NCBI GenBank assembly: GCA_009773645.1 | Contig: WSYB01000017.1 | Coordinates: 1-64,000 of the forward strand | Origin: Geobacteraceae bacterium | GTDB lineage: Bacteria > Desulfobacterota > Desulfuromonadia > Geobacterales > Geobacteraceae | Length of the DNA stretch: 64,000 bases | Direction: 5' to 3' | Shown here: positions 1 through 64,000 of the stretch, piece after piece | How positions within the stretch are numbered: the stretch's first letter is position 1 | Layout: every line of letters begins with the position of its first letter | The notes under the pieces: model-generated | What the model was told of the DNA's origin: nothing | Databases searched by the model: none | What the model saw: only the letters and a program-made list of their open reading frames with translations | Program-made: the position numbers and the translations under genes

Positions 1-711
1 CTCGCTCTCGACGGCCATGCCCTCAACCTGATCGGCACCGACGGAGGCCTCCTCGACAAGCCTTACCCGCTGTCGGAGATCATCCTTTCCCCCGGCGAGC
101 GGGTCGACCTCCTTGTCAAGGGGAACCCGGGCGTAAAGTCGGGGAGCTACCGCCTCAAGGCGCTTCCCTATGCCCGGATGGGAATGTCGTCCCTGGAAAC
201 GCGGACGCTTATGACCGTGACGTACAACGGCGCCCTCTCCCAGAATCTTCCCTCCTCGATCAACGGCGCGGCCAAACGCCTCGAGCCGAACAATCTTCCC
301 GATATGGCTTCCATCACGGCCCGTCGCACTCTCACCCTGAGCATGGGGCAGGGGAACGCCTACATCAACGGCCAGGATTTCGACGTGAGCCCCCATACCA
401 TCATGTCGGAAACCGGCACCTACGAGATCTGGACCGTCGTCAACCAGAGCGGCATGGACCACCCGTTCCATCAGCACGTGAACGCCGCCCAGGTCCTATC
501 CATCTCCGGCGGAGACGCGGGGTACGCCTCTCTCTACCCCTCCATTCCGGCCTGGAAGGACACGGTCCTCGTCCCGAAGATGGGGAGCGTCACCCTCCTC
601 GTGCCGGTCATGGACTTCAAAGGGATGGCGATGTTCCACTGCCACATCCTCGAACACGAGGACATCGGCATGATGGGAATGTGGCACATCATGAAAGGCA
701 TGCAGATGTGA
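1..711 (+). CDS. Multicopper oxidase, C-terminal part (5' truncated)
   Basis: The frame is open from the first base of the window, so only the last 236 residues are present. Two copper-binding signatures are visible: HPFHQH at about residue 155 and HCHILEHEDIGMM near the C-terminus. The second is the HCHxxxHxxxGM motif that supplies type 1 and type 3 copper ligands in laccase/CueO-type cupredoxin oxidases, with Met as the axial ligand. This is the third cupredoxin domain. Multicopper oxidases oxidise phenols or metal ions and reduce O2 to water; the substrate cannot be read from this fragment. The C-terminal region is Met-rich (GMAMF, MMGMW, MKGMQM), which is common in enzymes linked to Cu or Mn handling. 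A GC-rich hairpin follows about 70 bp downstream. Confidence 0.9.
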   Translation, partial: LALDGHALNLIGTDGGLLDKPYPLSEIILSPGERVDLLVKGNPGVKSGSYRLKALPYARMGMSSLETRTLMTVTYNGALSQNLPSSINGAAKRLEPNNLPDMASITARRTLTLSMGQGNAYINGQDFDVSPHTIMSETGTYEIWTVVNQSGMDHPFHQHVNAAQVLSISGGDAGYASLYPSIPAWKDTVLVPKMGSVTLLVPVMDFKGMAMFHCHILEHEDIGMMGMWHIMKGMQM

Positions 712-780
712 AGCAATCTCCCGTCAATTCCTGACGAATAGGGGTGGGAACTATCCCTGCTCCCGTTCCGGTGATGATTC

Positions 781-820
781 GTGCCCCGGGAACCTATGGT
801 CCACGGGGCACCTCATTTTA
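781..820 (+). terminator. Probable terminator hairpin after the multicopper oxidase
   Basis: The stem GTGCCCC (781-787) pairs with GGGGCAC (805-811), with further pairing inside (GG..CC), and is followed by CTCATTTTA. The T-tract is short, so this is a moderate call. Confidence 0.45.
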
Positions 821-967
821 CAGAGGAAGCCCTCACATGCACCGTCAGCAAATAAAAAAAAAGGCATGGGTAACCATTGTCAAATGGTCAATCTATGATA
901 AACATATGTTAATACAAGCAGAGGGGAAAGATAAGCCGAACACGTCAACATATCCAGGGAGGGAAGA

Positions 968-1183
968 TTGGGCGTGGGAATACTGGTAGTCTATGACGAC
1001 AACACCTTTGACAAGGTCAATTACTACCGCCTTGATTTCCTGATAAAAACCGGCCGGGTGGTGAAATTTCGCCGGTCGGACGGCCGATGGGTCAGTGTCG
1101 CCGATGATCCGGTCAGGGGAGACGGAGGGGTGTACAGCGGCCCGGACAGAAGAAGGAAGAGCACTGTTAGAAGGGTCCTCTGA
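968..1183 (+). CDS. Small hypothetical protein ending in an arginine-rich GPDRRR tail
   Basis: A 71-residue protein starts at TTG 968, or at GTG 974, behind the purine-rich AGGGAGG stretch at 957-963. It opens with GILVVYDDNTFD, followed by a region that looks like a short beta-barrel or winged fold (FLIKTGRVVKFRRSDG). The tail YSGPDRRRKSTVRR is basic. I have the impression that similar small proteins with GPERRR tails occur in Geobacteraceae, but no function is known to me. It stands alone between the multicopper oxidase and a convergent gene. An overlapping frame at 744-989 looks less protein-like. The real start is undecided between the two codons. Confidence 0.6.
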   Translation: MGVGILVVYDDNTFDKVNYYRLDFLIKTGRVVKFRRSDGRWVSVADDPVRGDGGVYSGPDRRRKSTVRRVL

Positions 1184-1215
1184 TTTTAAGAAGGGGCGAA
1201 GCCGCTCGATCACCG

Positions 1216-1686
1216 TTACGGTTTGACATCAAGAATTCTCGCGATCTCCTCCGCCATCCCCACCCGGTGGGTTGCACCCCAGTAAATCCTGTCGCACGAA
1301 GGACACGTCCGGAAAGTCTCCCGGGATGCAAAGACATAGGGGGGAACCCTTTCCCGGACGGCGGCCTTTTCTATCCCCAGAAGCGGTTCATTGCACTCCA
1401 GACAGCGGGTGAGAAAGCGTTCGAACGGGTCGATGGCGAAGGCCTTTAGCACTTGGCGGAGCTGGTCCCGGAAGTGGTCCCCCTCCACGAAAAAATGATT
1501 TCCGCGCGCCTTTCTGCGCCGGATCAGCAGGGTGTCCCTGGTCAGGATCAGACGCCCCTCCCGTGCGGCCCTTTCCACCAGTTCGGCATCGTCCATATCG
1601 GGGTAATATTCAACGTCGCATCCAATGATTCTCAACCAGCGGGCGAGTTTTCCCAGCATCGTATCGGCAATGAATTTACGTTCCAT
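1216..1686 (-). CDS. Mut7-C RNase-domain (PIN-fold) protein with zinc ribbon
   Basis: This 156-residue protein matches the Mut7-C/DUF82 family. The N-terminal half is PIN-like with the acidic start FIADTMLGKLARWLRIIG, a second acidic cluster (DMDDAELVERA) and ILTRDTLL. The C-terminal half has two Cys pairs, CLEC (about residue 95) and CPSC (about 128), that would form a zinc ribbon. Family members are predicted ribonucleases of unknown target. The length is typical. It is transcribed away from glpK, sharing a divergent intergenic region of about 200 bp. Confidence 0.85.
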   Translation of the reverse strand: MERKFIADTMLGKLARWLRIIGCDVEYYPDMDDAELVERAAREGRLILTRDTLLIRRRKARGNHFFVEGDHFRDQLRQVLKAFAIDPFERFLTRCLECNEPLLGIEKAAVRERVPPYVFASRETFRTCPSCDRIYWGATHRVGMAEEIARILDVKP

Positions 1687-1834
1687 CCGTCTTTCCCCGA
1701 TAATCCCATCCGGTTATTTCAAATTCCGAGTTCCGCGTTGGGCATTGAGTTTTTGCCAGAGTGCGGCGCTTTATAGTGAGAGCATAGCTGAAAGAATCCC
1801 TCCTGCAACTTCATGCACGGAAGCAATATCTTTT

Positions 1835-1863
1835 TTGCTTCCCGACCCGGTTTCCGGTATAAT
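1835..1863 (+). promoter_or_regulatory. Sigma70-like promoter of glpK
   Basis: TTGCTT at 1835-1840, a 17-bp spacer and a perfect TATAAT at 1858-1863. The ribosome binding site AGGAGG (1873-1878) follows at once and the start codon is at 1884, implying a very short leader. Confidence 0.6.
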
Positions 1864-1883
1864 GCCCCTCCCAGGAGGCTGCC

Positions 1884-3374
1884 ATGAAATACATCCTCGC
1901 CCTCGACCAGGGGACCACCAGTTCACGTGCCATTGTCTTCGACCATGCGGGCGCCGTCAGAGGGGCGGCGCAAAAGGAATTCCGCCAGATATTTCCAAGC
2001 CCCGGCTGGGTAGAGCAGGAGGGAAGCGAGATATGGGCGTCCCAGGCCGGAGTGGCAGCCGAGGCCATTGTGCGGGCGGGCCTCGCTGCGGGAGACATTG
2101 CGGCCATCGGCATTACCAACCAGCGCGAAACCACGCTGGTATGGGACCGGAAGACCGGCCGGACGCTGTATAACGCCATCGTCTGGCAGGACCGACGCAC
2201 CGCGGAAAATTGCGACCGATTGAAGGCGCAGGGTCTGGAGCCGCTCTTTCGCGAACGGACCGGCCTGGTGCTCGACGCCTATTTCTCCGGCACCAAGCTC
2301 GCCTGGATCCTGGACAATGTGCCCGATGCCCGTAAAAGGGGAGAGGCGGGAGAACTGGCATTCGGCACCGTGGACTCCTGGCTGGCCTGGAATCTGACCG
2401 GCGGGAGAACGCACATAACCGACGTAAGCAACGCCTCCCGGACGCTCCTCTTCAACATCCATACCGGCGCCTGGGACGATGAGCTGCTGAAAATTCTCCG
2501 GATACCGGCCGCCATGCTCCCGGAAGTCGTAAGCTCCAGCAAGGTTTATGGAGAGACGGCCGGCGAGCTCTTCGCGGCACGGATACCGATTGCCGGAATC
2601 GCCGGCGACCAGCAGGCGGCCCTGTTCGGTCAGGTCTGCACCCGGCCAGGGATGGTCAAGAACACCTACGGCACCGGCTGCTTCATGCTCATGAACACCG
2701 GCGACCGGCCGGTGACCTCCCGAAACAACCTCCTCACCACGGTGGCGTGGCGAATCGGCGGGCGGACCGAGTATGCACTCGAGGGTAGCGTCTTTATCGC
2801 CGGCGCAGCAGTACAGTGGCTGCGCGACGGTCTGGGAATAATCAGGTCTTCCGCGGAGGTGGAAGCGCTCGCCGCCTCTGTGCCGGACAGTGGCGGGGTT
2901 TATCTCGTGCCGGCGTTTGCCGGACTGGGCGCGCCCCATTGGGACCAGTACGCACGCGGAACCATTGTCGGCATCACCCGCGGCACCTCTGCGGGCCATA
3001 TTGCCAGGGCGACCCTGGAGAGCATCGCCTTCCAGACGGCCGACCTCCTCGGGGCCATGGAGGATGATGCCGGGATCAGCCTGGCAGAACTGCGGGTCGA
3101 CGGTGGCGCCACGGGCAATAACCTCCTCATGCAGTTTCAGGCCGACCTCCTCGGCGTGCCGGTGGTCCGCCCCATGATCAACGAAACTACCGCCCTCGGC
3201 GCAGCCTATCTGGCCGGACTGGCGATCGGGTACTGGCGGGACCTGCCGGAGATCGCGGCCCACTGGCAGCCGGACCGGACCTTTACCCCGGCCATGGACC
3301 GGGGGCGCGCGGCGGAGCTTTGCCGCAACTGGAACAGGGCGCTGGAGCGGGCAAAGGGATGGGAAGAACATTAG
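1884..3374 (+). CDS. glpK: Glycerol kinase
   Basis: FGGY-family kinase of 496 residues (E. coli GlpK has 502) that phosphorylates glycerol with ATP to give sn-glycerol 3-phosphate. The phosphate-binding start is [15 protein letters not shown]. Glycerol-contact residues are present: the QRETT pair (R-E), and [10 protein letters not shown], which contains the catalytic Asp. The C-terminal ATP-binding region [16 protein letters not shown] is typical. The start is fixed by AGGAGG six bases upstream of ATG 1884. It is followed after 83 bp by glpD in the same direction, so product and next enzyme are co-encoded. No glycerol facilitator gene is visible nearby. Confidence 0.96.
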
Positions 3375-3440
3375 GCTAAAGGCACGAGGCTAAAGGCTAA
3401 AGGTATAAAACCTTAAGCCCTTAGCCTTTCGCCCTTTGCC
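3372..3440. repeat. Tandem/palindromic 'GGCTAAA' repeat between glpK and glpD
   Basis: Three imperfect copies of GGCTAAAGG are followed, after a short loop, by the complementary CCTTAAGCCCTTAGCC run. The block can fold into an imperfect hairpin. It may cause partial termination or stabilise glpK mRNA; that is inference. Confidence 0.6.
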
Positions 3441-3457
3441 GGCAAAGTGAGGTTTAC

Positions 3458-5017
3458 ATGACCCGTGAAGAACTACTGCAACAGCTGGAAGACTCCCGGA
3501 ACATCTGGGATTTCATCGTCATCGGCGGAGGAGCGACCGGACTCGGCACGGCCGTGGAAGCGGCAAGCCGCGGCTACCGCACCCTCCTCCTGGAACAGAG
3601 CGACTTTGCCAAGGGAACGTCGAGCCGGAGCACCAAGCTGATCCACGGGGGCGTGCGCTACCTGCAGCAGGGAAACCTCTCTCTTGTACTGGAGGCGCTC
3701 CGGGAGCGGGGTATCCTCATCCGCAACGCCCCTCACCTAGTGCACAACCTATCCTTCGTAGTCCCCCTCTACGACTGGTGGGAAGGGCCTTTCTACGGAA
3801 TCGGCCTCAAACTCTACGACATGCTCGCAGGCAAGCTCGGCCTCGGCCCCTCAATGCGCCTCACCCGCGAAGAAACCGTCCGTCTGATCCCGACCGTGGA
3901 ACCGCAGGGGCTGCGCGGCGGGGTGATCTATCACGACGGCCAGTTCGATGACGCCCGGCTGGCGATCAATCTTGCCCAGACCATGGCCGATCTGGGGGGA
4001 ACACCCCTCAGTTACATGCAGGTGACCGCGCTTCTGAAGGCAAACGGCCTGGTGGAAGGGGTGGTGGCCCGCGACCTGGAGACAGGCCGGGAGCATGAAT
4101 TGCACGCCCGGGTGGTGGTCAACGCCACCGGCGTCTTTACCGACAGGGTGCGGCGGCTTGACGACCCCGAGTCCCCCGACATCATCGTACCGAGCCAGGG
4201 GGTACACCTTGTGCTCGACAAGTCATTCCTTCCCGGCGACAGCGCCATAATGGTCCCCCATACCGATGACGGCAGGGTCCTCTTTGCAGTCCCCTGGCAC
4301 GACCGGGTAGTGGTCGGCACCACCGACACAAAGGTCCCGGAAATATCACTGGAGCCGCGCCCGTTGCCGGAAGAAATCGACTTCCTTTTGACCCATGCGG
4401 CCCGCTATCTCACCAGGGACCCCGCCTCCGGCGATGTCCTGAGCGTTTTTGCAGGCCTGCGGCCGCTGATCAGGTCAGGCGAAAGCCAGGACACCGCTAC
4501 GCTCTCCCGCGACCATACCCTCCTCATCGCCACTTCCGGCCTGATAACCATCACCGGCGGCAAGTGGACCACCTACCGGAAGATGGGAGAGGACACTGTT
4601 GATGCGGCAGCTGCACTGGCGGGGCTTGACGAGCGCCGTTCCATGACCGGGCATCTGCGTATCCACGGCTGGCAGGAGGTAACGGCGGCAGGCGACCCAT
4701 GGGGGGTATATGGTTCCGACACCGGAGAATTGAAGAAACTGGCCTCGGGAGATCCCACCCTGGAAAAGCCGCTCCATCCGAAGCTTCCCTACCGTGCATG
4801 CGAGGTGGTCTGGGCGGCTCGCCGTGAGTGGGCACGTACGGTGGAGGATGTCCTGGCGCGCCGCACCCGCGCCCTGCTCCTTGACGCCCGGGCGAGCATG
4901 GAATGCGCCCCGCTGGTGGCAGCGCTCATGGCACGGGAACTGGGACGCGATGAGTCCTGGCAACATGAGCAGGTGGCTGCCTATTGCGAACTGGCAAACG
5001 GGTATCTGCTCAAGTAA
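3458..5017 (+). CDS. glpD: Aerobic-type glycerol-3-phosphate dehydrogenase
   Basis: FAD-dependent membrane-associated dehydrogenase of 519 residues (E. coli GlpD has 501) that oxidises glycerol 3-phosphate to dihydroxyacetone phosphate and passes electrons to quinone. The N-terminal dinucleotide fold GGGATGLG lies at about residues 22-29. The DAO-family signatures KGTSSRSTKLIHGGVRYL and VVGTTDTK are present, and a C-terminal alpha-helical DAO_C domain follows. The second gene of the glpK-glpD pair. An A-family repeat lies just after the stop. Confidence 0.95.
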   Translation: MTREELLQQLEDSRNIWDFIVIGGGATGLGTAVEAASRGYRTLLLEQSDFAKGTSSRSTKLIHGGVRYLQQGNLSLVLEALRERGILIRNAPHLVHNLSFVVPLYDWWEGPFYGIGLKLYDMLAGKLGLGPSMRLTREETVRLIPTVEPQGLRGGVIYHDGQFDDARLAINLAQTMADLGGTPLSYMQVTALLKANGLVEGVVARDLETGREHELHARVVVNATGVFTDRVRRLDDPESPDIIVPSQGVHLVLDKSFLPGDSAIMVPHTDDGRVLFAVPWHDRVVVGTTDTKVPEISLEPRPLPEEIDFLLTHAARYLTRDPASGDVLSVFAGLRPLIRSGESQDTATLSRDHTLLIATSGLITITGGKWTTYRKMGEDTVDAAAALAGLDERRSMTGHLRIHGWQEVTAAGDPWGVYGSDTGELKKLASGDPTLEKPLHPKLPYRACEVVWAARREWARTVEDVLARRTRALLLDARASMECAPLVAALMARELGRDESWQHEQVAAYCELANGYLLK

Positions 5018-5035
5018 CTTGGCGAAAGGCAAAAA

Positions 5036-5165
5036 CCTTAAATCAATGGAACGCTGAAAAATCGGGAAAAAAAGATCAAAGCGGATTTAAAAACTTTATT
5101 GTTTGGGTTTAGGGGTTGATCCGCCGTTATCGGATTTTTCCGCTTTTTCTGCGTCCAATTAATCG
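5036..5165. repeat. Dispersed palindromic repeat, family A
   Basis: The left half (GGAACGCTGAAAAATCGG..AAAGCGGATTT) and the right half (GATCCGCCGTTATCGGATTTTTCCGC) are imperfect inverted copies. It is closely related to the block at 36200-36350 and more loosely to the other family A blocks listed here. Confidence 0.7.
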
Positions 5166-5207
5166 CTTTTGGTTCCGGCTTGTCCAGATTAGATAATACG
5201 CTACTGT

Positions 5208-5235
5208 TTGTATTTTGCATAAAGTTTGTTATAGT
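5208..5235 (+). promoter_or_regulatory. Possible sigma70 promoter of the Cache protein
   Basis: TTGTAT, 16-bp spacer, TATAGT, located about 75 bp before the start codon at 5309. Both boxes are imperfect. Confidence 0.35.
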
Positions 5236-5308
5236 TCACCATTAATCGGCCGTTGGAGACGACTTCCCCGCTCGGGGAGCAGCGCGCCATACCAAATCAA
5301 GGGGGAAC

Positions 5309-5770
5309 ATGATGAAAAAATTATCTGTGATGCTGCTGGTGAATCTTTTCGTGCTGGGCGGGTTCGCTTCCGCCTTTGCCGCTGAACGCGGGACAAAGAC
5401 TGAGGCAAAGGCGCTGGTGGAAAAGGCTGCGGCGTACATCAAGACCAACGGCAAGGAGAAGGCGTTTGTCGAGTTCAGCAACCCCAAGGGGAAGTTTGTC
5501 AAGAAAGACCTTTACATATTTGCCATCGGCTTTAACGGGGTGTTTCTGGCCCATGGCCTGGACCAGACACTCATAGGAAAGAACCAGCTGCAGTCAACCG
5601 ATGAAAACGTGAGAAGCGTCACCGTAGGATTGATCGAGACCGCCATGAAGGGGGGAGGCTGGTATGATTACAAGTGGCCCGACCCGTTGACGAAAAAGAT
5701 GCGGGGCAAGTCGTCCTATATCCAGAAGGTGGATGATACGGTCTTCATCGGCTGCGGGGTATATAAGTAG
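5309..5770 (+). CDS. Periplasmic single-Cache (sCache_2-type) protein
   Basis: 153 residues with a clear Sec signal peptide (MMKKL, then hydrophobic VMLLVNLFVLGG, cleavage near AFA-AE). The mature part carries the single Cache type 2 pattern: an N-terminal helix (ALVEKAAAYIKTNGKEKAFVEFS), FVKKDLYIFAIG, LAHG and GGGWYDYKWPDP. Cache domains bind small ligands such as organic acids outside the cytoplasmic membrane. There is no transmembrane helix or output domain after it, so this is a free periplasmic binding-type protein rather than a receptor. AGGGGG precedes the start. It ends 4 bp from a convergent gene with no room for a terminator. Confidence 0.8.
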   Translation: MMKKLSVMLLVNLFVLGGFASAFAAERGTKTEAKALVEKAAAYIKTNGKEKAFVEFSNPKGKFVKKDLYIFAIGFNGVFLAHGLDQTLIGKNQLQSTDENVRSVTVGLIETAMKGGGWYDYKWPDPLTKKMRGKSSYIQKVDDTVFIGCGVYK

Positions 5771-5774
5771 TCTC

Positions 5775-7079
5775 TCACTCAATCACGACGATCTGGATAT
5801 CCATCACGTTAGTGCCGGTCGGCCCGGTGACGAGGAGCCCGCCGCATTCCCTGAAGAAGGAGTAGGAGTCGTTATTCCGCAGGTACTCCTCGGGATCGAA
5901 CCCCCGCGCCTTTGCCATTGTGGCGGTGGTTCCGTCGACAACCGCCCCGGCTGCATCGGTCGGCCCGTCGGTCCCGTCAGTCCCGGCGGAGAGGAGGGTA
6001 ATCCCGGAGATCCCCTCTATTTCCAAGGCAAAGGCGAGGGCGAGCTCCATGTTCCTCCCCCCCTTCCCTCCCCCTTTCACGGTGACGGTCGTTTCCCCTC
6101 CCGAAATGAGGCAGAAGGGACCCCCGCCACCTATGCCGCTCCTTGTCGCAACGGCCTTGTGGGCAAGCCACCTCCCCGCCTCCCGCGCCTCGCCCGTGAT
6201 CCCGGCCGAGAGTATTTCCACTCCGAAGCCAAGCGCCTCCGCCTCCCGTGCAGCCGCTTCCAGCGCCGTACAGTTGCTTCCGACGATCACGTTCTGCACC
6301 GTGCGGAAAACCGGGTCCCCTTCCTTCAGCGTTTCTGCAAACTCCCCTTCACGTCCCTTCGTCAGATGCGCGACAACCTCCGTCGGCACGCGCTTGAGGA
6401 GCCGGTAACGTTCGAGAACGTCGAGGGCGTCGGCAAAGGTCGTCGGATCAGGCGCTGTAGGGCCCGAGGCAATGACGTCGAGCCGGTCGCCGATCACGTC
6501 GGAAAGGATGAGGGAAACCGATCTCGCCGGACGGATCATTGCCGCGAGCCTTCCCCCCTTTACCCGTGAGAGGTGCTTCCTGACGCAGTTGAGCTCAAAG
6601 ATGCCCGCCCCTGCCGCGAGAAGGAGGCCGGTGGTCTCCTGCTTTTCGGCCAGGGTGATACCCGCGCAGGGAGAGACGAGAAGGGCCGACCCCCCTCCCG
6701 AGATGAGGGTCACGACCAGGGTCTTCTCGGTGGCTGCTGTAACGAGGTTTATGATCTCTTCCGTCCCCGTAGCACCATCGGCGTCCGGAACAGGATGCCC
6801 CCCCTCAAGAAAGCGGATTTTCCTCAATTCACGGGAGGTACCGTGGCCGTATTTGGTGATGATGAGGCCGGCATCGATCAGGTCTCCCAGGGAGTCCTCC
6901 ATTCCCTTCGCCATGGATATTGACGCCTTGCCGAACCCGATAACGATAAGTTGCGCAAAGCCCCCCTCCCTGTAAATGGAACGGATCTCATCGCCGTGCC
7001 GTCGCACGGCAAGATACGGGTCCGCATCCCTTATCGCTGCACGGAATACTTTTTCTGCAACTTCTTTGGCGTGATTCAT
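5775..7079 (-). CDS. Glycerate kinase, GckA/TtuD type (glycerate 2-kinase)
   Basis: 434 residues. The N-terminal DUF4147 domain carries GFGKASISMAKG and EGGHPVPDADG, and the C-terminal MOFRL domain carries GGRNMELALAFALE. The ISGGGSALL motif at about residue 130 is the nucleotide/substrate loop of this family. These enzymes phosphorylate D-glycerate, usually to 2-phosphoglycerate, which feeds lower glycolysis; some members were formerly annotated as hydroxypyruvate reductase. A 3-carbon substrate fits the neighbouring glycerol genes, though it is on the opposite strand. Confidence 0.88.
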   Translation of the reverse strand: MNHAKEVAEKVFRAAIRDADPYLAVRRHGDEIRSIYREGGFAQLIVIGFGKASISMAKGMEDSLGDLIDAGLIITKYGHGTSRELRKIRFLEGGHPVPDADGATGTEEIINLVTAATEKTLVVTLISGGGSALLVSPCAGITLAEKQETTGLLLAAGAGIFELNCVRKHLSRVKGGRLAAMIRPARSVSLILSDVIGDRLDVIASGPTAPDPTTFADALDVLERYRLLKRVPTEVVAHLTKGREGEFAETLKEGDPVFRTVQNVIVGSNCTALEAAAREAEALGFGVEILSAGITGEAREAGRWLAHKAVATRSGIGGGGPFCLISGGETTVTVKGGGKGGRNMELALAFALEIEGISGITLLSAGTDGTDGPTDAAGAVVDGTTATMAKARGFDPEEYLRNNDSYSFFRECGGLLVTGPTGTNVMDIQIVVIE

Positions 7080-7205
7080 GGGTTGAAACTATAACACGGA
7101 TCGGGAGCGAGGCAATTATTTCGTCGCCGGATGGAAACTATTTCGCCGTCGGCCATGCGCTTCTCCCAGAACATGGTACATTTATCTGTAAGGACGCATC
7201 ATCTC

Positions 7206-7284
7206 TAAATCCCCCTCTGTCCCCCTTTACGAAAGGGGGATTTAAAGCCCCTCCCTTTTGCAAAGGGAGGATGGGAGGGATTTA
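7206..7284. repeat. Dispersed double-hairpin repeat (CCCCCTTT..AAAGGGGG type)
   Basis: The 306-bp gap 7080-7385 contains no gene that I can support. It holds two adjacent inverted repeats, CCCCCTTTACGAAAGGGGG and CTCCCTTTTGCAAAGGGAG, each flanked by TAAATCC/GGATTTA-type ends. Repeats of this look are frequent in deltaproteobacterial intergenic DNA. Confidence 0.75.
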
Positions 7285-7385
7285 GCTCAGGACCACGTCC
7301 AAAAAGATCCGTCAATTTGTGAACATGCTAGCGCCACGTCAGCTTGGCATGTGTTGAAGATTATCGGCATGAAAAGGTGTGCTCT

Positions 7386-9782
7386 ATGATGGTGATTCTG
7401 CTCCTTGCGGTAATCTGGCTTCTCGCCTTTTCCCGGGCAAAGCTGCCGGCATGGACGCTGGTGGCGGCCGCGCTCATCTGGCTGTGGCCGGTCACGCCGG
7501 GAGCCCCCTGGATCACCTGGCTCATCTTTTTGCTGGCGGCAGTGCCGTTGAACGTCCCGCCACTGCGAAAGGCGTGGATCACAAAGCCCCTCTTCACCGT
7601 CTTTCGGAGGAGGCTCCCCCCCATGTCCCGCACGGAACGGGAGGCTTTGGAAGCGGGGACTGTCTGGTGGGATGGGGAGCTCTTCAGCGGCAGACCTGAC
7701 TGGGACAAACTCCTCTCCCTGCCGGCGCCGGGCTTGAGCCCGAAGGAGGAGGCGTTCCTCGCCGGACCGGTGGAGGACCTCTGCCGGATGCTGGACGACT
7801 GGCGGATCTGCGAAGAGCTCCGCGACCTCCCCCCCGAAGTCTGGCGCTTCATCAAGGAAAAAGGGTTTTTCGGGATGATTATCCCCGAAGAGCATGGGGG
7901 GCTGGGATTTTCCGCCCTCGCCCATTCCCAGGTCATCATGAAGATCGCCGGCCGCAGCGTCACGGCGGCCGTAACAGTCATGGTACCCAACTCCCTCGGC
8001 CCTGCGGAGCTCCTCCTGCACTATGGAACTGAGGCACAGAAGGACCACTACCTGCCGCGGCTCGCCCGTGGGGAAGAACTCCCCTGTTTCGCCCTGACCG
8101 GCCCGGAAGCGGGAAGCGACGCCGCCTCCATTCCCGACACAGGCACCGTCTGCAAAGGAACGTTCGAGGGAAAAGAGATCCTCGGTATCCGCCTCAACTG
8201 GGAAAAACGCTACATCACCCTCGGACCGGTGGCAACGGTGATAGGACTCGCGTTCAGGCTCCGCGATCCCGAGCGCCTCATCGGCGAGAGGGAGGAGCCC
8301 GGCATCACCCTCGCCCTTGTCCCCGCGGACCTTCCGGGAATCACCATCGGCAGCCGCCACGACCCCATCGGCGTACCGTTCCAGAACGGCCCCAACCGGG
8401 GGGAAAACGTCTTTGTCCCCCTCGATTGGATCATCGGCGGGGTGGCGGGCGCCGGCCAGGGGTGGCGGATGCTCATGGAGAGCCTTGCGGCCGGCCGCTC
8501 CGTTTCCCTCCCCTCCCTGAGCACCGGCGGAGGGAAACTGGTGGCCCGCGCTGCCGGCGCCTACGCACGGGTCCGCCGCCAGTTCGGGCTCCCCATCGGC
8601 CGCTTCGAGGGGATTGAGGAGGCGCTCGCCCGGATCGCCGGCCATACTTACCTGATGGACGCCGCACGGGTAATGACCTGCGGTGCGGTCGACCATGGGG
8701 AGCGGCCGTCAGTAATCTCCGCCATCGTCAAGTACCACTGTACCGAACGGATGCGCATGGTAGTGAACGACGGGATGGATGTCCTCGGAGGGAGCGGCAT
8801 CTGCCTGGGGCCGCGCAACCTCCTCGGCCGGATCTACCGGGCCGCCCCTATCGGGATTACGGTCGAAGGGGCCAATATCCTTACCCGTTCCATGATCATC
8901 TTCGGCCAGGGGGTGATCCGCTGCCATCCCTACGTCCTGAAGGAGATACAGGCAGCGGCGAACCCCGATGGAGAGCGGGGTCTGGCGGACTTCGACCGGC
9001 TCCTGGGGAACCATCTCCTCTTTTCCCTCAATAATGCGGCACGTGCCCTCTTCTTCGGCGTGACGGGGGGACGCCCTGCAAAAGCCCCCCCCGGCCCGAT
9101 GCATCGCTATTATCAGGTGGTGACCCGTCTCAGCGCGGCATTCGCCCTGGCTGCCGATGCTGCCCTTCTCACCCTGGGAGGGACACTGAAACGGAGGGAA
9201 AGGATTTCCGGCCGCCTGGCGGACATCCTGAGCCATCTCTACCTCATCTCCGCGCTCCTCAAACGGTTCGAGGACCGGCAATGGCCGACGGACGAACTGC
9301 CGCTGGTGCGATGGGGGTGCGAGGAGAGCCTGATGAATATCCAGATGAGTTTCATGGAGATCATCCACAACCTTCCGCTCCGGCCGGCGGCCTGGCTGTT
9401 GCGGTTGTTCGTCTTTCCCCTCGGGCGGCCCTTTGCCGGGCCGGGTGATCGCCTCGACCACGTGGTCGCAGGCATTCTGCTGGAGCCCTCGCAGGTCCGG
9501 GATCGGCTGACCGCCGGCCTCTTTATCCCGGCAGGCCCGGATGAGCCGCTGGGACGGCTGGAAGACGCCCTCGTGAAGGTGATTGCCGCGGAACCATTTG
9601 AGCAGAAGCTGCGGGACGCGGTCAAGAAGGGGAGTCTCAGGAAGGGGACGGACGCGGAGCTGCTGGCGGCAGGGGTGCAGGCGGGAATCATCACCGGCGA
9701 AGAGGCAGACATCGTGCAACAGGCACAGGAGGCCCGCCGGGAAGCAATCCGGGTGGATGATTTCCCGTCGCTCGGGAAATAG
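7386..9782 (+). CDS. fadE: Acyl-CoA dehydrogenase, FadE type
   Basis: About 798 residues from ATG 7386 (a TTG 42 bases upstream is also in frame, but the ATG has a better GAAAAGG site upstream). E. coli FadE has 814 residues. Two hydrophobic N-terminal segments (about 1-55) anchor it to the membrane. The acyl-CoA dehydrogenase core follows: KEKGFFGMIIPEEHGG, CFALTGPEAGSDAAS and the C-terminal helical domain with GRIYRAAPIGITVEGAN, then a DUF1974-like tail of about 280 residues. It introduces the trans-2 double bond in fatty acyl-CoA, the first step of beta-oxidation. A repeat block separates it from the thiolase operon downstream. Confidence 0.92.
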   Translation: MMVILLLAVIWLLAFSRAKLPAWTLVAAALIWLWPVTPGAPWITWLIFLLAAVPLNVPPLRKAWITKPLFTVFRRRLPPMSRTEREALEAGTVWWDGELFSGRPDWDKLLSLPAPGLSPKEEAFLAGPVEDLCRMLDDWRICEELRDLPPEVWRFIKEKGFFGMIIPEEHGGLGFSALAHSQVIMKIAGRSVTAAVTVMVPNSLGPAELLLHYGTEAQKDHYLPRLARGEELPCFALTGPEAGSDAASIPDTGTVCKGTFEGKEILGIRLNWEKRYITLGPVATVIGLAFRLRDPERLIGEREEPGITLALVPADLPGITIGSRHDPIGVPFQNGPNRGENVFVPLDWIIGGVAGAGQGWRMLMESLAAGRSVSLPSLSTGGGKLVARAAGAYARVRRQFGLPIGRFEGIEEALARIAGHTYLMDAARVMTCGAVDHGERPSVISAIVKYHCTERMRMVVNDGMDVLGGSGICLGPRNLLGRIYRAAPIGITVEGANILTRSMIIFGQGVIRCHPYVLKEIQAAANPDGERGLADFDRLLGNHLLFSLNNAARALFFGVTGGRPAKAPPGPMHRYYQVVTRLSAAFALAADAALLTLGGTLKRRERISGRLADILSHLYLISALLKRFEDRQWPTDELPLVRWGCEESLMNIQMSFMEIIHNLPLRPAAWLLRLFVFPLGRPFAGPGDRLDHVVAGILLEPSQVRDRLTAGLFIPAGPDEPLGRLEDALVKVIAAEPFEQKLRDAVKKGSLRKGTDAELLAAGVQAGIITGEEADIVQQAQEARREAIRVDDFPSLGK

Positions 9783-9795
9783 AAGGAAAAGCGTT

Positions 9796-9965
9796 AAACC
9801 TAGATAAAGCATTTGAACACGGATCAAATCTGATTTATACGGATTTTCACGGATTTATACGATTAAGAGCATTAACCCAATAGTTTGAGGCATTACGCCG
9901 GGATACGTCTTTGGTTTATCCGTGGTAATCCGTGTAAATCCGTGTCCAAATGCCTTTTTTAGGTT
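9796..9965. repeat. Dispersed palindromic repeat, family A (full copy)
   Basis: Left end AAACCTAG..CATTTGAACACGGAT, right end ATCCGTGTCCAAATG..TTAGGTT. Internal copies of ACGGATTT and AATCCGTG make a long imperfect hairpin. The block at 32279-32425 is nearly identical over the left arm. Confidence 0.8.
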
Positions 9966-10006
9966 AAAGCTTTTCGGGTTCTTACTTGTAATGCAAGGAG
10001 CAGGTG

Positions 10007-11332
10007 ATGACACGTGCAGGAGCGTATGCATCGGGAAGGCCGGTCTACATCGTCGATGGCATGCGCACGCCGTTTCTCAAGGCGCGGGGAGTACCGGGTC
10101 CGTTCCGCGCCTCCGATCTGGCCGTGGCAGCGGGGAAGGCGCTCCTGCTGCGCCAGCCGTTCTCGGCGGAGGAGCTGGACGAAGTAATCCTCGGTTGCAT
10201 CATCCCCGGCCCGGATGAGGCCAACATCGCCCGGGTCGTCTCGCTGCGCTTGGGCTGCGGCAAGGGGGTCCCGGCCTGGACCGTGCAGCGCAACTGCGGC
10301 TCCGGGATGCAGGCGATCGATGCCGCGGCCATGAACATCGCCCATGGCCGGGCGGACCTGGTGCTGGCCGGGGGGACCGAGGCGATGAGCCACGCGCCGG
10401 TCCTTTTCAACAATGACATGGTGCGACTCCTCGGCGAATGGAGCCGCGCCGGAACCGCGAGAGGACGACTCCGCCTTCTCGGCCGGCTCCGCCCCAGACA
10501 TTTCCGGCCGGTCATCGGCCTCGTCCACGGCCTGACCGATCCGATCGTCGGCCTCTCCATGGGACAGACGGCGGAAAACCTCGCCCATCGCTTCCGCATC
10601 AGCCGTGAACGGATGGACGCCTACGCCCTGGAAAGCCACCGGCGTCTGGCTCGTGCCCAGGACGAGGAAAGGCTTGCGGAGATCACCGCCATCTATGCCA
10701 GCGACGGCGCCTTTTACGACCATGACGAAGGGGTCCGCCGGGATACGGACATGGCGGACCTCGCTCGGCTCAAACCGGCCTTCGATCCACCCTTCGGCCT
10801 GATCACCGCCGGCAACAGCGCCCAGGTCACCGACGGCGCGGCATGGGTGATCCTGGCAAGCGCCGAAGCAGTGCAGAGATACCGGCTGCCGGTCGCGGGA
10901 AGGATCGTCGACAGCCAATGGGTCGGCGTAGAGCCGAGCCGGATGGGGCTCGGTCCGGTGCATGCGATGGCGCCGATCCTCGGGCGGCAGGGGCTTGGCA
11001 GCGAGGATGTGGACTACTGGGAGATCAACGAGGCCTTTGCCGCCCAGGTGCTTGCCTGCCTGGATGCATGGCAGAGCGCGGAGTACTGCCGTACCGAGCT
11101 GGAGCTCGATGCCCCGTTCGCCCCCATCGATCCGGAGCGCCTCAACGTGGACGGCGGCGCCGTTGCCATCGGCCACCCGGTGGGGACGAGCGGAGCCCGG
11201 ATCGTCCTCCACCTCCTCCATGTGCTGCAGAGGAACAGCGCCCGGCGGGGGGTGGCGAGCCTTTGTATCGGCGGGGGCCAGGGGGGGGCCATGCTGATCG
11301 AGCGCGACGAGGGGGTATCCCATGGCCCATGA
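10007..11332 (+). CDS. Acetyl-CoA C-acyltransferase (thiolase, FadI/FadA type)
   Basis: About 441 residues, starting at ATG 10007, which is six bases behind AAGGAG (GTG 10004 is too close). The active-site Cys is in NCGSGMQAIDAA (about residue 97). The EINEAFAAQ and GHPVGTSGAR motifs carry the catalytic His, and the C-terminal SLCIGGGQGGAML carries the second Cys with its glycine-rich loop. It cleaves 3-ketoacyl-CoA with CoA in the last step of beta-oxidation. The length of about 440 is closer to FadI than to FadA (about 390). It overlaps the next gene by 11 bp, showing an operon with the hydratase/dehydrogenase and ligase. Confidence 0.93.
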   Translation: MTRAGAYASGRPVYIVDGMRTPFLKARGVPGPFRASDLAVAAGKALLLRQPFSAEELDEVILGCIIPGPDEANIARVVSLRLGCGKGVPAWTVQRNCGSGMQAIDAAAMNIAHGRADLVLAGGTEAMSHAPVLFNNDMVRLLGEWSRAGTARGRLRLLGRLRPRHFRPVIGLVHGLTDPIVGLSMGQTAENLAHRFRISRERMDAYALESHRRLARAQDEERLAEITAIYASDGAFYDHDEGVRRDTDMADLARLKPAFDPPFGLITAGNSAQVTDGAAWVILASAEAVQRYRLPVAGRIVDSQWVGVEPSRMGLGPVHAMAPILGRQGLGSEDVDYWEINEAFAAQVLACLDAWQSAEYCRTELELDAPFAPIDPERLNVDGGAVAIGHPVGTSGARIVLHLLHVLQRNSARRGVASLCIGGGQGGAMLIERDEGVSHGP

Positions 11333-13382
11333 CGGAGAAACCTACCGCCACTGGCGAATGGAAGAAGATGACGACCGGATCGTCTGGCTTACCTTCGACC
11401 GGGCGGAGAAGAGCGTGAACGCCCTCTGCCGGGAAGTGCTGGAAGAGTTGGACCGGGTACTCGACGACATCTCCCGTCGGTCACCGGCCGGCGTGGTGTT
11501 CCGCTCCGGGAAAAAGAGCGGTTTCATCGCCGGAGCCGATATCACGGAATTTACCGGCCTCGCCGATTCGGCCGCGGCCCTGGCGCTTATCGAGCGCGGC
11601 CAGGCGATCCTCGGCCGGATCGAGCTGCTCGCCGCCCCTACCGTCAGCCTCATTCACGGCTTCTGCCTCGGGGGGGGACTGGAACTGGCGCTGGCCTGCC
11701 GTTACCGGATTGCCGCCGATATCCCGGCAACCCAGCTCGGCCTTCCCGAGGTGAAACTGGGAATACATCCCGGCTTCGGCGGAACGGTCCGCCTCACCCG
11801 CCTCATCGGTCCGCTGGCGGCCATGGACCTGATCCTGACCGGCAGGAACGTCGATGCCCGCAAGGCAAGAAAAATCGGCCTGGTGGACTATGCGGTGCCG
11901 GAACGCCATCTGGAAAACGCCGCGCGGGCAACGATCCTGCACGCCCCTTTCCCCGTCAAGCCCGGTTTCCTTCCCGCCCTTTGCAGCACATGGTTCATGC
12001 GGCCGCTCCTGGCCGGTTACCTGCGGCGCACGGTGGCCAGGCGTGCGGCAAAGAAGCACTACCCCGCCCCCTATGCCGTAATCGATCTCTGGGAGCGCTT
12101 CGGCGGCAACGCCGCTGCCATGTTCCGGGAAGAAGCCGGCTCCGTCGCAAATCTCATCACCGGCGACTCCGCCCGCAACCTCGTGCGGGTCTTTCTCCTC
12201 CAGGAGCGGCTCAAGTCGCTCGGGCGGCGGGGCGCAAGCGAGCCCTGTTCTATCCATGTGGTCGGCGGAGGGACGATGGGCGGAGACATCGCCGCCTGGT
12301 GCGCCCTGCAGGGATTACGCGTGTCCGTGCAGGATGTGGATGCGGCACGGCTTGCGAATGTGGTCAAGCGCGCCGCCACGCTCTTCCGGAAAAACCTCCG
12401 GGACCCGCGACTGGCGGAGGCGGCCCTGGACCGCCTCATCCCCGACATCAAGGGGGACGGCATCGCCAGGGCCGACATCGTCATCGAGGCGATCTTCGAA
12501 GATGCCGCGGCAAAGCGGGAGCTCTACCGGCAGTGCGAACCGCGGATGAGAGGAGACGCCCTTCTCGCGACCAATACATCGAGCATTCCGCTGGAGGAGC
12601 TCGCCGAAGCTTTGGAGCACCCCGAGCGCCTGGTGGGGCTGCACTTTTTCAATCCGGTGGCGAAAATGCAGCTGGTGGAGGTGGTGCGGGGAGCAAAAAC
12701 CCAACAGGAGGCGGTCGACACGGCAACCGCCTTTGCCGGCGCCATCAGGCGCTTGCCGCTGCCGGTCGCAAGCTCCCCCGGTTTTCTCGTCAACCGCACC
12801 CTCATGCCGTATCTCCTGGAAGCGGTCATCATGGAGACGGAAGGGATTCCCGCCGCGGAGATCGACCGGGCAGCGGTCGATTTCGGCATGCCGATGGGCC
12901 CCCTTCTCCTTGCCGATACGGTGGGACTCGATATCTGTCTCTCGGTGGCGCGGATTCTCTCCCGGCATTTCGCCGTGGAAATACCGACGCGCCTGGAAGA
13001 ACTGGTGGCGGCAGGGCATCTCGGACGGAAGAGCGGACAAGGGTTTTACACATACGAAGGCCAAAAACAGGTAGCGACTGAAGCAAGGAACGGCAGAGGC
13101 ACGTCAGGAGGAATTGTGGAGCGGCTCATCCTGCGGCTTCTAAACGAGGCGGTGGCGTGCCGGCGGGCAGGGGTGGTGGCTGATGCCGATCTCGTCGATG
13201 CCGGCATGGTATTCGGCACCGGCTTTGCGCCGTTTCGCGGCGGGCCGCTTCACTATGCCCGTGCCGAAGGGGCGGCGGCGATCCACGGGCGCCTCACGGC
13301 CCTTGCGGAACGCTACGGCAGCCGCTTCACTCCGGATATCGGGTGGGAGGAGATATTGACGGACGCGGAAGGTAAAACGTGA
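11322..13382 (+). CDS. Multifunctional enoyl-CoA hydratase / 3-hydroxyacyl-CoA dehydrogenase (FadJ/FadB type)
   Basis: 686 residues in two parts. The N-terminal crotonase domain (about 1-190) has SGFIAGADI and FCLGGGLELALACRYRIA. The dehydrogenase part begins near residue 308 with the NAD-binding loop VVGGGTMGGDIAAW, followed by LFAT-type ATNTSSIPLEELA and GLHFFNPVAKMQLVEVV, and ends with the helical 3HCDH domain. It hydrates enoyl-CoA and oxidises 3-hydroxyacyl-CoA. E. coli FadJ has 714 residues. It lies between thiolase and acyl-CoA ligase with overlaps at both ends. Confidence 0.93.
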   Translation: MAHDGETYRHWRMEEDDDRIVWLTFDRAEKSVNALCREVLEELDRVLDDISRRSPAGVVFRSGKKSGFIAGADITEFTGLADSAAALALIERGQAILGRIELLAAPTVSLIHGFCLGGGLELALACRYRIAADIPATQLGLPEVKLGIHPGFGGTVRLTRLIGPLAAMDLILTGRNVDARKARKIGLVDYAVPERHLENAARATILHAPFPVKPGFLPALCSTWFMRPLLAGYLRRTVARRAAKKHYPAPYAVIDLWERFGGNAAAMFREEAGSVANLITGDSARNLVRVFLLQERLKSLGRRGASEPCSIHVVGGGTMGGDIAAWCALQGLRVSVQDVDAARLANVVKRAATLFRKNLRDPRLAEAALDRLIPDIKGDGIARADIVIEAIFEDAAAKRELYRQCEPRMRGDALLATNTSSIPLEELAEALEHPERLVGLHFFNPVAKMQLVEVVRGAKTQQEAVDTATAFAGAIRRLPLPVASSPGFLVNRTLMPYLLEAVIMETEGIPAAEIDRAAVDFGMPMGPLLLADTVGLDICLSVARILSRHFAVEIPTRLEELVAAGHLGRKSGQGFYTYEGQKQVATEARNGRGTSGGIVERLILRLLNEAVACRRAGVVADADLVDAGMVFGTGFAPFRGGPLHYARAEGAAAIHGRLTALAERYGSRFTPDIGWEEILTDAEGKT

Positions 13383-15184
13383 AGCGCGAGACCGACATCA
13401 TTGATCCGAAAACCGCAGGGACCCTTGCCGGCCTCCTTCGGGAACGGGTGCGGCGGTCGCCGCAGGCCCCAGCGTACCTCCGTTTTGCCGAAGAGGAAAA
13501 CCGCTGGGAGGAGATATCCTGGGAAGAGGTGGCCAAGCGGGCCGCCCTCTGGCAGGGGGCGTTCAGAAAGGAAAACCTGCGATCCGGGGACCGGGTGGCG
13601 GTGATGCTGAGAAACTCCCTCGAATGGGTCCTGTTCGACCTGGCCGCCACAGGGCTCGGCCTCGTGACGGTACCCCTCTTCGTCAACGACCGGCCGGAGA
13701 ATTTTGCCTCTATCCTCGAAGAAACCGGCGCACGGCTTCTCCTCATCGAAGGGGTGGAACAGTGGGAGCGCATTGAACGGGTCAGCAAACGCCTGGTCGG
13801 TATCAGGCGCATCGTGACCCTGCAGCCTGTGTGCGAGAAGGATTGCGATCCCCGCCTGTGCGAGGTCGGAAAGTGGCTCCCGAAACACGGTGATGAGTTT
13901 GCCGTGCGCAACTGTGAGCCTGAGGAGCTCGCCACTGTCGTCTATACCTCGGGAACTACGGGAAACCCCAAGGGGGTTATGCTCTCCCACGCAAACATCC
14001 TGGAAAACGCCCATGCGGGGCTCAAACTGGTGACCGTCTACCCCGACGACCTGTTCCTCTCTTTCCTCCCCCTCTCCCATACCCTCGAACGGACCGTGGG
14101 GTTCTACGTCCCCATGATGACGGGCGCCTGCGTGGCCCATGTCCGTTCCATTGAAAAGCTCGCCGAAGACCTCGTGGCGGTCCGTCCGACGGTGCTGGTC
14201 GCGGTGCCGAGGATTTTCGAGCGTGTTCACCGGAAAATCATGGAGGAACTCGACGAAAAGCCGCCCCTGGCGCGGAAACTCTTCTTCCTGACGGTCGCCG
14301 TGGGGTGGATGCGGTTCAAGCACCTCCAGGGGCGAGCCGGATGGGCTCCCCTTCTGCCGCTATGGCCTCTCCTGAGGAGGGCCGTCGCATCCAGGGTGAC
14401 CGCACGTCTCGGCGGCCGGCTGCGCTTTGCCATCAGCGGCGGCGCTCCCCTCTCGCCATCCGTCGCGCGGGTATTCATCGGACTGGGGGTGAACATCCTC
14501 CAGGGGTACGGCCTGACCGAGACGAGCCCGGTCATCTCAGTCAATACCATCGAGGACAACATGCCCGCAACCGTCGGCCTGCCGTTCCCCGGCGTCGAGG
14601 TAAAGACGGCTGCGGATGAGGAGCTTCTCGTGAGGGGGCCGAACGTGATGCTCGGGTACTGGCGGAACGAAGAGGCAACGAAAGCCGTAATAGATGACGA
14701 CGGATGGCTCCACACCGGCGATATGGCGCGGATAGACGCAAAGGGACACATCCGCATCACCGGCCGAATCAAGGAGATCATCGTCCTCTCCACCGGCGAG
14801 AAGGTCCCGCCTGAGGATATCGAGGTGGCCATTGTTCAGAACCACCTCATTGAACAGGCACTGGTCGTAGGGGAGGGGCGGCCTTACCTGGGCGCCATCG
14901 TGGTGCTCAACGAGCGGCAATGGGTGAAACTCGCCGCACGGCTCGGGATCGATCCCGACGACAGCAATATGCTCGACAATGAAAAAGTGCAGCGGGCGGT
15001 GCTGGAGAGGATTGCCGTACGCCTCAAGCGGTTTCCGGGATACGCCCAGGTAAGGCGGGTCTTTGTCACACTTTCCCCCTGGAGCGTGCAGGAGGGGCTG
15101 ATAACCGCCACCCTGAAGCTCAGACGTAAGGCGCTCCTGGCCAGGTTTGCCGGGAAAGTGGAGTCACTCTATACGGGGCATTGA
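13379..15184 (+). CDS. fadD: Long-chain acyl-CoA synthetase (AMP-forming)
   Basis: 601 residues, GTG start overlapping the previous stop (GTGA). The AMP-binding P-loop VYTSGTTGNPKGVMLSH lies at about residues 190-206. The adenylate-forming motifs YGLTETSPVIS, GWLHTGDMA and GRIKEIIVLSTGEKVPP are present. The architecture matches the FAA1-like long-chain ligases, not acetyl-CoA synthetase. It activates fatty acids for the upstream beta-oxidation enzymes and is the last gene of the operon. Its end overlaps the convergent glycerophosphodiesterase by 16 bp. Confidence 0.93.
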   Translation: MKRETDIIDPKTAGTLAGLLRERVRRSPQAPAYLRFAEEENRWEEISWEEVAKRAALWQGAFRKENLRSGDRVAVMLRNSLEWVLFDLAATGLGLVTVPLFVNDRPENFASILEETGARLLLIEGVEQWERIERVSKRLVGIRRIVTLQPVCEKDCDPRLCEVGKWLPKHGDEFAVRNCEPEELATVVYTSGTTGNPKGVMLSHANILENAHAGLKLVTVYPDDLFLSFLPLSHTLERTVGFYVPMMTGACVAHVRSIEKLAEDLVAVRPTVLVAVPRIFERVHRKIMEELDEKPPLARKLFFLTVAVGWMRFKHLQGRAGWAPLLPLWPLLRRAVASRVTARLGGRLRFAISGGAPLSPSVARVFIGLGVNILQGYGLTETSPVISVNTIEDNMPATVGLPFPGVEVKTAADEELLVRGPNVMLGYWRNEEATKAVIDDDGWLHTGDMARIDAKGHIRITGRIKEIIVLSTGEKVPPEDIEVAIVQNHLIEQALVVGEGRPYLGAIVVLNERQWVKLAARLGIDPDDSNMLDNEKVQRAVLERIAVRLKRFPGYAQVRRVFVTLSPWSVQEGLITATLKLRRKALLARFAGKVESLYTGH

Positions 15185-15903
15185 TCGTGCACCCTCCGTA
15201 TCACCTCTTTCAGCATTCCCGGCCGGTTGGTGCAGATCCCGTCCACGCCCCACGCGATGAACTTTCGCATCTCGTCCTCGTCATCCACGGTCCAGACGTA
15301 GACGTTCACCCCCTCTTCGCGGCATGCGGCCATGAGTTCCAGGGTCGCTCCCCTTTTCTCGATGCAGACCGTGCGGTACCCCTTGGCTTTATATCGTTTG
15401 ACATGGCGAGTAGGGAACGTGTCGAATATCCCCGCCAGGGGCAAAGCCGGCGCCACACGGTTGGCAGCGAGGAGCTCGCGCTCGTGGAAGGACGTGATGA
15501 GAACCTCCCCCGTGTAGCCTGAAGAAAGGAGGTGCCGCGCAGCAAGCTCCCCCGCCCCCTTGCTTTTGATTTCGAGATCGAGGGCCGCCCTCCCCGCAAC
15601 GAGACCGAGCACATGGGCGAGCGTGGGTACGGGCTCGCCGTTCCTGAGCCGTACACGGGAGACCTCTTCCGCCGTAGAGCGTTCGATGTCGATATTCTCC
15701 ACGGCGGTCCTCCCCGTTTCCCTGTCGTGCATGACGAAGAGCACGCCGTCGCGGCTCTTGCGGGTGTCGATCTCGATCATGTCCACGGGGAGGGAGACGG
15801 CACGGCGGATCGCGTCGGGGGAATTTTCAAGGGCGAGGCAGGAATCGCCGCGGTGGGCGATGACGAGCGGAGTTCGTGCTTCCTGTGCGGAGATTGTCGT
15901 CAT
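15169..15903 (-). CDS. ugpQ: Cytoplasmic-type glycerophosphodiester phosphodiesterase
   Basis: 244 residues with the GDPD signature VIAHRGDSCLALENSPDA at the N-terminus (catalytic His and Glu), then MIEIDTRKSRDGVLFVMHD, and the C-terminal VYVWTVDDEDEMRKFIAWGVDGI. There is no signal peptide, so UgpQ-like rather than GlpQ. It would release glycerol 3-phosphate and an alcohol from deacylated phospholipids, supplying GlpD. AAGGGACC precedes the ATG. It is converging on the fad operon. Confidence 0.9.
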   Translation of the reverse strand: MTTISAQEARTPLVIAHRGDSCLALENSPDAIRRAVSLPVDMIEIDTRKSRDGVLFVMHDRETGRTAVENIDIERSTAEEVSRVRLRNGEPVPTLAHVLGLVAGRAALDLEIKSKGAGELAARHLLSSGYTGEVLITSFHERELLAANRVAPALPLAGIFDTFPTRHVKRYKAKGYRTVCIEKRGATLELMAACREEGVNVYVWTVDDEDEMRKFIAWGVDGICTNRPGMLKEVIRRVHDQCPV

Positions 15904-15965
15904 TGGTCCCTTCGCATCTGTTGCGATTCCCTAACCCGAATAAAAGTGGACACAGGGAAGAGTGC

Positions 15966-16047
15966 GCGATAACGACGGCGGGACATGTATCTCCTTGGCA
16001 AGCCGGTACTGGTTGATACCCAGCGCGATCAGAACCCCTTCGACCAG
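15966..16047 (-). pseudogene. Remnant of a HigA-like HTH antitoxin gene
   Basis: The minus-strand frame here reads LIALGINQYRLAKEIHVPP, closely matching the helix-turn-helix start of HigA antitoxins (typically LG-hSQYRLAKEIgVPP). It lacks the family N-terminus, the rest of the HTH (RINEIV..) and any recognisable toxin partner. After VPP the frame runs into unrelated residues and stops at 15931. It overlaps the 3' end of the outer-membrane gene slightly. This looks like a decayed fragment of a higBA locus. Confidence 0.5.
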
Positions 16048-17333
16048 AGGAGGGTAATTGTGCTTCCCCGGGCACCGTTGCGCAGGATGCTGGTATCGTA
16101 GGCGTACTCCAGGTAAAGTACCGAATCCCACAGAAAGCCGCTGGTAACGGCGGCGGAGATCGCCTGGCCGCTATTATCCAGGAATCTCAGGCGGGTGGTG
16201 GTGAAGATTTCCCTGTTTACCCAGGCGTAGGTGCCGCGCAGATGGAGATAGAGGAAGAAGAGGAGTTCGCGACGGTACTCGGCAGAGCCGATCAGGTAGT
16301 CGGCGGCGGGGAACTGATTGAACATGGCGCCGGGGTAAACCTGTCGATAGAGGTCGTCGGTCTCGGTGGGGAACGGCCCGCCACCGACCCTGAAGGCGGA
16401 GAAGCGATCGAGAGTACCGTATGGGGCAGTACCCCCAAAGAAGCTCAAGATAAGGCGGTTTCTTTCGGAGAGACAGGGAAGACCTGTTGCAGCGGTCAGG
16501 TAGCCGGAGAGCTTGAAATAATCCCGTGTCTCATCCCGTGTGAAGGTGGAACCACCATAGTTGGCTTCGGACCAGCTGTCACGCCGCATGAATTCTGCGT
16601 CCATACCGGCCGCCATCCCGCGGTGGGGGAGTTCCAGAAGGTTTCTGCGCAGGCCGTCATAGCGGACCCTCAGCAGCGGCCCGTGCACCAGGGTGTTAGG
16701 GGGGAGGACAACGTTCTGGCCGGTTTCCGCCACATGTTTGGAATAGAGATGTCCTCCCTGATAGAAAAGCTGAACCCTGAGATCGTTGTCCGCCTGAAAG
16801 GGTCGCACCGGCAGGCGTAATCCAGCGCCCAGCCGGCCGTTCACCGTTCCCCAGACAATGGATGTCCGCTTCACCTCTATTCCGCCGGCTATCTCCGCGG
16901 TCGGGAAAGGGATGGTGTTGTTGTCCATGTGAGCCAGGAGCTGGAAGGGTCCGAAGGTTTGCGAGACATCGGCCTCGTTGACGAGGATGCTGAATATCCC
17001 GCGGAAGCGGGTATCGTCCCAGCGGTGTTTCAAGTAGAAGGCACCAAGGGGGAGGAAATCCTGTCCTGCCAGCGACGGTGCGAAAAGGATGCTCCCCAGC
17101 ACCAGGGCAGTAGCGTTGTCCCGGTCGCGGGCCAGGATATCGATGGTCTGCCCGAAGACCTGCGGATGATAGGGTTCTCCCGCCAGAGGGGTGTGGTATT
17201 CCGGCTCGTTAGCCGGGGCGGTTTGTTCTTTCTGTGGTGGTGGATCTGCGGCAGATGTCGCACTACACGGAAATCCCGTCAGGGTGAAGCAGAAAAGGAG
17301 GCAAAAGAGAGTGGGGAACCGGCGTTTCGACAT
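16029..17333 (-). CDS. Predicted outer-membrane beta-barrel protein
   Basis: About 434 residues, starting at ATG 17333 (an in-frame upstream extension to 17432 lacks signal character). The signal peptide is MSKRRFPTLFCLLFCFTL followed by a Cys/Ala-rich region ending SATSA-A. The rest alternates polar and hydrophobic residues with many Tyr/Arg/Gly turns and ends in ..LLWSKGF. A terminal Phe is the usual signature for BAM-dependent outer-membrane insertion. I do not recognise the family and substrate is unknown. It sits between a DUF5666 lipoprotein and the glycerophosphodiesterase, all on the minus strand. Confidence 0.7.
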   Translation of the reverse strand: MSKRRFPTLFCLLFCFTLTGFPCSATSAADPPPQKEQTAPANEPEYHTPLAGEPYHPQVFGQTIDILARDRDNATALVLGSILFAPSLAGQDFLPLGAFYLKHRWDDTRFRGIFSILVNEADVSQTFGPFQLLAHMDNNTIPFPTAEIAGGIEVKRTSIVWGTVNGRLGAGLRLPVRPFQADNDLRVQLFYQGGHLYSKHVAETGQNVVLPPNTLVHGPLLRVRYDGLRRNLLELPHRGMAAGMDAEFMRRDSWSEANYGGSTFTRDETRDYFKLSGYLTAATGLPCLSERNRLILSFFGGTAPYGTLDRFSAFRVGGGPFPTETDDLYRQVYPGAMFNQFPAADYLIGSAEYRRELLFFLYLHLRGTYAWVNREIFTTTRLRFLDNSGQAISAAVTSGFLWDSVLYLEYAYDTSILRNGARGSTITLLWSKGF

Positions 17334-17444
17334 AATGTAAAATATAGTCCGCTCTTGGTTGAATTGCAAGGAGTGTCGGCCACGTGAATTCAAAAAATGT
17401 TTAGATGCCTTGACAAGCCAGGGATTGGACAACCCTGAGATAAC

Positions 17445-17476
17445 AAAAAAAGAGGGCCAGCCGATCCGGCTGGCCC
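17445..17476 (-). terminator. Rho-independent terminator of the DUF5666 lipoprotein gene
   Basis: A perfect 10-bp GC-rich stem, GGGCCAGCCG (17454-17463) with CGGCTGGCCC (17467-17476), has a 3-base loop. On the minus strand it is followed by CTCTTTTTTT. It lies about 30 bp after the stop codon at 17507. Confidence 0.92.
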
Positions 17477-17506
17477 CTGAGGTTTACACTGGATGTGCCA
17501 TTGCGC

Positions 17507-19810
17507 CTAAATCTCCAGTTCCGCTTCTCTTACCGGCGCGGAAGTGGCGACACCCGGATCCCAGGTTACCTTGACGGCCGTGACGTTCTCGGTTATGGCG
17601 TTGAAGAAATCGGCCTTGGTAAGTGTGGTCGGGGTAGGCACCTTGTTATCCACAAAACGGGTGCCGGTATTGGCCGTAATCCCGGCGATGGTCAGCGTGC
17701 CCGCCGCGGCATCCTTGGCGGTAACCGGCCCGCGAAGGAACGGCCTGAATTTCAAAGGATCGGGAGCCAGGTCCACAAGGTCAAGACGGCTGGCAATGAT
17801 GTCGGAGCCGTTTGCCGCGAGATTCCCCCGGATAAGCAGTTCCTGCCCGGCTGTCACTGTGGCCAGATCGAGGGTTGCGCCGTTGAGCCCCCGCATGTCG
17901 GTTGCGCTGGTGATGATCACCTTTTTGCCGAGGAGGGTGAGGTTGGCCTGTGTTGTGGCGGTGGCGGCGTTAACCGATTCCACAAGGGCGTCGATCCTGA
18001 TATTGTCCTGGAACTCGACCTTGGTGGCGTTGATGATGCCCCCCACCATATTCCCCTCCGCCTCAACCTTCATGCCGACGGCAAGATCGGCTTTGATGCC
18101 GCCGACAAACAATGTGGTGGCGGTGAGGTGAACCTGCTGGCCGTTCACGATGAAGTCATCCGGCGCGATGAGTTTGGTGACGAAGCCCTCGTTCTGTTTC
18201 TTCTCATTTTCCGCTGCTTCCAGCACATCCTCCAACTCCACCTTGGTCGCGGTGACGGCGCCGGCCACTGCTGCAAGGGTCCTGACCTCGACGAATGAGC
18301 CGTTGGCAGCGCCCACCGGGAGGGCGACACCGCTGCCGAGGGTTACTGCGATGCCGGTAGTGGCGTTCTTGTCCAGAAGGAGGGTAAAGGTGTTGCCACT
18401 GAGGCCGCTGATGAAACCTTTGGCCTCGAATTCGGTCAACAGGTTATTTTTTTCAATGTGAGTTGCCGTAATCAGCCCCCGGTCGTCCGGCAGACCGCTG
18501 ATCCCCACCTTATCACCGACCGCGAGGCCGGTGAGCTTCGCAGGATCGTCCAAGACTATCTTCTGCCCCATGATCGTGATGGAATCTACTCCCTTATCGT
18601 CGATTTTCCCTTCAAGGGTGTTCCTGAATTCGATCTCCTGGGCAAGGCCGGTTGTGCCGTTGTTATCGAACCCACCCTTGACCGTGACGACCATGCCGGA
18701 TTTCAGAAGGGTTTCAATCTCGGTCTCGCTCTGGAGGACCCTGTCCGGCGTGGTCTTGTCATCCCGCAAGTGGAGCTTGGCGCCGATGGTCTTGAATTGC
18801 ACGCCGTTGACAAAGAGGCCGCCGGCGAACTTTTCGATTTTCCCTTTGCTGAGACCGCCGTTCACCACCTTGAAGGTAATCTTCTCGGCTATCAGAATGC
18901 CGCCGACGACCGTCCCTTTCGCCTCCAGTTTCCTGGCAAGGGCGAAATTGGCCTTGATGCCGTCCACGAACACGGTCTGGGCATTGGTCTGGACGCGCTG
19001 TCCGTTGAGAACGAAGTCATCCGCTGTGCCGCTTGCAGGGAAGCCCTCTATCGACACCTTCTGATTCTCGGCCGGTTTCAGTTCGATTTCAGCTTCCAGA
19101 CTGGTGGCTGTAATGACACCGCCTGCCGCAGTAGTGGTCTTGACCTCGATAAAGGAACCTTCTGCGGGAAGCGCAACTCCAGCAGCGAGGTTCACGGTTA
19201 TCCCCGAGGGGGCGTTTGGCGACAAGAGAAGGGTAAAGCTGGAACTGCTTCCAGCAATCAGCTTGACGAAACCCTTTGCTTCGAATTCGGTGATATTGAC
19301 TTTCCTTTCAAGGTGGGTCGCCTTGATCTGCCCCTTGTCGTCCGGGAGACCGCTGATTTCAACGACATCGCCCGGCTGAAGCGTGGCAAGAAGCGCCTTG
19401 ACCGAATCGTCCACGATGATCTTCTGCCCCAGAACTATCAGGAAATCCGCACCTATTCCGCCAGGATCTATTTTGGCTTCAAGAGTGTTCCTGAACTCGA
19501 CTTCCTGGGCAGTGCCGGTTGCACCATTCCTGTTCACGACCCCCTTGACGGTAACCACCATCCCCTTTTTCAGGAGGTCCTGCACTTCCGCCTCTGTCTG
19601 GAGCAACTTGTCGGTCTTGTCATCCCGCAGGTGCAGGGTGGCACCGGCTGTCTTGAATTCGACGCCGTTTACAAAGATGCTGCCAAATTTTTCGATTACC
19701 CCTTTGGTGACGACTGCATCCACCTCAAAGGATGGGTCGTTCGCGGTTCCGCCACAGGCGGCGAGAACTAGAATTGCCAAAAACAGACATGGCAAGTAAA
19801 TTTTCCGCAT
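17507..19810 (-). CDS. Large lipoprotein with duplicated DUF5666-type modules
   Basis: 767 residues. The lipobox LVLAACGG gives an acylated Cys at about residue 19. The protein is almost entirely repeated beta-rich OB-like units of the DUF5666 kind: GMVVTVKG, GDVVEISGLPDDKG, ATHLERK and GSFVEVKT recur. A long segment is duplicated: one copy begins near residue 36 (VIEKFGSIFVNGVEFKT) and the other near residue 326 (KIEKFAGGLFVNGVQFKT), and both contain HLRDDKT and EVEFRNTLE/EIEFRNTLE. Role unknown; probably membrane-attached in the periplasm or at the surface. GGAGGT precedes the start and a strong terminator follows the stop. Confidence 0.85.
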   Translation of the reverse strand: MRKIYLPCLFLAILVLAACGGTANDPSFEVDAVVTKGVIEKFGSIFVNGVEFKTAGATLHLRDDKTDKLLQTEAEVQDLLKKGMVVTVKGVVNRNGATGTAQEVEFRNTLEAKIDPGGIGADFLIVLGQKIIVDDSVKALLATLQPGDVVEISGLPDDKGQIKATHLERKVNITEFEAKGFVKLIAGSSSSFTLLLSPNAPSGITVNLAAGVALPAEGSFIEVKTTTAAGGVITATSLEAEIELKPAENQKVSIEGFPASGTADDFVLNGQRVQTNAQTVFVDGIKANFALARKLEAKGTVVGGILIAEKITFKVVNGGLSKGKIEKFAGGLFVNGVQFKTIGAKLHLRDDKTTPDRVLQSETEIETLLKSGMVVTVKGGFDNNGTTGLAQEIEFRNTLEGKIDDKGVDSITIMGQKIVLDDPAKLTGLAVGDKVGISGLPDDRGLITATHIEKNNLLTEFEAKGFISGLSGNTFTLLLDKNATTGIAVTLGSGVALPVGAANGSFVEVRTLAAVAGAVTATKVELEDVLEAAENEKKQNEGFVTKLIAPDDFIVNGQQVHLTATTLFVGGIKADLAVGMKVEAEGNMVGGIINATKVEFQDNIRIDALVESVNAATATTQANLTLLGKKVIITSATDMRGLNGATLDLATVTAGQELLIRGNLAANGSDIIASRLDLVDLAPDPLKFRPFLRGPVTAKDAAAGTLTIAGITANTGTRFVDNKVPTPTTLTKADFFNAITENVTAVKVTWDPGVATSAPVREAELEI

Positions 19811-19867
19811 GTTGTACCTCCTCGGGATGTTTCCCTCACTATTCTTTCTGCACGGTCTTATTCTTAA

Positions 19868-19895
19868 ATAATATCGCGACTGCCGGGAAAGTCAA
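19868..19895 (-). promoter_or_regulatory. Sigma70-like promoter of the DUF5666 lipoprotein
   Basis: On the minus strand: TTGACT (19890-19895), 16-bp spacer, TATTAT (19868-19873), about 60 bp before the ATG. The -35 box overlaps the stop of the PIN toxin gene. Confidence 0.5.
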
Positions 19896-20305
19896 TTGTG
19901 CTGGTTCTTGTAGAATGCCAGAAACTCGCCTGGAGAAAGAACCGTTACAGCCCGGCACAGATCGGATGGAAAATGAACTTGGTGTCCCGTGACAAGACAT
20001 ATCACGTCTACAGCAAGAGCTACTTCCAGGAATGGTTCATCGTCAAGATCAGGGAGTGATTGGAAGAGCGGAGAGGAAGCTACCGTAAGGCCACGATACT
20101 CAATTTGATCAAGAAGAGCAGCGACCTTGTCTTTGTCAAACTTGAATTTCGGCCGGGCGAGAACTTCTTCATATCCCCTCAAGATGCGGGCATCGAAGGA
20201 AAGAGTCAGTTCACCGGACGAAACCATGCGGACGATTTCCCCGCAAAGTCCGAAAGGTGACAAAAGACCGGCAACAAGCACATTAGTATCGAGGACAATA
20301 TTCAT
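19892..20305 (-). CDS. PIN-domain toxin, type II TA system (COG1569-like)
   Basis: 137 residues. The first catalytic Asp is in MNIVLDTNVLVAG. A middle acidic residue lies in LRGYEEVL, and the DLDDEPFLEVALA block plus LVTGHQVHFP form the C-terminal acidic site and the usual family ending. Such PIN proteins are ribonucleases blocked by a partner antitoxin. The ATG overlaps the stop of the upstream Phd-like gene by 4 bp, the standard antitoxin-first arrangement. Confidence 0.88.
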   Translation of the reverse strand: MNIVLDTNVLVAGLLSPFGLCGEIVRMVSSGELTLSFDARILRGYEEVLARPKFKFDKDKVAALLDQIEYRGLTVASSPLFQSLPDLDDEPFLEVALAVDVICLVTGHQVHFPSDLCRAVTVLSPGEFLAFYKNQHN

Positions 20306-20601
20306 TGCACTCGTGCACGCTTTTTGCGGACAGCTTTGATTTCGGCGTCAATTTCGCCCATTGTGATCCTGTCCGTCCCCTGTTCGGCAGATCGGAGTTG
20401 TAGACTTGCCACCGCTTTGACTGCGCGTGCCTGACGGAATGCAGACAAAGACTCTTCGAGATTCGACTCGCTTATAGCCGCAAGAATGGCAATAGGTCTT
20501 CCGTTGCTGGTGATGATCATTTCCCGTTCCTCCGGGAGTTCTTTCCAGACTTCGGCTGATTTACCTCTTAAATCACGTACGCTGACAAATTTCATTATCA
20601 T
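20302..20601 (-). CDS. Phd/YefM-like antitoxin
   Basis: 99 residues. The N-terminal FVSVRDLRGKSAEVWKEL and MIITSNGRPIAILAAI pattern is the Phd/YefM DNA-binding fold; the C-terminal half is charged and would wrap the toxin. Two ATGs (20601 and 20595) are possible. It is the first gene of the pair with the PIN toxin. Upstream is a run of three short direct repeats that could include its operator. Confidence 0.85.
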   Translation of the reverse strand: MIMKFVSVRDLRGKSAEVWKELPEEREMIITSNGRPIAILAAISESNLEESLSAFRQARAVKAVASLQLRSAEQGTDRITMGEIDAEIKAVRKKRARVQ

Positions 20602-20604
20602 GGA

Positions 20605-20665
20605 TGTCCCCGGAACTGTCTGGTCCCCGGAACTCGCTAGGTGTCCCCGGAACTCGCTTGGTCAT
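20605..20665. repeat. Three direct copies of GTCCCCGGAACT
   Basis: GTCCCCGGAACT occurs three times in about 60 bp (second and third copies extend to CGCT). They lie in the 88-bp region between the two toxin-antitoxin pairs, directly upstream of the Phd-like antitoxin. They could be operator repeats or debris from a REP-like element. Confidence 0.7.
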
Positions 20666-20689
20666 GGTCCGAGCGCATGTTATCTTTTC

Positions 20690-21100
20690 TCAGAGATTTG
20701 AAAGATACTCGTCTACGAATTCACGCGGTTTCAGCACTCGAATTTCCCGAAAACCAGACACATGCAGTAAATGTTTGTCGCCGCTCACGATCACTTTGCT
20801 TTTGCTGGCAAGCGCACAGGCAAGAAATTTGTCATCATCGGGATCTACGCAGACAGGCTCAGGCAAGCTTTTGGCATGCACCATCTCTGCCTTGATTGTC
20901 ACCAGCTCAAGAATCTGCCCCAAGTCAATTAAGGGGAACTGCTCTGCCAAGGCCGCCCCCACTCTTTGGTATTCTTCAAGGATCTCCGGTGAGATTACCA
21001 GCTTCAGGTTGCCATCACGCCATGCTCGAAGAATTTGATACGGAGGTCCCGTGAAAAAGATGCCAGACACAAAAACATTCGTATCGAGGATTACCCTCAT
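20690..21100 (-). CDS. PIN-domain toxin, second TA pair
   Basis: 136 residues with the PIN acidic residues in MRVILDTNVFVSGIFF, EEYQRVG, VDPDDDKFLACALA and VIVSGDKHLL. All four expected acidic positions are present, so it is likely active. It overlaps the upstream AbrB-like antitoxin gene by 4 bp. It shares fold but only limited sequence with the PIN protein at 19892-20305. Confidence 0.88.
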   Translation of the reverse strand: MRVILDTNVFVSGIFFTGPPYQILRAWRDGNLKLVISPEILEEYQRVGAALAEQFPLIDLGQILELVTIKAEMVHAKSLPEPVCVDPDDDKFLACALASKSKVIVSGDKHLLHVSGFREIRVLKPREFVDEYLSNL

Positions 21101-21360
21101 TTCCGGCCCCGCACCTTGGCAATGGCGGCGGTGATGTCAGATTGTTTTAGACCGGCCTCTTTGCCTTGTCTACGGGCCTCTGCAATCAATGTGTCAAACT
21201 CCTCCATAGATGGCGGTGATATCGCCTTAAGGATAACCACATCATTCTCGCCAACCACGACGAATTGAGAACCGGCCTTTAATTTGAGTCGCTTCCGGAT
21301 ATCCTCCGGAATGACGACCTGACCTTTGGATGACATTTTTGTTGTCGCTAGATTTGCCAT
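21097..21360 (-). CDS. AbrB/MazE/SpoVT-fold antitoxin
   Basis: 87 residues. The swapped-hairpin DNA-binding start TTKMSSKGQVVIPEDIRKRL is diagnostic for the AbrB/VapB group, followed by GSQFVVVGENDVVIL. The C-terminal part binds the PIN toxin. AGGAGAC lies upstream of the ATG. A perfect palindrome overlaps its promoter, fitting autorepression by the antitoxin or complex. Confidence 0.9.
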   Translation of the reverse strand: MANLATTKMSSKGQVVIPEDIRKRLKLKAGSQFVVVGENDVVILKAISPPSMEEFDTLIAEARRQGKEAGLKQSDITAAIAKVRGRK

Positions 21361-21386
21361 GATATGTCTCCTGGAAGCTGATATTT

Positions 21387-21402
21387 ATCTTACCAGTAAG
21401 AT
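21387..21402. promoter_or_regulatory. Perfect palindromic operator of the AbrB-PIN pair
   Basis: ATCTTAC-CA-GTAAGAT, a 7-bp inverted repeat with 2-bp centre, overlapping the downstream edge of the -10 box and 27 bp before the antitoxin start. Confidence 0.7.
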
Positions 21403-21429
21403 TCTATGGCAATAAACGGACAATGGCAA
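21401..21429 (-). promoter_or_regulatory. Sigma70-like promoter of the AbrB-PIN pair
   Basis: TTGCCA (21424-21429), 17-bp spacer, TAGAAT (21401-21406) on the minus strand. The rest of the 315-bp gap 21361-21675 shows only the cstA terminator and AT-rich DNA. Confidence 0.6.
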
Positions 21430-21636
21430 GAAGAAACATGGCTTTTGATTAAATAAGATAACAGTTCGCAAAAACACTAGCTTGACTGGTGTATTCTGTT
21501 GTTCGGCATTCCGAGTCGTTACCAATCTTTTTCAGGCAATTCGTCAAATTGAAAAGCCGTTTCAATTAGACATGCAATCATGCCTGATGGCAGTTAAGCC
21601 TCGTCAGTAAAGGCTTTATGGACAAACAGACCATTT

Positions 21637-21665
21637 TGAAAAGCCGGATCAACTATATATCCGGC
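21637..21665 (-). terminator. Probable terminator after cstA
   Basis: GCCGGAT (21643-21649) pairs with ATCCGGC (21659-21665). On the minus strand the stem is followed by TTTTCAAAATGG. It lies 10 bp after the cstA stop. Confidence 0.6.
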
Positions 21666-21675
21666 GTTTACGGAC

Positions 21676-23604
21676 TCAATTGCCGGACTCGCAATCAACC
21701 ACTTCGCTCGTGACGATCTCCCGCGTCTCGGTGACGTAGCCGTACCACTTGTAGAGCATGTCTGCCAGGGCGATGACCGCGAGGAGCGCCATGAGGAAGA
21801 CCAGGAACGCGTCGAGCTTGAAGTTGAAGGCTTCCGCCGCCGTTGCCGCCTTGGCGGCCTTCCCCATGAACATGCCGATCAGGCTCCAGGAGGCGGTGAA
21901 GGTGGTGGAGAACATGAACACCATGGGGATGAAGGTGGTCCAGGCGTACCTCGTCTTCCCGCTCTTTATCAGCACCGTGGTGCCGACCCCGAAGGCAATG
22001 GCGGCCAGGAGCTGGTTGGAGACGCCGAACATCGGCCAGATGGTGGAGATGTTGCCGGAATGGATGAGATAGGCCCAGGCGCCCACCACCAGGAGGCTCG
22101 TGGCGATGATCCCCGGAATCCAGCGCTGGCGCGCGAGGGGTTGATAGACGTGACTACCCAGCTCCTGGAGGAGGAAGCGCGCCACCCTCGTCCCGGTGTC
22201 CACGGTGGTGAGGATGAAGAGGGCCTCGAACATGAGAGCGAAGTTGTACCAGTAGGGCATCAGCCCCTTCATGCCGGGGATGGAGGAGAGGATGGAGGCC
22301 ATCCCCACCGCGAGCGACACGGCCCCCCCAGGCCTCCCCACCACGTCGGTCCCGACCATGGCGGAGAGCTCCCGCACCCGCTCCACGGGGAAGCCGAGCG
22401 CTGCGATGGCATCGAAGGAGAGCTTGGTGTTGATGGCGAAGTAGTCTCCGGGGATGAGGATGGTGGCGGCCACCAGCGCCATCACCGCCACGAACCCTTC
22501 CGCCAGCATGGCGCCGAAACCGATCATCGGTATCTCCCGTTCCGACATGATCATCTTCGGCGTGGTCCCCGACGAGATGAGGGAGTGGAAGCCGGAGACG
22601 GCGCCGCAGGCGATGGTGATGAACATGAAGGGAAAGAGCTTGCCGGGGATGATGGGGCCGCCGCCCCCCACGAACCGGGTTACGGCGGGCATCTGGATTT
22701 CGGGGGCCATGGCGATGACTCCCACCGCCAGGAGCAGCACGGTGCCGATCTTCATGTAGGTGGAGAGGTAATCCCTGGGACAGAGGAGCATCCAGACCGG
22801 AAGAATGGATGCAACAAAGCCGTAGACGGCGATGGCAAGCACGAGACTGTTTTTCGACAGGTTGAAGAAGGGGTCGAGGAAGGAGCCGGGGACATAATGC
22901 CCTGTCGCCACGGCGGCGATGAGGAGGACGAAGCCGATGGCGCTCACCTCCCCCACCTTCCCGGGCCTGATGCGGTAGAGGTAGAGTCCCATGAAGAGCG
23001 CGATGGGAATCGTGACGGCGATGGTGAAGGTCCCCCACGGGCTCTTCGCCAGGGCATTCACCACCGCAAGCCCCAGCCCCGCCAGGGCGACGATGATAAT
23101 GAAGATGATGGCGAGCGACGCGGCGAGCCCCCCCACCGGCCCGATCTCGTCCTTGGCGATCTGGGCCAGTGACCGGCCGTTTCTCCGCACCGAGGCGGCG
23201 AGTATCACCATGTCATGCACGGCGCCACCCAGGGCCGCGCCCACCAGTATCCAGAGGAAGCCGGGAAGATAGCCGAACTGGGCGGCCAGCATCGGGCCGA
23301 TGAGGGGACCGGCGCCGGCGATTGCCGCAAAGTGGTGGCCGAAGAGCACCCACCGATTGGTGGGGTGGTAATCCATCCCGTCCTTGAGCCTCGTGGCGGG
23401 GGTGGTGTAGCCCGCGTCGAGTGAGAGAACCTTGGCCGCGAGAAACGACGCGTAGAAGCGGTAGATGACTGCATAGAAGCACCCTGCCGCGGTAACGAGC
23501 CAGAGGGCGTTCACCTTTTCACCGGGATTGATCACGCCGGCGGCACCGGCGAAGGAAATTGCCGCTACCAGGGAAACGAGCAGCCAGACGAGTTTCTTCA
23601 TCAT
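21676..23604 (-). CDS. cstA: Carbon starvation protein CstA family transporter
   Basis: 642 residues and about 15 hydrophobic segments. Family hallmarks are the CstA start LWLVTAAGCFYAVIYRFYA, DGMDYHPTNRWVLFGHHFAAIAG, GPLIGPMLAAQFGYLPG and GAVHDMVILAASVRRNG. CstA-type proteins import peptides or pyruvate under carbon limitation; which of these applies here is not visible. AGGAGGCGG precedes the start. It stands alone with its own terminator. No pyruvate-sensing two-component genes are adjacent. Confidence 0.93.
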   Translation of the reverse strand: MMKKLVWLLVSLVAAISFAGAAGVINPGEKVNALWLVTAAGCFYAVIYRFYASFLAAKVLSLDAGYTTPATRLKDGMDYHPTNRWVLFGHHFAAIAGAGPLIGPMLAAQFGYLPGFLWILVGAALGGAVHDMVILAASVRRNGRSLAQIAKDEIGPVGGLAASLAIIFIIIVALAGLGLAVVNALAKSPWGTFTIAVTIPIALFMGLYLYRIRPGKVGEVSAIGFVLLIAAVATGHYVPGSFLDPFFNLSKNSLVLAIAVYGFVASILPVWMLLCPRDYLSTYMKIGTVLLLAVGVIAMAPEIQMPAVTRFVGGGGPIIPGKLFPFMFITIACGAVSGFHSLISSGTTPKMIMSEREIPMIGFGAMLAEGFVAVMALVAATILIPGDYFAINTKLSFDAIAALGFPVERVRELSAMVGTDVVGRPGGAVSLAVGMASILSSIPGMKGLMPYWYNFALMFEALFILTTVDTGTRVARFLLQELGSHVYQPLARQRWIPGIIATSLLVVGAWAYLIHSGNISTIWPMFGVSNQLLAAIAFGVGTTVLIKSGKTRYAWTTFIPMVFMFSTTFTASWSLIGMFMGKAAKAATAAEAFNFKLDAFLVFLMALLAVIALADMLYKWYGYVTETREIVTSEVVDCESGN

Positions 23605-23734
23605 CTTCCGCCTCCTTCAACCACCAAAACCACTATTCCTGTTTCATTTTATTTAAAAGCCCCAATATTTTCCCCTTCTTTGTCCGTAACTTCAAGAAAA
23701 AAAATACCTACTCTTAGGAGGCTGTCCCAGACTC

Positions 23735-24430
23735 CTAGGCGAAGGAGATCCGCTTCCTTCCCAGGAAATCGTCCACGAGGGGAGGCCGGTCGAGGAAGGT
23801 CTTCACAGATCGCGTCAGCTCCATGCTGCGGTAATCCATCCCGAGACGCTCCACCCCCTTCCCGATCTCCCTGAACGCCCCTTCCATGAGGAGTTTATGG
23901 GCAAGGTTCTGGAGGATGGGCTCCTCCTCGTCGTAGGCGCAGGAAGCAAGCGCCCGCCGGCACAGCTCCGGGTCGGTAGAGGTAAGGGCGCGGCAGAGAA
24001 GCGGCCGCACCGGGTGGATGGCACACCACCCCCTCTCGTCGAGGAAGGCACAGTTGATTCTCAGTCGGATCCGTTCATCGTCATCCACCCAGCGGACCCT
24101 ATCGGCCAGCCACTCCACCTTCGCCCTGATCTCCGTGAGTTCCCTCCCGGAGAATGTCTTCCGTACGAACTCGGCAATGGCGATAGCCTCCGGCACGAGA
24201 ACCGCCACATTCACCGTGCAGCAGGCGGAGCAGCCCCCCTTGCAGGCGATGTGAGCCGTTTCTTCCGGGCCGAGGCGCTTTTCGAGCTCGCCTTCCGCGT
24301 ACGCCGTCAACTCCCCCATGATCGCCCCGATGTCGGCAGCGGTCCGGGCGTTCGCCAGCTTTTCCGCCAAAAGCCCCGCAATCTCCTCGGTAAAAGCCAG
24401 GTAGTCGTAGATTTCAGGCAACATTGTCAT
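23735..24430 (-). CDS. YkgJ-family cysteine-cluster protein
   Basis: 231 residues. A Cys cluster CKGGCSACC lies at about residues 63-71 and further Cys occur at INCAFLDERGWCAIHP and PLLCRAL, the pattern of the CxxCxxCC zinc/iron-chelating family (PF03692-like). Function in the family is unresolved; metal-cluster binding is likely. It is divergent from the RdgC-like gene across 168 bp. An inverted repeat (23715-23737) overlaps its stop, with an A8 run 10 bp beyond, perhaps a weak terminator. Confidence 0.82.
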   Translation of the reverse strand: MTMLPEIYDYLAFTEEIAGLLAEKLANARTAADIGAIMGELTAYAEGELEKRLGPEETAHIACKGGCSACCTVNVAVLVPEAIAIAEFVRKTFSGRELTEIRAKVEWLADRVRWVDDDERIRLRINCAFLDERGWCAIHPVRPLLCRALTSTDPELCRRALASCAYDEEEPILQNLAHKLLMEGAFREIGKGVERLGMDYRSMELTRSVKTFLDRPPLVDDFLGRKRISFA

Positions 24431-24598
24431 CCCTCCCCGAAACGGTGCCGTTACGCATGTGATATATTTTCGACGAAAATCCGTTCCCTGTCAAACGGTC
24501 ATTCCCCGTAAAGGCCCCCACGCACAATTTGCTTGCCCGATTTCATGAAAAGGTGTATCCATTTGTGCTCCGAATTTTTTCACCGAAGGAGCATTGTC

Positions 24599-25765
24599 AT
24601 GGGTATTCTTGCCAACACCGTCAGTATCTGCCATTTCCGGGTCGTGGGGGATCTCCCCGAAAAGGACCTTTTCACCTGGTCGTCGGAGCGCCTCGCTCAA
24701 CACGGTTTCCGCCCCATCGACCAGACCGCGGAAGAACTCTCCACCGGCTGGGTCCATCTGGACGAACCGAGGGAGAGCGACTTTGTCGCCCCGGCCGCCT
24801 TCTGGCGCGACCATTACCTCGCCTTTACCCTGCGCCGCGACCAGCGCCGGATTCCGGCGGCCCTCCTCAAGGCCTATATCCAGGTGGCCGAGCATGAGTT
24901 CCTGAGCGCCAATCCGGGTCTGTCGCGGGTCCCGAAGCAGAAACGGGAAGAGTTGCGCGAGGCGGTGCGAGGCGCGCTTTTTGCCAGGACCCTCCCGGCC
25001 CCTTCCGCCTATGACGCGTTATGGGACACCCGCACCGGGCTGGTAACCTTCACCTCTCTGAGCGCAAAGATGCTGGAGGTCTTCGAGGCGCTCTTCAAGA
25101 AGACCTTCGAGGGGCTGCGGCTCGTTGCGCTCCACCCCTTCGCCCGTGCCGGGCAGGTCATTGCCGAAGATCTGCAGCCGGCCCTGCACAAGGCCAATCA
25201 GGCGGGCACTGAGGCCGTCCTTGACCTGATCAGGAGCAACCGGTGGCTCGGCTGCGACTTTCTCCTGTGGCTCATGTACCAGACCATGGACGCATCCTCG
25301 GAATACAGGGTCAATCAGAAAGGAGTGGCCGCGGAGGGGGAGCCCTTCGTCGCCTATCTCAACGACCGTCTCGTCCTCCAGGGTGGCGGGGAAAGCGGGG
25401 TGCAGAAGATCACCGTGGCCGGTCCCCAGGATCACTTCAGCGAGGTACGCGCAGCCCTGCACATCGGCAAGCAGATAACCGAAGCGACCATCCATCTGGA
25501 AAAGGATGAGCATACGTGGCGGATGACCCTGAAGGGGGAGCTGTTCCACTTCGGCGCGTTCAAGTCCCCCGCGGTGAAGCTGGAAAAGGACAATACCGTT
25601 GACGCAATGAGCGAAAGGGAAGCGGTGTTCTACGAGCGGATGTACCTGCTGGAGCAGGGGCTCCAGCTCTTCGACAGCCTCTTTGCCACGTTCCTCACGG
25701 AAAGGCTTGGAAAGGGATGGGGGGAGAAGGAAGCCAAAATGAGGGAATGGCTGGGTTCAGATTAA
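24599..25765 (+). CDS. RdgC-like (recombination-associated) protein
   Basis: 388 residues from ATG 24599, eight bases after AAGGAG; the in-frame extension to 24533 has no such site. The layout follows RdgC: an N-terminal strand-rich region with TGWVHLDEP, a dense basic stretch RRDQRRIPAALLKAYI, KQKREELREAVRGALFARTLP and GLVTFTSLSAKMLEVFEALFKKTF. It is longer than E. coli RdgC (303 residues) by an extra C-terminal region. RdgC forms a ring on DNA and inhibits RecA in gamma-proteobacteria. The assignment rests on motif memory and not on a search. It converges on cobD with a 9-bp overlap. Confidence 0.7.
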   Translation: MGILANTVSICHFRVVGDLPEKDLFTWSSERLAQHGFRPIDQTAEELSTGWVHLDEPRESDFVAPAAFWRDHYLAFTLRRDQRRIPAALLKAYIQVAEHEFLSANPGLSRVPKQKREELREAVRGALFARTLPAPSAYDALWDTRTGLVTFTSLSAKMLEVFEALFKKTFEGLRLVALHPFARAGQVIAEDLQPALHKANQAGTEAVLDLIRSNRWLGCDFLLWLMYQTMDASSEYRVNQKGVAAEGEPFVAYLNDRLVLQGGGESGVQKITVAGPQDHFSEVRAALHIGKQITEATIHLEKDEHTWRMTLKGELFHFGAFKSPAVKLEKDNTVDAMSEREAVFYERMYLLEQGLQLFDSLFATFLTERLGKGWGEKEAKMREWLGSD

Positions 25766-26833
25766 TCGTCCTGTCAGTGCCGCGAGGAGCCTTTCGTTCT
25801 CCTCGCGCGTCCGCACCGCCACGCGGAAAAAGCGCTCGGAAAGACCGTGGAAATTGGCGCAATCGCGGATGAGGATACGTTCCTTCAGAAGCGCCCGCTT
25901 CAGCTCTGCGGCGGACAAGCCGGTACGGATTTCCACCAGTATGTAGTTGACGGCGGATGGATATGGTTTCAGTCCGGCAAAGGCCGCAAGCCCCGCAGCC
26001 AGAAAGTCGCGTTCTCCGGCCACATACCGGATGGTGCGCTCCATGTAATCCCTGTCGGCAAGTGAAGCGAGACCGGCCACCTGTGCAACCGTATTGACGC
26101 TCCACGGCTCGCGCAGGGCGGCAATCCTCCCGATCACCGACTCGTGCGCCATGGCATAGCCGATCCGCAACCCCGGCACTGCGAAGAACTTGGTCATGGA
26201 ACGCAGCACCACTCCCTCGCCTCCTCCGACAACGAGGCGCTTCGCCGATTCCCCCTCGCAGAAGTCCATGAACGCCTCATCCAGGACGAGAAACGGCCCT
26301 CTACTCCGGCAGAGATCGACGATCTCCGCCACATTCCCTTGGGGGAAAAGCCTCCCCGTAGGGTTGCCGGGATTGCAGAGGAACAGCACGTCGTACCCTT
26401 CGCCCAGCCGCCTTTCCAGCTCCGCAAGGGAAAGGGAGAACCCCTCCTCCGGCCTCAGCTCCAGGTAATCGATCTCCCACCCCGCCCGCAGGAGACTCTT
26501 CGCATACTCCGAAAAGGGGGGAGCAATGATCAGCCCCCGCCTTCCCGCAACGAGGCGGGGAATCAGGTAGATAAGCTCCGTAGAGCCGTTGGCAACTGCA
26601 ATATGGGCGGGATCCACTCCGTGGAACGTTGCCAGCGCTAGTTTCAGGTCATCCGCGTCATTGTCGGGGTAGTGCATCACCCGGTCAAAGGTGGAGAGAA
26701 GCGCCTCCTTCACCCCCGGCGCCGGCCCCAGCGGGTTTATGCTCGCCGAGAAGTCGAGGATATCCTCGGGGGAAACCCCCAGGGAGCGGGCGACGGCAAA
26801 GACATTGCCGCCATGGTCGAATGGAATTGACAT
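25757..26833 (-). CDS. cobD: L-threonine-O-3-phosphate decarboxylase (aminotransferase fold)
   Basis: 358 residues, class I/II aminotransferase fold. The start FDHGGNVFAVARSLGV with ILDFSASINPLGP is characteristic of CobD rather than HisC. The PLP lysine is in RSMTKFFAVPGLRIGYA. CobD makes (R)-1-amino-2-propanol phosphate, the side-arm that CbiB attaches to adenosylcobyric acid. It is the last gene of the cobalamin operon, 35 bp after cbiB. HisC is the alternative, but sequence and context favour CobD. Confidence 0.88.
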   Translation of the reverse strand: MSIPFDHGGNVFAVARSLGVSPEDILDFSASINPLGPAPGVKEALLSTFDRVMHYPDNDADDLKLALATFHGVDPAHIAVANGSTELIYLIPRLVAGRRGLIIAPPFSEYAKSLLRAGWEIDYLELRPEEGFSLSLAELERRLGEGYDVLFLCNPGNPTGRLFPQGNVAEIVDLCRSRGPFLVLDEAFMDFCEGESAKRLVVGGGEGVVLRSMTKFFAVPGLRIGYAMAHESVIGRIAALREPWSVNTVAQVAGLASLADRDYMERTIRYVAGERDFLAAGLAAFAGLKPYPSAVNYILVEIRTGLSAAELKRALLKERILIRDCANFHGLSERFFRVAVRTREENERLLAALTGRLI

Positions 26834-26868
26834 AAACCGTTAACCTTTCACTACGGAGACATGCTTGT

Positions 26869-27810
26869 TTATACGGCAAAGGCCAGCCACAACCCCACCA
26901 TCAGCGCCTCCGCCCCGTACATGAGCCGCACCGCGCCGCGATACGCCTTGAGGGAAAGGGGCTTCAAAGGGTCGCCTATGGTCGGCTTCTCCACCGGCAC
27001 GCCGAAGTAGCTGCTGGTTCCGCCGAGCTTGACTCCGAGCGCACCGGCAACGGCCGCCTCGGGGACGCCGCTGTTGGGTGAAGAGTGGTTGCGCCCGTCA
27101 CGGGCCATGATCTGGAGCGCATTCGGTCCGGAAAGCCACACAAGCGGGGCCGCCAGCGTCATCAGGAGACCGGTGATCCGTGCGGGAATGAAGTTCACCA
27201 CGTCGTCGAAACGGGCCGAGGCCCAGCCGAAGCGACGATAGCGGTCATTCTTGTAGCCGACCATGGAGTCAAGGGTATTGACCGCCTTGTAGGCAAGCCC
27301 CAAGGCCGGTCCACCGAGCATCAGGTAAAAGAGCGGCGCAATCACGCCGTCAGAGGTGTTCTCAGCCACGGTCTCCACCAAGGCCCGCCAGATCTCAGGC
27401 TCTTCCAGGCCGGCGGTATCCCGGCCGACGATGCAGGAGAGCCAAAGACGCGCCTCCTCCAAATCTCCCCGCGCAAGGGCATCCGCAACTTTTTTTGATT
27501 CCGTATGGAGGGAACGGGCTGCCAGACAGGTATAGGAAATATATGCGCCGGCCGCCGATCCCGCATAGGGGTGTATGGCGCACGCTACCTTCAGGAGGGC
27601 AAAGGCGGCAAGCCACGTCAATCCGGCGGTGATGAGCAGAAGGAGGATTCCGCCGGTCCTTTCATCCCGTGCCAATCGCCGCAGCCACTTCTCCAGAAAC
27701 GAGATGAGCCGCCCGATGCCGACCACCGGATGGGGCAGCCAGCGCGGGTCGCCGAGGAGAAGGTCAAGGCTGATGGCGGCTATCAGCACATAAGGATCTA
27801 TCAGGTTCAA
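26869..27810 (-). CDS. cbiB: Adenosylcobinamide-phosphate synthase
   Basis: 313 residues, integral membrane protein with about four to five hydrophobic segments. It starts at TTG 27810, overlapping the stop of the preceding fusion gene (TTGA). Family motifs are LDLLLGDPRWLPHPVVGIGRLI, ENTSDGVIAPLFY, YKAVNTLDSMVGYKN and the C-terminal GDPLKPLS. It joins aminopropanol phosphate to adenosylcobyric acid. CobD, which makes that substrate, is encoded immediately downstream. Confidence 0.93.
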   Translation of the reverse strand: MNLIDPYVLIAAISLDLLLGDPRWLPHPVVGIGRLISFLEKWLRRLARDERTGGILLLLITAGLTWLAAFALLKVACAIHPYAGSAAGAYISYTCLAARSLHTESKKVADALARGDLEEARLWLSCIVGRDTAGLEEPEIWRALVETVAENTSDGVIAPLFYLMLGGPALGLAYKAVNTLDSMVGYKNDRYRRFGWASARFDDVVNFIPARITGLLMTLAAPLVWLSGPNALQIMARDGRNHSSPNSGVPEAAVAGALGVKLGGTSSYFGVPVEKPTIGDPLKPLSLKAYRGAVRLMYGAEALMVGLWLAFAV

Positions 27811-30182
27811 CCTGTTATCCCGCAGATCGTGAATATCCGCTCCATATCCAGATGATTCTCCAGATGCTGCGCCAGCAGATCGAAGGGGTCTTCCCGGGGA
27901 ACCGCCTGCGTAACGGTCGATATCCCTTTGGACCTTCTGATCCGGTTGAGGAAGGCGGAACGGAATCCCTCATTGTCGAATATGCCGTGGAGATACGTGC
28001 CGAACACCCTCCCGTCGGAAGAGACCGCGCCGTCCGTCACCTCCACGGCGCTCCCGGAACGGCGGGATATCCGGGCAAATGGCCGTGCCCCCCGGCCGAG
28101 GGAGGTCTCCCCCATGTGGATCTCATACCCGGTCATCTCCTTTCCCCAACCGGGGGCGACCAGGAGCCCCGCCTCCAGTAGGCTTGCCGCTACCAGATGG
28201 GTTTCCTTGTCGGGGAGCATGACCGTTGCCACATCGAGCAGCCCCAGCCCCTGTGCCGTCTTGATCGCCGATTCCACGCCGTCGGGGTCCATCACCAGGT
28301 TCCCCATCATCTGATACCCGCCGCAGATCCCCACGACCGGCCCGGAAAAGACCTTTATCGCGTCAAACAGCCCCCGCTCCATGAGAAAGTAGAGGTCGGC
28401 AGTGGTCGATTTGCTCCCCGGCAGAATCAGGACGTCGAGGCCGGCCAGCTCCCCCGGCCCCCCCACATAGGAGAGCGCCACGTCGGGTTCCGCCTCCAGC
28501 GGGTCAAAATCGGTATAGTTGGAAATGCGCGGCAGCTTCACCACCCCAATGGAGATTTTTCCGCCGTTACGCTTCCCGCTTCCCGCTTCCCGCTTCCCGC
28601 GTTTTTCCAGCGCCACGCTGTCCTCTTCGGGAATACGGAAACCGCTGAAGCAGGGAACCACCCCCAGCACGGGGACCCCGGTCCGCTTCTCCACGAACTC
28701 TATGCCGGGCCCAAGGAGCGAGGCATCCCCACGGAACTTGTTGATGATGATCCCCTTGACCCGTGCCCGCTCAAACGGCTCCAACAGCTCCATGGTCCCG
28801 ACAATCTGGGCGAAGACCCCACCGCGGTCGATATCCGCGACCAGGATCACCGGGGAGCCGGCCATCTCCGCCACCTTGAGGTTTGCTATGTCATGGGCTT
28901 TCAGGTTGATCTCGGCGATGCTTCCCGCCCCCTCGATGACGATGAAGTCAAAGCGGGACGCAAGCCGTTCGAAGCTCTCCCTTACCTTGACGAAGGCCTC
29001 CGGTTTGAAGGCGTTGTACTCCTTCACCGTCATGTTGCGGACGACTTTCCCCTGGACGATGACCTGACTGCCGGTGTCGGAGTTGGGCTTCAGCAGTACC
29101 GGGTTCATGTCCGTATGGGAAGGGATGCCGCAGGCTTCCGCTTGCACCGCCTGGGCCCGGCCGATTTCCCTCCCCTCCGGGGTGACGGCCGAGTTCAGGG
29201 CCATGTTCTGGGACTTGAAGGGGGCCACTGAAATGCCCCGGTTTTTCAGGATGCGGCAGAACCCGGAGGTCAATACCGATTTCCCCACATCGGAGGCGGT
29301 GCCGCAGAACATCAGGGCTTTGCCCTGATGCGTGAGGGGTGAGGGGTGAGGGGTGAGGGGTAAAGATCGCTTTTTCTCCTCACTCCTCACTCCTAACTCC
29401 TCACTCCGTGCGGCGTAGCCGCGCGGGGTTACGAGACGCCCTTTCCCGTTCACGAAGGTGGCGGAGTTGCCGATGATGACGATGGAAAACATATCGACCG
29501 GATGGGAAAGCATGTCGGCCAAGGTGGTGACTACCTTTTCCTCCCCTTTGCGGCATGCGTTCCGGACAATCCCGACCGGCGTCGTCGCGGAACGTACCGA
29601 AAGCATGATGCGTTGTGCGTCTTCTAGGTGTCGCACCCGTCCCTTGCTCCTGGGATTGTAGAGCGCGACCACAAAATCGGCCGCTGCCGCCGCCGCCAGA
29701 CGTCGTTCAATGGCATCCCATGGAGTGAGGAGATCGGAAAGGGAGATCACCGCAAAGTCGTGCATGAGCGGCGCCCCCAGCACCGAAGCGGCGGCCTGCA
29801 CCGCCGAGACGCCGGGGACGACAATGATATCGACGCTCTGTAGGGGCACCCCCATGTGGGTGCCCACATCGGGGCAGGCACGGGGGCCTGCCCCCGCCAG
29901 TTCCAGCACCAGCCCGGCCATGCCGTAGACCCCGGCATCGCCGCTGGAGATGAGGGCAACCGTCTTTCCGGACGAAGCGATTCCCAGGGCTTCGCGGCAG
30001 CGATCCACCTCTTTCGTCATCCCGGACGAGACGACCTCTTTCCCGGCCAGAAGGGGCTTGATCAGCTCCAGGTAGGTCTTGTAGCCGACGACCACCTGGG
30101 CCGACTCGATCGCCTCCCGCGCTTCGAACGTCATATGTTTCAGGTCGCCGGGACCGATACCGACGACGTACAGCTTCGACAT
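27807..30182 (-). CDS. Fusion: precorrin-3B C17-methyltransferase (CbiH/CobJ) + cobyric acid synthase (CbiP/CobQ)
   Basis: 791 residues from ATG 30182. Residues 1 to about 255 form a tetrapyrrole methylase with GIGPGDLKHMT, ALISSGDAGVYGMAG and VALYNPRSKGR: CbiH/CobJ, ring contraction and C17 methylation. A linker of about 30 residues (ARSEELGVRSEEKK.., LPLTPHPSPLTHQ) is encoded by a tandem repeat at 29331-29407. From about residue 289 the protein is CbiP/CobQ: MFCGTASDVGKSVLTSGF (P-loop), the glutaminase Cys in VGICGGYQMMG and the His in YLHGIFDN. CbiP amidates the corrin side chains. Two further repeat-derived segments lie inside: about residues 97-116 in the CbiH part and about 527-537 in the CbiP part. 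The two proteins are normally separate, so the fusion may result from read-through of an intergenic repeat. Confidence 0.9.
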   Translation of the reverse strand: MSKLYVVGIGPGDLKHMTFEAREAIESAQVVVGYKTYLELIKPLLAGKEVVSSGMTKEVDRCREALGIASSGKTVALISSGDAGVYGMAGLVLELAGAGPRACPDVGTHMGVPLQSVDIIVVPGVSAVQAAASVLGAPLMHDFAVISLSDLLTPWDAIERRLAAAAAADFVVALYNPRSKGRVRHLEDAQRIMLSVRSATTPVGIVRNACRKGEEKVVTTLADMLSHPVDMFSIVIIGNSATFVNGKGRLVTPRGYAARSEELGVRSEEKKRSLPLTPHPSPLTHQGKALMFCGTASDVGKSVLTSGFCRILKNRGISVAPFKSQNMALNSAVTPEGREIGRAQAVQAEACGIPSHTDMNPVLLKPNSDTGSQVIVQGKVVRNMTVKEYNAFKPEAFVKVRESFERLASRFDFIVIEGAGSIAEINLKAHDIANLKVAEMAGSPVILVADIDRGGVFAQIVGTMELLEPFERARVKGIIINKFRGDASLLGPGIEFVEKRTGVPVLGVVPCFSGFRIPEEDSVALEKRGKREAGSGKRNGGKISIGVVKLPRISNYTDFDPLEAEPDVALSYVGGPGELAGLDVLILPGSKSTTADLYFLMERGLFDAIKVFSGPVVGICGGYQMMGNLVMDPDGVESAIKTAQGLGLLDVATVMLPDKETHLVAASLLEAGLLVAPGWGKEMTGYEIHMGETSLGRGARPFARISRRSGSAVEVTDGAVSSDGRVFGTYLHGIFDNEGFRSAFLNRIRRSKGISTVTQAVPREDPFDLLAQHLENHLDMERIFTICGITG
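28570..28601. repeat. In-frame heptamer repeat (CGCTTCC)n inside the cbiP part
   Basis: Four tandem CGCTTCC units; on the coding strand they read KREAGSGKR. Member of the GGGAAGC family (family D). Confidence 0.85.
29331..29407. repeat. GTGAGGG / CTCACTC tandem inverted repeat encoding the CbiH-CbiP linker
   Basis: Four GTGAGGG units are followed by CTCCTCACTCCTCACTCC units in inverted sense. On the minus strand it is read in frame and gives the Ser/Glu- and Pro/Leu-rich linker (family E). Confidence 0.85.
29840..29896. repeat. GTAGGGGCA..-type palindromic repeat inside the cbiH part (family C)
   Basis: It contains GTAGGGGCACCCCCATGTGG and GGGCAGGC..GCCTGCCCC arms. Translated as GAGPRACPDVGTHMGVPL in the minus-strand frame. 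Confidence 0.75.
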
Positions 30183-30197
30183 CAATAACCTCTTAAA

Positions 30198-31253
30198 TTA
30201 GTCAGTTTCTGCGATGGCCAGGGTGACGTTCCCGCTCTTGATCTTTTTGAGCAAAAGCCTTCCCCCCTCCGAAGCCAGCAAAGCCGCCGGCTCGGCCACA
30301 CCAGCCGCACCAATCGCTTCCAGCGCATGGGCTGACGGCGGAGACGGAACGGAAACGCCATTCAGTGCCTCGCTCTCGAAAAACTTGATGGGCAGTGCGT
30401 ATTTCTCTGCAAAAGCCAGCAGGCCGGTCTCTTCACGCTTGGCCGCGGCGGTGGCGATGCACCTGACACTCTTGATGGAAAGGAAGAGCCGCTTCAGATT
30501 GGCGCAGGCCGCATCCTCGATCTCGGAGGCATCGGTGCCGCTGTTGCAGCCGATCCCCAGAACCAGGTTGCGGGGACGGAGCACCAGCAGACGTTCCGAC
30601 TGCGCCTGGACAGGGAGATGCCGGTTGGTCACGAACAGATACCCGCGGGCAGGACTTTGCAGTGCCTCCACGAAGGTGTCGTAAAAGGCGAGCTTTCCCC
30701 GACCGTGGAAATAGGGGCGCACGTGGCCGGTCGGGTCCACCACGGCTATCTCCCCGCCATCGAGGAGGAGCACATTGAGGGTCTTGACCCTGGAGAGGTC
30801 GTCGATCCCCCACCCTTCCTCTTTGGCGAGCATGTCGAAAGAAGGGAGGCAGTTGGCGTCGGTGGCAGTGGTGATGACCTCCCGTGCTCCGGTCAGGAAG
30901 GCGCACCTGCAGGCAAGGTCGTTGGCGCCTCCCAGGTGACCGGACAGAAGCGAGATGGCAAATTTCCCCGTATCATCCATCACCACCACCGCCGGGTCCG
31001 TCTCCTTCCCTTCCAGATGCGGCGCAATCATCCGCACCACGATGCCGGCCGCCATGATGAAGACGAAACCATCGTATGCCGGCCAGGACTGCCGGACCAG
31101 GTCCTTCAGCTCCTGGGTGAAGGTCACCGCGCCTTTACCGGCAGCCCCTGAATACTTCTGCGGGACCAGCAGATCGGCATCGGCAAAACCTTCCTTCAGC
31201 TTAACGCCGAGCTGGGCACCGTTGCGGGTTATGGCAATGATGGCGATTTTCAT
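30198..31253 (-). CDS. cbiG: Cobalt-precorrin-5A hydrolase
   Basis: 351 residues. CbiG N-terminal region FVFIMAAGIVVRMIAPHLEGKETDPAVVVMD, the middle GHLGGANDLA motif, and the C-terminal domain (about 225-345) GIGCNSGTDASEIEDAA. It opens the delta-lactone ring of cobalt-precorrin-5A with loss of acetaldehyde, specific to the anaerobic pathway. Its stop is 12 bp from the cbiH-cbiP fusion. The upstream junction to cbiF holds repeats. Confidence 0.92.
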   Translation of the reverse strand: MKIAIIAITRNGAQLGVKLKEGFADADLLVPQKYSGAAGKGAVTFTQELKDLVRQSWPAYDGFVFIMAAGIVVRMIAPHLEGKETDPAVVVMDDTGKFAISLLSGHLGGANDLACRCAFLTGAREVITTATDANCLPSFDMLAKEEGWGIDDLSRVKTLNVLLLDGGEIAVVDPTGHVRPYFHGRGKLAFYDTFVEALQSPARGYLFVTNRHLPVQAQSERLLVLRPRNLVLGIGCNSGTDASEIEDAACANLKRLFLSIKSVRCIATAAAKREETGLLAFAEKYALPIKFFESEALNGVSVPSPPSAHALEAIGAAGVAEPAALLASEGGRLLLKKIKSGNVTLAIAETD

Positions 31254-31261
31254 GCGTTACT

Positions 31262-31460
31262 CACCACGGAGACATAGAGACACGGAGACCCCCCTTGAAC
31301 CGCGAAGACGCTAAGAACGCAAAGAAATTCAAACCCCAAAGGGGAGACGGATCAAGTCTGATGTACACGGATTTTTAAAGGATCAAAAACCTACGATTAA
31401 TTAGTTTTTGGTTTATCCGTTTTTTCCGTGTTAATCCGTGTCCCGTTCTTGTTTTAAGGT
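31262..31460. repeat. Composite repeat: family B half followed by family A copy
   Basis: 31262-31320 has CACCACGGAGACATAGAGAC-type units (family B, one-sided). 31341-31460 is a family A palindrome with ACACGGATTT and CCGTGTTAATCCGTGTCCC arms. It fills the cbiF-cbiG junction. Confidence 0.75.
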
Positions 31461-32261
31461 TTACCCGACAACACCTTTTCGGTGCTCATGGGTGAAGTAC
31501 TTGTCGTAAAGGAGCGACTTCGCCTGCAAGCCTTCACGGCGGGCGCGCAAAACGTCTCCAACTAGAATCAGCGCCTGTTTGCCGATGTTTGCCGTCTTGA
31601 CCTTCTCAGCTATGTCTGCCAGAGTCCCCTCCACCACCTGCTCGTCGGGCCAGGAGGCGCGGCATACCACCGCAGCCGGGGTTTCCGCGGCATAGGCCCC
31701 CTGCAACAACTCCTCCACCACCCGGTCGATCATGGAAACGGAAAGGTAGATGACGAGGGTCGCGCCGATCTTCGCAATCTCGGAAAGCTTTTCCCGCTCC
31801 GGCACCGGGGTCTTCCCTTCCAGCCGGGTAAGGATCACGGTCTGGGAAACCTCGGGCAGGGTAAGTTCCTGTTTCAATGCCGCGGCGGCGGCAAAGGCGC
31901 TAGTTACCCCCGGCACCACGGAGTATGGGATGCCGAGTTCGTCCAGCGCCGCCATCTGTTCCTGGATGGCGCCATAGATGGAGGGATCGCCGGTATGGAG
32001 GCGCACGACACGCTTACCGTCGGCCACGGCTTGTGCCAGCACCTGTGTCGTCTCCTCCAGGGTCATCCCGGCGGAGTCGTGTACCCGGGCATCGGACGCA
32101 TAGGTGCGGACCAACTCCCGGTCCACGAGACTCCCTGCAAAGACCACCACGTCCGCCTCGCGCAACAACCTGGCGCCTTTTACCGTGATGAGTTCGGCGT
32201 CGCCGGGGCCGGCGCCAACGAAGAAAACCCTATTTTCAGCCACAGAGGACACGGAGTTCAC
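31461..32261 (-). CDS. cbiF: Precorrin-4/cobalt-precorrin-4 C11-methyltransferase
   Basis: About 266 residues of tetrapyrrole methylase: VFFVGAGPGDAELITVKGARLL at the N-terminus, VVRLHTGDPSIYGA, and VPGVTSAFAAAAALKQELTLPEVSQT, diagnostic for CbiF/CobM. It methylates C11 with S-adenosylmethionine. The frame opens with GTG 32261 inside a family B repeat, so the first residues (NSVSSVAEN) are repeat-encoded. No convincing ribosome binding site precedes it, and a GTG at 32246 is an alternative. Confidence 0.93.
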   Translation of the reverse strand: MNSVSSVAENRVFFVGAGPGDAELITVKGARLLREADVVVFAGSLVDRELVRTYASDARVHDSAGMTLEETTQVLAQAVADGKRVVRLHTGDPSIYGAIQEQMAALDELGIPYSVVPGVTSAFAAAAALKQELTLPEVSQTVILTRLEGKTPVPEREKLSEIAKIGATLVIYLSVSMIDRVVEELLQGAYAAETPAAVVCRASWPDEQVVEGTLADIAEKVKTANIGKQALILVGDVLRARREGLQAKSLLYDKYFTHEHRKGVVG

Positions 32262-32425
32262 AGAGAAAACCTTTTTTTAACCAGAAAAAGCATTTTGAAC
32301 ACGGATCAAATCTGATTTATACGGATTTTCACGGATTTAAACCACTGAGAGCATTAACCCAAAAGGTTGTGGTAGTAACATCCGCTTTTTCCGTGTTAAT
32401 CCGTGTCCAATTCGTTTTTAGGTTT
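32240..32425. repeat. Composite repeat: family B fragment and full family A copy
   Basis: 32240-32268 is CCACAGAGGACACGGAG..CACAGAG (family B), overlapping the 5' end of cbiF. 32279-32425 is a family A copy nearly identical in its left arm to 9796-9880. Confidence 0.8.
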
Positions 32426-32461
32426 AACCGGAATTAACAGGAATAGACAGGATAAAGTCTC

Positions 32462-33166
32462 TCAGCCTTTCCTGACAATGAGGAGCGACAGGTAATCCAA
32501 CTTCTCACCTACCAGCGACCCCAGATCGAACACCACTTCCTCCTCACCCGACCCGACCCGCCGGACAAAGGCGGCCTTCCGGTCGAGCCCCAACTCCTTC
32601 AACAGCGCGTAGACCCGGTCAAAGGCCCGGTTTACCTTCATGAGGATCACCGTGTCAAACTCCAGAAAGGTCTTTCGCAGCTCGTCATCCTCGTAAGTGG
32701 TGGGAAGAATGGCGATGCGGTCGGCGGCCATGCCGAGGGGGATGCCGGCGGCAACCGCTGCGGCGCCGATGCTCGATATCCCCGGCACCACCTCGACGGG
32801 GATCTCCGGGTACTTTTCACGGAAGATGCGGTAGAGATAAAGAAAGGTGGAATAGAGGAAGGGGTCGCCGATGGTGATGAAGGCCACGTCCTTCCCCTGC
32901 CGGACCCGCTCCGCCACCTCGGCGGCGGCCTTCTCCCAGAATGCGGACAGCCCCTCCTGCTCCTTCCGCATGGGAAAGACCTGTACGAGCACCTCCTGGC
33001 GGGTCCGGTCGATGAACTGCTCCACGATGGAGAGTGCATAGCTGGAGGTATCCGCATTGCCGGTCGGCGCACAGATTACGGGGACGGAGCGTATGATCCT
33101 CTCGGCCTTCCTCGTCAGGAGCTCCGGGTCACCGGGACCGATCCCGACGGCGTAAATGCGCCCCAT
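32462..33166 (-). CDS. cbiL: Precorrin-2/cobalt-precorrin-2 C20-methyltransferase
   Basis: 234 residues: YAVGIGPGDPELLTRKAERII, DVAFITIGDPFLYSTF and VEVVPGISSIGAAAVAAGIPL are the CbiL/CobI pattern. It methylates C20. The start codon overlaps the stop of cbiET by 1 bp, showing translational coupling. Confidence 0.93.
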   Translation of the reverse strand: MGRIYAVGIGPGDPELLTRKAERIIRSVPVICAPTGNADTSSYALSIVEQFIDRTRQEVLVQVFPMRKEQEGLSAFWEKAAAEVAERVRQGKDVAFITIGDPFLYSTFLYLYRIFREKYPEIPVEVVPGISSIGAAAVAAGIPLGMAADRIAILPTTYEDDELRKTFLEFDTVILMKVNRAFDRVYALLKELGLDRKAAFVRRVGSGEEEVVFDLGSLVGEKLDYLSLLIVRKG

Positions 33167-34383
33167 TATTCCTCACCCTTCCAGGCGGCGATGATGTACA
33201 CCGGGTTGTGGGCGTCGAACATCTTGTACTCGGTCAGCCCCCTGGTCTTGGCGATGTTGACGCAGGTCACCTCAACGTTGTAGCCGTGGTCCTCCAGGAA
33301 CTCCACCGACTTGGTCAGGGTATCGAGGGTCACGGCGTTCAGCACGATCACCCCTTCGGGCCTCAGGCGCCTGTCCACCGCCTCGATGATCTCTTCCAGC
33401 ATTCCGCCTGACCCGCCGACAAAGACCCGGTCCGGATCGGGAAGGGCGTCCAGCCCTTCCGGAGCAAACGCCTCGATCAGAATGACATTGCGGGCGACGA
33501 ATTTCTTCAGGTTTTCGCGGATAAAGGCGAGGTACTGGGGGTTCTTTTCCAGGGCGAAGATCTTGCCGTTGGGCATGAGGTTCGAAGCCTCGATGGAAAC
33601 CGAAGCGCTGCCTGCGCCAATGTCCCACATCACCAGGTCGTCCTGCAACCGCAGTTTGGCCAGGGTGACCGCCCGCACCTCCTGCTTGGTAATGAGTTTC
33701 TTGGCAGTGACAAACTCCTCGTCGTCGATCCCCAGCAGGGGATAGTGCAGAAGGCTCGGCTCCCATGTCTTGATCAGGATCAGGATGTTGAGGGGAGAAG
33801 AGACAATGTCAACAAGCCCCTTGACGTCGGTCTTGGTGAACTTTTCGGTGGAAAGCCCCAGGTCCTCGCACAGGTACGCCTCATACCCCTCGGCGCCGCG
33901 GGCAATCAGCTCCCTGGCAATGGCTGCCGGGGAATTCACCTCGTCGGTGAGCACCGCGGCCTTTTCAGAGGCCACAATCCGATCGATGGCCCCCTTCAGC
34001 CCCCGTCCGTGCACGGAAACGAAGATGGCATCGTCCCATGGCTCTTTTATCCGGGCAAAGGCGTACTGGACACTGGTGACGCTGGGAAATATCTCGATCC
34101 GCTCCTTGGGAAGATTGCGCAGAAGAAACCGCGCCACCCCGAAAAAATTCGGGTCCCCGGAACCGAGCACCACGACCCGCTTCTCCGTTTTTTTCAGAAA
34201 ATCGAGCATGATGGAAAGGTCCCCGAGCACCTGTTTTTCTCCCTTGAAATCGGGAACGATGTCCAGGTGCCGCTGGTGGCCGATAAGTACGTCGGCATCG
34301 TTGATCACCTCCAGCGCCTTCGCGCCGAACCCTTCCCACCCCTCGATACCGGCGCCGACCAGATAGATTTTTTGTTGAGGCAT
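33166..34383 (-). CDS. cbiET: Cobalt-precorrin-7 C5-methyltransferase / C15-methyltransferase-decarboxylase (CbiE-CbiT fusion)
   Basis: 405 residues. The N-terminal CbiE tetrapyrrole methylase (about 1-200) has YLVGAGIEGWEGFGAKA and VVVLGSGDPNFFGVA. The C-terminal CbiT class I methyltransferase (about 215-405) has MWDIGAGSASVSIEAS, AFAPEGLDALPDPDRVFVGG and VLNAVTLDTL. The fusion (CobL-like) is common in many bacteria. It methylates C5 and C15 and decarboxylates the ring C acetate. Between cbiD and cbiL. Confidence 0.94.
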   Translation of the reverse strand: MPQQKIYLVGAGIEGWEGFGAKALEVINDADVLIGHQRHLDIVPDFKGEKQVLGDLSIMLDFLKKTEKRVVVLGSGDPNFFGVARFLLRNLPKERIEIFPSVTSVQYAFARIKEPWDDAIFVSVHGRGLKGAIDRIVASEKAAVLTDEVNSPAAIARELIARGAEGYEAYLCEDLGLSTEKFTKTDVKGLVDIVSSPLNILILIKTWEPSLLHYPLLGIDDEEFVTAKKLITKQEVRAVTLAKLRLQDDLVMWDIGAGSASVSIEASNLMPNGKIFALEKNPQYLAFIRENLKKFVARNVILIEAFAPEGLDALPDPDRVFVGGSGGMLEEIIEAVDRRLRPEGVIVLNAVTLDTLTKSVEFLEDHGYNVEVTCVNIAKTRGLTEYKMFDAHNPVYIIAAWKGEE

Positions 34384-34432
34384 GACTCACTCCTTACAGG
34401 CTGACTGCAACGTTTGAATTACTCTGTAAATT

Positions 34433-35596
34433 TTACCCGAAATATAGCATTTCTCCATGATACCCTGCCAGTAAAACCTTTACCTCCAAACCGGGTGCCG
34501 CCCTTTCGGCAAACTCCCTTGCTCTTTCGCAGACCAGGGCAATCAGGCCGGCATCGTTGCCGGAGGCCTCCAGTATCTGGCGGGCGGTGTTCGCTTCGCG
34601 GACGGGAAGCGGGAAGCGGGAAGCGGGAAGCGCAAAACCACACCATTCGGCGAGCATCCGCAGATCCAGCTCCGACGAGGAGACGTGAGTCTGCTCGTGA
34701 CCGCAGGCGATCTTGAGTAGCTTGGCGAACTGACCGGCGAGGACAACGCGCCGCACCTCCTTGCGTGCACAAGCGCGGAGGGCGTAGCCCACGTGGTCCC
34801 CCATCATCACGAACGCCTCTTCTTTGAGCTTTTCCCCGCTTCCCGAATCCCGCTTCCCGGATCCCGCTTCCCGGTTCCCGAAAAACTTCTGCGCCACCAG
34901 TTCGCTCGTCCTGCCGGTTGAGAAGACGATGGTCTCAGCGCCACACGCACGAGCCACGTCGATGGCGGCATCTATGGTGTCGGTCCAGGCCTTGGCCGAA
35001 ATCGGCTTCACGATGCCGGTGGTGCCGAGAATGGAAAGGCCGCCGATGATGCCGAGACGGGCGTTCAGGGTCTTTTTTGCCAGCTCTTCGCCGTTGGGAA
35101 TTGAGAGGGTCACGTGAAGCGGGACGCGGGAAGCGAGACGCGGGAAAACCTCTGCAATCGCCTCCGCGATCATCCGGCGCGGCACCGGATTGATGGCCCA
35201 TTGACCGACCGGAACCGCCAGCCCAGGCTTGGTCACTTTACCAATTCCGATACCACCTTCGATGCCTATACGCGATTCATCCTCCCCCTCGCCCTCTCCC
35301 CTGGCGGGAGAGGGTCGGGGTGAGGGGGTAATCTCCGCCAGCATAACCCGCGCATGAATCTCCGCCCCGTTGGTCACGTCCGGATCGTCCCCCGCGTCCT
35401 TGACCACGTAACAGGCGGCAAACGTTCCCGTGAACTCCTGACCGTGCAGGTGGAAACGGGCCGTCTCGCCCATGGGGAGGGTTATTTCCACCTCCTCCGT
35501 CAGCCGCTGCTCCCGCAGCATGAGTGCAGCCCCCTTTGCCGCCGCAGCAGCGCAGGCACCCGTGGTGTAGCCGTGTCGCAGCTCGCGTTTCGACAT
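34433..35596 (-). CDS. cbiD: Cobalt-precorrin-5B C1-methyltransferase with repeat-encoded insertions
   Basis: 387 residues. The family start is RHGYTTGACAAAAAKGAALML, then IPNGEELAKKTLNARLGIIGG, GTTGIVKPIS and FAKLLKIACGHEQTH. CbiD methylates C1 in the anaerobic pathway. Three segments do not look like CbiD and coincide with low-complexity repeats: residues 91-108 (PSPRPSPARGEGEGEDES), about 240-257 (GNREAGSGKRDSGSGEKL) and about 321-333 (FALPASRFPLPVR). A fourth repeat underlies residues 150-158. All keep the frame and fall between recognisable conserved blocks, so the protein may still fold. Otherwise full length; the stop is 49 bp from cbiET. Confidence 0.9.
   Translation of the reverse strand: MSKRELRHGYTTGACAAAAAKGAALMLREQRLTEEVEITLPMGETARFHLHGQEFTGTFAACYVVKDAGDDPDVTNGAEIHARVMLAEITPSPRPSPARGEGEGEDESRIGIEGGIGIGKVTKPGLAVPVGQWAINPVPRRMIAEAIAEVFPRLASRVPLHVTLSIPNGEELAKKTLNARLGIIGGLSILGTTGIVKPISAKAWTDTIDAAIDVARACGAETIVFSTGRTSELVAQKFFGNREAGSGKRDSGSGEKLKEEAFVMMGDHVGYALRACARKEVRRVVLAGQFAKLLKIACGHEQTHVSSSELDLRMLAEWCGFALPASRFPLPVREANTARQILEASGNDAGLIALVCERAREFAERAAPGLEVKVLLAGYHGEMLYFG
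34602..34632. repeat. In-frame (GGGAAGC)4 in cbiD
   Basis: Family D heptamer; read on the minus strand as LPASRFPLP. Confidence 0.85.
34834..34880. repeat. In-frame family D heptamer block in cbiD
   Basis: Six to seven units of the type CCCGCTT / CCCGAAT / CCCGGAT / CCCGGTT, read as GNREAGSGKRDSGSG. Confidence 0.85.
35115..35147. repeat. In-frame short family D-like block in cbiD
   Basis: Units GAAGCGGGACGCGGGAAGCG and AGACGCGGGAA, read as FPRLASRVPL. Shortest and least certain of the four. Confidence 0.55.
35283..35330. repeat. In-frame palindromic repeat (CCCTCTCCC..GGGAGAGGG) in cbiD
   Basis: Inverted repeat CCCTCTCCCCTGGCGGGAGA; read as PSPRPSPARGEGEGE. A widespread intergenic repeat type in many proteobacteria. 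Confidence 0.85.
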
Positions 35597-35600
35597 CCGG

Positions 35601-36143
35601 TTACCCGATGATTACCGGCAATTGCGTCCTGTCGGCAAGAAGCTGCTGCGCCCTCTCCCGCAACGCATCATTCCCCAGGTCTTCCTTCCCCACCATCTCC
35701 TCCACATCAATCCGGACGATGCCGGTGATGGACAGCTTTTCCTCCGGGTAGTCCCGCCACTCCACATCAGGCTGGTACTTGTTCATCAGGGCATTGAGGG
35801 CCACAACCTTCTCACGCCGCTCATCGACCATCCGCGCACGCCCCCGAACGATGACGCTCCGGTAAAGGTACTCGGCCCGGCAGGGGTTTTCCGTGGTCCC
35901 CTTCACATACGCGATGGGGAGGTCAACCTCGAAGCAGACCCGGTCGTTACGCCGGATGTCCTCCAGCTTCTCCCCCTCCAGGGCACAGTGGAAGTAGATC
36001 CTTCCTTCGTGCCAGGCAAAATTGAGCGGCTTTATCATCGGCCAGCCGTCGCTGCCGATGGTCCCGAGCCGGCCCACATGGCAGGTAGTGAGGAGGTCGA
36101 TGATGACGTTCACATCGGTGATACGCTTGTTGTGTTTGCGCAT
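35601..36143 (-). CDS. Pyridoxamine 5'-phosphate oxidase-like flavin-binding protein
   Basis: 180 residues, split-barrel fold: CHVGRLGTIGSDGWPMIKPLNFAWHEGRIYFHCALEGEKLEDIRRNDRV-type sequence (N-terminal half) is the FMN-binding PNPOx/NimA-like pattern. Substrate not deducible. It lies 4 bp upstream of cbiD in the cobalamin operon. No precorrin-6A reductase (CbiJ) or cobalt reductase is recognised in the window, so a reductase role in the pathway is possible but is only inference. Confidence 0.8.
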   Translation of the reverse strand: MRKHNKRITDVNVIIDLLTTCHVGRLGTIGSDGWPMIKPLNFAWHEGRIYFHCALEGEKLEDIRRNDRVCFEVDLPIAYVKGTTENPCRAEYLYRSVIVRGRARMVDERREKVVALNALMNKYQPDVEWRDYPEEKLSITGIVRIDVEEMVGKEDLGNDALRERAQQLLADRTQLPVIIG

Positions 36144-36199
36144 AAAGTTTTTAACCCCTTATCGAATGCGGATTTATGCAGATGAACGCAGATTAGATC

Positions 36200-36350
36200 A
36201 ACTACCTTGATAACGGAACGCAGAAAAATCGGAAAAGGCCGATCAAAGCGGATTTTAAACTTGTTCGGGAAAAACCGACATCAAGAATTTTGGGGTTGCA
36301 TCCGCCGTTATCCGATTTTTCCGCCTTTTCCGTGTCCCGTTACAAGGTTT
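36200..36350. repeat. Dispersed palindromic repeat, family A
   Basis: GATAACGGAACGCAGAAAAA and TCCGCCGTTATCCGATTTTT arms are inverted copies. It fills the junction between cbiC and the flavin-binding gene. Closest relative is the copy at 5036-5165. Confidence 0.75.
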
Positions 36351-36354
36351 TAGT

Positions 36355-36996
36355 TCAACGTTCTGCTGCCAGAAGCAACAATGCATTCACCACCGCCGCA
36401 GCAACGTTCGACCCCCCCTTGCGCCCGCGATTGGTGATAAACGGCACCTGTGAACCACTGCTCTCCAAGGCCAGGAGCGCCTCCTTGCTCTCCGCCGCAC
36501 CGACGAAACCGACCGGAAGCCCGATGATGAAGTCCGGACGCAGACCCTCCTCTTTTATCAGACGCAGGAGTTCGAAGAGGCCGGTAGGAGCGTTGCCGAC
36601 AACGAAGATACCGTTGCCGGGGTCGGCAGCGCCTTTGCGCATGGCAAGGATGGAGCGGGTAACGCCTTGCTGCCGCGCTTCCCGTGCCACATCAGGGTCG
36701 GCCACAAAGCAGGAGGCGCTGATGCCGTACCGTGTCAGCCGCTCCCTGCTGATCCCGGTCAAGGCCATGGTGGTGTCGGTGACAATTCCCCGTCCGGCAC
36801 GCAGCGCCGCCACACCACGGGCCACGGCATCGGCAGAAAAAAACATGGAGCGGGCGTATTCAAAGTCGGCGCTGGTATGGATGGCTCGGCGCACAACCGG
36901 CCACTCGGCTGGCGACCAGGGGTGCGGTCCCACCTCCGCCTCGATCATGCGGAACGATTCCGCCTCGATCTCCTCCGGCCCGAGATGCACCGACAT
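36355..36996 (-). CDS. cbiC: Precorrin-8X / cobalt-precorrin-8 methylmutase
   Basis: About 214 residues from ATG 36996, which overlaps the cbiX stop (TGATG); a GTG at 37005 is also in frame. Motifs are SFRMIEAEVG, RRAIHTSADFEYA, GRGIVTDTTMALTGIS and IIGLPVGFVGAAESKEAL. It migrates the C11 methyl to C12, giving (cobalt-)hydrogenobyrinate. Ends just before a family A repeat. Confidence 0.93.
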   Translation of the reverse strand: MSVHLGPEEIEAESFRMIEAEVGPHPWSPAEWPVVRRAIHTSADFEYARSMFFSADAVARGVAALRAGRGIVTDTTMALTGISRERLTRYGISASCFVADPDVAREARQQGVTRSILAMRKGAADPGNGIFVVGNAPTGLFELLRLIKEEGLRPDFIIGLPVGFVGAAESKEALLALESSGSQVPFITNRGRKGGSNVAAAVVNALLLLAAER

Positions 36997-37379
36997 CAGT
37001 GCCACCTCTTCTCGGACAGGGTCTCGGCGATCCGCTCCACCACAACTTCGGCGAGCCGTTTATGCACGCCCAGGTGTTTTCCCATGGCCATTTCCACGTT
37101 CGGATACCGCATTTTCGCCTCTTCAAGCTCTGCCGGCAGGTCCTCCAGCACATGGGCCCCCATGTACAGGAAGTACGGCATGAGAAGGATTCGCTGCGCC
37201 CCTTGTGCCACGCAGGCGTCGATCCCCTTCTGGATGTTGGGGGAGTGCTGCTCGCGGAACGCGACCTCGACGATGTCGTAGCCGGTCATATGTTTGACCA
37301 TTGCGGCTATTTCATCCACGGCGCTGTTTGCCTCGGGAATACGGCTCCCGTGGGCCATCAATAGGATTGCGGTTTTCAT
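36996..37379 (-). CDS. cbiX: Small sirohydrochlorin cobaltochelatase
   Basis: 127 residues, the short CbiX(S) form. N-terminal LLMAHGSRIPEAN carries the metal-site His; the central FLYMGAHVLEDLP includes the second His. It inserts Co2+ into sirohydrochlorin, the first committed step of the anaerobic branch. Translationally coupled to cbiC. Confidence 0.92.
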   Translation of the reverse strand: MKTAILLMAHGSRIPEANSAVDEIAAMVKHMTGYDIVEVAFREQHSPNIQKGIDACVAQGAQRILLMPYFLYMGAHVLEDLPAELEEAKMRYPNVEMAMGKHLGVHKRLAEVVVERIAETLSEKRWH

Positions 37380-37403
37380 TTCGATACTCCTGCCTTCAAT
37401 AAA

Positions 37404-37532
37404 GTCAAAAACCTTTGATAGGACACGGATTTACACGGAAAAAACGGATCAAACAACAAAACAAAAAACACCTGATTTTGATTTTAAATCCGCCTCTTCC
37501 GTGTTCATCCGTGTCCCGTTAAGGATTTTGAT
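37404..37532. repeat. Dispersed palindromic repeat, family A
   Basis: AAAACCTTTGATAGGACACGG at left, CCGTGTCCCGTTAAGGATTTT at right, with ACACGGAAAAAACGG and CCGCCTCTTCCGTG inside. It fills the cbiO-cbiX junction. Confidence 0.8.
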
Positions 37533-38381
37533 CTACGGTCGATGTTTCATCGTCTCGATGATCTCCCGTCGCGCCTCGCCGATGGTGAGGGGAATTCGCT
37601 CGAACGGCAGGTTGTCCTCGTGCTTGAGCCTGTAAATGAGCTCTGCGATGTGTGGAAGGCGGAGCTTTACGTTCGCCATCTCCTCCGGGGCGCTGAAGAC
37701 CTCTTCCGGCACGCCGCCGCGCACGATCTTCCCCCCGCTGAGGATATGGAGGCGATGGAGAAAGAGCGGCACCAAGTCAACGCTGTGGGTGGCCATGACG
37801 ATGGTGACCCTCTCCTCCCGGTTTAGCCGCGTGAGCAGCTCCATCATCCGGTACTCCCCCATGGGGTCCAGCCCGGCGGTCGGCTCGTCGAGAAGGAGTA
37901 TCTCGTGTCCCATGGCGAGGAGCCCGGCAATGCAGACCCGTTTCTTCTGCCCGTAGCTGAGATTGTGAATGTTCTTCCCGCCGTACTCCGTCATCTCGAC
38001 ACTTTGCAAGGCCGTTTCGACCCGCTGCCTTACCTCCTCCTCGCCAAACCCCATGTTGCGCGGCCCGAAGGCCACGTCCTCGAAGACCGAGTGGGCAAAG
38101 AGCTGGTCGTCCGGATTCTGGAACACAAGCCCGACCTTGCGGTAGATGTCGCGGGAGTGAAGCCTGCGCACATCATCCCCGTCCAGCAGCACCTCCCCCG
38201 CATAATCCTTGATAAGACCGTCCATGATCTTGAGTAGCGTCGTCTTTCCGGAGCCGTTGGAGCCGAGGATGCCACAGAAGTCGCCTCGCGCCACGTCGAG
38301 GCGGATGTCCGACAGCGCTGCCGTGCCGTCGGGGTATGTGAAGCTGTCGATATGTACGGAAAGTCGCACAGTCAAAATCAA
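37533..38381 (-). CDS. cbiO: Cobalt ECF transporter ATPase
   Basis: 282 residues. Walker A GSNGSGKTT, signature LSYGQKKR, Walker B ILLLDEPTAGLDP and H-loop MATHSVDL. With CbiM(N) and CbiQ it forms the energy-coupling-factor cobalt importer. The start is not settled: TTG 38381, TTG 38375 and GTG 38369 all lie at the edge of a family A repeat. Confidence 0.93.
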   Translation of the reverse strand: MILTVRLSVHIDSFTYPDGTAALSDIRLDVARGDFCGILGSNGSGKTTLLKIMDGLIKDYAGEVLLDGDDVRRLHSRDIYRKVGLVFQNPDDQLFAHSVFEDVAFGPRNMGFGEEEVRQRVETALQSVEMTEYGGKNIHNLSYGQKKRVCIAGLLAMGHEILLLDEPTAGLDPMGEYRMMELLTRLNREERVTIVMATHSVDLVPLFLHRLHILSGGKIVRGGVPEEVFSAPEEMANVKLRLPHIAELIYRLKHEDNLPFERIPLTIGEARREIIETMKHRP

Positions 38382-38670
38382 AACCTTTAATGGGACACGG
38401 ATTTACACGGAAAATGCGGATTGAATCTCGTAACCAATCCAAGACATAATCATTTACTCATATCCTATTACCTTTTTCTATCGTTATCTAATTCTCGAGG
38501 AATCCATAGCCAAGTTTGTTGTAAACTGTGTAAAAACAACATATCACTGCATCTGTAAGCTCTGAATGTTTCAACTTATCCATACAGGTTCACTCTTTAC
38601 TTAGGTTTTGGTGTAATCCGCCTTTTCCGTGCCTTTTCCGTGATAATCCGTGTCCCATTAATGATTCTTG
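38374..38670. repeat. Family A repeat split by about 170 bp of unrelated AT-rich DNA
   Basis: The left arm 38374-38430 (CTTTAATGGGACACGGATTTA) and the right arm 38605-38670 (AATCCGTGTCCCATTAATGA) are inverted copies. The stretch between them is AT-rich, without an ORF and unlike the other copies. It occupies the 292-bp cbiQ-cbiO gap, which contains no gene. Confidence 0.75.
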
Positions 38671-38673
38671 CCT

Positions 38674-39429
38674 TTACAAAATCCACATAATCCCCATCAC
38701 TGCAACAAAAACAACGGAAAATGCCACCTCGGCCACCCGGAACGGCTTATGTTTCAAAAGCGGCATGCTCCCATCGTACCCCCGCTGGACCATGGCGGTC
38801 GTGATGGTCTGGCTGTTGTCGAAGGCCTTGATGACCAGGGCGCCTGCCAGCGTCCCGATCGACCGGAGCCCCCGCCGGTATCCCACGTAACCGAGGCGGT
38901 TCTTCTGGGCGCTGAAGACCACCTGGGCGTCGTCGAACAGGACGAAAAGGTAGCGCCAGGCGAAGAGCGCCACCTCAATGAAGCCCTTCGGCACGCGCAT
39001 CCACGCCAAGGCCGTCATCAGGTCGGTGAAAGAGGTGGAGAAGCCGAGAAGCGCCACCAGCGACACCGCCCCGCCGATGCGCGAGGCGATCAGGAGTCCC
39101 TCCAGCAGGCCGTCCTTGTGACCAACCATCTCCCATCCAAGGACGTGGAGCGAAAAAAGCGGCGCTTTCCCGGCGAAAAACAGCTTGAGGATCAGCACCA
39201 CCGCCGCGATGAAGAGCGGCTCGGCAAAGCGCACCGCCAACACCCGCAGCCGCACTCCCATGGACAGGCAGAGTCCGCCGCACACCCCCGCCACCAGGAG
39301 CGGAAAGGCGAACCCCTTGCAGCTTATCACCATCACCAGCAGCGCCAGGGAGGAAAGGAGCTTCACGCGCGGATCGAAGCCCGTGAGAGGGTGTGCCGTG
39401 TCATGGGCATGTCGGGTGAAGTGGTGCAT
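38674..39429 (-). CDS. cbiQ: Cobalt ECF transporter transmembrane protein
   Basis: About 252 residues from ATG 39429 (GTG 39447 also in frame), with about six hydrophobic segments. TGFDPRVKLLSSLALL is the typical start, and the cytoplasmic A-motif type RRGLRSIGTLAG lies in the C-terminal half. The N-terminus is His-rich (MHHFTRHAHDTAH). Couples CbiO to CbiM. Confidence 0.9.
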   Translation of the reverse strand: MHHFTRHAHDTAHPLTGFDPRVKLLSSLALLVMVISCKGFAFPLLVAGVCGGLCLSMGVRLRVLAVRFAEPLFIAAVVLILKLFFAGKAPLFSLHVLGWEMVGHKDGLLEGLLIASRIGGAVSLVALLGFSTSFTDLMTALAWMRVPKGFIEVALFAWRYLFVLFDDAQVVFSAQKNRLGYVGYRRGLRSIGTLAGALVIKAFDNSQTITTAMVQRGYDGSMPLLKHKPFRVAEVAFSVVFVAVMGIMWIL

Positions 39430-39448
39430 GTTCTCTGTTCCATTCACG

Positions 39449-39508
39449 GGGTGGCGCCGTGCGCACCACCTGATTCATTGATACGGTGCGTTCCACGCAC
39501 CCTACCTG
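39449..39508. repeat. Small GGTGCG..CGCACC hairpin repeat
   Basis: Two related hairpins, GTGGCGCCGTGCGCACCAC and GGTGCGTTCCACGCACC, lie in the cbiM-cbiQ junction. A type of intergenic repeat seen widely. Confidence 0.6.
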
Positions 39509-40611
39509 GCTTTTTTTTCACTGACTAACAGCCGCCAGTAGTATCCCGCTGCGAAACCGCCCACCACACCCGCCAGGAGGAATGCAAACAGCAACAAGTC
39601 CCCCTCTCCCGGATCGATCAGAGGTTTGCGGGCCTGCCGGCCGTGCTCCCTGGCTATCTTTTCCACCACTGACTCGTCCACGCCGCGCCACGCTTCCGAG
39701 GAGAGTGAAGTGTGAGGAGTGAGGAGAAAAAGTGAAAAAATCAGGAACAAAGAAACGATAATCGGTGTAGCGCTTCCCGGTTCCCGGTTCCCGGTTCCCG
39801 GTTTCACCACCCGCATCTTCACAAGCAGGTCCGGCCGTTTCTTATGGAGCAGCACCACCATTCCCGCAGTCATGGCTCCCTCCAGCACCCCCATGGGCAG
39901 TTGGGTGGGAATGAATGCAATGAGTATCTTCCAAAACAGTGGGAGGAACGGCGCATCTCCCCGGATGCCCGAGGCAAGCGCCACAGAGGTCGTCACATAG
40001 GTGGCCCAGTCGGCAAGAAGGCCGGCTGCAAATCCTGCCACTGCCAGATTGGCGCCCAGCTTGCGGAGCAGCCGGAAGGTGAACCAGCCGGCAAAGGAGC
40101 CCGCCACCCCCATGGAGACGATGTCCGCGCCAAGGGTGGAGAGGCCGCCGTGGGCAAGGAAGAGTGCCTGGATGAGGAGCGCCACCGCCGCGATGACAAT
40201 GCTCACCAGCGGACCGACGAGGATCGCGGCGATGCCGGTGCCGCATGGGTGAGAGCAGGTCCCGGCAGTCGGCACGGGAATCGGCATGCAGGAGATGATG
40301 AAGACCACCGCCGCCATGAGCCCGACAAGGGGCTTAAAAGAGAGGTCGTCCTTTGCCAGTGTGTCCAACCGCTTGAGTCCGAGCGCCACGAACGGCACAG
40401 CCGCCGCGAACCAGAGGGTCGCCCAGTTGAAGGGAAGTATCCCCTCGGAGATATGCATGGCGTGGGCGGGGGTGGATTTTAGAAGCGAAAAGGCGCCACA
40501 GAGACACAGAGACACAGAGAAATTCCACAGAGATTTCTTTGTGGAGAAACCGGAATGCTGTGGTTGCCGGATTCCGTCCATTTCTTTTAAAACCCTCTCT
40601 GATTGGTACAT
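39502..40611 (-). CDS. cbiM: Cobalt ECF transporter substrate-binding protein, CbiM fused to a CbiN/PDGLE-like C-terminus
   Basis: Up to 369 residues. The CbiM core starts at Met52 (40458): MHISEGILPFNWATLWF; its first Met-His normally becomes the mature N-terminus and binds cobalt after signal-peptide removal. MPIPVPTAGTCSHPCGTG and PTQLPMGVLEGAMTAG follow. The C-terminal region (about 300-369) with one membrane helix (FAFLLAGVVGGFAAGYYW) resembles CbiN/PDGLE domains. Residues 31-45 (FSVSLCLCGAFSLLK) are encoded by a family B repeat in place of an ordinary signal peptide. Residues 269-306 also contain two repeat-encoded stretches. The true start is uncertain (40611, 40581 or 40458). Confidence 0.88.
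   Translation of the reverse strand: MYQSERVLKEMDGIRQPQHSGFSTKKSLWNFSVSLCLCGAFSLLKSTPAHAMHISEGILPFNWATLWFAAAVPFVALGLKRLDTLAKDDLSFKPLVGLMAAVVFIISCMPIPVPTAGTCSHPCGTGIAAILVGPLVSIVIAAVALLIQALFLAHGGLSTLGADIVSMGVAGSFAGWFTFRLLRKLGANLAVAGFAAGLLADWATYVTTSVALASGIRGDAPFLPLFWKILIAFIPTQLPMGVLEGAMTAGMVVLLHKKRPDLLVKMRVVKPGTGNREPGSATPIIVSLFLIFSLFLLTPHTSLSSEAWRGVDESVVEKIAREHGRQARKPLIDPGEGDLLLFAFLLAGVVGGFAAGYYWRLLVSEKKAR
39700..39726. repeat. GTGAGGA repeat inside cbiM(N)
   Basis: GAAGTGTGAGGAGTGAGGAG; read as LLTPHTSLSS. Related to the cbiH-cbiP linker repeat (family E). Confidence 0.7.
39771..39802. repeat. In-frame (CCCGGTT)n heptamer inside cbiM(N)
   Basis: Family D units; read as KPGTGNREPGSA between the CbiM and CbiN-like parts. 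Confidence 0.85.
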
Positions 40612-40656
40612 TCTGTTCTCGCCTATTCTTCTTTGTCTCTGTGTCTCTGTGGCAGA
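40495..40656. repeat. Dispersed palindromic repeat, family B, overlapping the 5' end of cbiM
   Basis: Left arm GCCACAGAGACACAGAGAC, right arm GTCTCTGTGTCTCTGTGGC: near-perfect inverted ends about 120 bp apart. The left arm is translated as part of the CbiM N-terminus. Confidence 0.85.
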
Positions 40657-40664
40657 TTCTGAAT

Positions 40665-41972
40665 CTAGATCTTATCCCCCCGCAGGTCACCCGCAAAGAG
40701 CTTCCCCGCCCCCCGTGAAGCGCAGAAGTCACCGCACATGGTGCAGGTCGCCTCGTCCTCCGGCGTGCGGCTGGCTCGGATCGCCTTTGCATCCTCCGGG
40801 AACAGGGCGAGCTCGAACTGCCGCTCCCAATCAAGGTCGCGACGCGCCTTGCTCATCTCCATGTCGCGCCGGCGGCCTTTTTCCGGATACTTGTTCATGT
40901 CGCCGATGTAGGCGGCGATTTTGGCCGCCTTCACCCCCTGGCGCACGTCCTCCTCGTTGGGGAGGGCCAGGTGTTCTGCCGGGGTGATGTAACAGATGAG
41001 GTCGGCGCCGTAGCGGGAGGACTGGGCCGCACCGATGGCAGCGGTGATGTGGTCGTAGCCGGGAGCCACGTCGGTGGCGATGGGGCCGAGCATATAGTAG
41101 GGCGCACCGCCGCTCATCCTTTTCTGGAGCTGGATGTTCCCCTCGATCTCGTCCAGCGGCACGTGTCCCGGCCCTTCCACCAGCATCTGGCACCCCATGT
41201 CGCGGCCGATTTCCGCCAGTTCGCAGTTGATGAGCAATTCCTGTATCTGCGCCCGGTCGGAGGAGTCGTGGATCGCCCCCGCCCTGAGACCATTGCCGAG
41301 GGAAAGGACCGTGTCGTATTTCTTGAGGATTCCGACCACCCGGTCGAACTTCTCGTAGAGCGGGTTTTCCCGGTTATTGGCCAGCATCCAGGCGACCATG
41401 CTGACGCCACCCTTGGAGACAAGCCCGCCGTAGCGGTAGCCTTGCTTCCTCAGCCGTTCGATGGTGTAAAGGTTGATGCCGCAGTGGACCGCCATGAAAG
41501 CCATGCCGTCGGCGCACTGCTTTTCGATGAGGTCGAAGAGCATCTCCTCGTCCAGCCGGTTCGGGTCACCGTATTTGCGCGCCGCCTCGCAGAAGGCCTG
41601 GTAGAGGGGAACGTTTCCCACCGGAAGGTCCACGGCGGCAATCACCTCACGCCGCACCCGATCCAGGTCCCCGCCGACCGAAAGCTCCATGAGGGTGTCG
41701 GCCCCCGCCTCCGCGGCCGCCTTTGCCTTCTGCACTTCCGCCCCGTAATCGATGATGTCCGAAGAGGTGCCGATGGAGGCGTTCACCTTGGTCCTCAAAC
41801 CCTTGCCGATCCCAACCGCCCTGGGCTTCCGGCTATGGTTCCACGGAATGACGATCTTCCCTTCCTCCACCATCCGGCGGACATATTCGGGAGAAACGCT
41901 CTCATCTTTGGCAACGGCGGCCATCTGGGTGGTGAGGATGCCCTGACGGGCCAGTTCGATCTGGGTTTTCAT
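40665..41972 (-). CDS. bzaF: ThiC-family radical SAM enzyme, probably 5-hydroxybenzimidazole synthase (BzaF)
   Basis: 435 residues. ThiC-family features include NASIGTS, GADTLMELSVGGD, VLSLGNGLRAG, EGPGHVPLDEI, and a C-terminal CTMCGDFC cluster motif (CxxCxxxC spacing) that binds the [4Fe-4S] cluster. ThiC rearranges aminoimidazole ribotide to the thiamin pyrimidine; its paralogue BzaF makes 5-hydroxybenzimidazole from the same substrate for the B12 lower ligand. Location between cbiA and cbiM in a riboswitch-controlled B12 operon with cobT, and the absence of any thiamin gene nearby, favour BzaF. ThiC remains possible. Confidence 0.7.
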   Translation of the reverse strand: MKTQIELARQGILTTQMAAVAKDESVSPEYVRRMVEEGKIVIPWNHSRKPRAVGIGKGLRTKVNASIGTSSDIIDYGAEVQKAKAAAEAGADTLMELSVGGDLDRVRREVIAAVDLPVGNVPLYQAFCEAARKYGDPNRLDEEMLFDLIEKQCADGMAFMAVHCGINLYTIERLRKQGYRYGGLVSKGGVSMVAWMLANNRENPLYEKFDRVVGILKKYDTVLSLGNGLRAGAIHDSSDRAQIQELLINCELAEIGRDMGCQMLVEGPGHVPLDEIEGNIQLQKRMSGGAPYYMLGPIATDVAPGYDHITAAIGAAQSSRYGADLICYITPAEHLALPNEEDVRQGVKAAKIAAYIGDMNKYPEKGRRRDMEMSKARRDLDWERQFELALFPEDAKAIRASRTPEDEATCTMCGDFCASRGAGKLFAGDLRGDKI

Positions 41973-41994
41973 GATTCGGATGCTCCTTACGTTT

Positions 41995-43446
41995 TTAGCG
42001 GAATAACGTCAAAATTTTTCCGTGTTCCATTGATTTTATTTTTGCCTTGTACTTCCGGCAACTCTCCACGAACGCCGCCGCCATCCCCGGGCAGCTCCCG
42101 AAATGGAGGTGGATGTAGGAGGCGAGGCAGTTTTTGTAGCGATATCCTTCATGCCCGAGGTCGATGCCGTTCTTCCGCACCAGATAAACCCGTTCCACAT
42201 GAGCAGGCATCGCTCCCATCTCCGAGTAGTGAAACTCGTGGCCGCGGGCGACGGCCCCCGTTGAGCCGATTATCGCATCGGCGGTCAGCTCCACCTCCCG
42301 ATAGCCGAGGGCCTTGCGCTTCGGCAGCATGCGGGTCATCACGAGAAAGATGCCAACCATTTCATGTAGGGGCGCCCCTTGCGGGTGCCCTGATTGGGCA
42401 GGCGCAAGGCCTGCCCCTACAACCCCCTGGGTCAGATAGACGAACCCGCCGCACTCGGCGTAGGCCGGCATTCCATTGTCGATTGCCTCCCTGATACTCT
42501 GCTTCATCCCTTCGTTCGCGGCAAGGATGTCGGCAAATACTTCCGGATAGCCGCCGGGGAGATAAATGCCGGCGACGTCTGCCGGCAGATAAGCATCCCG
42601 TAGGGGAGAAAATTCAACGATGCTCGCTCCGGCCTCCCGCAAAAGCCTGAGATTATCTTCATAGACAAAGCAGAAGGCCTCATCGCGGGCAACGGCAATG
42701 CGGACAGGGTTTTCTGTAGGGGCGGCCCTGCGTGGCCGCCCTGGTTTCGGGCAACCACATGGGGTTGCCCCTACATTCACAATCCCATCCACATCCACAT
42801 GCATCTCAACAGCCTCCGCCAAATGCCCCAGAAAAGTCTCCGGCAGCGGATTCTCGTCGGCAGTCAGGAGCCCCAGGTGACGCGATGGGATGTTGAGCCG
42901 TTCATCCCGGGGGAGACACCCCAGAACCTTCACTTCAGCCACGGCCGCTTCCACTGCCTCCCGCAGAATCCGGGCATGGTTGTCGCTCCCCACGTTGTTG
43001 AAAATCACGCCGACAACCCTAACCTGCGGGTCGAACTCCGCAAATCCTTTCACAAGCGCCGCGGCGCTCCTGGCCTGACATTTCGCATCCACCACCAGGA
43101 TGACCGACGCCCCAAGGAGTTTTGCAACCTGAGCGGTGCTCCCTTCGTCGGAAACGCCGCCGATTCCGTCATAGAGTCCCATCACCCCCTCGATAACGGC
43201 AACGTCGGCATCCTGTACATGACAGGCAAAGGTTTCCTCCACGAACTCCGCCCCGCACATCCACCCGTCTAGGTTGATGGACGTGCGGCCCGTCACCACC
43301 CCATGGTAGCCCGGATCGATGAAGTCAGGCCCGACCTTGAATGGAGCGACCGTAAGGCCGTGCCGCTTCAGGCATTCCATAATGCCGAGGGCAACGGTGG
43401 TCTTGCCGGAACCGCTATGTGGGGCTGCAATGATAATGGATTTCAT
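41995..43446 (-). CDS. cbiA: Cobyrinic acid a,c-diamide synthase with repeat-encoded insertions
   Basis: 483 residues. P-loop APHSGSGKTTVALGIM, EGVMGLYDGIGG, then the glutaminase domain with AYAECGGFVYLTQ (catalytic Cys) and GHEFHYSEM (His). It amidates the a and c side chains. Two unrelated stretches correspond to family C repeats: about residues 223-244 (NVGATPCGCPKPGRPRRAAP) and 342-361 (VVGAGLAPAQSGHPQGAPLH). The second lies only about ten residues after the catalytic Cys loop. The C-terminal tail (KIKSMEHGKILTLF) resembles half of a family A repeat. Usual length is about 450-460. Confidence 0.92.
   Translation of the reverse strand: MKSIIIAAPHSGSGKTTVALGIMECLKRHGLTVAPFKVGPDFIDPGYHGVVTGRTSINLDGWMCGAEFVEETFACHVQDADVAVIEGVMGLYDGIGGVSDEGSTAQVAKLLGASVILVVDAKCQARSAAALVKGFAEFDPQVRVVGVIFNNVGSDNHARILREAVEAAVAEVKVLGCLPRDERLNIPSRHLGLLTADENPLPETFLGHLAEAVEMHVDVDGIVNVGATPCGCPKPGRPRRAAPTENPVRIAVARDEAFCFVYEDNLRLLREAGASIVEFSPLRDAYLPADVAGIYLPGGYPEVFADILAANEGMKQSIREAIDNGMPAYAECGGFVYLTQGVVGAGLAPAQSGHPQGAPLHEMVGIFLVMTRMLPKRKALGYREVELTADAIIGSTGAVARGHEFHYSEMGAMPAHVERVYLVRKNGIDLGHEGYRYKNCLASYIHLHFGSCPGMAAAFVESCRKYKAKIKSMEHGKILTLFR
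42366..42420. repeat. In-frame family C palindromic repeat in cbiA
   Basis: GTAGGGGCGCCCCTTGCGGG ... GGCCTGCCCCTAC, with inverted GTAGGGGC/GCCCCTAC ends. Confidence 0.9.
42716..42774. repeat. In-frame family C palindromic repeat in cbiA (second copy)
   Basis: GTAGGGGCGGCC ... GGGGTTGCCCCTAC, same inverted ends as 42366-42420, different centre. Confidence 0.9.
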
Positions 43447-43460
43447 CTAAAGGGCCTTTT

Positions 43461-43612
43461 GCCACGGAGACACAGAGGAAAGGCAAAAGCAGAAATACAA
43501 GCAAAACGCAAAGTGCAAAAAAATCTGAAAATCGAGTATGCCCCGAAAAGCAGCATTCTTGCATTCATAAGCTGTTCTCTGTGTTAACTCCGTGTCTCTG
43601 TGCCTCTGTGGC
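43461..43612. repeat. Dispersed palindromic repeat, family B
   Basis: GCCACGGAGACACAGAGG at left, CTCTGTGCCTCTGTGGC at right; fills the cobC-cbiA junction. Confidence 0.85.
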
Positions 43613-43630
43613 AGATGTTAAGCCGGTTTT

Positions 43631-44233
43631 TCAGCCGTTTAACAGCTTCACCACCGTCTTGCCGTCCGCATAGTAATCGATGATGTTCAGGCAGCAGTAA
43701 CTCTGCTCGATGTTGAAGAAGGCGGAAAGAGGGGCACCGATGGCGTTCAGGAGGATGATCCGGTTGACCCCGCCGTGGGCCACCACAAGCACGTCTTCAC
43801 CCTGATGCCGCTTGGTGATCCCATCAATCAGGGGCATCACCCGGCCGTTCAGGTCGAGCAGGTTCTCCCCCTGGGGCACACGGAAGTTGACGATGTCTGC
43901 AAGACGCGCTTGCCACTCCGCCGGATATCTTTCCATCAGCTCCGCCCAGGTCATTCCTTCCCAGGTCCCGATGTTCAGCTCCCGGAGATTACGGTCCCTG
44001 ATCGGCTCCACCCCGAGATGCGTCCCCAGGATACCGGCGCCCGTCACACATCGGGACAGGTCACTGCTATAACAGGCGGCGATCTTCGCCTCGGCAAAAC
44101 GATCCTTCATCTGGTGATACTGCGCCACACCCCTATCGGTGAGAGGCACATCCCCATGGCCGTTGTAGCGCGGAGTTCCGGCCCCTTTCACCTCGCCATG
44201 GCGGATGAGATAGACGCGGCATTTCGGTGTCAT
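43631..44233 (-). CDS. cobC: Alpha-ribazole phosphatase (histidine phosphatase family)
   Basis: 200 residues from ATG 44233, preceded by AGGAGAATTAACC. The longer frame to 44263 is only repeat sequence. The phosphohistidine motif is YLIRHGEV; CYSSDLSRC and NIGTWEGMTWAEL match CobC; the second catalytic His is in VLVVAHGG. It dephosphorylates alpha-ribazole phosphate (or adenosylcobalamin phosphate) in nucleotide-loop assembly. Neighbours cobS and cobT act in the same branch. Confidence 0.88.
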   Translation of the reverse strand: MTPKCRVYLIRHGEVKGAGTPRYNGHGDVPLTDRGVAQYHQMKDRFAEAKIAACYSSDLSRCVTGAGILGTHLGVEPIRDRNLRELNIGTWEGMTWAELMERYPAEWQARLADIVNFRVPQGENLLDLNGRVMPLIDGITKRHQGEDVLVVAHGGVNRIILLNAIGAPLSAFFNIEQSYCCLNIIDYYADGKTVVKLLNG

Positions 44234-44246
44234 GGTTAATTCTCCT

Positions 44247-44305
44247 GTAAGGGCGCATGGCATGCGCCCGCTCCCGCAGAAGGGCGAACGCCGTTCGCCC
44301 CTATA
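44247..44305. repeat. Family C palindromic repeat between cobS and cobC
   Basis: GTAAGGGCGCATGGCATGCG ... GTTCGCCCCTATA. Here the repeat is intergenic, showing the family in its untranslated form. Confidence 0.8.
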
Positions 44306-44306
44306 T

Positions 44307-45053
44307 TTAAATTTTCCAGCCCAGCATCACCAGGAGCACCAGCAAACAGAGCATCTCATTGAGCTCGCTGACGCAGCCGATCACATCTCCGGTGACCCCT
44401 CCCAGCCGCTTGTGGAACCAGGACTTGAGCAGCCAGGTGAAGAGGTAAAGGATGATGGCGCACCAGATCCCCCGCAATCCCAGAAACAGGTAGGCGGCAG
44501 TCAGGGTGACGGCATAGGCGGCGATGAACTGCGATACGCCCGCCCCGCCGATAAAAACAGAGCCGAGGCCGTCGGTTCGTGCCCGTCTGGCTCCCACGGT
44601 CAGCTGTACCTGGCTGAAGCGGGCTGCCATCGGGAAAAAGAGCAGGGCCTCCCGTTTGTATTCCAGCGGGATATGCACCAGCGCCTGGTACTTAAGGAGA
44701 AGCCCCAGCACAAGGCCCACTACACCCACCGCCCCGGTACGGGAGTCCTTCATAACCTCCAGGAACCTCTCCCGCCCCCCACGGGCCGCCAGCCCGTCGC
44801 AAACGTCGGCCAGGCCATCGAGGTGGAGCGCGCCGGTCACCGCCGAAAGGGCGATTATGAGGAGGAGGTCCGCCACCCCCCGGGGAAGCCAGGGAGCGAT
44901 GAGGTAGTCGGCCCCCGCGAGCAAGGCCCCGAGAGTCAGTCCCACGAGCGGGAAAACAGCCATGGAACGCCCCAGGTCCTCTTCCTCGCAACGCACGGTG
45001 AAGGGGAAAGGGATGATGGTGAGGAACTGAAGTGCAATAAAGTAGAGTCTCAT
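44307..45053 (-). CDS. cobS: Adenosylcobinamide-GDP ribazoletransferase (cobalamin synthase)
   Basis: 248 residues, integral membrane protein with six or so hydrophobic segments. The key motif ALHLDGLADVCDGLAARGGRE lies near residue 75 (HLDGLADxxDG). It joins alpha-ribazole (phosphate) to adenosylcobinamide-GDP. Downstream is cobC, upstream cobT. Confidence 0.93.
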   Translation of the reverse strand: MRLYFIALQFLTIIPFPFTVRCEEEDLGRSMAVFPLVGLTLGALLAGADYLIAPWLPRGVADLLLIIALSAVTGALHLDGLADVCDGLAARGGRERFLEVMKDSRTGAVGVVGLVLGLLLKYQALVHIPLEYKREALLFFPMAARFSQVQLTVGARRARTDGLGSVFIGGAGVSQFIAAYAVTLTAAYLFLGLRGIWCAIILYLFTWLLKSWFHKRLGGVTGDVIGCVSELNEMLCLLVLLVMLGWKI

Positions 45054-45055
45054 AA

Positions 45056-45139
45056 CTCGTGATTCGGGAATCGGGATTCGAGATTCGGAAAAACCATAGC
45101 CGGTTCCCGGTTCCCGCTTCCCGCTTCCCTGATCCCTGC
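45056..45139. repeat. Family D heptamer repeats between cobT and cobS
   Basis: GATTCGGGAATCGGGATTCG units are followed by inverted CCCGGTTCCCGCTTCCCGC units. Intergenic form of the repeats found in cbiD, cbiP and cbiM. Confidence 0.8.
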
Positions 45140-45142
45140 CTT

Positions 45143-46201
45143 TCAGTATTCCCCTTCCGCCACTCCTGCTTCAGCGAACGTCGCCATCTCCTTCAAGATT
45201 TTGACGCCCGCCTCGATCAACCCCATGGCCAGAGCTGCGCCGGTCCCCTCCCCCAGGCGGAGCTTGAGATCGAGGATCGGCTCCGCGCCCATGTGCGCCA
45301 GCATGAAGTGGTGTCCGATCTCCACCGACTGGTGGGCGGCAAAGATGTAATCCCGGACATTGGGGTGAAGCTCCGAGGCGATGAGCGCTCCGGCGGTGGA
45401 AATGAACCCGTCCACCACCACCGGCAACCGACAAGCGGCGCAACCGATGACAAGCCCTGCAATGCCGGCGATCTCCAGCCCTCCCACCTTGGCCAGCACA
45501 TCCAGCGGGTCGTTCGGGTCGGGCCTGTTCATGGCAAGCCCCTCCTCGATGACGCGCACCTTGTTCTCCAGGGCAGCGTCATTGATACCGGTCCCCCGAT
45601 GGGTCACCTCTTTGACGGACTTTCCCGAGATTGCGGCGATAATGGCTGAAGACGGGGTGGTATTGCCGATCCCCATCTCGCCGGTTCCGACCATTGTCAC
45701 CCCTTCGGCTTTTGCCTGGCAGGCCAAATCAATACCCACCTTTACCGCTGCCAGCGTCTCTTCACCGGTCATGGCGGGGCCCTTGGTGAAATTTCGCGTC
45801 CCCCTCGCCACTTTTCGGATGATGAGGCCAGGTGCGGATTCAAAGTCGTAATCGACCCCCACATCCACCACTCGCACTTCGGCCCCCACGTGGCGGGCCA
45901 GTACATTGACCCCTGCCCCGCCCCGAATGAAATTCAACACCATCTGGGGAGTAACTTCCCTGGGAAAGGCCGACACCCCTTCCTCCACCACACCGTGGTC
46001 ACCGGCAAAGGTAAAAATCACCTTTTTCTCCGTATCGGGGGAGAGCGTCCCGGCAATGGCGGCAAAACGGCGGCCAAACTCTTCCAGCCGGCCGAGCGAG
46101 CCGAGAGGCTTGGTCTTGTTATCGAGCTTTTTCTGCGCCTCGGCCAGCAGCGCGGCATCGACGGGTTGGATTCTGCCAAGAGTTTCATTGAGAAATGTCA
46201 T
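45143..46201 (-). CDS. cobT: Nicotinate-nucleotide-dimethylbenzimidazole phosphoribosyltransferase
   Basis: 352 residues. [30 protein letters not shown], and the C-terminal [19 protein letters not shown] with the catalytic Glu. It activates the benzimidazole base to alpha-ribazole phosphate. With a BzaF-like gene in the same operon the physiological base may be 5-hydroxybenzimidazole or a methylated derivative. Confidence 0.95.
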
Positions 46202-46248
46202 TGCTTACTCCGAAATGTTTTCATGCCTGCGAAAATAATCCAAAGCTT

Positions 46249-46367
46249 GCCACAGAGGGCACAGAGAACACAGAGGAAAACAAAAACAAGAATCTATTTT
46301 TGTAGTTAAAAACCCAAAACCAGTTTCAATTTTTGTTTTTCAGTTTTTCCTCTATGACCTCTGTGGC
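46249..46367. repeat. Dispersed palindromic repeat, family B
   Basis: GCCACAGAGGGCACAGAG at left, CCTCTATGACCTCTGTGGC at right. Fills the cobU-cobT junction. Confidence 0.85.
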
Positions 46368-46380
46368 ATGAAAAGATTTT

Positions 46381-46902
46381 TCAACCTTTCAACTTTAACG
46401 GCAATCCTGCGAACGTCACATACACCTCATCCGAAGCCTTCGCGATCATTTCGTTCGCTTCGCCGGCCAGGTCGCGGAAGGTTCTTGCAAGCCGGTTTTC
46501 CGGCACTATTCCCATTCCCACCTCGTTAGAAACCAGGACCAGCGGGGTTTTCGAAACGGAAAACAAATTAGTCAAATCTCTGACATCAGCCACAACCTTT
46601 GCGACATCATCATATTTCAGGAGGAGATTGGTAAGCCAGAGGGTTATGCAGTCGACGAGCATGACGTTGAAATATCCGTCATGCCCCCTGATGGCCTCTG
46701 CAAGCGCAAATGGCTCCTCAATGGTCTGCCAGGCTGTGCCACGTCGGGCCTGATGGCGGGCTATCCTTTCCGCCATTTCGGCATCTCCCGCCCGACCGGT
46801 GGCCACGTAGCCCAGAGGCGCGCCAAACTCACCGGCAAGACGTTCGGCCAGAAGGCTCTTGCCGCTTCGAGCTCCGCCGGTTATGAAGATGGTTTTTGAC
46901 AT
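46381..46902 (-). CDS. cobU: Adenosylcobinamide kinase / guanylyltransferase
   Basis: 173 residues. P-loop FITGGARSGKSLLAERLA, the guanylylated His in RIARHQARRG, LVDCITLWLTNLL and VSNEVGMGIVPENRLAR. It phosphorylates adenosylcobinamide and attaches GMP. First gene of the operon, its ATG directly behind the riboswitch terminator. Confidence 0.94.
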   Translation of the reverse strand: MSKTIFITGGARSGKSLLAERLAGEFGAPLGYVATGRAGDAEMAERIARHQARRGTAWQTIEEPFALAEAIRGHDGYFNVMLVDCITLWLTNLLLKYDDVAKVVADVRDLTNLFSVSKTPLVLVSNEVGMGIVPENRLARTFRDLAGEANEMIAKASDEVYVTFAGLPLKLKG

Positions 46903-46903
46903 G

Positions 46904-46934
46904 AAAAAACCCCGTCTCCTTGGGGAGACGGGGT
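46904..46934 (-). terminator. Rho-independent terminator of the AdoCbl riboswitch
   Basis: A perfect 10-bp stem CCCCGTCTCC/GGAGACGGGG with a TTGG loop; on the minus strand it is followed by TTTTTT and then the cobU start codon. Its position between the aptamer and cobU indicates transcriptional attenuation. Confidence 0.93.
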
Positions 46935-46995
46935 GCGCTAAAGCTTTCCGTAGTTAAGAAACGGCTTCGGCCCCTCTCCCTCGGAGGTCCTTTTC

Positions 46996-47160
46996 CTCAA
47001 TCGACCAGGCAGGTTTCCTGACTCACGGGTCACTTTACTCGCCGCGCCTTCCCGATAACATCAGTGGCACGTCAGCGGCTTTCATCACCGTTCACAGTTG
47101 CGGGACAGCGAGGGATTCACACCCTCTTCCCTATTATCTCCTGCCGTCTCGGCCTTGAAC
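46996..47160 (-). promoter_or_regulatory. Adenosylcobalamin riboswitch aptamer
   Basis: On the minus strand the conserved B12-box core is seen: GGGTGTGAATCCCTCGCTGT, CCCGCAACTGTGA, GAAAGCC, GCCACTG (47062-47068), CGGGAAGGC and AGTCAGGAAACCTGCC. Together these are diagnostic of cobalamin riboswitches. AdoCbl binding would be expected to favour the downstream terminator, so the whole operon is repressed by its end product. Confidence 0.96.
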
Positions 47161-47239
47161 CTATAACTGCGTTGGTTTTGTTCAAGCCCAAACGGTATGC
47201 GGAGCACCTGTTCGACTTTATTATTCAGTTGTGGGGCCA

Positions 47240-47268
47240 TTTTTAACAGAGGCGGGGTAAAATGTCAA
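47240..47268 (-). promoter_or_regulatory. Sigma70-like promoter of the cobalamin operon
   Basis: TTGACA (47263-47268), 17-bp spacer, TAAAAA (47240-47245) on the minus strand, about 80 bp upstream of the aptamer and directly after the engB stop. Confidence 0.6.
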
Positions 47269-47284
47269 AGCAAATAGTAGACAG

Positions 47285-47881
47285 CTACCCACCGTCCTGA
47301 AACAGCAGGGCTTCCAGCTTCTCCCATATGGCATCCCGGCCATCTTTCGACAGGGCTGAAAAAAAGTTCAATTCACCCCCCTCTACCCCGAGAGTGCGGG
47401 CAATAACGGCCGACTGCCTGGCCCGTTCGTTTTTGGAAACCTTGTCGCATTTTGTCACGACCAGCACGGAAGGAACATTATAGGCCCGCAGCCACTGGAG
47501 CATCTGCTGGTCCCCCGGCCCCGGCACCCGGCGGACGTCGAAAATGAGGACTACCCCGCGCAGGTTGCCTCTCGTGGCAAGATAGGTCTCCACCATCGGC
47601 CCCCACTCTTTCTTGACCGACAGAGGCACCTTGGCAAAACCGTAGCCCGGCAGGTCCACCAGCATAAACTGATTGTTGACATCGAAAAAATTGATGAGCT
47701 GAGTGCGGCCGGGAGTGGAGCTGGTGCGGACGAGATTTTTCCGGTTGACCAGCACATTGACGAGGGATGACTTGCCGACGTTGGAACGGCCGGCAAAGGC
47801 AATTTCAGGGAGATCGCTTTCCGGGTATTGGTCCGGTTTTACCGCGCTTTTTATGAATGTTGTACTTTTGACATGCACCAA
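47285..47881 (-). CDS. engB: Ribosome-biogenesis GTPase EngB/YsxC
   Basis: 198 residues, TRAFAC GTPase. G1 [13 protein letters not shown]3 [11 protein letters not shown]4 TKCDKVSK. It assists large-subunit assembly. Start TTG 47881 or GTG 47878; the ribosome binding site GAAAGG is about 10 bp upstream. Same direction as the cobalamin operon, but a promoter and riboswitch lie between, so it is probably an independent unit. Confidence 0.94.
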
Positions 47882-48072
47882 TCGTTACCGGCCTTTCAAT
47901 CATTTTTGCCGGCTATTATAAACGTCCGGGGCAGCCCGTGCAATCCCAATATATTTATAATCATTTCAACGCTACGCCCAACAGGCTGCTAAAGTTTGTG
48001 CCCGGCTATGCCGATAAGAGTTTCAGGTGATAAATTTTTTCACTCCAACATCTCAGAAAAGGACGCACTTTT

Positions 48073-48924
48073 ATGAATAAAGAACTGGAAACTGCCATCA
48101 TGTCCGCCGGTGACCTCCCGACAATTCCGGTTGTTGCCACAAAGGTCATGCAGCTCATTGAAAGTGAATCGGCCACTGCAGAAGAATTGGCCAGGGTGGT
48201 CGCTTCCGACCCTGCAGTGGCCGCCAGAGTGCTCAAGATATCGAATTCAGCGTTCTACGGATGTCAAAGGCAAATTCAGACGTTGTCGAGTGCGATCGTC
48301 GTTCTCGGCTTTCATACCCTCAAGAGCCTTGTGGTTGCCGCTTCCGTAAAACAGGTCTATAAACCGTTCGGCTTGACTGAAAAAATGCTTTGGGAACATT
48401 CCTTCGGCGCCGGACTGGCCGCCCGTATAATTGCCTCCGGCACAAGAGCCGCCAATGAAGAGGAATCCTTTCTGGCCGGCCTGTTCCACGACATCGGCAA
48501 AATCATCATGAACACGTTTGACAAGGACAAGTTCCAGATAGTTATGCAACGATGCTATAATGAGGGTATTACCTTCGAAGAGGCGGAAAAAAGCGTCTAT
48601 CCGTTCTGCCACAATGAGGTAGGGGCTTATGTCATCAAGAAATGGAACTTCCCGGAAGCGCTGACCAACGCCATCATGCAGCATCACCAGCTCGATTTCC
48701 CTGAGCCTGCGGATCGGTATCAGGTCCATCTGACCGCGGTAGTGAGCCTTGCAGACCTGTTCTGTCAAAAACTGGGGATCGGCACAAGAGAACCCCGTGA
48801 AGAGTTGGATCTGACCGCCGGCAAACCGGCGAAGCTCTTAGGTCTCGATGAAAGCCGGCTCAATTTCCTGCTGGAAAGCCTCAAGGAAGCCTACGAGAGG
48901 AACAAGCACTACTTTTCATCTTAA
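48073..48924 (+). CDS. HDOD-domain protein
   Basis: 283 residues. The HDOD domain spans about 13-215: LPTIPVVATKVMQLIESES, DPAVAARVLKISNSAFYG, LAGLFHDIGKIIMN (retained HD) and EVGAYVIKKWNFPE. HDOD proteins act in signalling (motility, stress, cell cycle), often without enzymatic activity; the exact role is unknown. It has no REC or GGDEF partner domain. It lies between engB (divergent) and a small convergent gene overlapping its end by 9 bp. Confidence 0.9.
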   Translation: MNKELETAIMSAGDLPTIPVVATKVMQLIESESATAEELARVVASDPAVAARVLKISNSAFYGCQRQIQTLSSAIVVLGFHTLKSLVVAASVKQVYKPFGLTEKMLWEHSFGAGLAARIIASGTRAANEEESFLAGLFHDIGKIIMNTFDKDKFQIVMQRCYNEGITFEEAEKSVYPFCHNEVGAYVIKKWNFPEALTNAIMQHHQLDFPEPADRYQVHLTAVVSLADLFCQKLGIGTREPREELDLTAGKPAKLLGLDESRLNFLLESLKEAYERNKHYFSS

Positions 48925-49128
48925 CAGGCTTTTCTCAGTCTCCTCCGCATCAGACAGAATTACTTCCTGGTCATCGGAAGCGCAACGCTCCCTCGCCTCT
49001 GCGGAGATGGATACGGTATCCTTGTCACCCCGACGCGAATGCCTTCCCTTCTTCCGCTCACGGTCTGACCCGCCGGTATCCCGATCGACCTTCAAGGTAC
49101 CGGATATTTTCCCCACACTGTAGTCCAT
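48916..49128 (-). CDS. Small charged hypothetical protein
   Basis: 70 residues, highly charged (GGSDRERKKGRHSRRGDKD), then DTVSISAEARERC. The VSISAEAR phrase resembles the FlgM-type 'vslS.eA' motif, but the protein is too short and different to call FlgM. GAGGG lies 8-9 bases before the ATG. It is divergent from the sigma54-controlled glycan cluster and convergent with the HDOD gene. I do not recognise it. Confidence 0.5.
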   Translation of the reverse strand: MDYSVGKISGTLKVDRDTGGSDRERKKGRHSRRGDKDTVSISAEARERCASDDQEVILSDAEETEKSLLR

Positions 49129-49375
49129 GGCAACGCCCTCAAATGTATATTTGCCACCATTCCACCCATATCGTCGGAAATTATCATACCTTTAAGATTA
49201 TTTAAACCACGACTTTTCGCTCGACCATTTTCCGATCACTAACCAACCGGATAAAGCGCTCTCTTTTTTGATATTTTTTCTCGTAACTGACGTTTCCATT
49301 TCAAAATTTTGACTCAATGCCAAAAATCTACATCGTTCTTGTTATATTTCAGCTTGTTGCGTCCCTCCCATAAGA

Positions 49376-49391
49376 TGGCACGACAGTTGCT
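49376..49391 (+). promoter_or_regulatory. Sigma54 (-24/-12) promoter of the first glycan block
   Basis: TGGCACGACAGTTGCT matches the consensus TGGCAC-N5-TTGCT with exactly 10 bp between the invariant GG (49377-49378) and GC (49389-49390). It lies 50 bp before the start codon at 49441. The rest of the 312-bp gap is AT-rich and could hold enhancer sites; I see no clear palindromes there. Confidence 0.85.
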
Positions 49392-49440
49392 GAAGGGACA
49401 TGGGATCTAATCATTAACGAAACGCGATAGGTATAAACAC

Positions 49441-52400
49441 GTGAACATTTTCAGTCCTTCCGGCACTCTGGCTGAGAAATCTTCGGAATTGATAAGCGCA
49501 GGCGGTGAGCTTGCCATCATGCAGCAATTTATCAGCGCCGACAGTGTGGTGTTTGATGTCGGCGCCCACACAGGCGCCTGGACCAGTGAACTACTGGACA
49601 TCCACCCTGATGTCACCGTGCATCTTTTTGAACCGGCGCCACAAAACTATCATGCGCTTCTGAGAAATCTCGCTGAACCTGTCGGAAAAGGCAAGCTACG
49701 GCCAAATACCTGTGCCCTTGCCGGAAGAGAAGAAATCCGCCTGTTCCATTATTACGAGGATGCGCCTTCCTGGAGCACGCTCCACCGAAGGATGACGGTT
49801 GAAAAGGAACAGAACCTCAAGAAACCTGCGGCATATCCGGTTTTTACGACAACATTGGATAACTACTGCAGATCGACAAACATCACGCATATCAACTTCC
49901 TCAAGATAGACGTGGAAGGGGGAGAGCTTGAGGTCCTCTCCGGAGCAAAAGAGTTACTGAAGAAAGGAAGGATCGACTTTCTCCAGTTTGAATATGGCGG
50001 AACGTTTGTGGATGCCGGCACTACCCTCGAACGGGTCTTCGATCATCTGCAGGGGTTTCGCTACTCCCTCTTTAAAATTACCGCCTGTGGGCTGGAATAC
50101 GTCCCTCGCTTCATGCCGCAGCACGAGAACTTTTCGTACAGCAATTTTTTAGCGGTGAACGAAAGATTTCTCTCTAATGTTTTGGGGAAAGCTCCCAAAA
50201 TGCTCGATTTGCAAGAGCTTTGCCGACAACACGGGATCAACCCCCGGGGCGTTATTCACATCGGCGCCCATGAAGGAGGAGAACTTCCCAAATACCGGGC
50301 AATGGGGATACAGAGAGTGCTGTTCATCGAGGCAAATCCGGCAGTCTTTGCGCGCCTTGAGGAAAATGTCGGCGGTAAATCCGGTGTGGACCTGGTCAAC
50401 TGCGCCATCAGCGACCATGACGGCACGGCGGTCCTCCACGTAACCTCCATGGACCAGAGCAGTTCCCTCCTGCCGCTCAAAAAGCACAAGGACATTTATC
50501 CCGACATCGCCGAAACCGGACAAATAATTGTATCGGCGCGAAGGCTCGATTCCCTTTTGCAGGAATTGGAATTGGCGCCGGCCGATTTCAACCTGCTCAA
50601 TATTGACATCCAGGGCGCCGAACTCCTCGCCTTCAAGGGGTCAACAACTACGCTGCCGTTCATTGAGGGAATCAACACCGAAGTGAATTTTGCCGAGCTT
50701 TATTCCGGCTGCGCCGTTATCGATCAGCTTGACGATTTTCTCGAAGCCCGCGGTTTCGAGAGGAAGGCGACCGTCACCCCTTACCATCCTTCGTGGGGGG
50801 ACGCGTTTTACACAAAAAAACCGGTCATCACCATCTCCTGCCTCGGCAGTTTCGGACGCTTTGCCAACCAGATATTCCAGTACGCCTTCGCAAAAACATA
50901 TGCCAGGGACCATGGTCTGCGGGTCGAAACACCGCCATGGCTCGGGCAATGCCTCTTCGGCCACAACGATCCGCCGATTTCCAGGCAGTTGCCGGAAATG
51001 GAAGATCTCTGCAATGTATTGTCGCAGGCAAAAATCCCCAACCAGACGGAAACATGCAAAAATGTCGATTTCAGGGGGTTTTTCCAGTATCATACCAGGT
51101 ACTATGCCCCCCACAAGGAATATTTCCGCTCCCTGTTCAAACCGGTGCCGGAAATCGAAGCACGACTCCAGGAAGGCGTCAAACGCCTCCGCTCCCGGGG
51201 CAAGACCGTTGTCGGGCTCCATTTGCGGCGAGGGGATTACGGTTACGATATTTTCTATATAGCCCCGAGCGAATGGTACAGGGAGTGGCTGCGAGGTTTC
51301 TGGGATACCCTCGACCAGCCGGTCCTCTATATTGCCAGCGACGAGCCGGACAAGGTGCTGGCCGATTTTGCCGAGTACAACCCCGTCACTGCCCGGGACC
51401 TGGATGTATCCATCTCTGAGGCCCCATATTTTACCGATTTCTATATCATGAGCCAGTGTGATGCCGTTGCCATTTCCAACAGTTCGTTTTCTTTTGCCGC
51501 GTGCATGCTCAACGAAAGGGCCTCTTACTTCTTCCGCCCCCATTTGCAGACAAAGAAACTCATTCCTTTCGACCCCTGGAACAGCGAAGTGGTATACCGT
51601 GATGCGGTCGTCACCATGGACAACCCTTCGGAAACCGCTGTGCCCAAAGCTCCGGAACCGGACAGTCCGGCTCCGTCACCAACCAGCCAACCGACGCATT
51701 GTGACGTGGCGGTGGATATCTTACCTTCAGGCCCACCGCTATGCCTCTTTATCAATACCTACTATCAGGGTTTCCTCAATACCGTGTACACCAGGAATCC
51801 CCACTTACAGGAGTGCCCGTACACCCAGCAAAAAACTCTCCTGGAAGGTGAATGTTTCGGAGACAGCGATTTCTATTCGCAGGGGCTGCGGCAGGCCGGC
51901 TGGAAGGCCGAAGATATCATCGTCAACTGCCTTCCGCTGCAGCAGGCCTGGGCGGCAGAAAATCTGTTCAACGGCGAATGGCTGGCCATTGCCGTCGAAC
52001 AGATTCGCCGGGCACGGCCGGATGTGGTCTATATCCAGGATATGGGAATCGGGACACGGGAATTCCTTTCCGCGATTCGCCCCCATACCCGGCTGATCAT
52101 CGGCCAGATCGCCTCGCCACCCCAGCCCCAGACAGATTTCACCATGTTCGACATCGTCTTCTCTTCATTTCCACACTTCGTGCGGAAGTTCCGGGAGTAC
52201 GGCATTGCCAGCTATTATCAGCCGCTCGCCTTCGAGCCACGTGTCCTGGAAAGGATCGGAGAAAAAGAGCGAATCTACCCGGTCACATTTGTCGGCGGCA
52301 TTTCGGCCATGCACGGCAAGGGAAAAGAGTTGCTTGAACGGGTTGCAGAACTGGCGCCGGTGGAATTCTGGGGGTACGGGGCCGGCACGCTCCCCGAAGG

Positions 52401-53514
52401 TTCTCCTCTACGGAGCCGCCATCACGGTGAAGCGTGGGGGCTGGAGATGTTTTCCCTCTTGCGGCAATCACGGATCACCATCAACCGCCATATCGACGTG
52501 GCAGAAAATTACGCCAACAACATGCGCCTGTTTGAAGCAACCGGTTGCGGAGCGTTGCTGATCACCGATTACAAGGACAACCTGAACGAGCTGTTTGAGA
52601 TCGGCAAAGAGGTGGTCGTCTATCGCTCAGCGGAGGAGTGCGCCGCCCTGGTTGCCTATTACCTTGCCCACCCGGAGGAAGCCGAGGAAATCGCCCGGGC
52701 CGGGCAGGCGCGCACCCTGCGCGACCACAGCTACACGAAAAACATGGCCCTAACCGCGGAGATACTGCAACGACACCTGCGTTACCGGCAGGGAAAAGAG
52801 CGTTTTACGATGCCGGCCAGGATTTCGGACGGTTATCAGCAGATAGATCAAGCGGAGATTACCCCGGCGCTGACCTCCGCCTGGCAGGACGCAAGCATTC
52901 CAGCCCAACAGCGCGCCCTGGTCCAACATCAGCTTACCGAGATGTACCAGGGAAAGGTCGCCCTCGTTTTCCAGCTCCTTGCAGACATCATCAGGCCGCA
53001 CGCGGCGTCGGGGAGGTCTGTGCTGGAAATCGGCTGCGCCAGCGGCTATTACTACGAAATTCTGGAGTATCTTCTCAACAAGCGGCTCGACTATGCCGGG
53101 GTAGACTACTCAGATGCGATGATCGCCATGGCGAAGGACTATTACCCAACTGCCAAGTTCTTTGTCGCCGACGGCGCCACTCTTCCCTTTACCGACCGAA
53201 AATTCGACATTGTCATATCTTCCTGCGTGCTCCTCCACGTTCCCAATTACCGGCAGCATGTCTCAGAGACCTGCCGGGTGGCAGCACATCATGTGGTCGC
53301 CCACCGCACGCCGGTCTGCAGGAAACGACCCACCCAGTATCTGAAAAAATGCGCCTACGGTGTGGAGACCGTTGAACTGGTTTTCAACGAGGAAGAACTG
53401 GTGCAGGAATTCGCCCGCAACGGCTTTATCCTTATAAACAAGATCGAATATTTTACTGAAGCAGTTCAAGATTGTTATGAATTAACATACCTCTTCGGGA
53501 GCCAATATGTATAA
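49441..53514 (+). CDS. Five-module methyltransferase/glycosyltransferase fusion protein
   Basis: 1357 residues, GTG start. Module 1 (about 30-240): FkbM-type methyltransferase, VFDVGAHTGAWT and FLKIDVEGGELEVL. Module 2 (about 255-450): a second FkbM-type domain, VIHIGAHEGGE and LLNIDIQGAELLAF. Module 3 (about 460-720): a GT11-like (alpha-1,2-fucosyltransferase-type) domain, GRFANQIFQYAFAKTYA and LHLRRGDYG. A Pro-rich linker follows (about 736-752). Module 4 (about 765-1115): a CgeB/GT4-like glycosyltransferase with FVGGISAMHGK and NMRLFEATGCGALLITD. Module 5 (about 1165-1310): class I methyltransferase, VLEIGCASGYYYEILEY. No signal peptide, so cytoplasmic. It probably assembles and methylates an oligosaccharide for a surface glycan or glycoprotein; acceptor unknown. 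Confidence 0.85.
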   Translation: MNIFSPSGTLAEKSSELISAGGELAIMQQFISADSVVFDVGAHTGAWTSELLDIHPDVTVHLFEPAPQNYHALLRNLAEPVGKGKLRPNTCALAGREEIRLFHYYEDAPSWSTLHRRMTVEKEQNLKKPAAYPVFTTTLDNYCRSTNITHINFLKIDVEGGELEVLSGAKELLKKGRIDFLQFEYGGTFVDAGTTLERVFDHLQGFRYSLFKITACGLEYVPRFMPQHENFSYSNFLAVNERFLSNVLGKAPKMLDLQELCRQHGINPRGVIHIGAHEGGELPKYRAMGIQRVLFIEANPAVFARLEENVGGKSGVDLVNCAISDHDGTAVLHVTSMDQSSSLLPLKKHKDIYPDIAETGQIIVSARRLDSLLQELELAPADFNLLNIDIQGAELLAFKGSTTTLPFIEGINTEVNFAELYSGCAVIDQLDDFLEARGFERKATVTPYHPSWGDAFYTKKPVITISCLGSFGRFANQIFQYAFAKTYARDHGLRVETPPWLGQCLFGHNDPPISRQLPEMEDLCNVLSQAKIPNQTETCKNVDFRGFFQYHTRYYAPHKEYFRSLFKPVPEIEARLQEGVKRLRSRGKTVVGLHLRRGDYGYDIFYIAPSEWYREWLRGFWDTLDQPVLYIASDEPDKVLADFAEYNPVTARDLDVSISEAPYFTDFYIMSQCDAVAISNSSFSFAACMLNERASYFFRPHLQTKKLIPFDPWNSEVVYRDAVVTMDNPSETAVPKAPEPDSPAPSPTSQPTHCDVAVDILPSGPPLCLFINTYYQGFLNTVYTRNPHLQECPYTQQKTLLEGECFGDSDFYSQGLRQAGWKAEDIIVNCLPLQQAWAAENLFNGEWLAIAVEQIRRARPDVVYIQDMGIGTREFLSAIRPHTRLIIGQIASPPQPQTDFTMFDIVFSSFPHFVRKFREYGIASYYQPLAFEPRVLERIGEKERIYPVTFVGGISAMHGKGKELLERVAELAPVEFWGYGAGTLPEGSPLRSRHHGEAWGLEMFSLLRQSRITINRHIDVAENYANNMRLFEATGCGALLITDYKDNLNELFEIGKEVVVYRSAEECAALVAYYLAHPEEAEEIARAGQARTLRDHSYTKNMALTAEILQRHLRYRQGKERFTMPARISDGYQQIDQAEITPALTSAWQDASIPAQQRALVQHQLTEMYQGKVALVFQLLADIIRPHAASGRSVLEIGCASGYYYEILEYLLNKRLDYAGVDYSDAMIAMAKDYYPTAKFFVADGATLPFTDRKFDIVISSCVLLHVPNYRQHVSETCRVAAHHVVAHRTPVCRKRPTQYLKKCAYGVETVELVFNEEELVQEFARNGFILINKIEYFTEAVQDCYELTYLFGSQYV

Positions 53515-54346
53515 ATATCAATATAACCCCGATATTACCGAGCTAGATATTATCAAGTACCATAACCTTAACTTGTCTGAATCTGTATTGAACTATCTAT
53601 TAAACCATTTAGATACGATAAATCTTACAAGTGATGACTTATCTGGAAAGAAAAGCGAACAGATTAACGATACTGTACTGGGTGAATATTTTGCCATGAT
53701 TTCCAGACTCACAGGAACCGTAGCTTCTAAACTCTTAGGTAGAGCACAGTGGGGATACGATACTCCAGAGTGGTTTGATCACAGACATCATTTGTTTAAT
53801 CCTGAAAAAAATTTAACAGATTTCTTTGCGGTTTCTGCAGAAAATATAATCAAGCATCTCCCTCTTGACGGTAAAGTGCTTGATCTTTGTTCAGGTGATG
53901 GTTTTTATGATTACTTTTTTTTTCGCAAGAGGGCAAAAGAAATTGTATGCGTCGATATAAATTCTGAAGCAATGCGTTATGCAATTCGGAATCATTCAGC
54001 AGACAATATCACCTATATTCAAGACAATGTACTGACTTTAGATTTGCCAGACAACTATTATGATGTAGTTTTGATTAGGGGAGCCATAGAACATTTTTCA
54101 GAGTCGGACCAGCAGATAATTTTCAGCAAAGCAAAAAAGACACTTCAGATTGGTGGCTGGTTCTGTGGAGACACTGTTGCAAATTCTCTGCAGGAAGGGG
54201 TTTTGCTGGCATCACATGAAAACGAATGGGCAAATGAAGAAGAAATGAGAACGGCTCTTGCGCAATTTTTTGAACATATAGAGACGAGTACTTTGACATC
54301 TAGAGAGAGAGTGACCCTGTTATGGGCATGCAAAAAGCACAAGTAG
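53507..54346 (+). CDS. Class I SAM-dependent methyltransferase of atypical base composition
   Basis: 279 residues. The SAM-binding motif VLDLCSGDGFYDYFF lies at about residues 124-138, with VCVDINSEAMRYA and YYDVVLIRGAIEHF following. The first 100 residues have no recognised domain. The gene is clearly more AT-rich than its neighbours on both sides (many AAT, TTT and ATA codons), suggesting separate acquisition. It overlaps the previous gene by 8 bp and the next by 25 bp, so it is nonetheless tightly integrated in the operon. Confidence 0.85.
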   Translation: MYKYQYNPDITELDIIKYHNLNLSESVLNYLLNHLDTINLTSDDLSGKKSEQINDTVLGEYFAMISRLTGTVASKLLGRAQWGYDTPEWFDHRHHLFNPEKNLTDFFAVSAENIIKHLPLDGKVLDLCSGDGFYDYFFFRKRAKEIVCVDINSEAMRYAIRNHSADNITYIQDNVLTLDLPDNYYDVVLIRGAIEHFSESDQQIIFSKAKKTLQIGGWFCGDTVANSLQEGVLLASHENEWANEEEMRTALAQFFEHIETSTLTSRERVTLLWACKKHK

Positions 54347-55344
54347 GGTGTTTCCAAAATAAAAACATCCTCATCACCGGCGGCGTCGGTTTTATCGGCT
54401 CCAATCTGGCGATCCGCCTCGTTGAACTCGGCGCCAGGGTCACATTAGTGGACAGCCTGATCCCCGAGTACGGTGGCAACCTCTGGAATATCGAGCCCAT
54501 CAGGGATAAGGTCCGTGTCAATATTTCCGACGTGCGCGACGAGCACTCCATGAAATACCTGATCCAGGGGCAGGATTTTCTCTTCAACCTCGCCGGGCAG
54601 ACCAGCCACGTGGACTCCATGAACAACCCCTATCCGGACCTGGAGATAAACGCCCGCGCCCAGCTCTCCATCCTGGAGGCCTGCCGCAAACATAACCCGC
54701 ACATCAAGATAGTCTTCGCCAGCACCCGCCAGATGTATGGCGCGCCCCAATACCTGCCGGTGGATGAACGGCACCCTCTCCATCCCGTGGATGTAAACGG
54801 CATCAACAAGATGGCCGGCGAATGGTACCACCTGGTCTACAACAACATCTACGGCATCCGCGCCACAGTGCTGCGCCTCACCAACACCTACGGGCCGCGC
54901 ATGCGGGTGAAGGACGCGCGCCAGACGTTCCTGGGCATCTGGGTCCGCCGGATCATCGAAGGGAAACCGGTCCTCGTGTTCGGCGACGGCAAACAGATAC
55001 GCGACTTCACCTATGTGGACGACGTGGTTGCCGCCATGCTCCTTGCGGCCGAATCGGAAGACGCAAACGGCGAAGTCTTCAACCTGGGGGCGGACGACCC
55101 CATCAATCTGAAAGATACGGCAGAGCTTCTGATAAAGATAAGCGGCGCTGGTTCGTACGAGATTGTCCCGTTCCCGGAAGACCGAAAAGCCATCGATATC
55201 GGGGATTATTATGCCGATTACCGGAAGATTCGCTCCAAGCTGGGATGGAAGCCTGCAACACCCCTTAAAGAGGGGCTGCGACAAACCGTTGACTATTACC
55301 GCCGGTTTTTTTCCAGCTACTGGGAAGGTGAAAATGGAAACTGA
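54322..55344 (+). CDS. NAD-dependent sugar-nucleotide epimerase/dehydratase (extended SDR)
   Basis: 340 residues. The Rossmann loop ILITGGVGFIGSNLA lies near the N-terminus, followed by LFNLAGQTSHVDSM and STRQMYG. The usual YxxxK active site is replaced by NGINK (in HPVDVNGINKMAGEW), so Lys is kept but the catalytic Tyr position is Asn. Downstream LRLTNTYGPRM and RDFTYVDDVVAAM are normal. It could be a subfamily using another residue, or a non-catalytic binder. Substrate unknown. Second last gene of the first glycan block. Confidence 0.88.
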   Translation: MGMQKAQVGCFQNKNILITGGVGFIGSNLAIRLVELGARVTLVDSLIPEYGGNLWNIEPIRDKVRVNISDVRDEHSMKYLIQGQDFLFNLAGQTSHVDSMNNPYPDLEINARAQLSILEACRKHNPHIKIVFASTRQMYGAPQYLPVDERHPLHPVDVNGINKMAGEWYHLVYNNIYGIRATVLRLTNTYGPRMRVKDARQTFLGIWVRRIIEGKPVLVFGDGKQIRDFTYVDDVVAAMLLAAESEDANGEVFNLGADDPINLKDTAELLIKISGAGSYEIVPFPEDRKAIDIGDYYADYRKIRSKLGWKPATPLKEGLRQTVDYYRRFFSSYWEGENGN

Positions 55345-55356
55345 GAGAATTAAAGG

Positions 55357-56670
55357 ATGAAGCGCTACTACTGTACATACTTTGACCGCAACTATCTGAT
55401 CAAGGCCCTGGCGCTCATCAAATCCCTCAACGCGCATGAAAAGAACGAGTTTCACCTGTTTGCCGTCTGTCTCGATGAGATCACCCGGATCATTCTGGAG
55501 AAGCTTGCGCCCCTAAACGTCACGGTTATCCCCCTCCACAGGGTGGAGCAGGGGGACGAAGCGCTTGCCTCCGCCCGGCAAAACCGTTCCCAGGTGGAAT
55601 ACTACTGGACCCTGACGCCGACCGTTATACTGTGGCTTTTTGAACAGTTTCCCGCAGCCCGGGTACTGACCTACCTGGACGCCGATCTCTATTTCTACTC
55701 TTCCCCCGACCCCATTATTGCCGAGTTTGCCGACCGTTCGATCATGATCCACGAGCACCGGTTCTCCCCCGGGCAGGCCCATATGGAAACCCATGGCAAG
55801 TACAATGTGGGGCTTCTCTGTTTCCGTCGCGACGGTAATGGCATGGAAGCGCTCAAGTGGTGGCGCGAGAGGTGCATCGAGTGGTGCTACGCCCGCGTAG
55901 AGGATGGGAAATTCGGCGATCAGCTCTACCTGAACGACTGGCCGGAGAGGTTCAAGGGGTTAAGGGTGCTGGAAAATATCGGCGCCGGGGTCGCCCCCTG
56001 GAATCAGGAGCAGTATGCATTTACCGTAAATGAACAGGGACTGGTGATGGTCAACGATACCCCGCTGGTTTTCTACCATTTCCACGGGCTCACCTTCGTG
56101 ACGCCGGACGTCGTCATTCCGGTCAAATATCTGCAATACACACTGACCGAAGAGCTCCTTCACCTCGTCTTCCTGCCGTATATCCAAGCCATGACAGAGG
56201 CTGCCGTCTCGGTCCGCGCCATCCAGAAGGAGTTTACCGACGGGATGGTCAATCAGAACTCCCTGGCCGACCTTCATACGTTTCTGGCCAGACACCATAT
56301 GGCCGAAACGATCAGAAAATTCGCCACAGAGCATGCGCAACTCCCGCTCAACGACGAGTGGGACTATTACGCGTCTACTCATCAGTACAGGCCCACAGAA
56401 GGTGACGACCCATGGGACAGGTCCGCCGGAAAATTGAACGACCTCGGCAAACAATTTTGGGAGCAGGGAGAAAAGAAACGGGGACTGGAATATTTTGCCG
56501 AGGCGTTCGCCATCGAACCCGACGACCCGGAAAGCCTCGACAATCTGGCTGCCGCACTGAAATCGCTTAAACTGCTGGATCAAAATATCGATCCCGAGTC
56601 GGTCCCCTCCGATACGCGGAATAATTACTTCAAGTTTTTGACAAATAAGGCATTGGCAGCTCTGTCGTAA
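55357..56670 (+). CDS. Glycosyltransferase (GT8-like) with a short C-terminal helical repeat region
   Basis: 437 residues. YCTYFDRNYLIKALALIKSL starts a GT-A fold; the nucleotide-sugar DxD motif is in LTYLDADLYFYSSP (about residues 107-120). HGKYNVGLLCFRRD and KFGDQLYLNDWP follow, as in glycogenin-like transferases. Residues of about 360-420 (FWEQGEKKRGLEYFAEAFAI, PDDPESLDNLAAALKSL) look like one or two TPR helices. Specificity unknown. AAAGG precedes the ATG. Last gene before the second sigma54 promoter. Confidence 0.82.
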   Translation: MKRYYCTYFDRNYLIKALALIKSLNAHEKNEFHLFAVCLDEITRIILEKLAPLNVTVIPLHRVEQGDEALASARQNRSQVEYYWTLTPTVILWLFEQFPAARVLTYLDADLYFYSSPDPIIAEFADRSIMIHEHRFSPGQAHMETHGKYNVGLLCFRRDGNGMEALKWWRERCIEWCYARVEDGKFGDQLYLNDWPERFKGLRVLENIGAGVAPWNQEQYAFTVNEQGLVMVNDTPLVFYHFHGLTFVTPDVVIPVKYLQYTLTEELLHLVFLPYIQAMTEAAVSVRAIQKEFTDGMVNQNSLADLHTFLARHHMAETIRKFATEHAQLPLNDEWDYYASTHQYRPTEGDDPWDRSAGKLNDLGKQFWEQGEKKRGLEYFAEAFAIEPDDPESLDNLAAALKSLKLLDQNIDPESVPSDTRNNYFKFLTNKALAALS

Positions 56671-56847
56671 CAATCCTATGAGGAAGGGTCCGGCAATCTG
56701 CCGGTTTCATCCATTTTTGTGAGGTTTAGTTCCCTTTTCTTTCGTCCCCCACGGCTTCAATGACTCAATCTGGTTCAAATTATTGACTTTCTCTTTTCAC
56801 GCCAAACAAATCTCTGCAAATTAAGATAGTTACAAACCTTCCACTAA

Positions 56848-56863
56848 TGGCACAACAGTTGCT
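56848..56863 (+). promoter_or_regulatory. Sigma54 (-24/-12) promoter of the second glycan block
   Basis: TGGCACAACAGTTGCT, identical in 15 of 16 positions to the site at 49376, with GG and GC 10 bp apart. It lies in the 430-bp gap 56671-57100, 237 bp before the next start codon, which leaves a long leader. Confidence 0.85.
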
Positions 56864-56950
56864 AAACCTTATGAGCGTGTGGGTTTTAAGACCATACTAG
56901 CCGTATGTCTGGCAGAATAGGCTGTAAATCGTACCAAATACAATGAACCA

Positions 56951-57020
56951 CCCCGCCGCAAGCAGCGGGGTATCTCTCAGAGTAGTTGGATTCCCTACAA
57001 CGCGGCAAGCCGCGGGGAAT
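56951..57020. repeat. Paired GC-rich hairpins in the leader of the second glycan block
   Basis: CCCCGCCGCAAGCAGCGGGG forms one hairpin, and GCGGCAAGCCGC enclosed by ATTCCC..GGGGAAT forms a second. They lie between the sigma54 promoter and gene 57101. They look like a dispersed REP-type element. The remainder of the gap holds nothing I can name. Confidence 0.6.
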
Positions 57021-57100
57021 TTGACCCCGAGAGATTGAAAGAGGCGGTACGAAAAGTTGCCTTATAGAGACTAAAGTATCACATTGAAAGGAACTATATA

Positions 57101-58039
57101 ATGCCTGTAAAAGTTCTCCTGACCGGGGGAGCCGGTTACCTGGGCTCAATCCTGTGTGAACATCTGCTCAATAAGAATTATCAGGTAACGGTCATTGATA
57201 ACCTGATGTATGGAGAACAAAGCCTGTTTCATTTCTGCGCCAATCCCGGTTTTGATTTTGTTTATGGTGATGTCAGAAACGAAGGGGTCATGGGGAAACT
57301 GGTGGGCGATGCGGACGTAATCATTCCGCTGGCCGCCATTGTGGGAGCGCCCTGTTGTGACAGAGATCCGCTTTCCGCAAAATCTATCAACCTGGACGCG
57401 ATCCGGCTTATCAACAAGCTGCGCGGCCCCGGCCAGTTGATCGTTTATCCCACCACCAACAGCGGTTATGGAACAAAAACCGGCGATGTCTTCTGCACGG
57501 AAGAGACCCCGCTTGAACCGATCTCGCTCTACGGCAGGACGAAAACTGACGCGGAAGCGGAAGTCCTCAATTCAGCCAACGCTATAACCTTGCGGCTGGC
57601 AACCGTCTTCGGCATGTCGCCCCGCATGAGAATGGACCTGCTCGTAAACCATTTTGTTTACGCCGCCTTAACCGACGGCTACCTGGTAATTTTCGAGAAG
57701 GACTTCAAACGCAACTATATCCACATTCGCGACGTAGCCGACTGCTTTATCCACTGCATTGAAAACTCTGGCCGGATGACTGGGCGCCCTTACAACGTGG
57801 GGCTGGACGATGCAAACCTGTCAAAGGAAGAGCTGGCGCTGAAAATCAGGGAATACCTCCCCGATTTCTACATACATTTTGCGGAAGTAGGGAGTGACCC
57901 GGACAAACGTAACTACATAGTTTCGAACCAAAGGTTGCGCGAGGCTGGTTTTGAGGCGAAACGTTCCATTGATGACGGCATCGGAGAACTCATCAAGGGA
58001 TACAGAATGCTCGGACGCTCTCCCAGGAAGAACGTGTAA
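57101..58039 (+). CDS. NAD-dependent sugar-nucleotide epimerase/dehydratase
   Basis: 312 residues, extended SDR. VLLTGGAGYLGSILCEHLL at the N-terminus, PTTNSGYG, and a normal YxxxK active site in SLYGRTKTDAE. RNYIHIRDVADCFIHC and PYNVGLDDANLSKEELA follow. Substrate not deducible; next to HddC- and HddA-like genes it may modify GDP-heptose or a related sugar nucleotide. AAAGGA lies before the ATG. It ends 2 bp before the next gene. Confidence 0.9.
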   Translation: MPVKVLLTGGAGYLGSILCEHLLNKNYQVTVIDNLMYGEQSLFHFCANPGFDFVYGDVRNEGVMGKLVGDADVIIPLAAIVGAPCCDRDPLSAKSINLDAIRLINKLRGPGQLIVYPTTNSGYGTKTGDVFCTEETPLEPISLYGRTKTDAEAEVLNSANAITLRLATVFGMSPRMRMDLLVNHFVYAALTDGYLVIFEKDFKRNYIHIRDVADCFIHCIENSGRMTGRPYNVGLDDANLSKEELALKIREYLPDFYIHFAEVGSDPDKRNYIVSNQRLREAGFEAKRSIDDGIGELIKGYRMLGRSPRKNV

Positions 58040-58041
58040 TT

Positions 58042-58794
58042 ATGCGGATTGAGGAGAATTTCACTGCTGCAATCCTCGCAGGAGGGTTGGGGACTCGACT
58101 AAGACCGGTATTAAACGACCGGCCGAAGGTAATGGCGGAAGTAAACGACCGCCCTTTTATTACGTACCTTCTTGACCAGGTTGCGGCAGCCGGAGTGAAG
58201 CGGGCAATACTGTGCACCGGCTACAAAGCGGAGCGGATAGCGGCCTTTCTGGGTGAAGAATACAGGGGCATGCAAATTTTATATTCACAGGAGCCCTCCC
58301 CCCTAGGCACCGCCGGCGCGCTCAGGCTCGCCCTGCCGAAGATGGAAAACGAAACGGTTCTGGTCATGAATGGGGATTCCTATCTTGAAACCGATCTGAG
58401 GAACTTTTGGAACCGGCATCGGGCAAAAGGCGCAACAAACTCTCTCCTGCTGACGAAGGTTTCCGATACCGGCCGTTACGGCCGGGTCGAGACCGATTGT
58501 AACGGCCGCATCCTCCGTTTTGTCGAAAAAGGAAGAGATGGGGGACCGGGCTGGATTAATGCCGGCCTGTATCTCCTCAGCCGCCAGCTTCTGCAGAGCA
58601 TTCCGGACCAGGGAGAGGTATCTTTGGAACGCGAGGTGCTGCCAAACTGTGTCGATAAAAACTTTTTCGGCTTTGAATCCCGCGGCCGCTTCCTGGACAT
58701 CGGGATTCCCGAGTCATATCAAGAGGCGCAGTCGCTTTTTCAGCACATTTCAGACATCCCGGCCATATGCGGCTATAAAGTCTCACAGCTGTAA
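58042..58794 (+). CDS. Sugar-1-phosphate nucleotidyltransferase (HddC-like)
   Basis: 250 residues. The NTP-transferase signature AAILAGGLGTRLRPVLNDRPK lies at the N-terminus; VLVMNGDSYLETDL holds the metal-binding Asp. Size and adjacency to an HddA-like kinase suggest D-glycero-D-manno-heptose 1-phosphate guanylyltransferase. A different sugar 1-phosphate is possible. Confidence 0.85.
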   Translation: MRIEENFTAAILAGGLGTRLRPVLNDRPKVMAEVNDRPFITYLLDQVAAAGVKRAILCTGYKAERIAAFLGEEYRGMQILYSQEPSPLGTAGALRLALPKMENETVLVMNGDSYLETDLRNFWNRHRAKGATNSLLLTKVSDTGRYGRVETDCNGRILRFVEKGRDGGPGWINAGLYLLSRQLLQSIPDQGEVSLEREVLPNCVDKNFFGFESRGRFLDIGIPESYQEAQSLFQHISDIPAICGYKVSQL

Positions 58795-58805
58795 CAGGAG
58801 GATTT

Positions 58806-59918
58806 ATGATCATCAGCAGAACTCCATATCGAATTTCGTTCTTCGGCGGCGGCACGGACTATCCCGATTGGTACCGAAAGCATGGCGGCGCCGTCTTGGC
58901 CACGGCCATCGATAAATACTGCTATATCACTTCCCGTTTTCGTCCTCCTTTTTTTGATAATAAATATCGTATTGTCTGGTCAAAGATCGAAAACTGCAAC
59001 GTGATCGATGAAATTGCTCACCCCTCGGTGCGTGAGATTCTCCGCTACCTCAAGATGGAGCGGGGCGTGGAGATCCACCATGTGGGCGACCTTCCGGCCA
59101 GAAGCGGCATGGGCTCCAGTTCTTCATTCACAGTCGGGCTCCTGCATGCCATCCACGCCCTGAAAGGTTACATGCCGACCAAGGCGCAACTGGCAAAAGA
59201 GAGCATCTACCTGGAGCAGGATGTTCTCAAGGAGACCGTCGGCTCCCAGGACCAGGTTATGGCGGCCCACGGCGGTTTTAATTACGTGCAGTTTCACCCG
59301 AACGGAGAAATCTCGGTCCAGCCCGTTATTCTCTCAGCGGAGAGGATTGCCGAACTGAACGACCACCTGATGCTCTTCTATACGGGCATCAAACGAACCG
59401 CCGCCACCGTGGCAGTGAGTTACGTCAACGACATGGAGGCGAAGCGTCGACAGTTACGGATCATGAAGGACCTTGTCGAAGAAAGCATCTCCATCCTCAA
59501 CAGCAGTCGAGACATCACAAGCTTTGGAGAGCTGATGCACGAGGCATGGGAAGCAAAGCGCTCCCTCAGCACCAGAGTCTCCAATTCCCACGTGGATGAG
59601 ATTTATGAGAAGGCCTTTGCTGCCGGAGCCATCGGCGGGAAGCTCACCGGTGCGGGAGGCGGCGGCTTCATGCTCCTATTCGTGCCGCCCGGCAGACAGA
59701 AACAGGTACGTGAAACTCTGAAGATGCTCATTCATGTGCCGTTCAAGTTTGAGTATACCGGGAGTCAGATCATCTACTTCAACCATGAAGAGGACTACTC
59801 AAAGATCGAAGAGGAGATGGCAGGCCAACAGATCATTGTCCCCCGCGAACTGACGGCCGTCATCGGCGGCATGAAAAAAAACGGCAAGAAGGTCCAGAGC
59901 TGCCTGGTGGCGACGTAA
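58806..59918 (+). CDS. GHMP sugar kinase (HddA-like, heptose 7-phosphate kinase)
   Basis: 370 residues. RTPYRISFFGGGTDYPDWY is the HddA/FKP-type start; the GHMP ATP loop is LPARSGMGSSSSFTVGLL (about residues 97-114); GKLTGAGGGGFMLLF is the C-terminal motif. HddA phosphorylates D-glycero-D-manno-heptose 7-phosphate at C1. GGAGG precedes the ATG. Genes for the upstream isomerase (GmhA) and phosphatase (GmhB) are not in the window. Confidence 0.87.
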   Translation: MIISRTPYRISFFGGGTDYPDWYRKHGGAVLATAIDKYCYITSRFRPPFFDNKYRIVWSKIENCNVIDEIAHPSVREILRYLKMERGVEIHHVGDLPARSGMGSSSSFTVGLLHAIHALKGYMPTKAQLAKESIYLEQDVLKETVGSQDQVMAAHGGFNYVQFHPNGEISVQPVILSAERIAELNDHLMLFYTGIKRTAATVAVSYVNDMEAKRRQLRIMKDLVEESISILNSSRDITSFGELMHEAWEAKRSLSTRVSNSHVDEIYEKAFAAGAIGGKLTGAGGGGFMLLFVPPGRQKQVRETLKMLIHVPFKFEYTGSQIIYFNHEEDYSKIEEEMAGQQIIVPRELTAVIGGMKKNGKKVQSCLVAT

Positions 59919-59972
59919 CATGGCCGGAAAATCGGCCGCAGCGACCATATCCACATCCAATTTGGAGGAAAG

Positions 59973-60854
59973 ATGATCACCACGGCAGGGAAGCCGGCAG
60001 AAACGGAATATCCACCTAACCTGCATTTCCTGCAAAGGAAGGCCCGGGCACTCAGGGCGACCTGCGTGCAGTTGGCCCATGATGGCAGGGAAGGACATCT
60101 GAACGGTGCCCTGAGCTGCATCGATATCCTCATCGCCCTTTACTACCATTGGCTAAACGTCTCGCCTGACGACACAAAGCGGCCGGAACGGGACCGCTTC
60201 ATCTTCAGCAAGGGACATGCCTGCACCGCCCTCTATGCAATCCTGGCGGAGCGAGGCTTCATCCCGAAGGAACTCCTTACCCATTACGCCCAGAACGACT
60301 CTCCCCTGCCAAGCCACCCTTGCATTCACGCTTTACCGCTTCTGGAGTGCTCCGCGGGAAGCCTCGGACACGGGCTCGGCATGGCGTCCGGCCTTGCCTA
60401 CGGGCTTAGACTGGACGGGAACCCGGCCCGGGTAGCCGCCCTCATCAGTGACGGGGAGTGCAACGAAGGGAGCACCTGGGAAACGACGATGTTCGCAGCC
60501 GCCAAGAAGCTGGATAACCTCCTCCTGGTGGTAGATTACAACGGCGTCCAGTCGGTCGGGCGGTCAGACGAGTTGATGGGACACACATCTCTGGAGGAGA
60601 AGTTCCGGGCCTTCGGCTGGGAAGCGCGGACCGTCGACGGCCTCGACATCGCATCGCTCATCGAAGTGCTCGCCACTTTCCCTTTCACCGCGGGTCGACC
60701 TTCCGTCATTATCGCCAAAACGCGGGCGGGGGCAGGTGTAAGCTTCATGGAAGACCAGGTCCTGTGGCACTACAGGGTTCCCTCCGACGACGATTTGGCT
60801 CGGGCATTGGCGGAGTTGGGTGAACTACCCATACATCTGGAGGGGGCGCAATGA
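59973..60854 (+). CDS. Transketolase-like protein, N-terminal (thiamin diphosphate) subunit
   Basis: 293 residues. GREGHLNGALSCIDILIALY, KGHACTALYAIL, and the thiamin diphosphate motif SDGECNEGSTWET..NN-type block at about residues 160-190 (LLVVDYNGVQSVG). A split transketolase, the two halves being separate adjacent genes. Such pairs in sugar clusters can move two-carbon units in unusual sugar synthesis. GGAGGAAAG lies before the ATG. The stop overlaps the next start by 4 bp. Confidence 0.92.
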   Translation: MITTAGKPAETEYPPNLHFLQRKARALRATCVQLAHDGREGHLNGALSCIDILIALYYHWLNVSPDDTKRPERDRFIFSKGHACTALYAILAERGFIPKELLTHYAQNDSPLPSHPCIHALPLLECSAGSLGHGLGMASGLAYGLRLDGNPARVAALISDGECNEGSTWETTMFAAAKKLDNLLLVVDYNGVQSVGRSDELMGHTSLEEKFRAFGWEARTVDGLDIASLIEVLATFPFTAGRPSVIIAKTRAGAGVSFMEDQVLWHYRVPSDDDLARALAELGELPIHLEGAQ

Positions 60855-62755
60855 GACGAGCTTTTTCAGATACGTTGACGAAAGTTGCCGGAGAGAATTC
60901 ACGGGTCGCCCTGGTGACCGGCGACCTGGGCTTCCAGGTTTTCGACGAGTTCCACGCCAACTGCGGCCCCCGCTACGTTAACGTGGGGGTCGCGGAGGCG
61001 CAGATGATATATACCGCCGCCGGGATGGCCATGGCAGGATGGCGCCCCGTCGCTTATTCCATCGCCTCTTTTGCCACAGCAAGACCATTTGAGCAGATCC
61101 GGTACTGCGTGGCCTACCCAAATCTACCTGTTATTCTGGTAGGAGCGGGGCGGGGATACCTTTACTCCACCAGCGGAGTATCCCACCACGCCGCCGACGA
61201 CCTCGCACTGATGACCGCACTGCCAAACATGACTGTTGTTGCACCAGGTGATCCAGTAGAAATTGAGCAGTTGCTGCCGCAGCTTTTTACGTTGAATGCT
61301 CCATCATATTTCACAGTAGGCAGGTTTGGTGAACCGACGTACGACGCTCTGGAGCCTGCTATCCTTGGCAAGGCCAGGCTGCTACGCGATGGTTCGAGAG
61401 TGGCCATCATTGGTACCGGCGAGATTGCCAACGAAATCCTCAAAGCGTATGACGTTTTGAATAAGGAGCGCATACAGCCTCTCGTCTACCAGATGCACAC
61501 GGTCAAGCCGTTGGACACTGCAACTCTCGATATGCTGTCGCAGCGAGTCCATACTATGATTATCGTTGAGGAGCATGTCCCGGCTGGTGGGCTGTGGTCA
61601 GCAGTATGCGACTGGAAAGTGCGAACCGGCAATCCATGCAATCTGCTGCGCTTAGGTGCTCCAGACCAGTTTGCGCTTGGAAACCTTAAGCAGGATGAAT
61701 TGAGAAAGCGGTGGGGATTCAACGCTGATGCCATTGCTCAGAGGTGCAGAGAGCTCTGGAAGGCGAGAGGGAACAAGACATACCCCTACGTAGATGTATG
61801 TGTCACGACGAACGCAATCGATTCTCGCACCCCTGTAGTCGTGGACGAAGACGCTTTCTGCAGACTGATGGGCTGCAGCAGGGAGGATCTCCCTGAATCG
61901 TGCGTTGGCATGCTTCGCGACAAGAACCTCAAGTTCAGGTATCTCACGCAACAGGAAAGAGATCAGCACCTTCTTAATACCCTGCAACGACTTGAGGAAC
62001 TGCAGAAACGCCAGCCCTCCGAAAACCAGGCCATCTTCCAAAGCGGGTGGAATGAGAATTACGAGCGTTGTCTTGCAGATGGGGTCTCCTGGGAAAGTCT
62101 GAAACCCAGGTACATCAGGTCATTTCTCTGCACCCGCTATCAGCGAGACATCATTGCTCCAGAAACATCGGATTTTGTGGATGAACTGTTTTTCATCATC
62201 CTGACGTACGCCTTTGAAAAATATCTGGGCTCGTTCGATACTGTCTACGAATTCGGGTGTGGCACGGGACGATACCTGTACATGCTGTCAAATGTTTTCC
62301 CCGACAAATCCCTGGTCGGCCTCGACTGGACGGAAGCTTCCGCCAAAATCATCGGACTCATGAAGCAGCAGGGGAAAAATATTGAGGGCCACAGATTCGA
62401 CATGCTAAATCCCGACTCGTGTTTCACCCTGAAACCGAACAGTGCCGTCATAACAATCTCATCCCTGGAGCAACTGGGAGAAAATTGTCAGCCATTCCTG
62501 TCATATCTCCTGTCGGCCCGGCCGGCCTTGGTGCTTCACCATGAACCAATCGACGACTTTTATGATCAAGCAAGCCTGACTGACAAACTTGCCACTGCCT
62601 ATCACCGAAGTCGGGGCTATTTATCCGGCTACTGGTCGCGGCTGCAGCAGCTTGCCAGCGAAGGCGAAATAGAGATTCTGGACGCACGCAGGACCAATCT
62701 GGGCGACCCCTATCATGACGGGGCATCATTTATCGCCTGGCGACCCAAGGAGTGA
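60851..62755 (+). CDS. Transketolase C-terminal subunit fused to a SAM-dependent methyltransferase
   Basis: 634 residues; a C-terminal transketolase subunit alone is about 310. Residues 1 to about 310 contain VALVTGDLGF, YVNVGVAEAQMIYTAAGMA, HHAADDLALM and the C-terminal domain VIGTGEIANEILKA-like region and IVEEHVPAGGLWS. A linker (about 315-420) includes an acyl-carrier-like or adaptor region of unknown type. Residues of about 455-634 form a class I methyltransferase with VYEFGCGTGRYLYML. The fusion suggests that the ketol-transfer product is methylated by the same protein, but this is inference. Confidence 0.88.
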   Translation: MRRAFSDTLTKVAGENSRVALVTGDLGFQVFDEFHANCGPRYVNVGVAEAQMIYTAAGMAMAGWRPVAYSIASFATARPFEQIRYCVAYPNLPVILVGAGRGYLYSTSGVSHHAADDLALMTALPNMTVVAPGDPVEIEQLLPQLFTLNAPSYFTVGRFGEPTYDALEPAILGKARLLRDGSRVAIIGTGEIANEILKAYDVLNKERIQPLVYQMHTVKPLDTATLDMLSQRVHTMIIVEEHVPAGGLWSAVCDWKVRTGNPCNLLRLGAPDQFALGNLKQDELRKRWGFNADAIAQRCRELWKARGNKTYPYVDVCVTTNAIDSRTPVVVDEDAFCRLMGCSREDLPESCVGMLRDKNLKFRYLTQQERDQHLLNTLQRLEELQKRQPSENQAIFQSGWNENYERCLADGVSWESLKPRYIRSFLCTRYQRDIIAPETSDFVDELFFIILTYAFEKYLGSFDTVYEFGCGTGRYLYMLSNVFPDKSLVGLDWTEASAKIIGLMKQQGKNIEGHRFDMLNPDSCFTLKPNSAVITISSLEQLGENCQPFLSYLLSARPALVLHHEPIDDFYDQASLTDKLATAYHRSRGYLSGYWSRLQQLASEGEIEILDARRTNLGDPYHDGASFIAWRPKE

Positions 62756-62759
62756 ATAC

Positions 62760-63272
62760 ATGCTCGCAGTAGAAAAGACCAAATTAGACGGAGTACTGAA
62801 GATCACCCCACCTACGGTGTTCGAGGATTTTCGGGGATTCTACATAGAGCTGTACAACGAGCAGCTTTACACTGAAGCTTTGGAGGGCGTGCAATTCACC
62901 CAGGATGACATTTCCATATCATCTAAACATGTCCTGAGGGGCATCCACGGTGACAGCCACACGTACAAGCTCATTTCATGCCTCATGGGGAGGATATACC
63001 TGGTCATTGTCGATTGCCGCGAGACTTCACCGCAGTTCAGGCAGTGGGAGTCCTTCATCATTTCAGATAAAAATCATCTGCAGGTACTGGTACCACCCGG
63101 GTGCGGGGTAGCACACCTGGTCCTGAGCGAACAGGCCATTTTTCACTACAAGCAGACCTCGTACTATGACCGGACAAGCCAGTTCACGCTGTCGTGGAAT
63201 GATCCGCTGCTGAACATCTGGTGGCCGGTAAAAAATCCTCTTTTGTCACGAAGGGATGAGGGACTTGAGTAG
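62760..63272 (+). CDS. RmlC-like sugar-nucleotide 3,5-epimerase (cupin)
   Basis: 170 residues from ATG 62760, seven bases after AAGGAG; a frame open from 62715 has no site. FEDFRGFYIELYNEQLY, FTQDDISISSKHVLRGIHGD and the cupin core YLVIVDCRETS..VPPGCGVAHLVL match dTDP-4-keto-sugar 3,5-epimerases (normally LRGLHyQ). The His in RGIHGD corresponds to the catalytic base. Substrate unknown; it may act on a nucleotide-activated 4-keto sugar. Confidence 0.88.
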   Translation: MLAVEKTKLDGVLKITPPTVFEDFRGFYIELYNEQLYTEALEGVQFTQDDISISSKHVLRGIHGDSHTYKLISCLMGRIYLVIVDCRETSPQFRQWESFIISDKNHLQVLVPPGCGVAHLVLSEQAIFHYKQTSYYDRTSQFTLSWNDPLLNIWWPVKNPLLSRRDEGLE

Positions 63273-63297
63273 ATGCAACAAATGGGAGAGAGAACGT

Positions 63298-64000
63298 ATG
63301 CCGGAGAGACTCGATATACTGCTGGTCAATGTCGGAGGCACAAAAAAGACCGTATACCAAGAGTTGAGCAAGGAGTTTTCCGCCATAGAACCGCCGTTCT
63401 GGGCCGCTCTCACAGCTGGTTTCGTAAGGCAGCATGGTTTCAGCGTAGATATCCTTGATGCCAACTTTCTAAATCTGGACGTGCAGGAAACGGTTACCGC
63501 CATCAGGGAGCGTGACGCAAAGCTGACCACAATTGTAGTTTACGGCCAGCAGGCCAATACCTGTTCGCCCTTGATGACCGCCGTAGGACAGCTATGCACC
63601 GAGTTAAAAAAACAGTGCCCCGAAATCAGGATACTTCTAACCGGCTGGCATCCATCCGCGCTACCCCGCAGGACCCTTGAAGAAGAAGCATGCGACATGG
63701 TAGCCCAAGGAGAAGGTTTCTACACGCTGTTGGGATTGCTGCAAGGGAAGGACCTGTCCGAAATTCCTGGATTGTGGTGGAAGTCAGAGGGCAAGATACT
63801 AAACAACCCGCGGCCGAAAAACATCGAAGATCTTACCTCGGAATTAAATGATGTCGCCTGGGACCTGCTGCCGATGGCCAGTGGCAAATACAGGGCATTC
63901 AGTTGGATGTGCCTTGGTGATTTTTCCGAGAGAAACCGCTGCGCAACGATGTATACAAGCCTTGGATGTCCCTACCAATGCAAGTTCTGCGCGATCCATG
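63298..64000 (+). CDS. B12-binding-domain radical SAM protein (3' truncated by window edge)
   Basis: The frame starts at ATG 63298, 25 bp after the previous stop, and is open to the last base; 234 residues are visible. The N-terminal part (about 1-160) has a cobalamin-binding Rossmann layout (LLVNVGGTKKTVYQ, VVYGQQANTCSPLM, ILLTGWHPSALP). The radical SAM cluster motif CPYQCKFC (CxxxCxxC) is at about residues 223-230. Such enzymes methylate unactivated carbons or make other radical changes, and need cobalamin, which the upstream operon makes. The rest of the SAM barrel is outside the window. Confidence 0.85.
   Translation, partial: MPERLDILLVNVGGTKKTVYQELSKEFSAIEPPFWAALTAGFVRQHGFSVDILDANFLNLDVQETVTAIRERDAKLTTIVVYGQQANTCSPLMTAVGQLCTELKKQCPEIRILLTGWHPSALPRRTLEEEACDMVAQGEGFYTLLGLLQGKDLSEIPGLWWKSEGKILNNPRPKNIEDLTSELNDVAWDLLPMASGKYRAFSWMCLGDFSERNRCATMYTSLGCPYQCKFCAIH

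Follow-up and report, generated by a model that had tools for sequence, protein, structure and literature searches.

The window, as we call the whole stretch of 64,000 nucleotides analysed here, encodes the cobalt-precorrin-5B (C1)-methyltransferase CbiD in a complete open frame of 387 amino acids on the minus strand (cbiD, 34433-35596). The protein was matched by the profiles TIGR00312 (361 bits) and PF01888 (297 bits), and cbiD matches were found in 54 of the 58 genomes searched, the window's genome counted. The AlphaFold2 model of this CbiD has a mean pLDDT of 89.1. In a structure search its sole match with E < 0.001 was the CbiD of A. fulgidus (1sr8, E 2e-18, TM 0.36-0.48), which is also the sole good match by sequence.

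Four segments of this gene, here called loops A to D, coincide with DNA repeats, and all four are read in frame with the conserved blocks of CbiD between them, just as a preliminary description of this DNA had claimed. Loop A (35281-35325, residues ~91-106) is a palindrome without assigned strand (inverted repeat I11). Its core, at 35292-35314, is CCCTCTCCC...GGGAGAGGG and the encoded peptide is PSPRPSPARGEGEGE. The three other segments were assigned to the minus strand and consist of heptamers. Loop B (35116-35146, residues ~151-161), covered by rows of tandem repeats, has imperfect, degenerate units of the GCTTCCC/GCGTCCC type on the coding strand. Loop C (34835-34880, residues 239-254) is an array of the coding-strand units GGGAAGC, GGGATCC and GGGATTC, with the peptide NREAGSGKRDSGSG. 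Loop D (34603-34632, residues 322-332) is a perfect array in which the coding strand repeats GCTTCCC, the reverse complement of GGGAAGC, 4.3 times, and it encodes ALPASRFPLPV. Whichever of the three frames is read, a heptamer array encodes one and the same cyclic heptapeptide: arrays of GGGAAGC give GKREAGS in any frame and arrays of GCTTCCC give ASRFPLP. The latter is visible in loop D, and the former, with variants, in loop C. The tested units of the GGGA type have no stop in any of the six frames. Hence, genes are permissive to such arrays.

Loops A and C are low-confidence parts of the AlphaFold2 model. The ten-residue blocks that contain loop A have pLDDT values of 52 and 60 and those of loop C of 61 and 77, with 79 for loop B and 80 and 87 for loop D. 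The preliminary description had suggested modelling the fold to see whether the segments lie in surface loops. Judging from low model confidence and from alignment gaps, the repeat loops probably lie at the protein surface, with less certainty for B and D. Low confidence in A and C would also be expected if selection on the protein favoured flexible Gly/Ser/Pro loops and the DNA repeat were a by-product. Such selection cannot make a 7-base period, and most arrays of this kind lie outside genes (see below), which leaves this explanation with hardly any credibility.

Heptamer arrays are also found in other cobalamin genes of the window. The CobJ-CobQ fusion gene (27807-30185, minus strand; Pfam TP_methylase, CbiA/AAA_26 and GATase_3) carries three of them, all on the minus strand. 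Two lie in the linker, the first at 29376-29407 (GGAGTGA type on the coding strand) and the second, inverted relative to the first, at 29332-29361 (CCCCTCA type). The third, in the CobQ domain (28570-28600), repeats GGGAAGC 4.4 times when read along the coding strand. The cbiM frame (39502-40611, PF01891) contains an array of the GGGAACC type on the minus strand (39774-39803) with the peptide KPGTGNREPGS, and the region from cobS to cobT contains intergenic arrays of several units (45057-45130, no strand assigned). Other repeats occur in this part of the window. Families built on the motifs ATCCGTGTT and ACACGGATTTACACGGA lie in or near the cobalamin cluster (9812-9958, 31415-31454, 32294-32419, 37408-37527 and 38380-38421), and 8-base repeats of the CACAGAGA or CTCTGTG type lie near a ThiC-family gene (40497-40520, 40630-40651 and 43588-43610).

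The GGGAAGC array pattern (CGGGAAGCGGGAAGCGGGA, one mismatch allowed) had 139 matches in the window's genome, overlapping within arrays, and the reversed control pattern had a single one, a difference much too large to be due to chance. We sampled 400 kb of this genome as 20 stretches at fixed offsets (L061-L080), on contigs that were known from GGGAAGC matches or that were the window's own, which may raise the density of arrays. The sample contained 49 arrays of period 7, and 0, 0, 3, 1, 3, 0, 1, 1, 0, 5 and 1 arrays of periods 4, 5, 6, 8, 9, 10, 11, 12, 13, 14 and 15, respectively. Four other genomes, at 100 kb each, gave 2 (G020), 1 (G014), 0 (G001) and 1 (G009) period-7 arrays. The high density therefore belongs to the window's genome and is not general in the order. 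The 49 arrays had 23 different commonest units, 52% of which contain GAA/TTC (26% among random genomic 7-mers). We looked for a purine-strand bias of the heptamer units and found no excess. Together, sample and window provide 55 arrays (called with a custom scorer at thresholds 9 to 13): 34 intergenic, 12 at gene edges and 9 inside genes. Arrays are depleted in genes, given that 86% of the sample is coding according to our custom codon-score gene finder. Five of the nine genic arrays lie in the cobalamin genes of the window, which is itself not a random choice.

To place the loops of CbiD among its relatives, we used a Geobacterales set, i.e., the best 30 of the 54 CbiD-positive genomes, and a further set of 75 CbiD from 80 named loci, some of them Geobacteraceae records (the five loci dropped were identical to one present, shorter than 280 aa or in reverse orientation). 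The 30 Geobacterales genes contain 25 period-7 arrays in 16 genes, and every one of the 25 lies within loops B, C or D. Eight other periods (4, 5, 6, 8-11 and 13) together gave two arrays. Period 12 was found in two genes and period 14, a multiple, in five. The units found in these loops include GGGACTC, GGGATCG, GGGATCC, GGGACCG, TCACCCC, AGGCGCG, TGCCCTG and GTCTCAC. Over all 105 CbiD there were 50 period-7 arrays in 24 genes, 12 arrays of period 14, and at most eight of any other period. By zone, the 50 arrays fell in A (4), B (13), C (15), D (8) and elsewhere (10). Of the last ten, L172 contributed one and the Nitrospirota-type records L123, L138, L145 and L149 the other nine. L149, from a Nitrospirota MAG, has nine period-7 arrays within its cbiD frame. 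Several more were counted over L123, L138 and L145, and in these four records arrays also occur outside loops A-D. The orientation of arrays appears largely conserved per loop. Some of them may thus be one ancestral array whose units later turned over.

The same analysis of CobJ-CobQ orthologues (30 of 58 genomes) revealed 47 period-7 arrays in 22 of the 30, all at the three spots described above, i.e., both linker positions and the CobQ-domain position. Period 14, again a multiple, accounted for 17 arrays, and no other period for more than one. The single control gene, the better conserved CobT (30 of 56), had no period-7 array in its 30 genes.

A period of seven, which is not a multiple of three, and the roughly four perfect units of loop D raise the possibility of phase variation, in which 7-base slippage would shift the cbiD frame and toggle B12 synthesis. 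We consider this very improbable. The arrays are short and most lie outside genes, and the frames of all 30 Geobacterales cbiD (best 30 of 54) are open across the loops, L023 being cut at its start. Split cbiD matches occurred in four genomes outside the 30. The G052 gene is a single open frame whose loop B is long, and that of G044 is cut by the contig end. The cbiD of G057 and G028 do have frame breaks, yet we found no heptamer array in the broken stretches. By eye, the translation of the G044 gene (L268) shows two palindrome-like peptides in loop C, PPPLTGGGRGVGE and LTLPRQGGG, and, before residue 156, a tandem repeat of greater length that encodes DLPSTSLR.

The lengths of the loops allow insertion to be told from replacement. 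We counted loop B with its anchors included and measured loop C over 232-260. Loop C has 13-14 aa in 70 of the 75 further CbiD and is longer in 28 of the 30 Geobacterales (best 30 of 54), i.e., it was lengthened. The span of loop D is 28 residues in 26 of the 30 and in 64 of the 75. That of loop B is 25 residues in 22 of the 30 and in 27 of the 75, and array-free relatives mostly have a loop B and a loop D as long as those of the window's CbiD. These two loops being of usual length, the arrays in them replace sequence in the window's CbiD. The preliminary description had proposed several independent in-frame insertions, expected to appear as gaps in alignments with relatives. This holds for A and C, which vary in length among relatives, and fails for B and D, which are not extra sequence. 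Independent insertion of all four segments is thereby ruled out at B and D. The presence of the same segments, conserved, in repeat-free orthologues had been named as evidence against insertion; the loop stretch is indeed present in such orthologues, yet its sequence is not conserved.

Changes in length tend to follow the heptamer. Among the 30 Geobacterales, they amount to 7 or 14 residues, i.e., three or six heptamers, in six of the eight genes with a changed loop B and in three of the four with a changed loop D. Five of the six cases of a 32-residue loop B occur in one genus, which implies few events, fewer than genes. Loop C differs by exactly seven residues in two same-genus pairs (L013/L003 and L011/L008), the shorter loop containing one unit in L011 (relative to L008) and a near copy in L013 (relative to L003).

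The palindrome of loop A is an element separate from the heptamers and, unlike GGGAAGC, it is family-wide. It has 17 copies in the window's genome and is present in 42 of 48 family genomes with up to 350 copies, for 0-3 matches of the reversed control. The 105 CbiD genes contain 19 hairpins with arms of at least 9, for 6.85 expected over the whole set from codon shuffling. Loop A accounts for eight of the 19, spread over seven genes; their arm sequences are of several kinds, and each of the three frames is represented. L001 and L002 have the CCCTCTCCC core in common but in two different reading frames, an argument for separate insertions. These data fit, for loop A, the view that mobile palindromes of the Rickettsia type were inserted in frame, independently for each segment. 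As an explanation of all segments this view is unlikely. Loops B and D are not longer than usual, the heptamer arrays differ in unit and copy number, and inspection by eye of 10 arrays of one unit showed no common flank beyond the heptamers. Moreover, none of nine Y1 transposase (PF01797) loci of 2.2-3.4 kb each carries the palindrome, and two of the nine have a single half-site. We rejected mobilisation by a RAYT on this ground. Nor did we see by eye a constant GTAG/CGTC tag beside the palindrome in 15 of its 17 copies with 32-base flanks. A further kind of palindrome, of the GTAGGGGC type, occurs in two Nitrospirota-type CbiD, L126 (loop A) and L145 (loop D).

The repeat units partly follow the genome. 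None of 47 other genomes of the family has more than one match of the GGGAAGC pattern, against the 139 of the window's genome. GGGACTC has 34 matches in G007, where loop C is made of this unit, and one in the window's genome. G014 has 12 GGGACTC matches although its loop C is GGGATCC, and GGGATCG showed no genome specificity (6 matches in the window's genome, 8 in G006, 5 in G020 and 5 in G025). Reversed control patterns are frequent in some genomes, e.g., 8+11 matches in G069 for the GGGAAGC search and 18+20 in G061 for the GGGATCG search, and these are probably other heptamer units. In genus g13 (G061, G030, G064 and G032) the reversed GGGATCG control, with up to 18+20 matches, corresponds to GCTAGGG units, which points to another heptamer repertoire. 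We also compared the 6-mers of CbiD arrays with those of CobJ-CobQ arrays in the 15 genomes with arrays in both genes. The sharing was 0.303 within genomes and 0.093 between genomes, a difference reached by 26 of 20,000 permutations, with base composition and phylogeny uncorrected. Four of the 15 genomes (G014, G003, G024 and G008) had no array 6-mer common to the two genes.

The two linker arrays of CobJ-CobQ face each other as inverted repeats and co-vary across the 30 species. The mean duplex energy was -50.7 kcal/mol within species and -41.3 kcal/mol between species, a difference attained in none of 20,000 permutations. The result was again 0/20,000 after centring for composition, where a control pair of segments gave 18,089/20,000, and still 0/20,000 when six array-free rows (of the eight without arrays) were removed. 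Pairing was poor in some species: L215 ranked 30 of 30, L234 27 and L216 25. The co-variation of the arms may come from selection of the hairpin or from copying across it. The loops of CbiD paired weakly, with 410 (B-C), 1208 (C-D), 17,201 (B-D) and 7,335 (A-C) of 20,000 permutations, for 2,075 and 4,576 in control pairs (29 of the 30 rows, the truncated L023 being dropped). We set aside a conserved long-range RNA pairing of these loops, given its weakness relative to the control pairs.

The co-variation of the linker arms is an argument that arrays and hairpins are kept for their action as DNA or RNA, e.g., as sites of regulators or hairpins in mRNA. Regulatory roles were proposed by Aklujkar et al. 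for the Geobacter elements, in the part of their account available (PMC2700814). In addition, exact partners of 10 nt or more lay close to an array in inverted orientation in 15 of 55 cases (null 6.6%) and in direct orientation in 9 of 55 (null 8.5%). We nevertheless find such selection improbable. The excess at 12 nt is small (7 of 55, null 5.0%), none of the nine arrays inside genes has an inverted 10-nt partner, and the CbiD loops and the linkers of L215, L234 and L216 pair poorly. Copying across a hairpin would leave the same co-variation of adjacent inverted arrays. Inverted neighbours are not a rule for heptamer arrays either, as close pairs were inverted in 7 of 14 cases.

We favour an explanation in which arrays change by slippage and by switching of template from one array to another, and selection then keeps what the reading frame and the loops tolerate. 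To this explanation we give somewhat better than even chances. It starts from what the data show: arrays of period 7 are present and reuse the same loops, their units vary from genome to genome and are in part common to two genes of one genome, and 21-base steps separate the members of two pairs of relatives. The loops of CbiD host two classes of repeats, tandem heptamers in B, C and D and a family-wide palindrome inserted in A. The heptamer arrays would lengthen and shorten by 7-base slippage, and other arrays of the same genome would serve to rewrite them, through short-patch template switching or conversion, such that a genome would tend to impose its own units. Purifying selection would retain the changes that preserve the frame, either steps of three units, which make 21 bases and 7 residues, or replacements of unchanged length, and would restrict them to places that the fold tolerates. 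As a consequence, orthologues would have arrays in the same loops again and again, with different units. With one genome per species, no event of conversion or switching was caught in the act. That the process is slippage plus template switching is our inference, and the arrays themselves probably have no cellular function.

A more tentative extension, in our view possible rather than probable, is that in some genomes of the order a sequence-templated process rewrites dispersed heptamer arrays in trans, those in enzyme loops included, and that adjacent inverted arrays are rewritten jointly via hairpins. If so, orthologous loops would carry the seven-base signature of their genome, and the loops of CbiD and CobJ-CobQ would be natural recorders of rewriting in trans. 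The arrays in the CbiD of Nitrospirota would then suggest that such rewriting is not confined to one phylum.

Repeat DNA in working enzymes is usually shown for one gene of one species, and here it is found in the same loops of many related species, with a unit that follows the genome partly rather than the gene. These loops look like places where repeat DNA is tolerated, each genome having its own version. They provide a natural map of the parts of CbiD and CobJ-CobQ that accept foreign peptides. They also pose a testable question: by what means does one unit come to form short tandem arrays all over a bacterial genome, and what keeps these arrays alike?

The palindrome of loop A measures about 45 bases and Rickettsia palindromic elements about 100-150 bases; we liken them by type, not by consensus sequence. 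The resemblance to these elements noted in the preliminary description applies to loop A and does not extend to the heptamers of loops B-D, which are tandem arrays and not palindromes. In-frame REPs and Rickettsia palindromic elements (Ogata 2002) are treated together in PMC3733652. Like the Rickettsia elements treated there, loop A is a dispersed palindrome read in frame inside a gene. According to the portion of that text available, REP elements of the GTAG/CGTC kind are likewise short dispersed palindromes, some of them inside genes. Unlike REP/RAYT systems, the palindrome of loop A showed no constant GTAG/CGTC tag (15 copies, by eye) and was absent from the Y1 loci (0 of 9).

The preliminary description knew of no account for Geobacter-like bacteria. 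This was wrong, since at least two reports exist, which we cite from the excerpts available. In G. metallireducens, tandem heptanucleotide elements (Gmet_H4##) were described between and within genes in 2009 (PMC2700814), and in G. bemidjiensis a multicopy family was described within genes, in frame, in 2010 (PMC2996986). The latter resembles our arrays as in-frame, multicopy and genic, a likeness of description; it may or may not consist of heptamers. Like the elements of G. metallireducens, the arrays of the window have about four tandem 7-base units (4.3 at 34603-34632 and 4.4 at 28570-28600) and are multicopy, between and within genes. They differ in sequence: the unit is GGGACCG and the consensus GGACCGG in that report, and GGGAAGC in the window's cbiD. 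The GGGACCG unit is found in relatives, e.g., L005. The reuse of the same loops by orthologues with other units is absent from the accessible part of the G. metallireducens account (PMC2700814). In the literature searched, supplements and most subscription papers aside, we found no description of loop reuse across species or of heptamers in CbiD. Also undescribed in the literature found are units that partly follow the genome and are common to genes, the 21-base steps and the co-varying arms.

Heptameric repeats are known further afield, again from what the available text of each source covers. Those of Xanthomonas (GGGNATC) and Nostoc (GGGGA(C/T)T), for which slippage is quoted as a hypothesis, resemble ours as dispersed G-rich heptamer arrays with some inverted pairs, and differ from them in their units and in being under-represented on the coding strand within genes (PMC4692102). 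Beggiatoaceae have TAACTGA heptamers (PMC4679880). The heptamer arrays in CbiD are a real case of this known kind of repeat.
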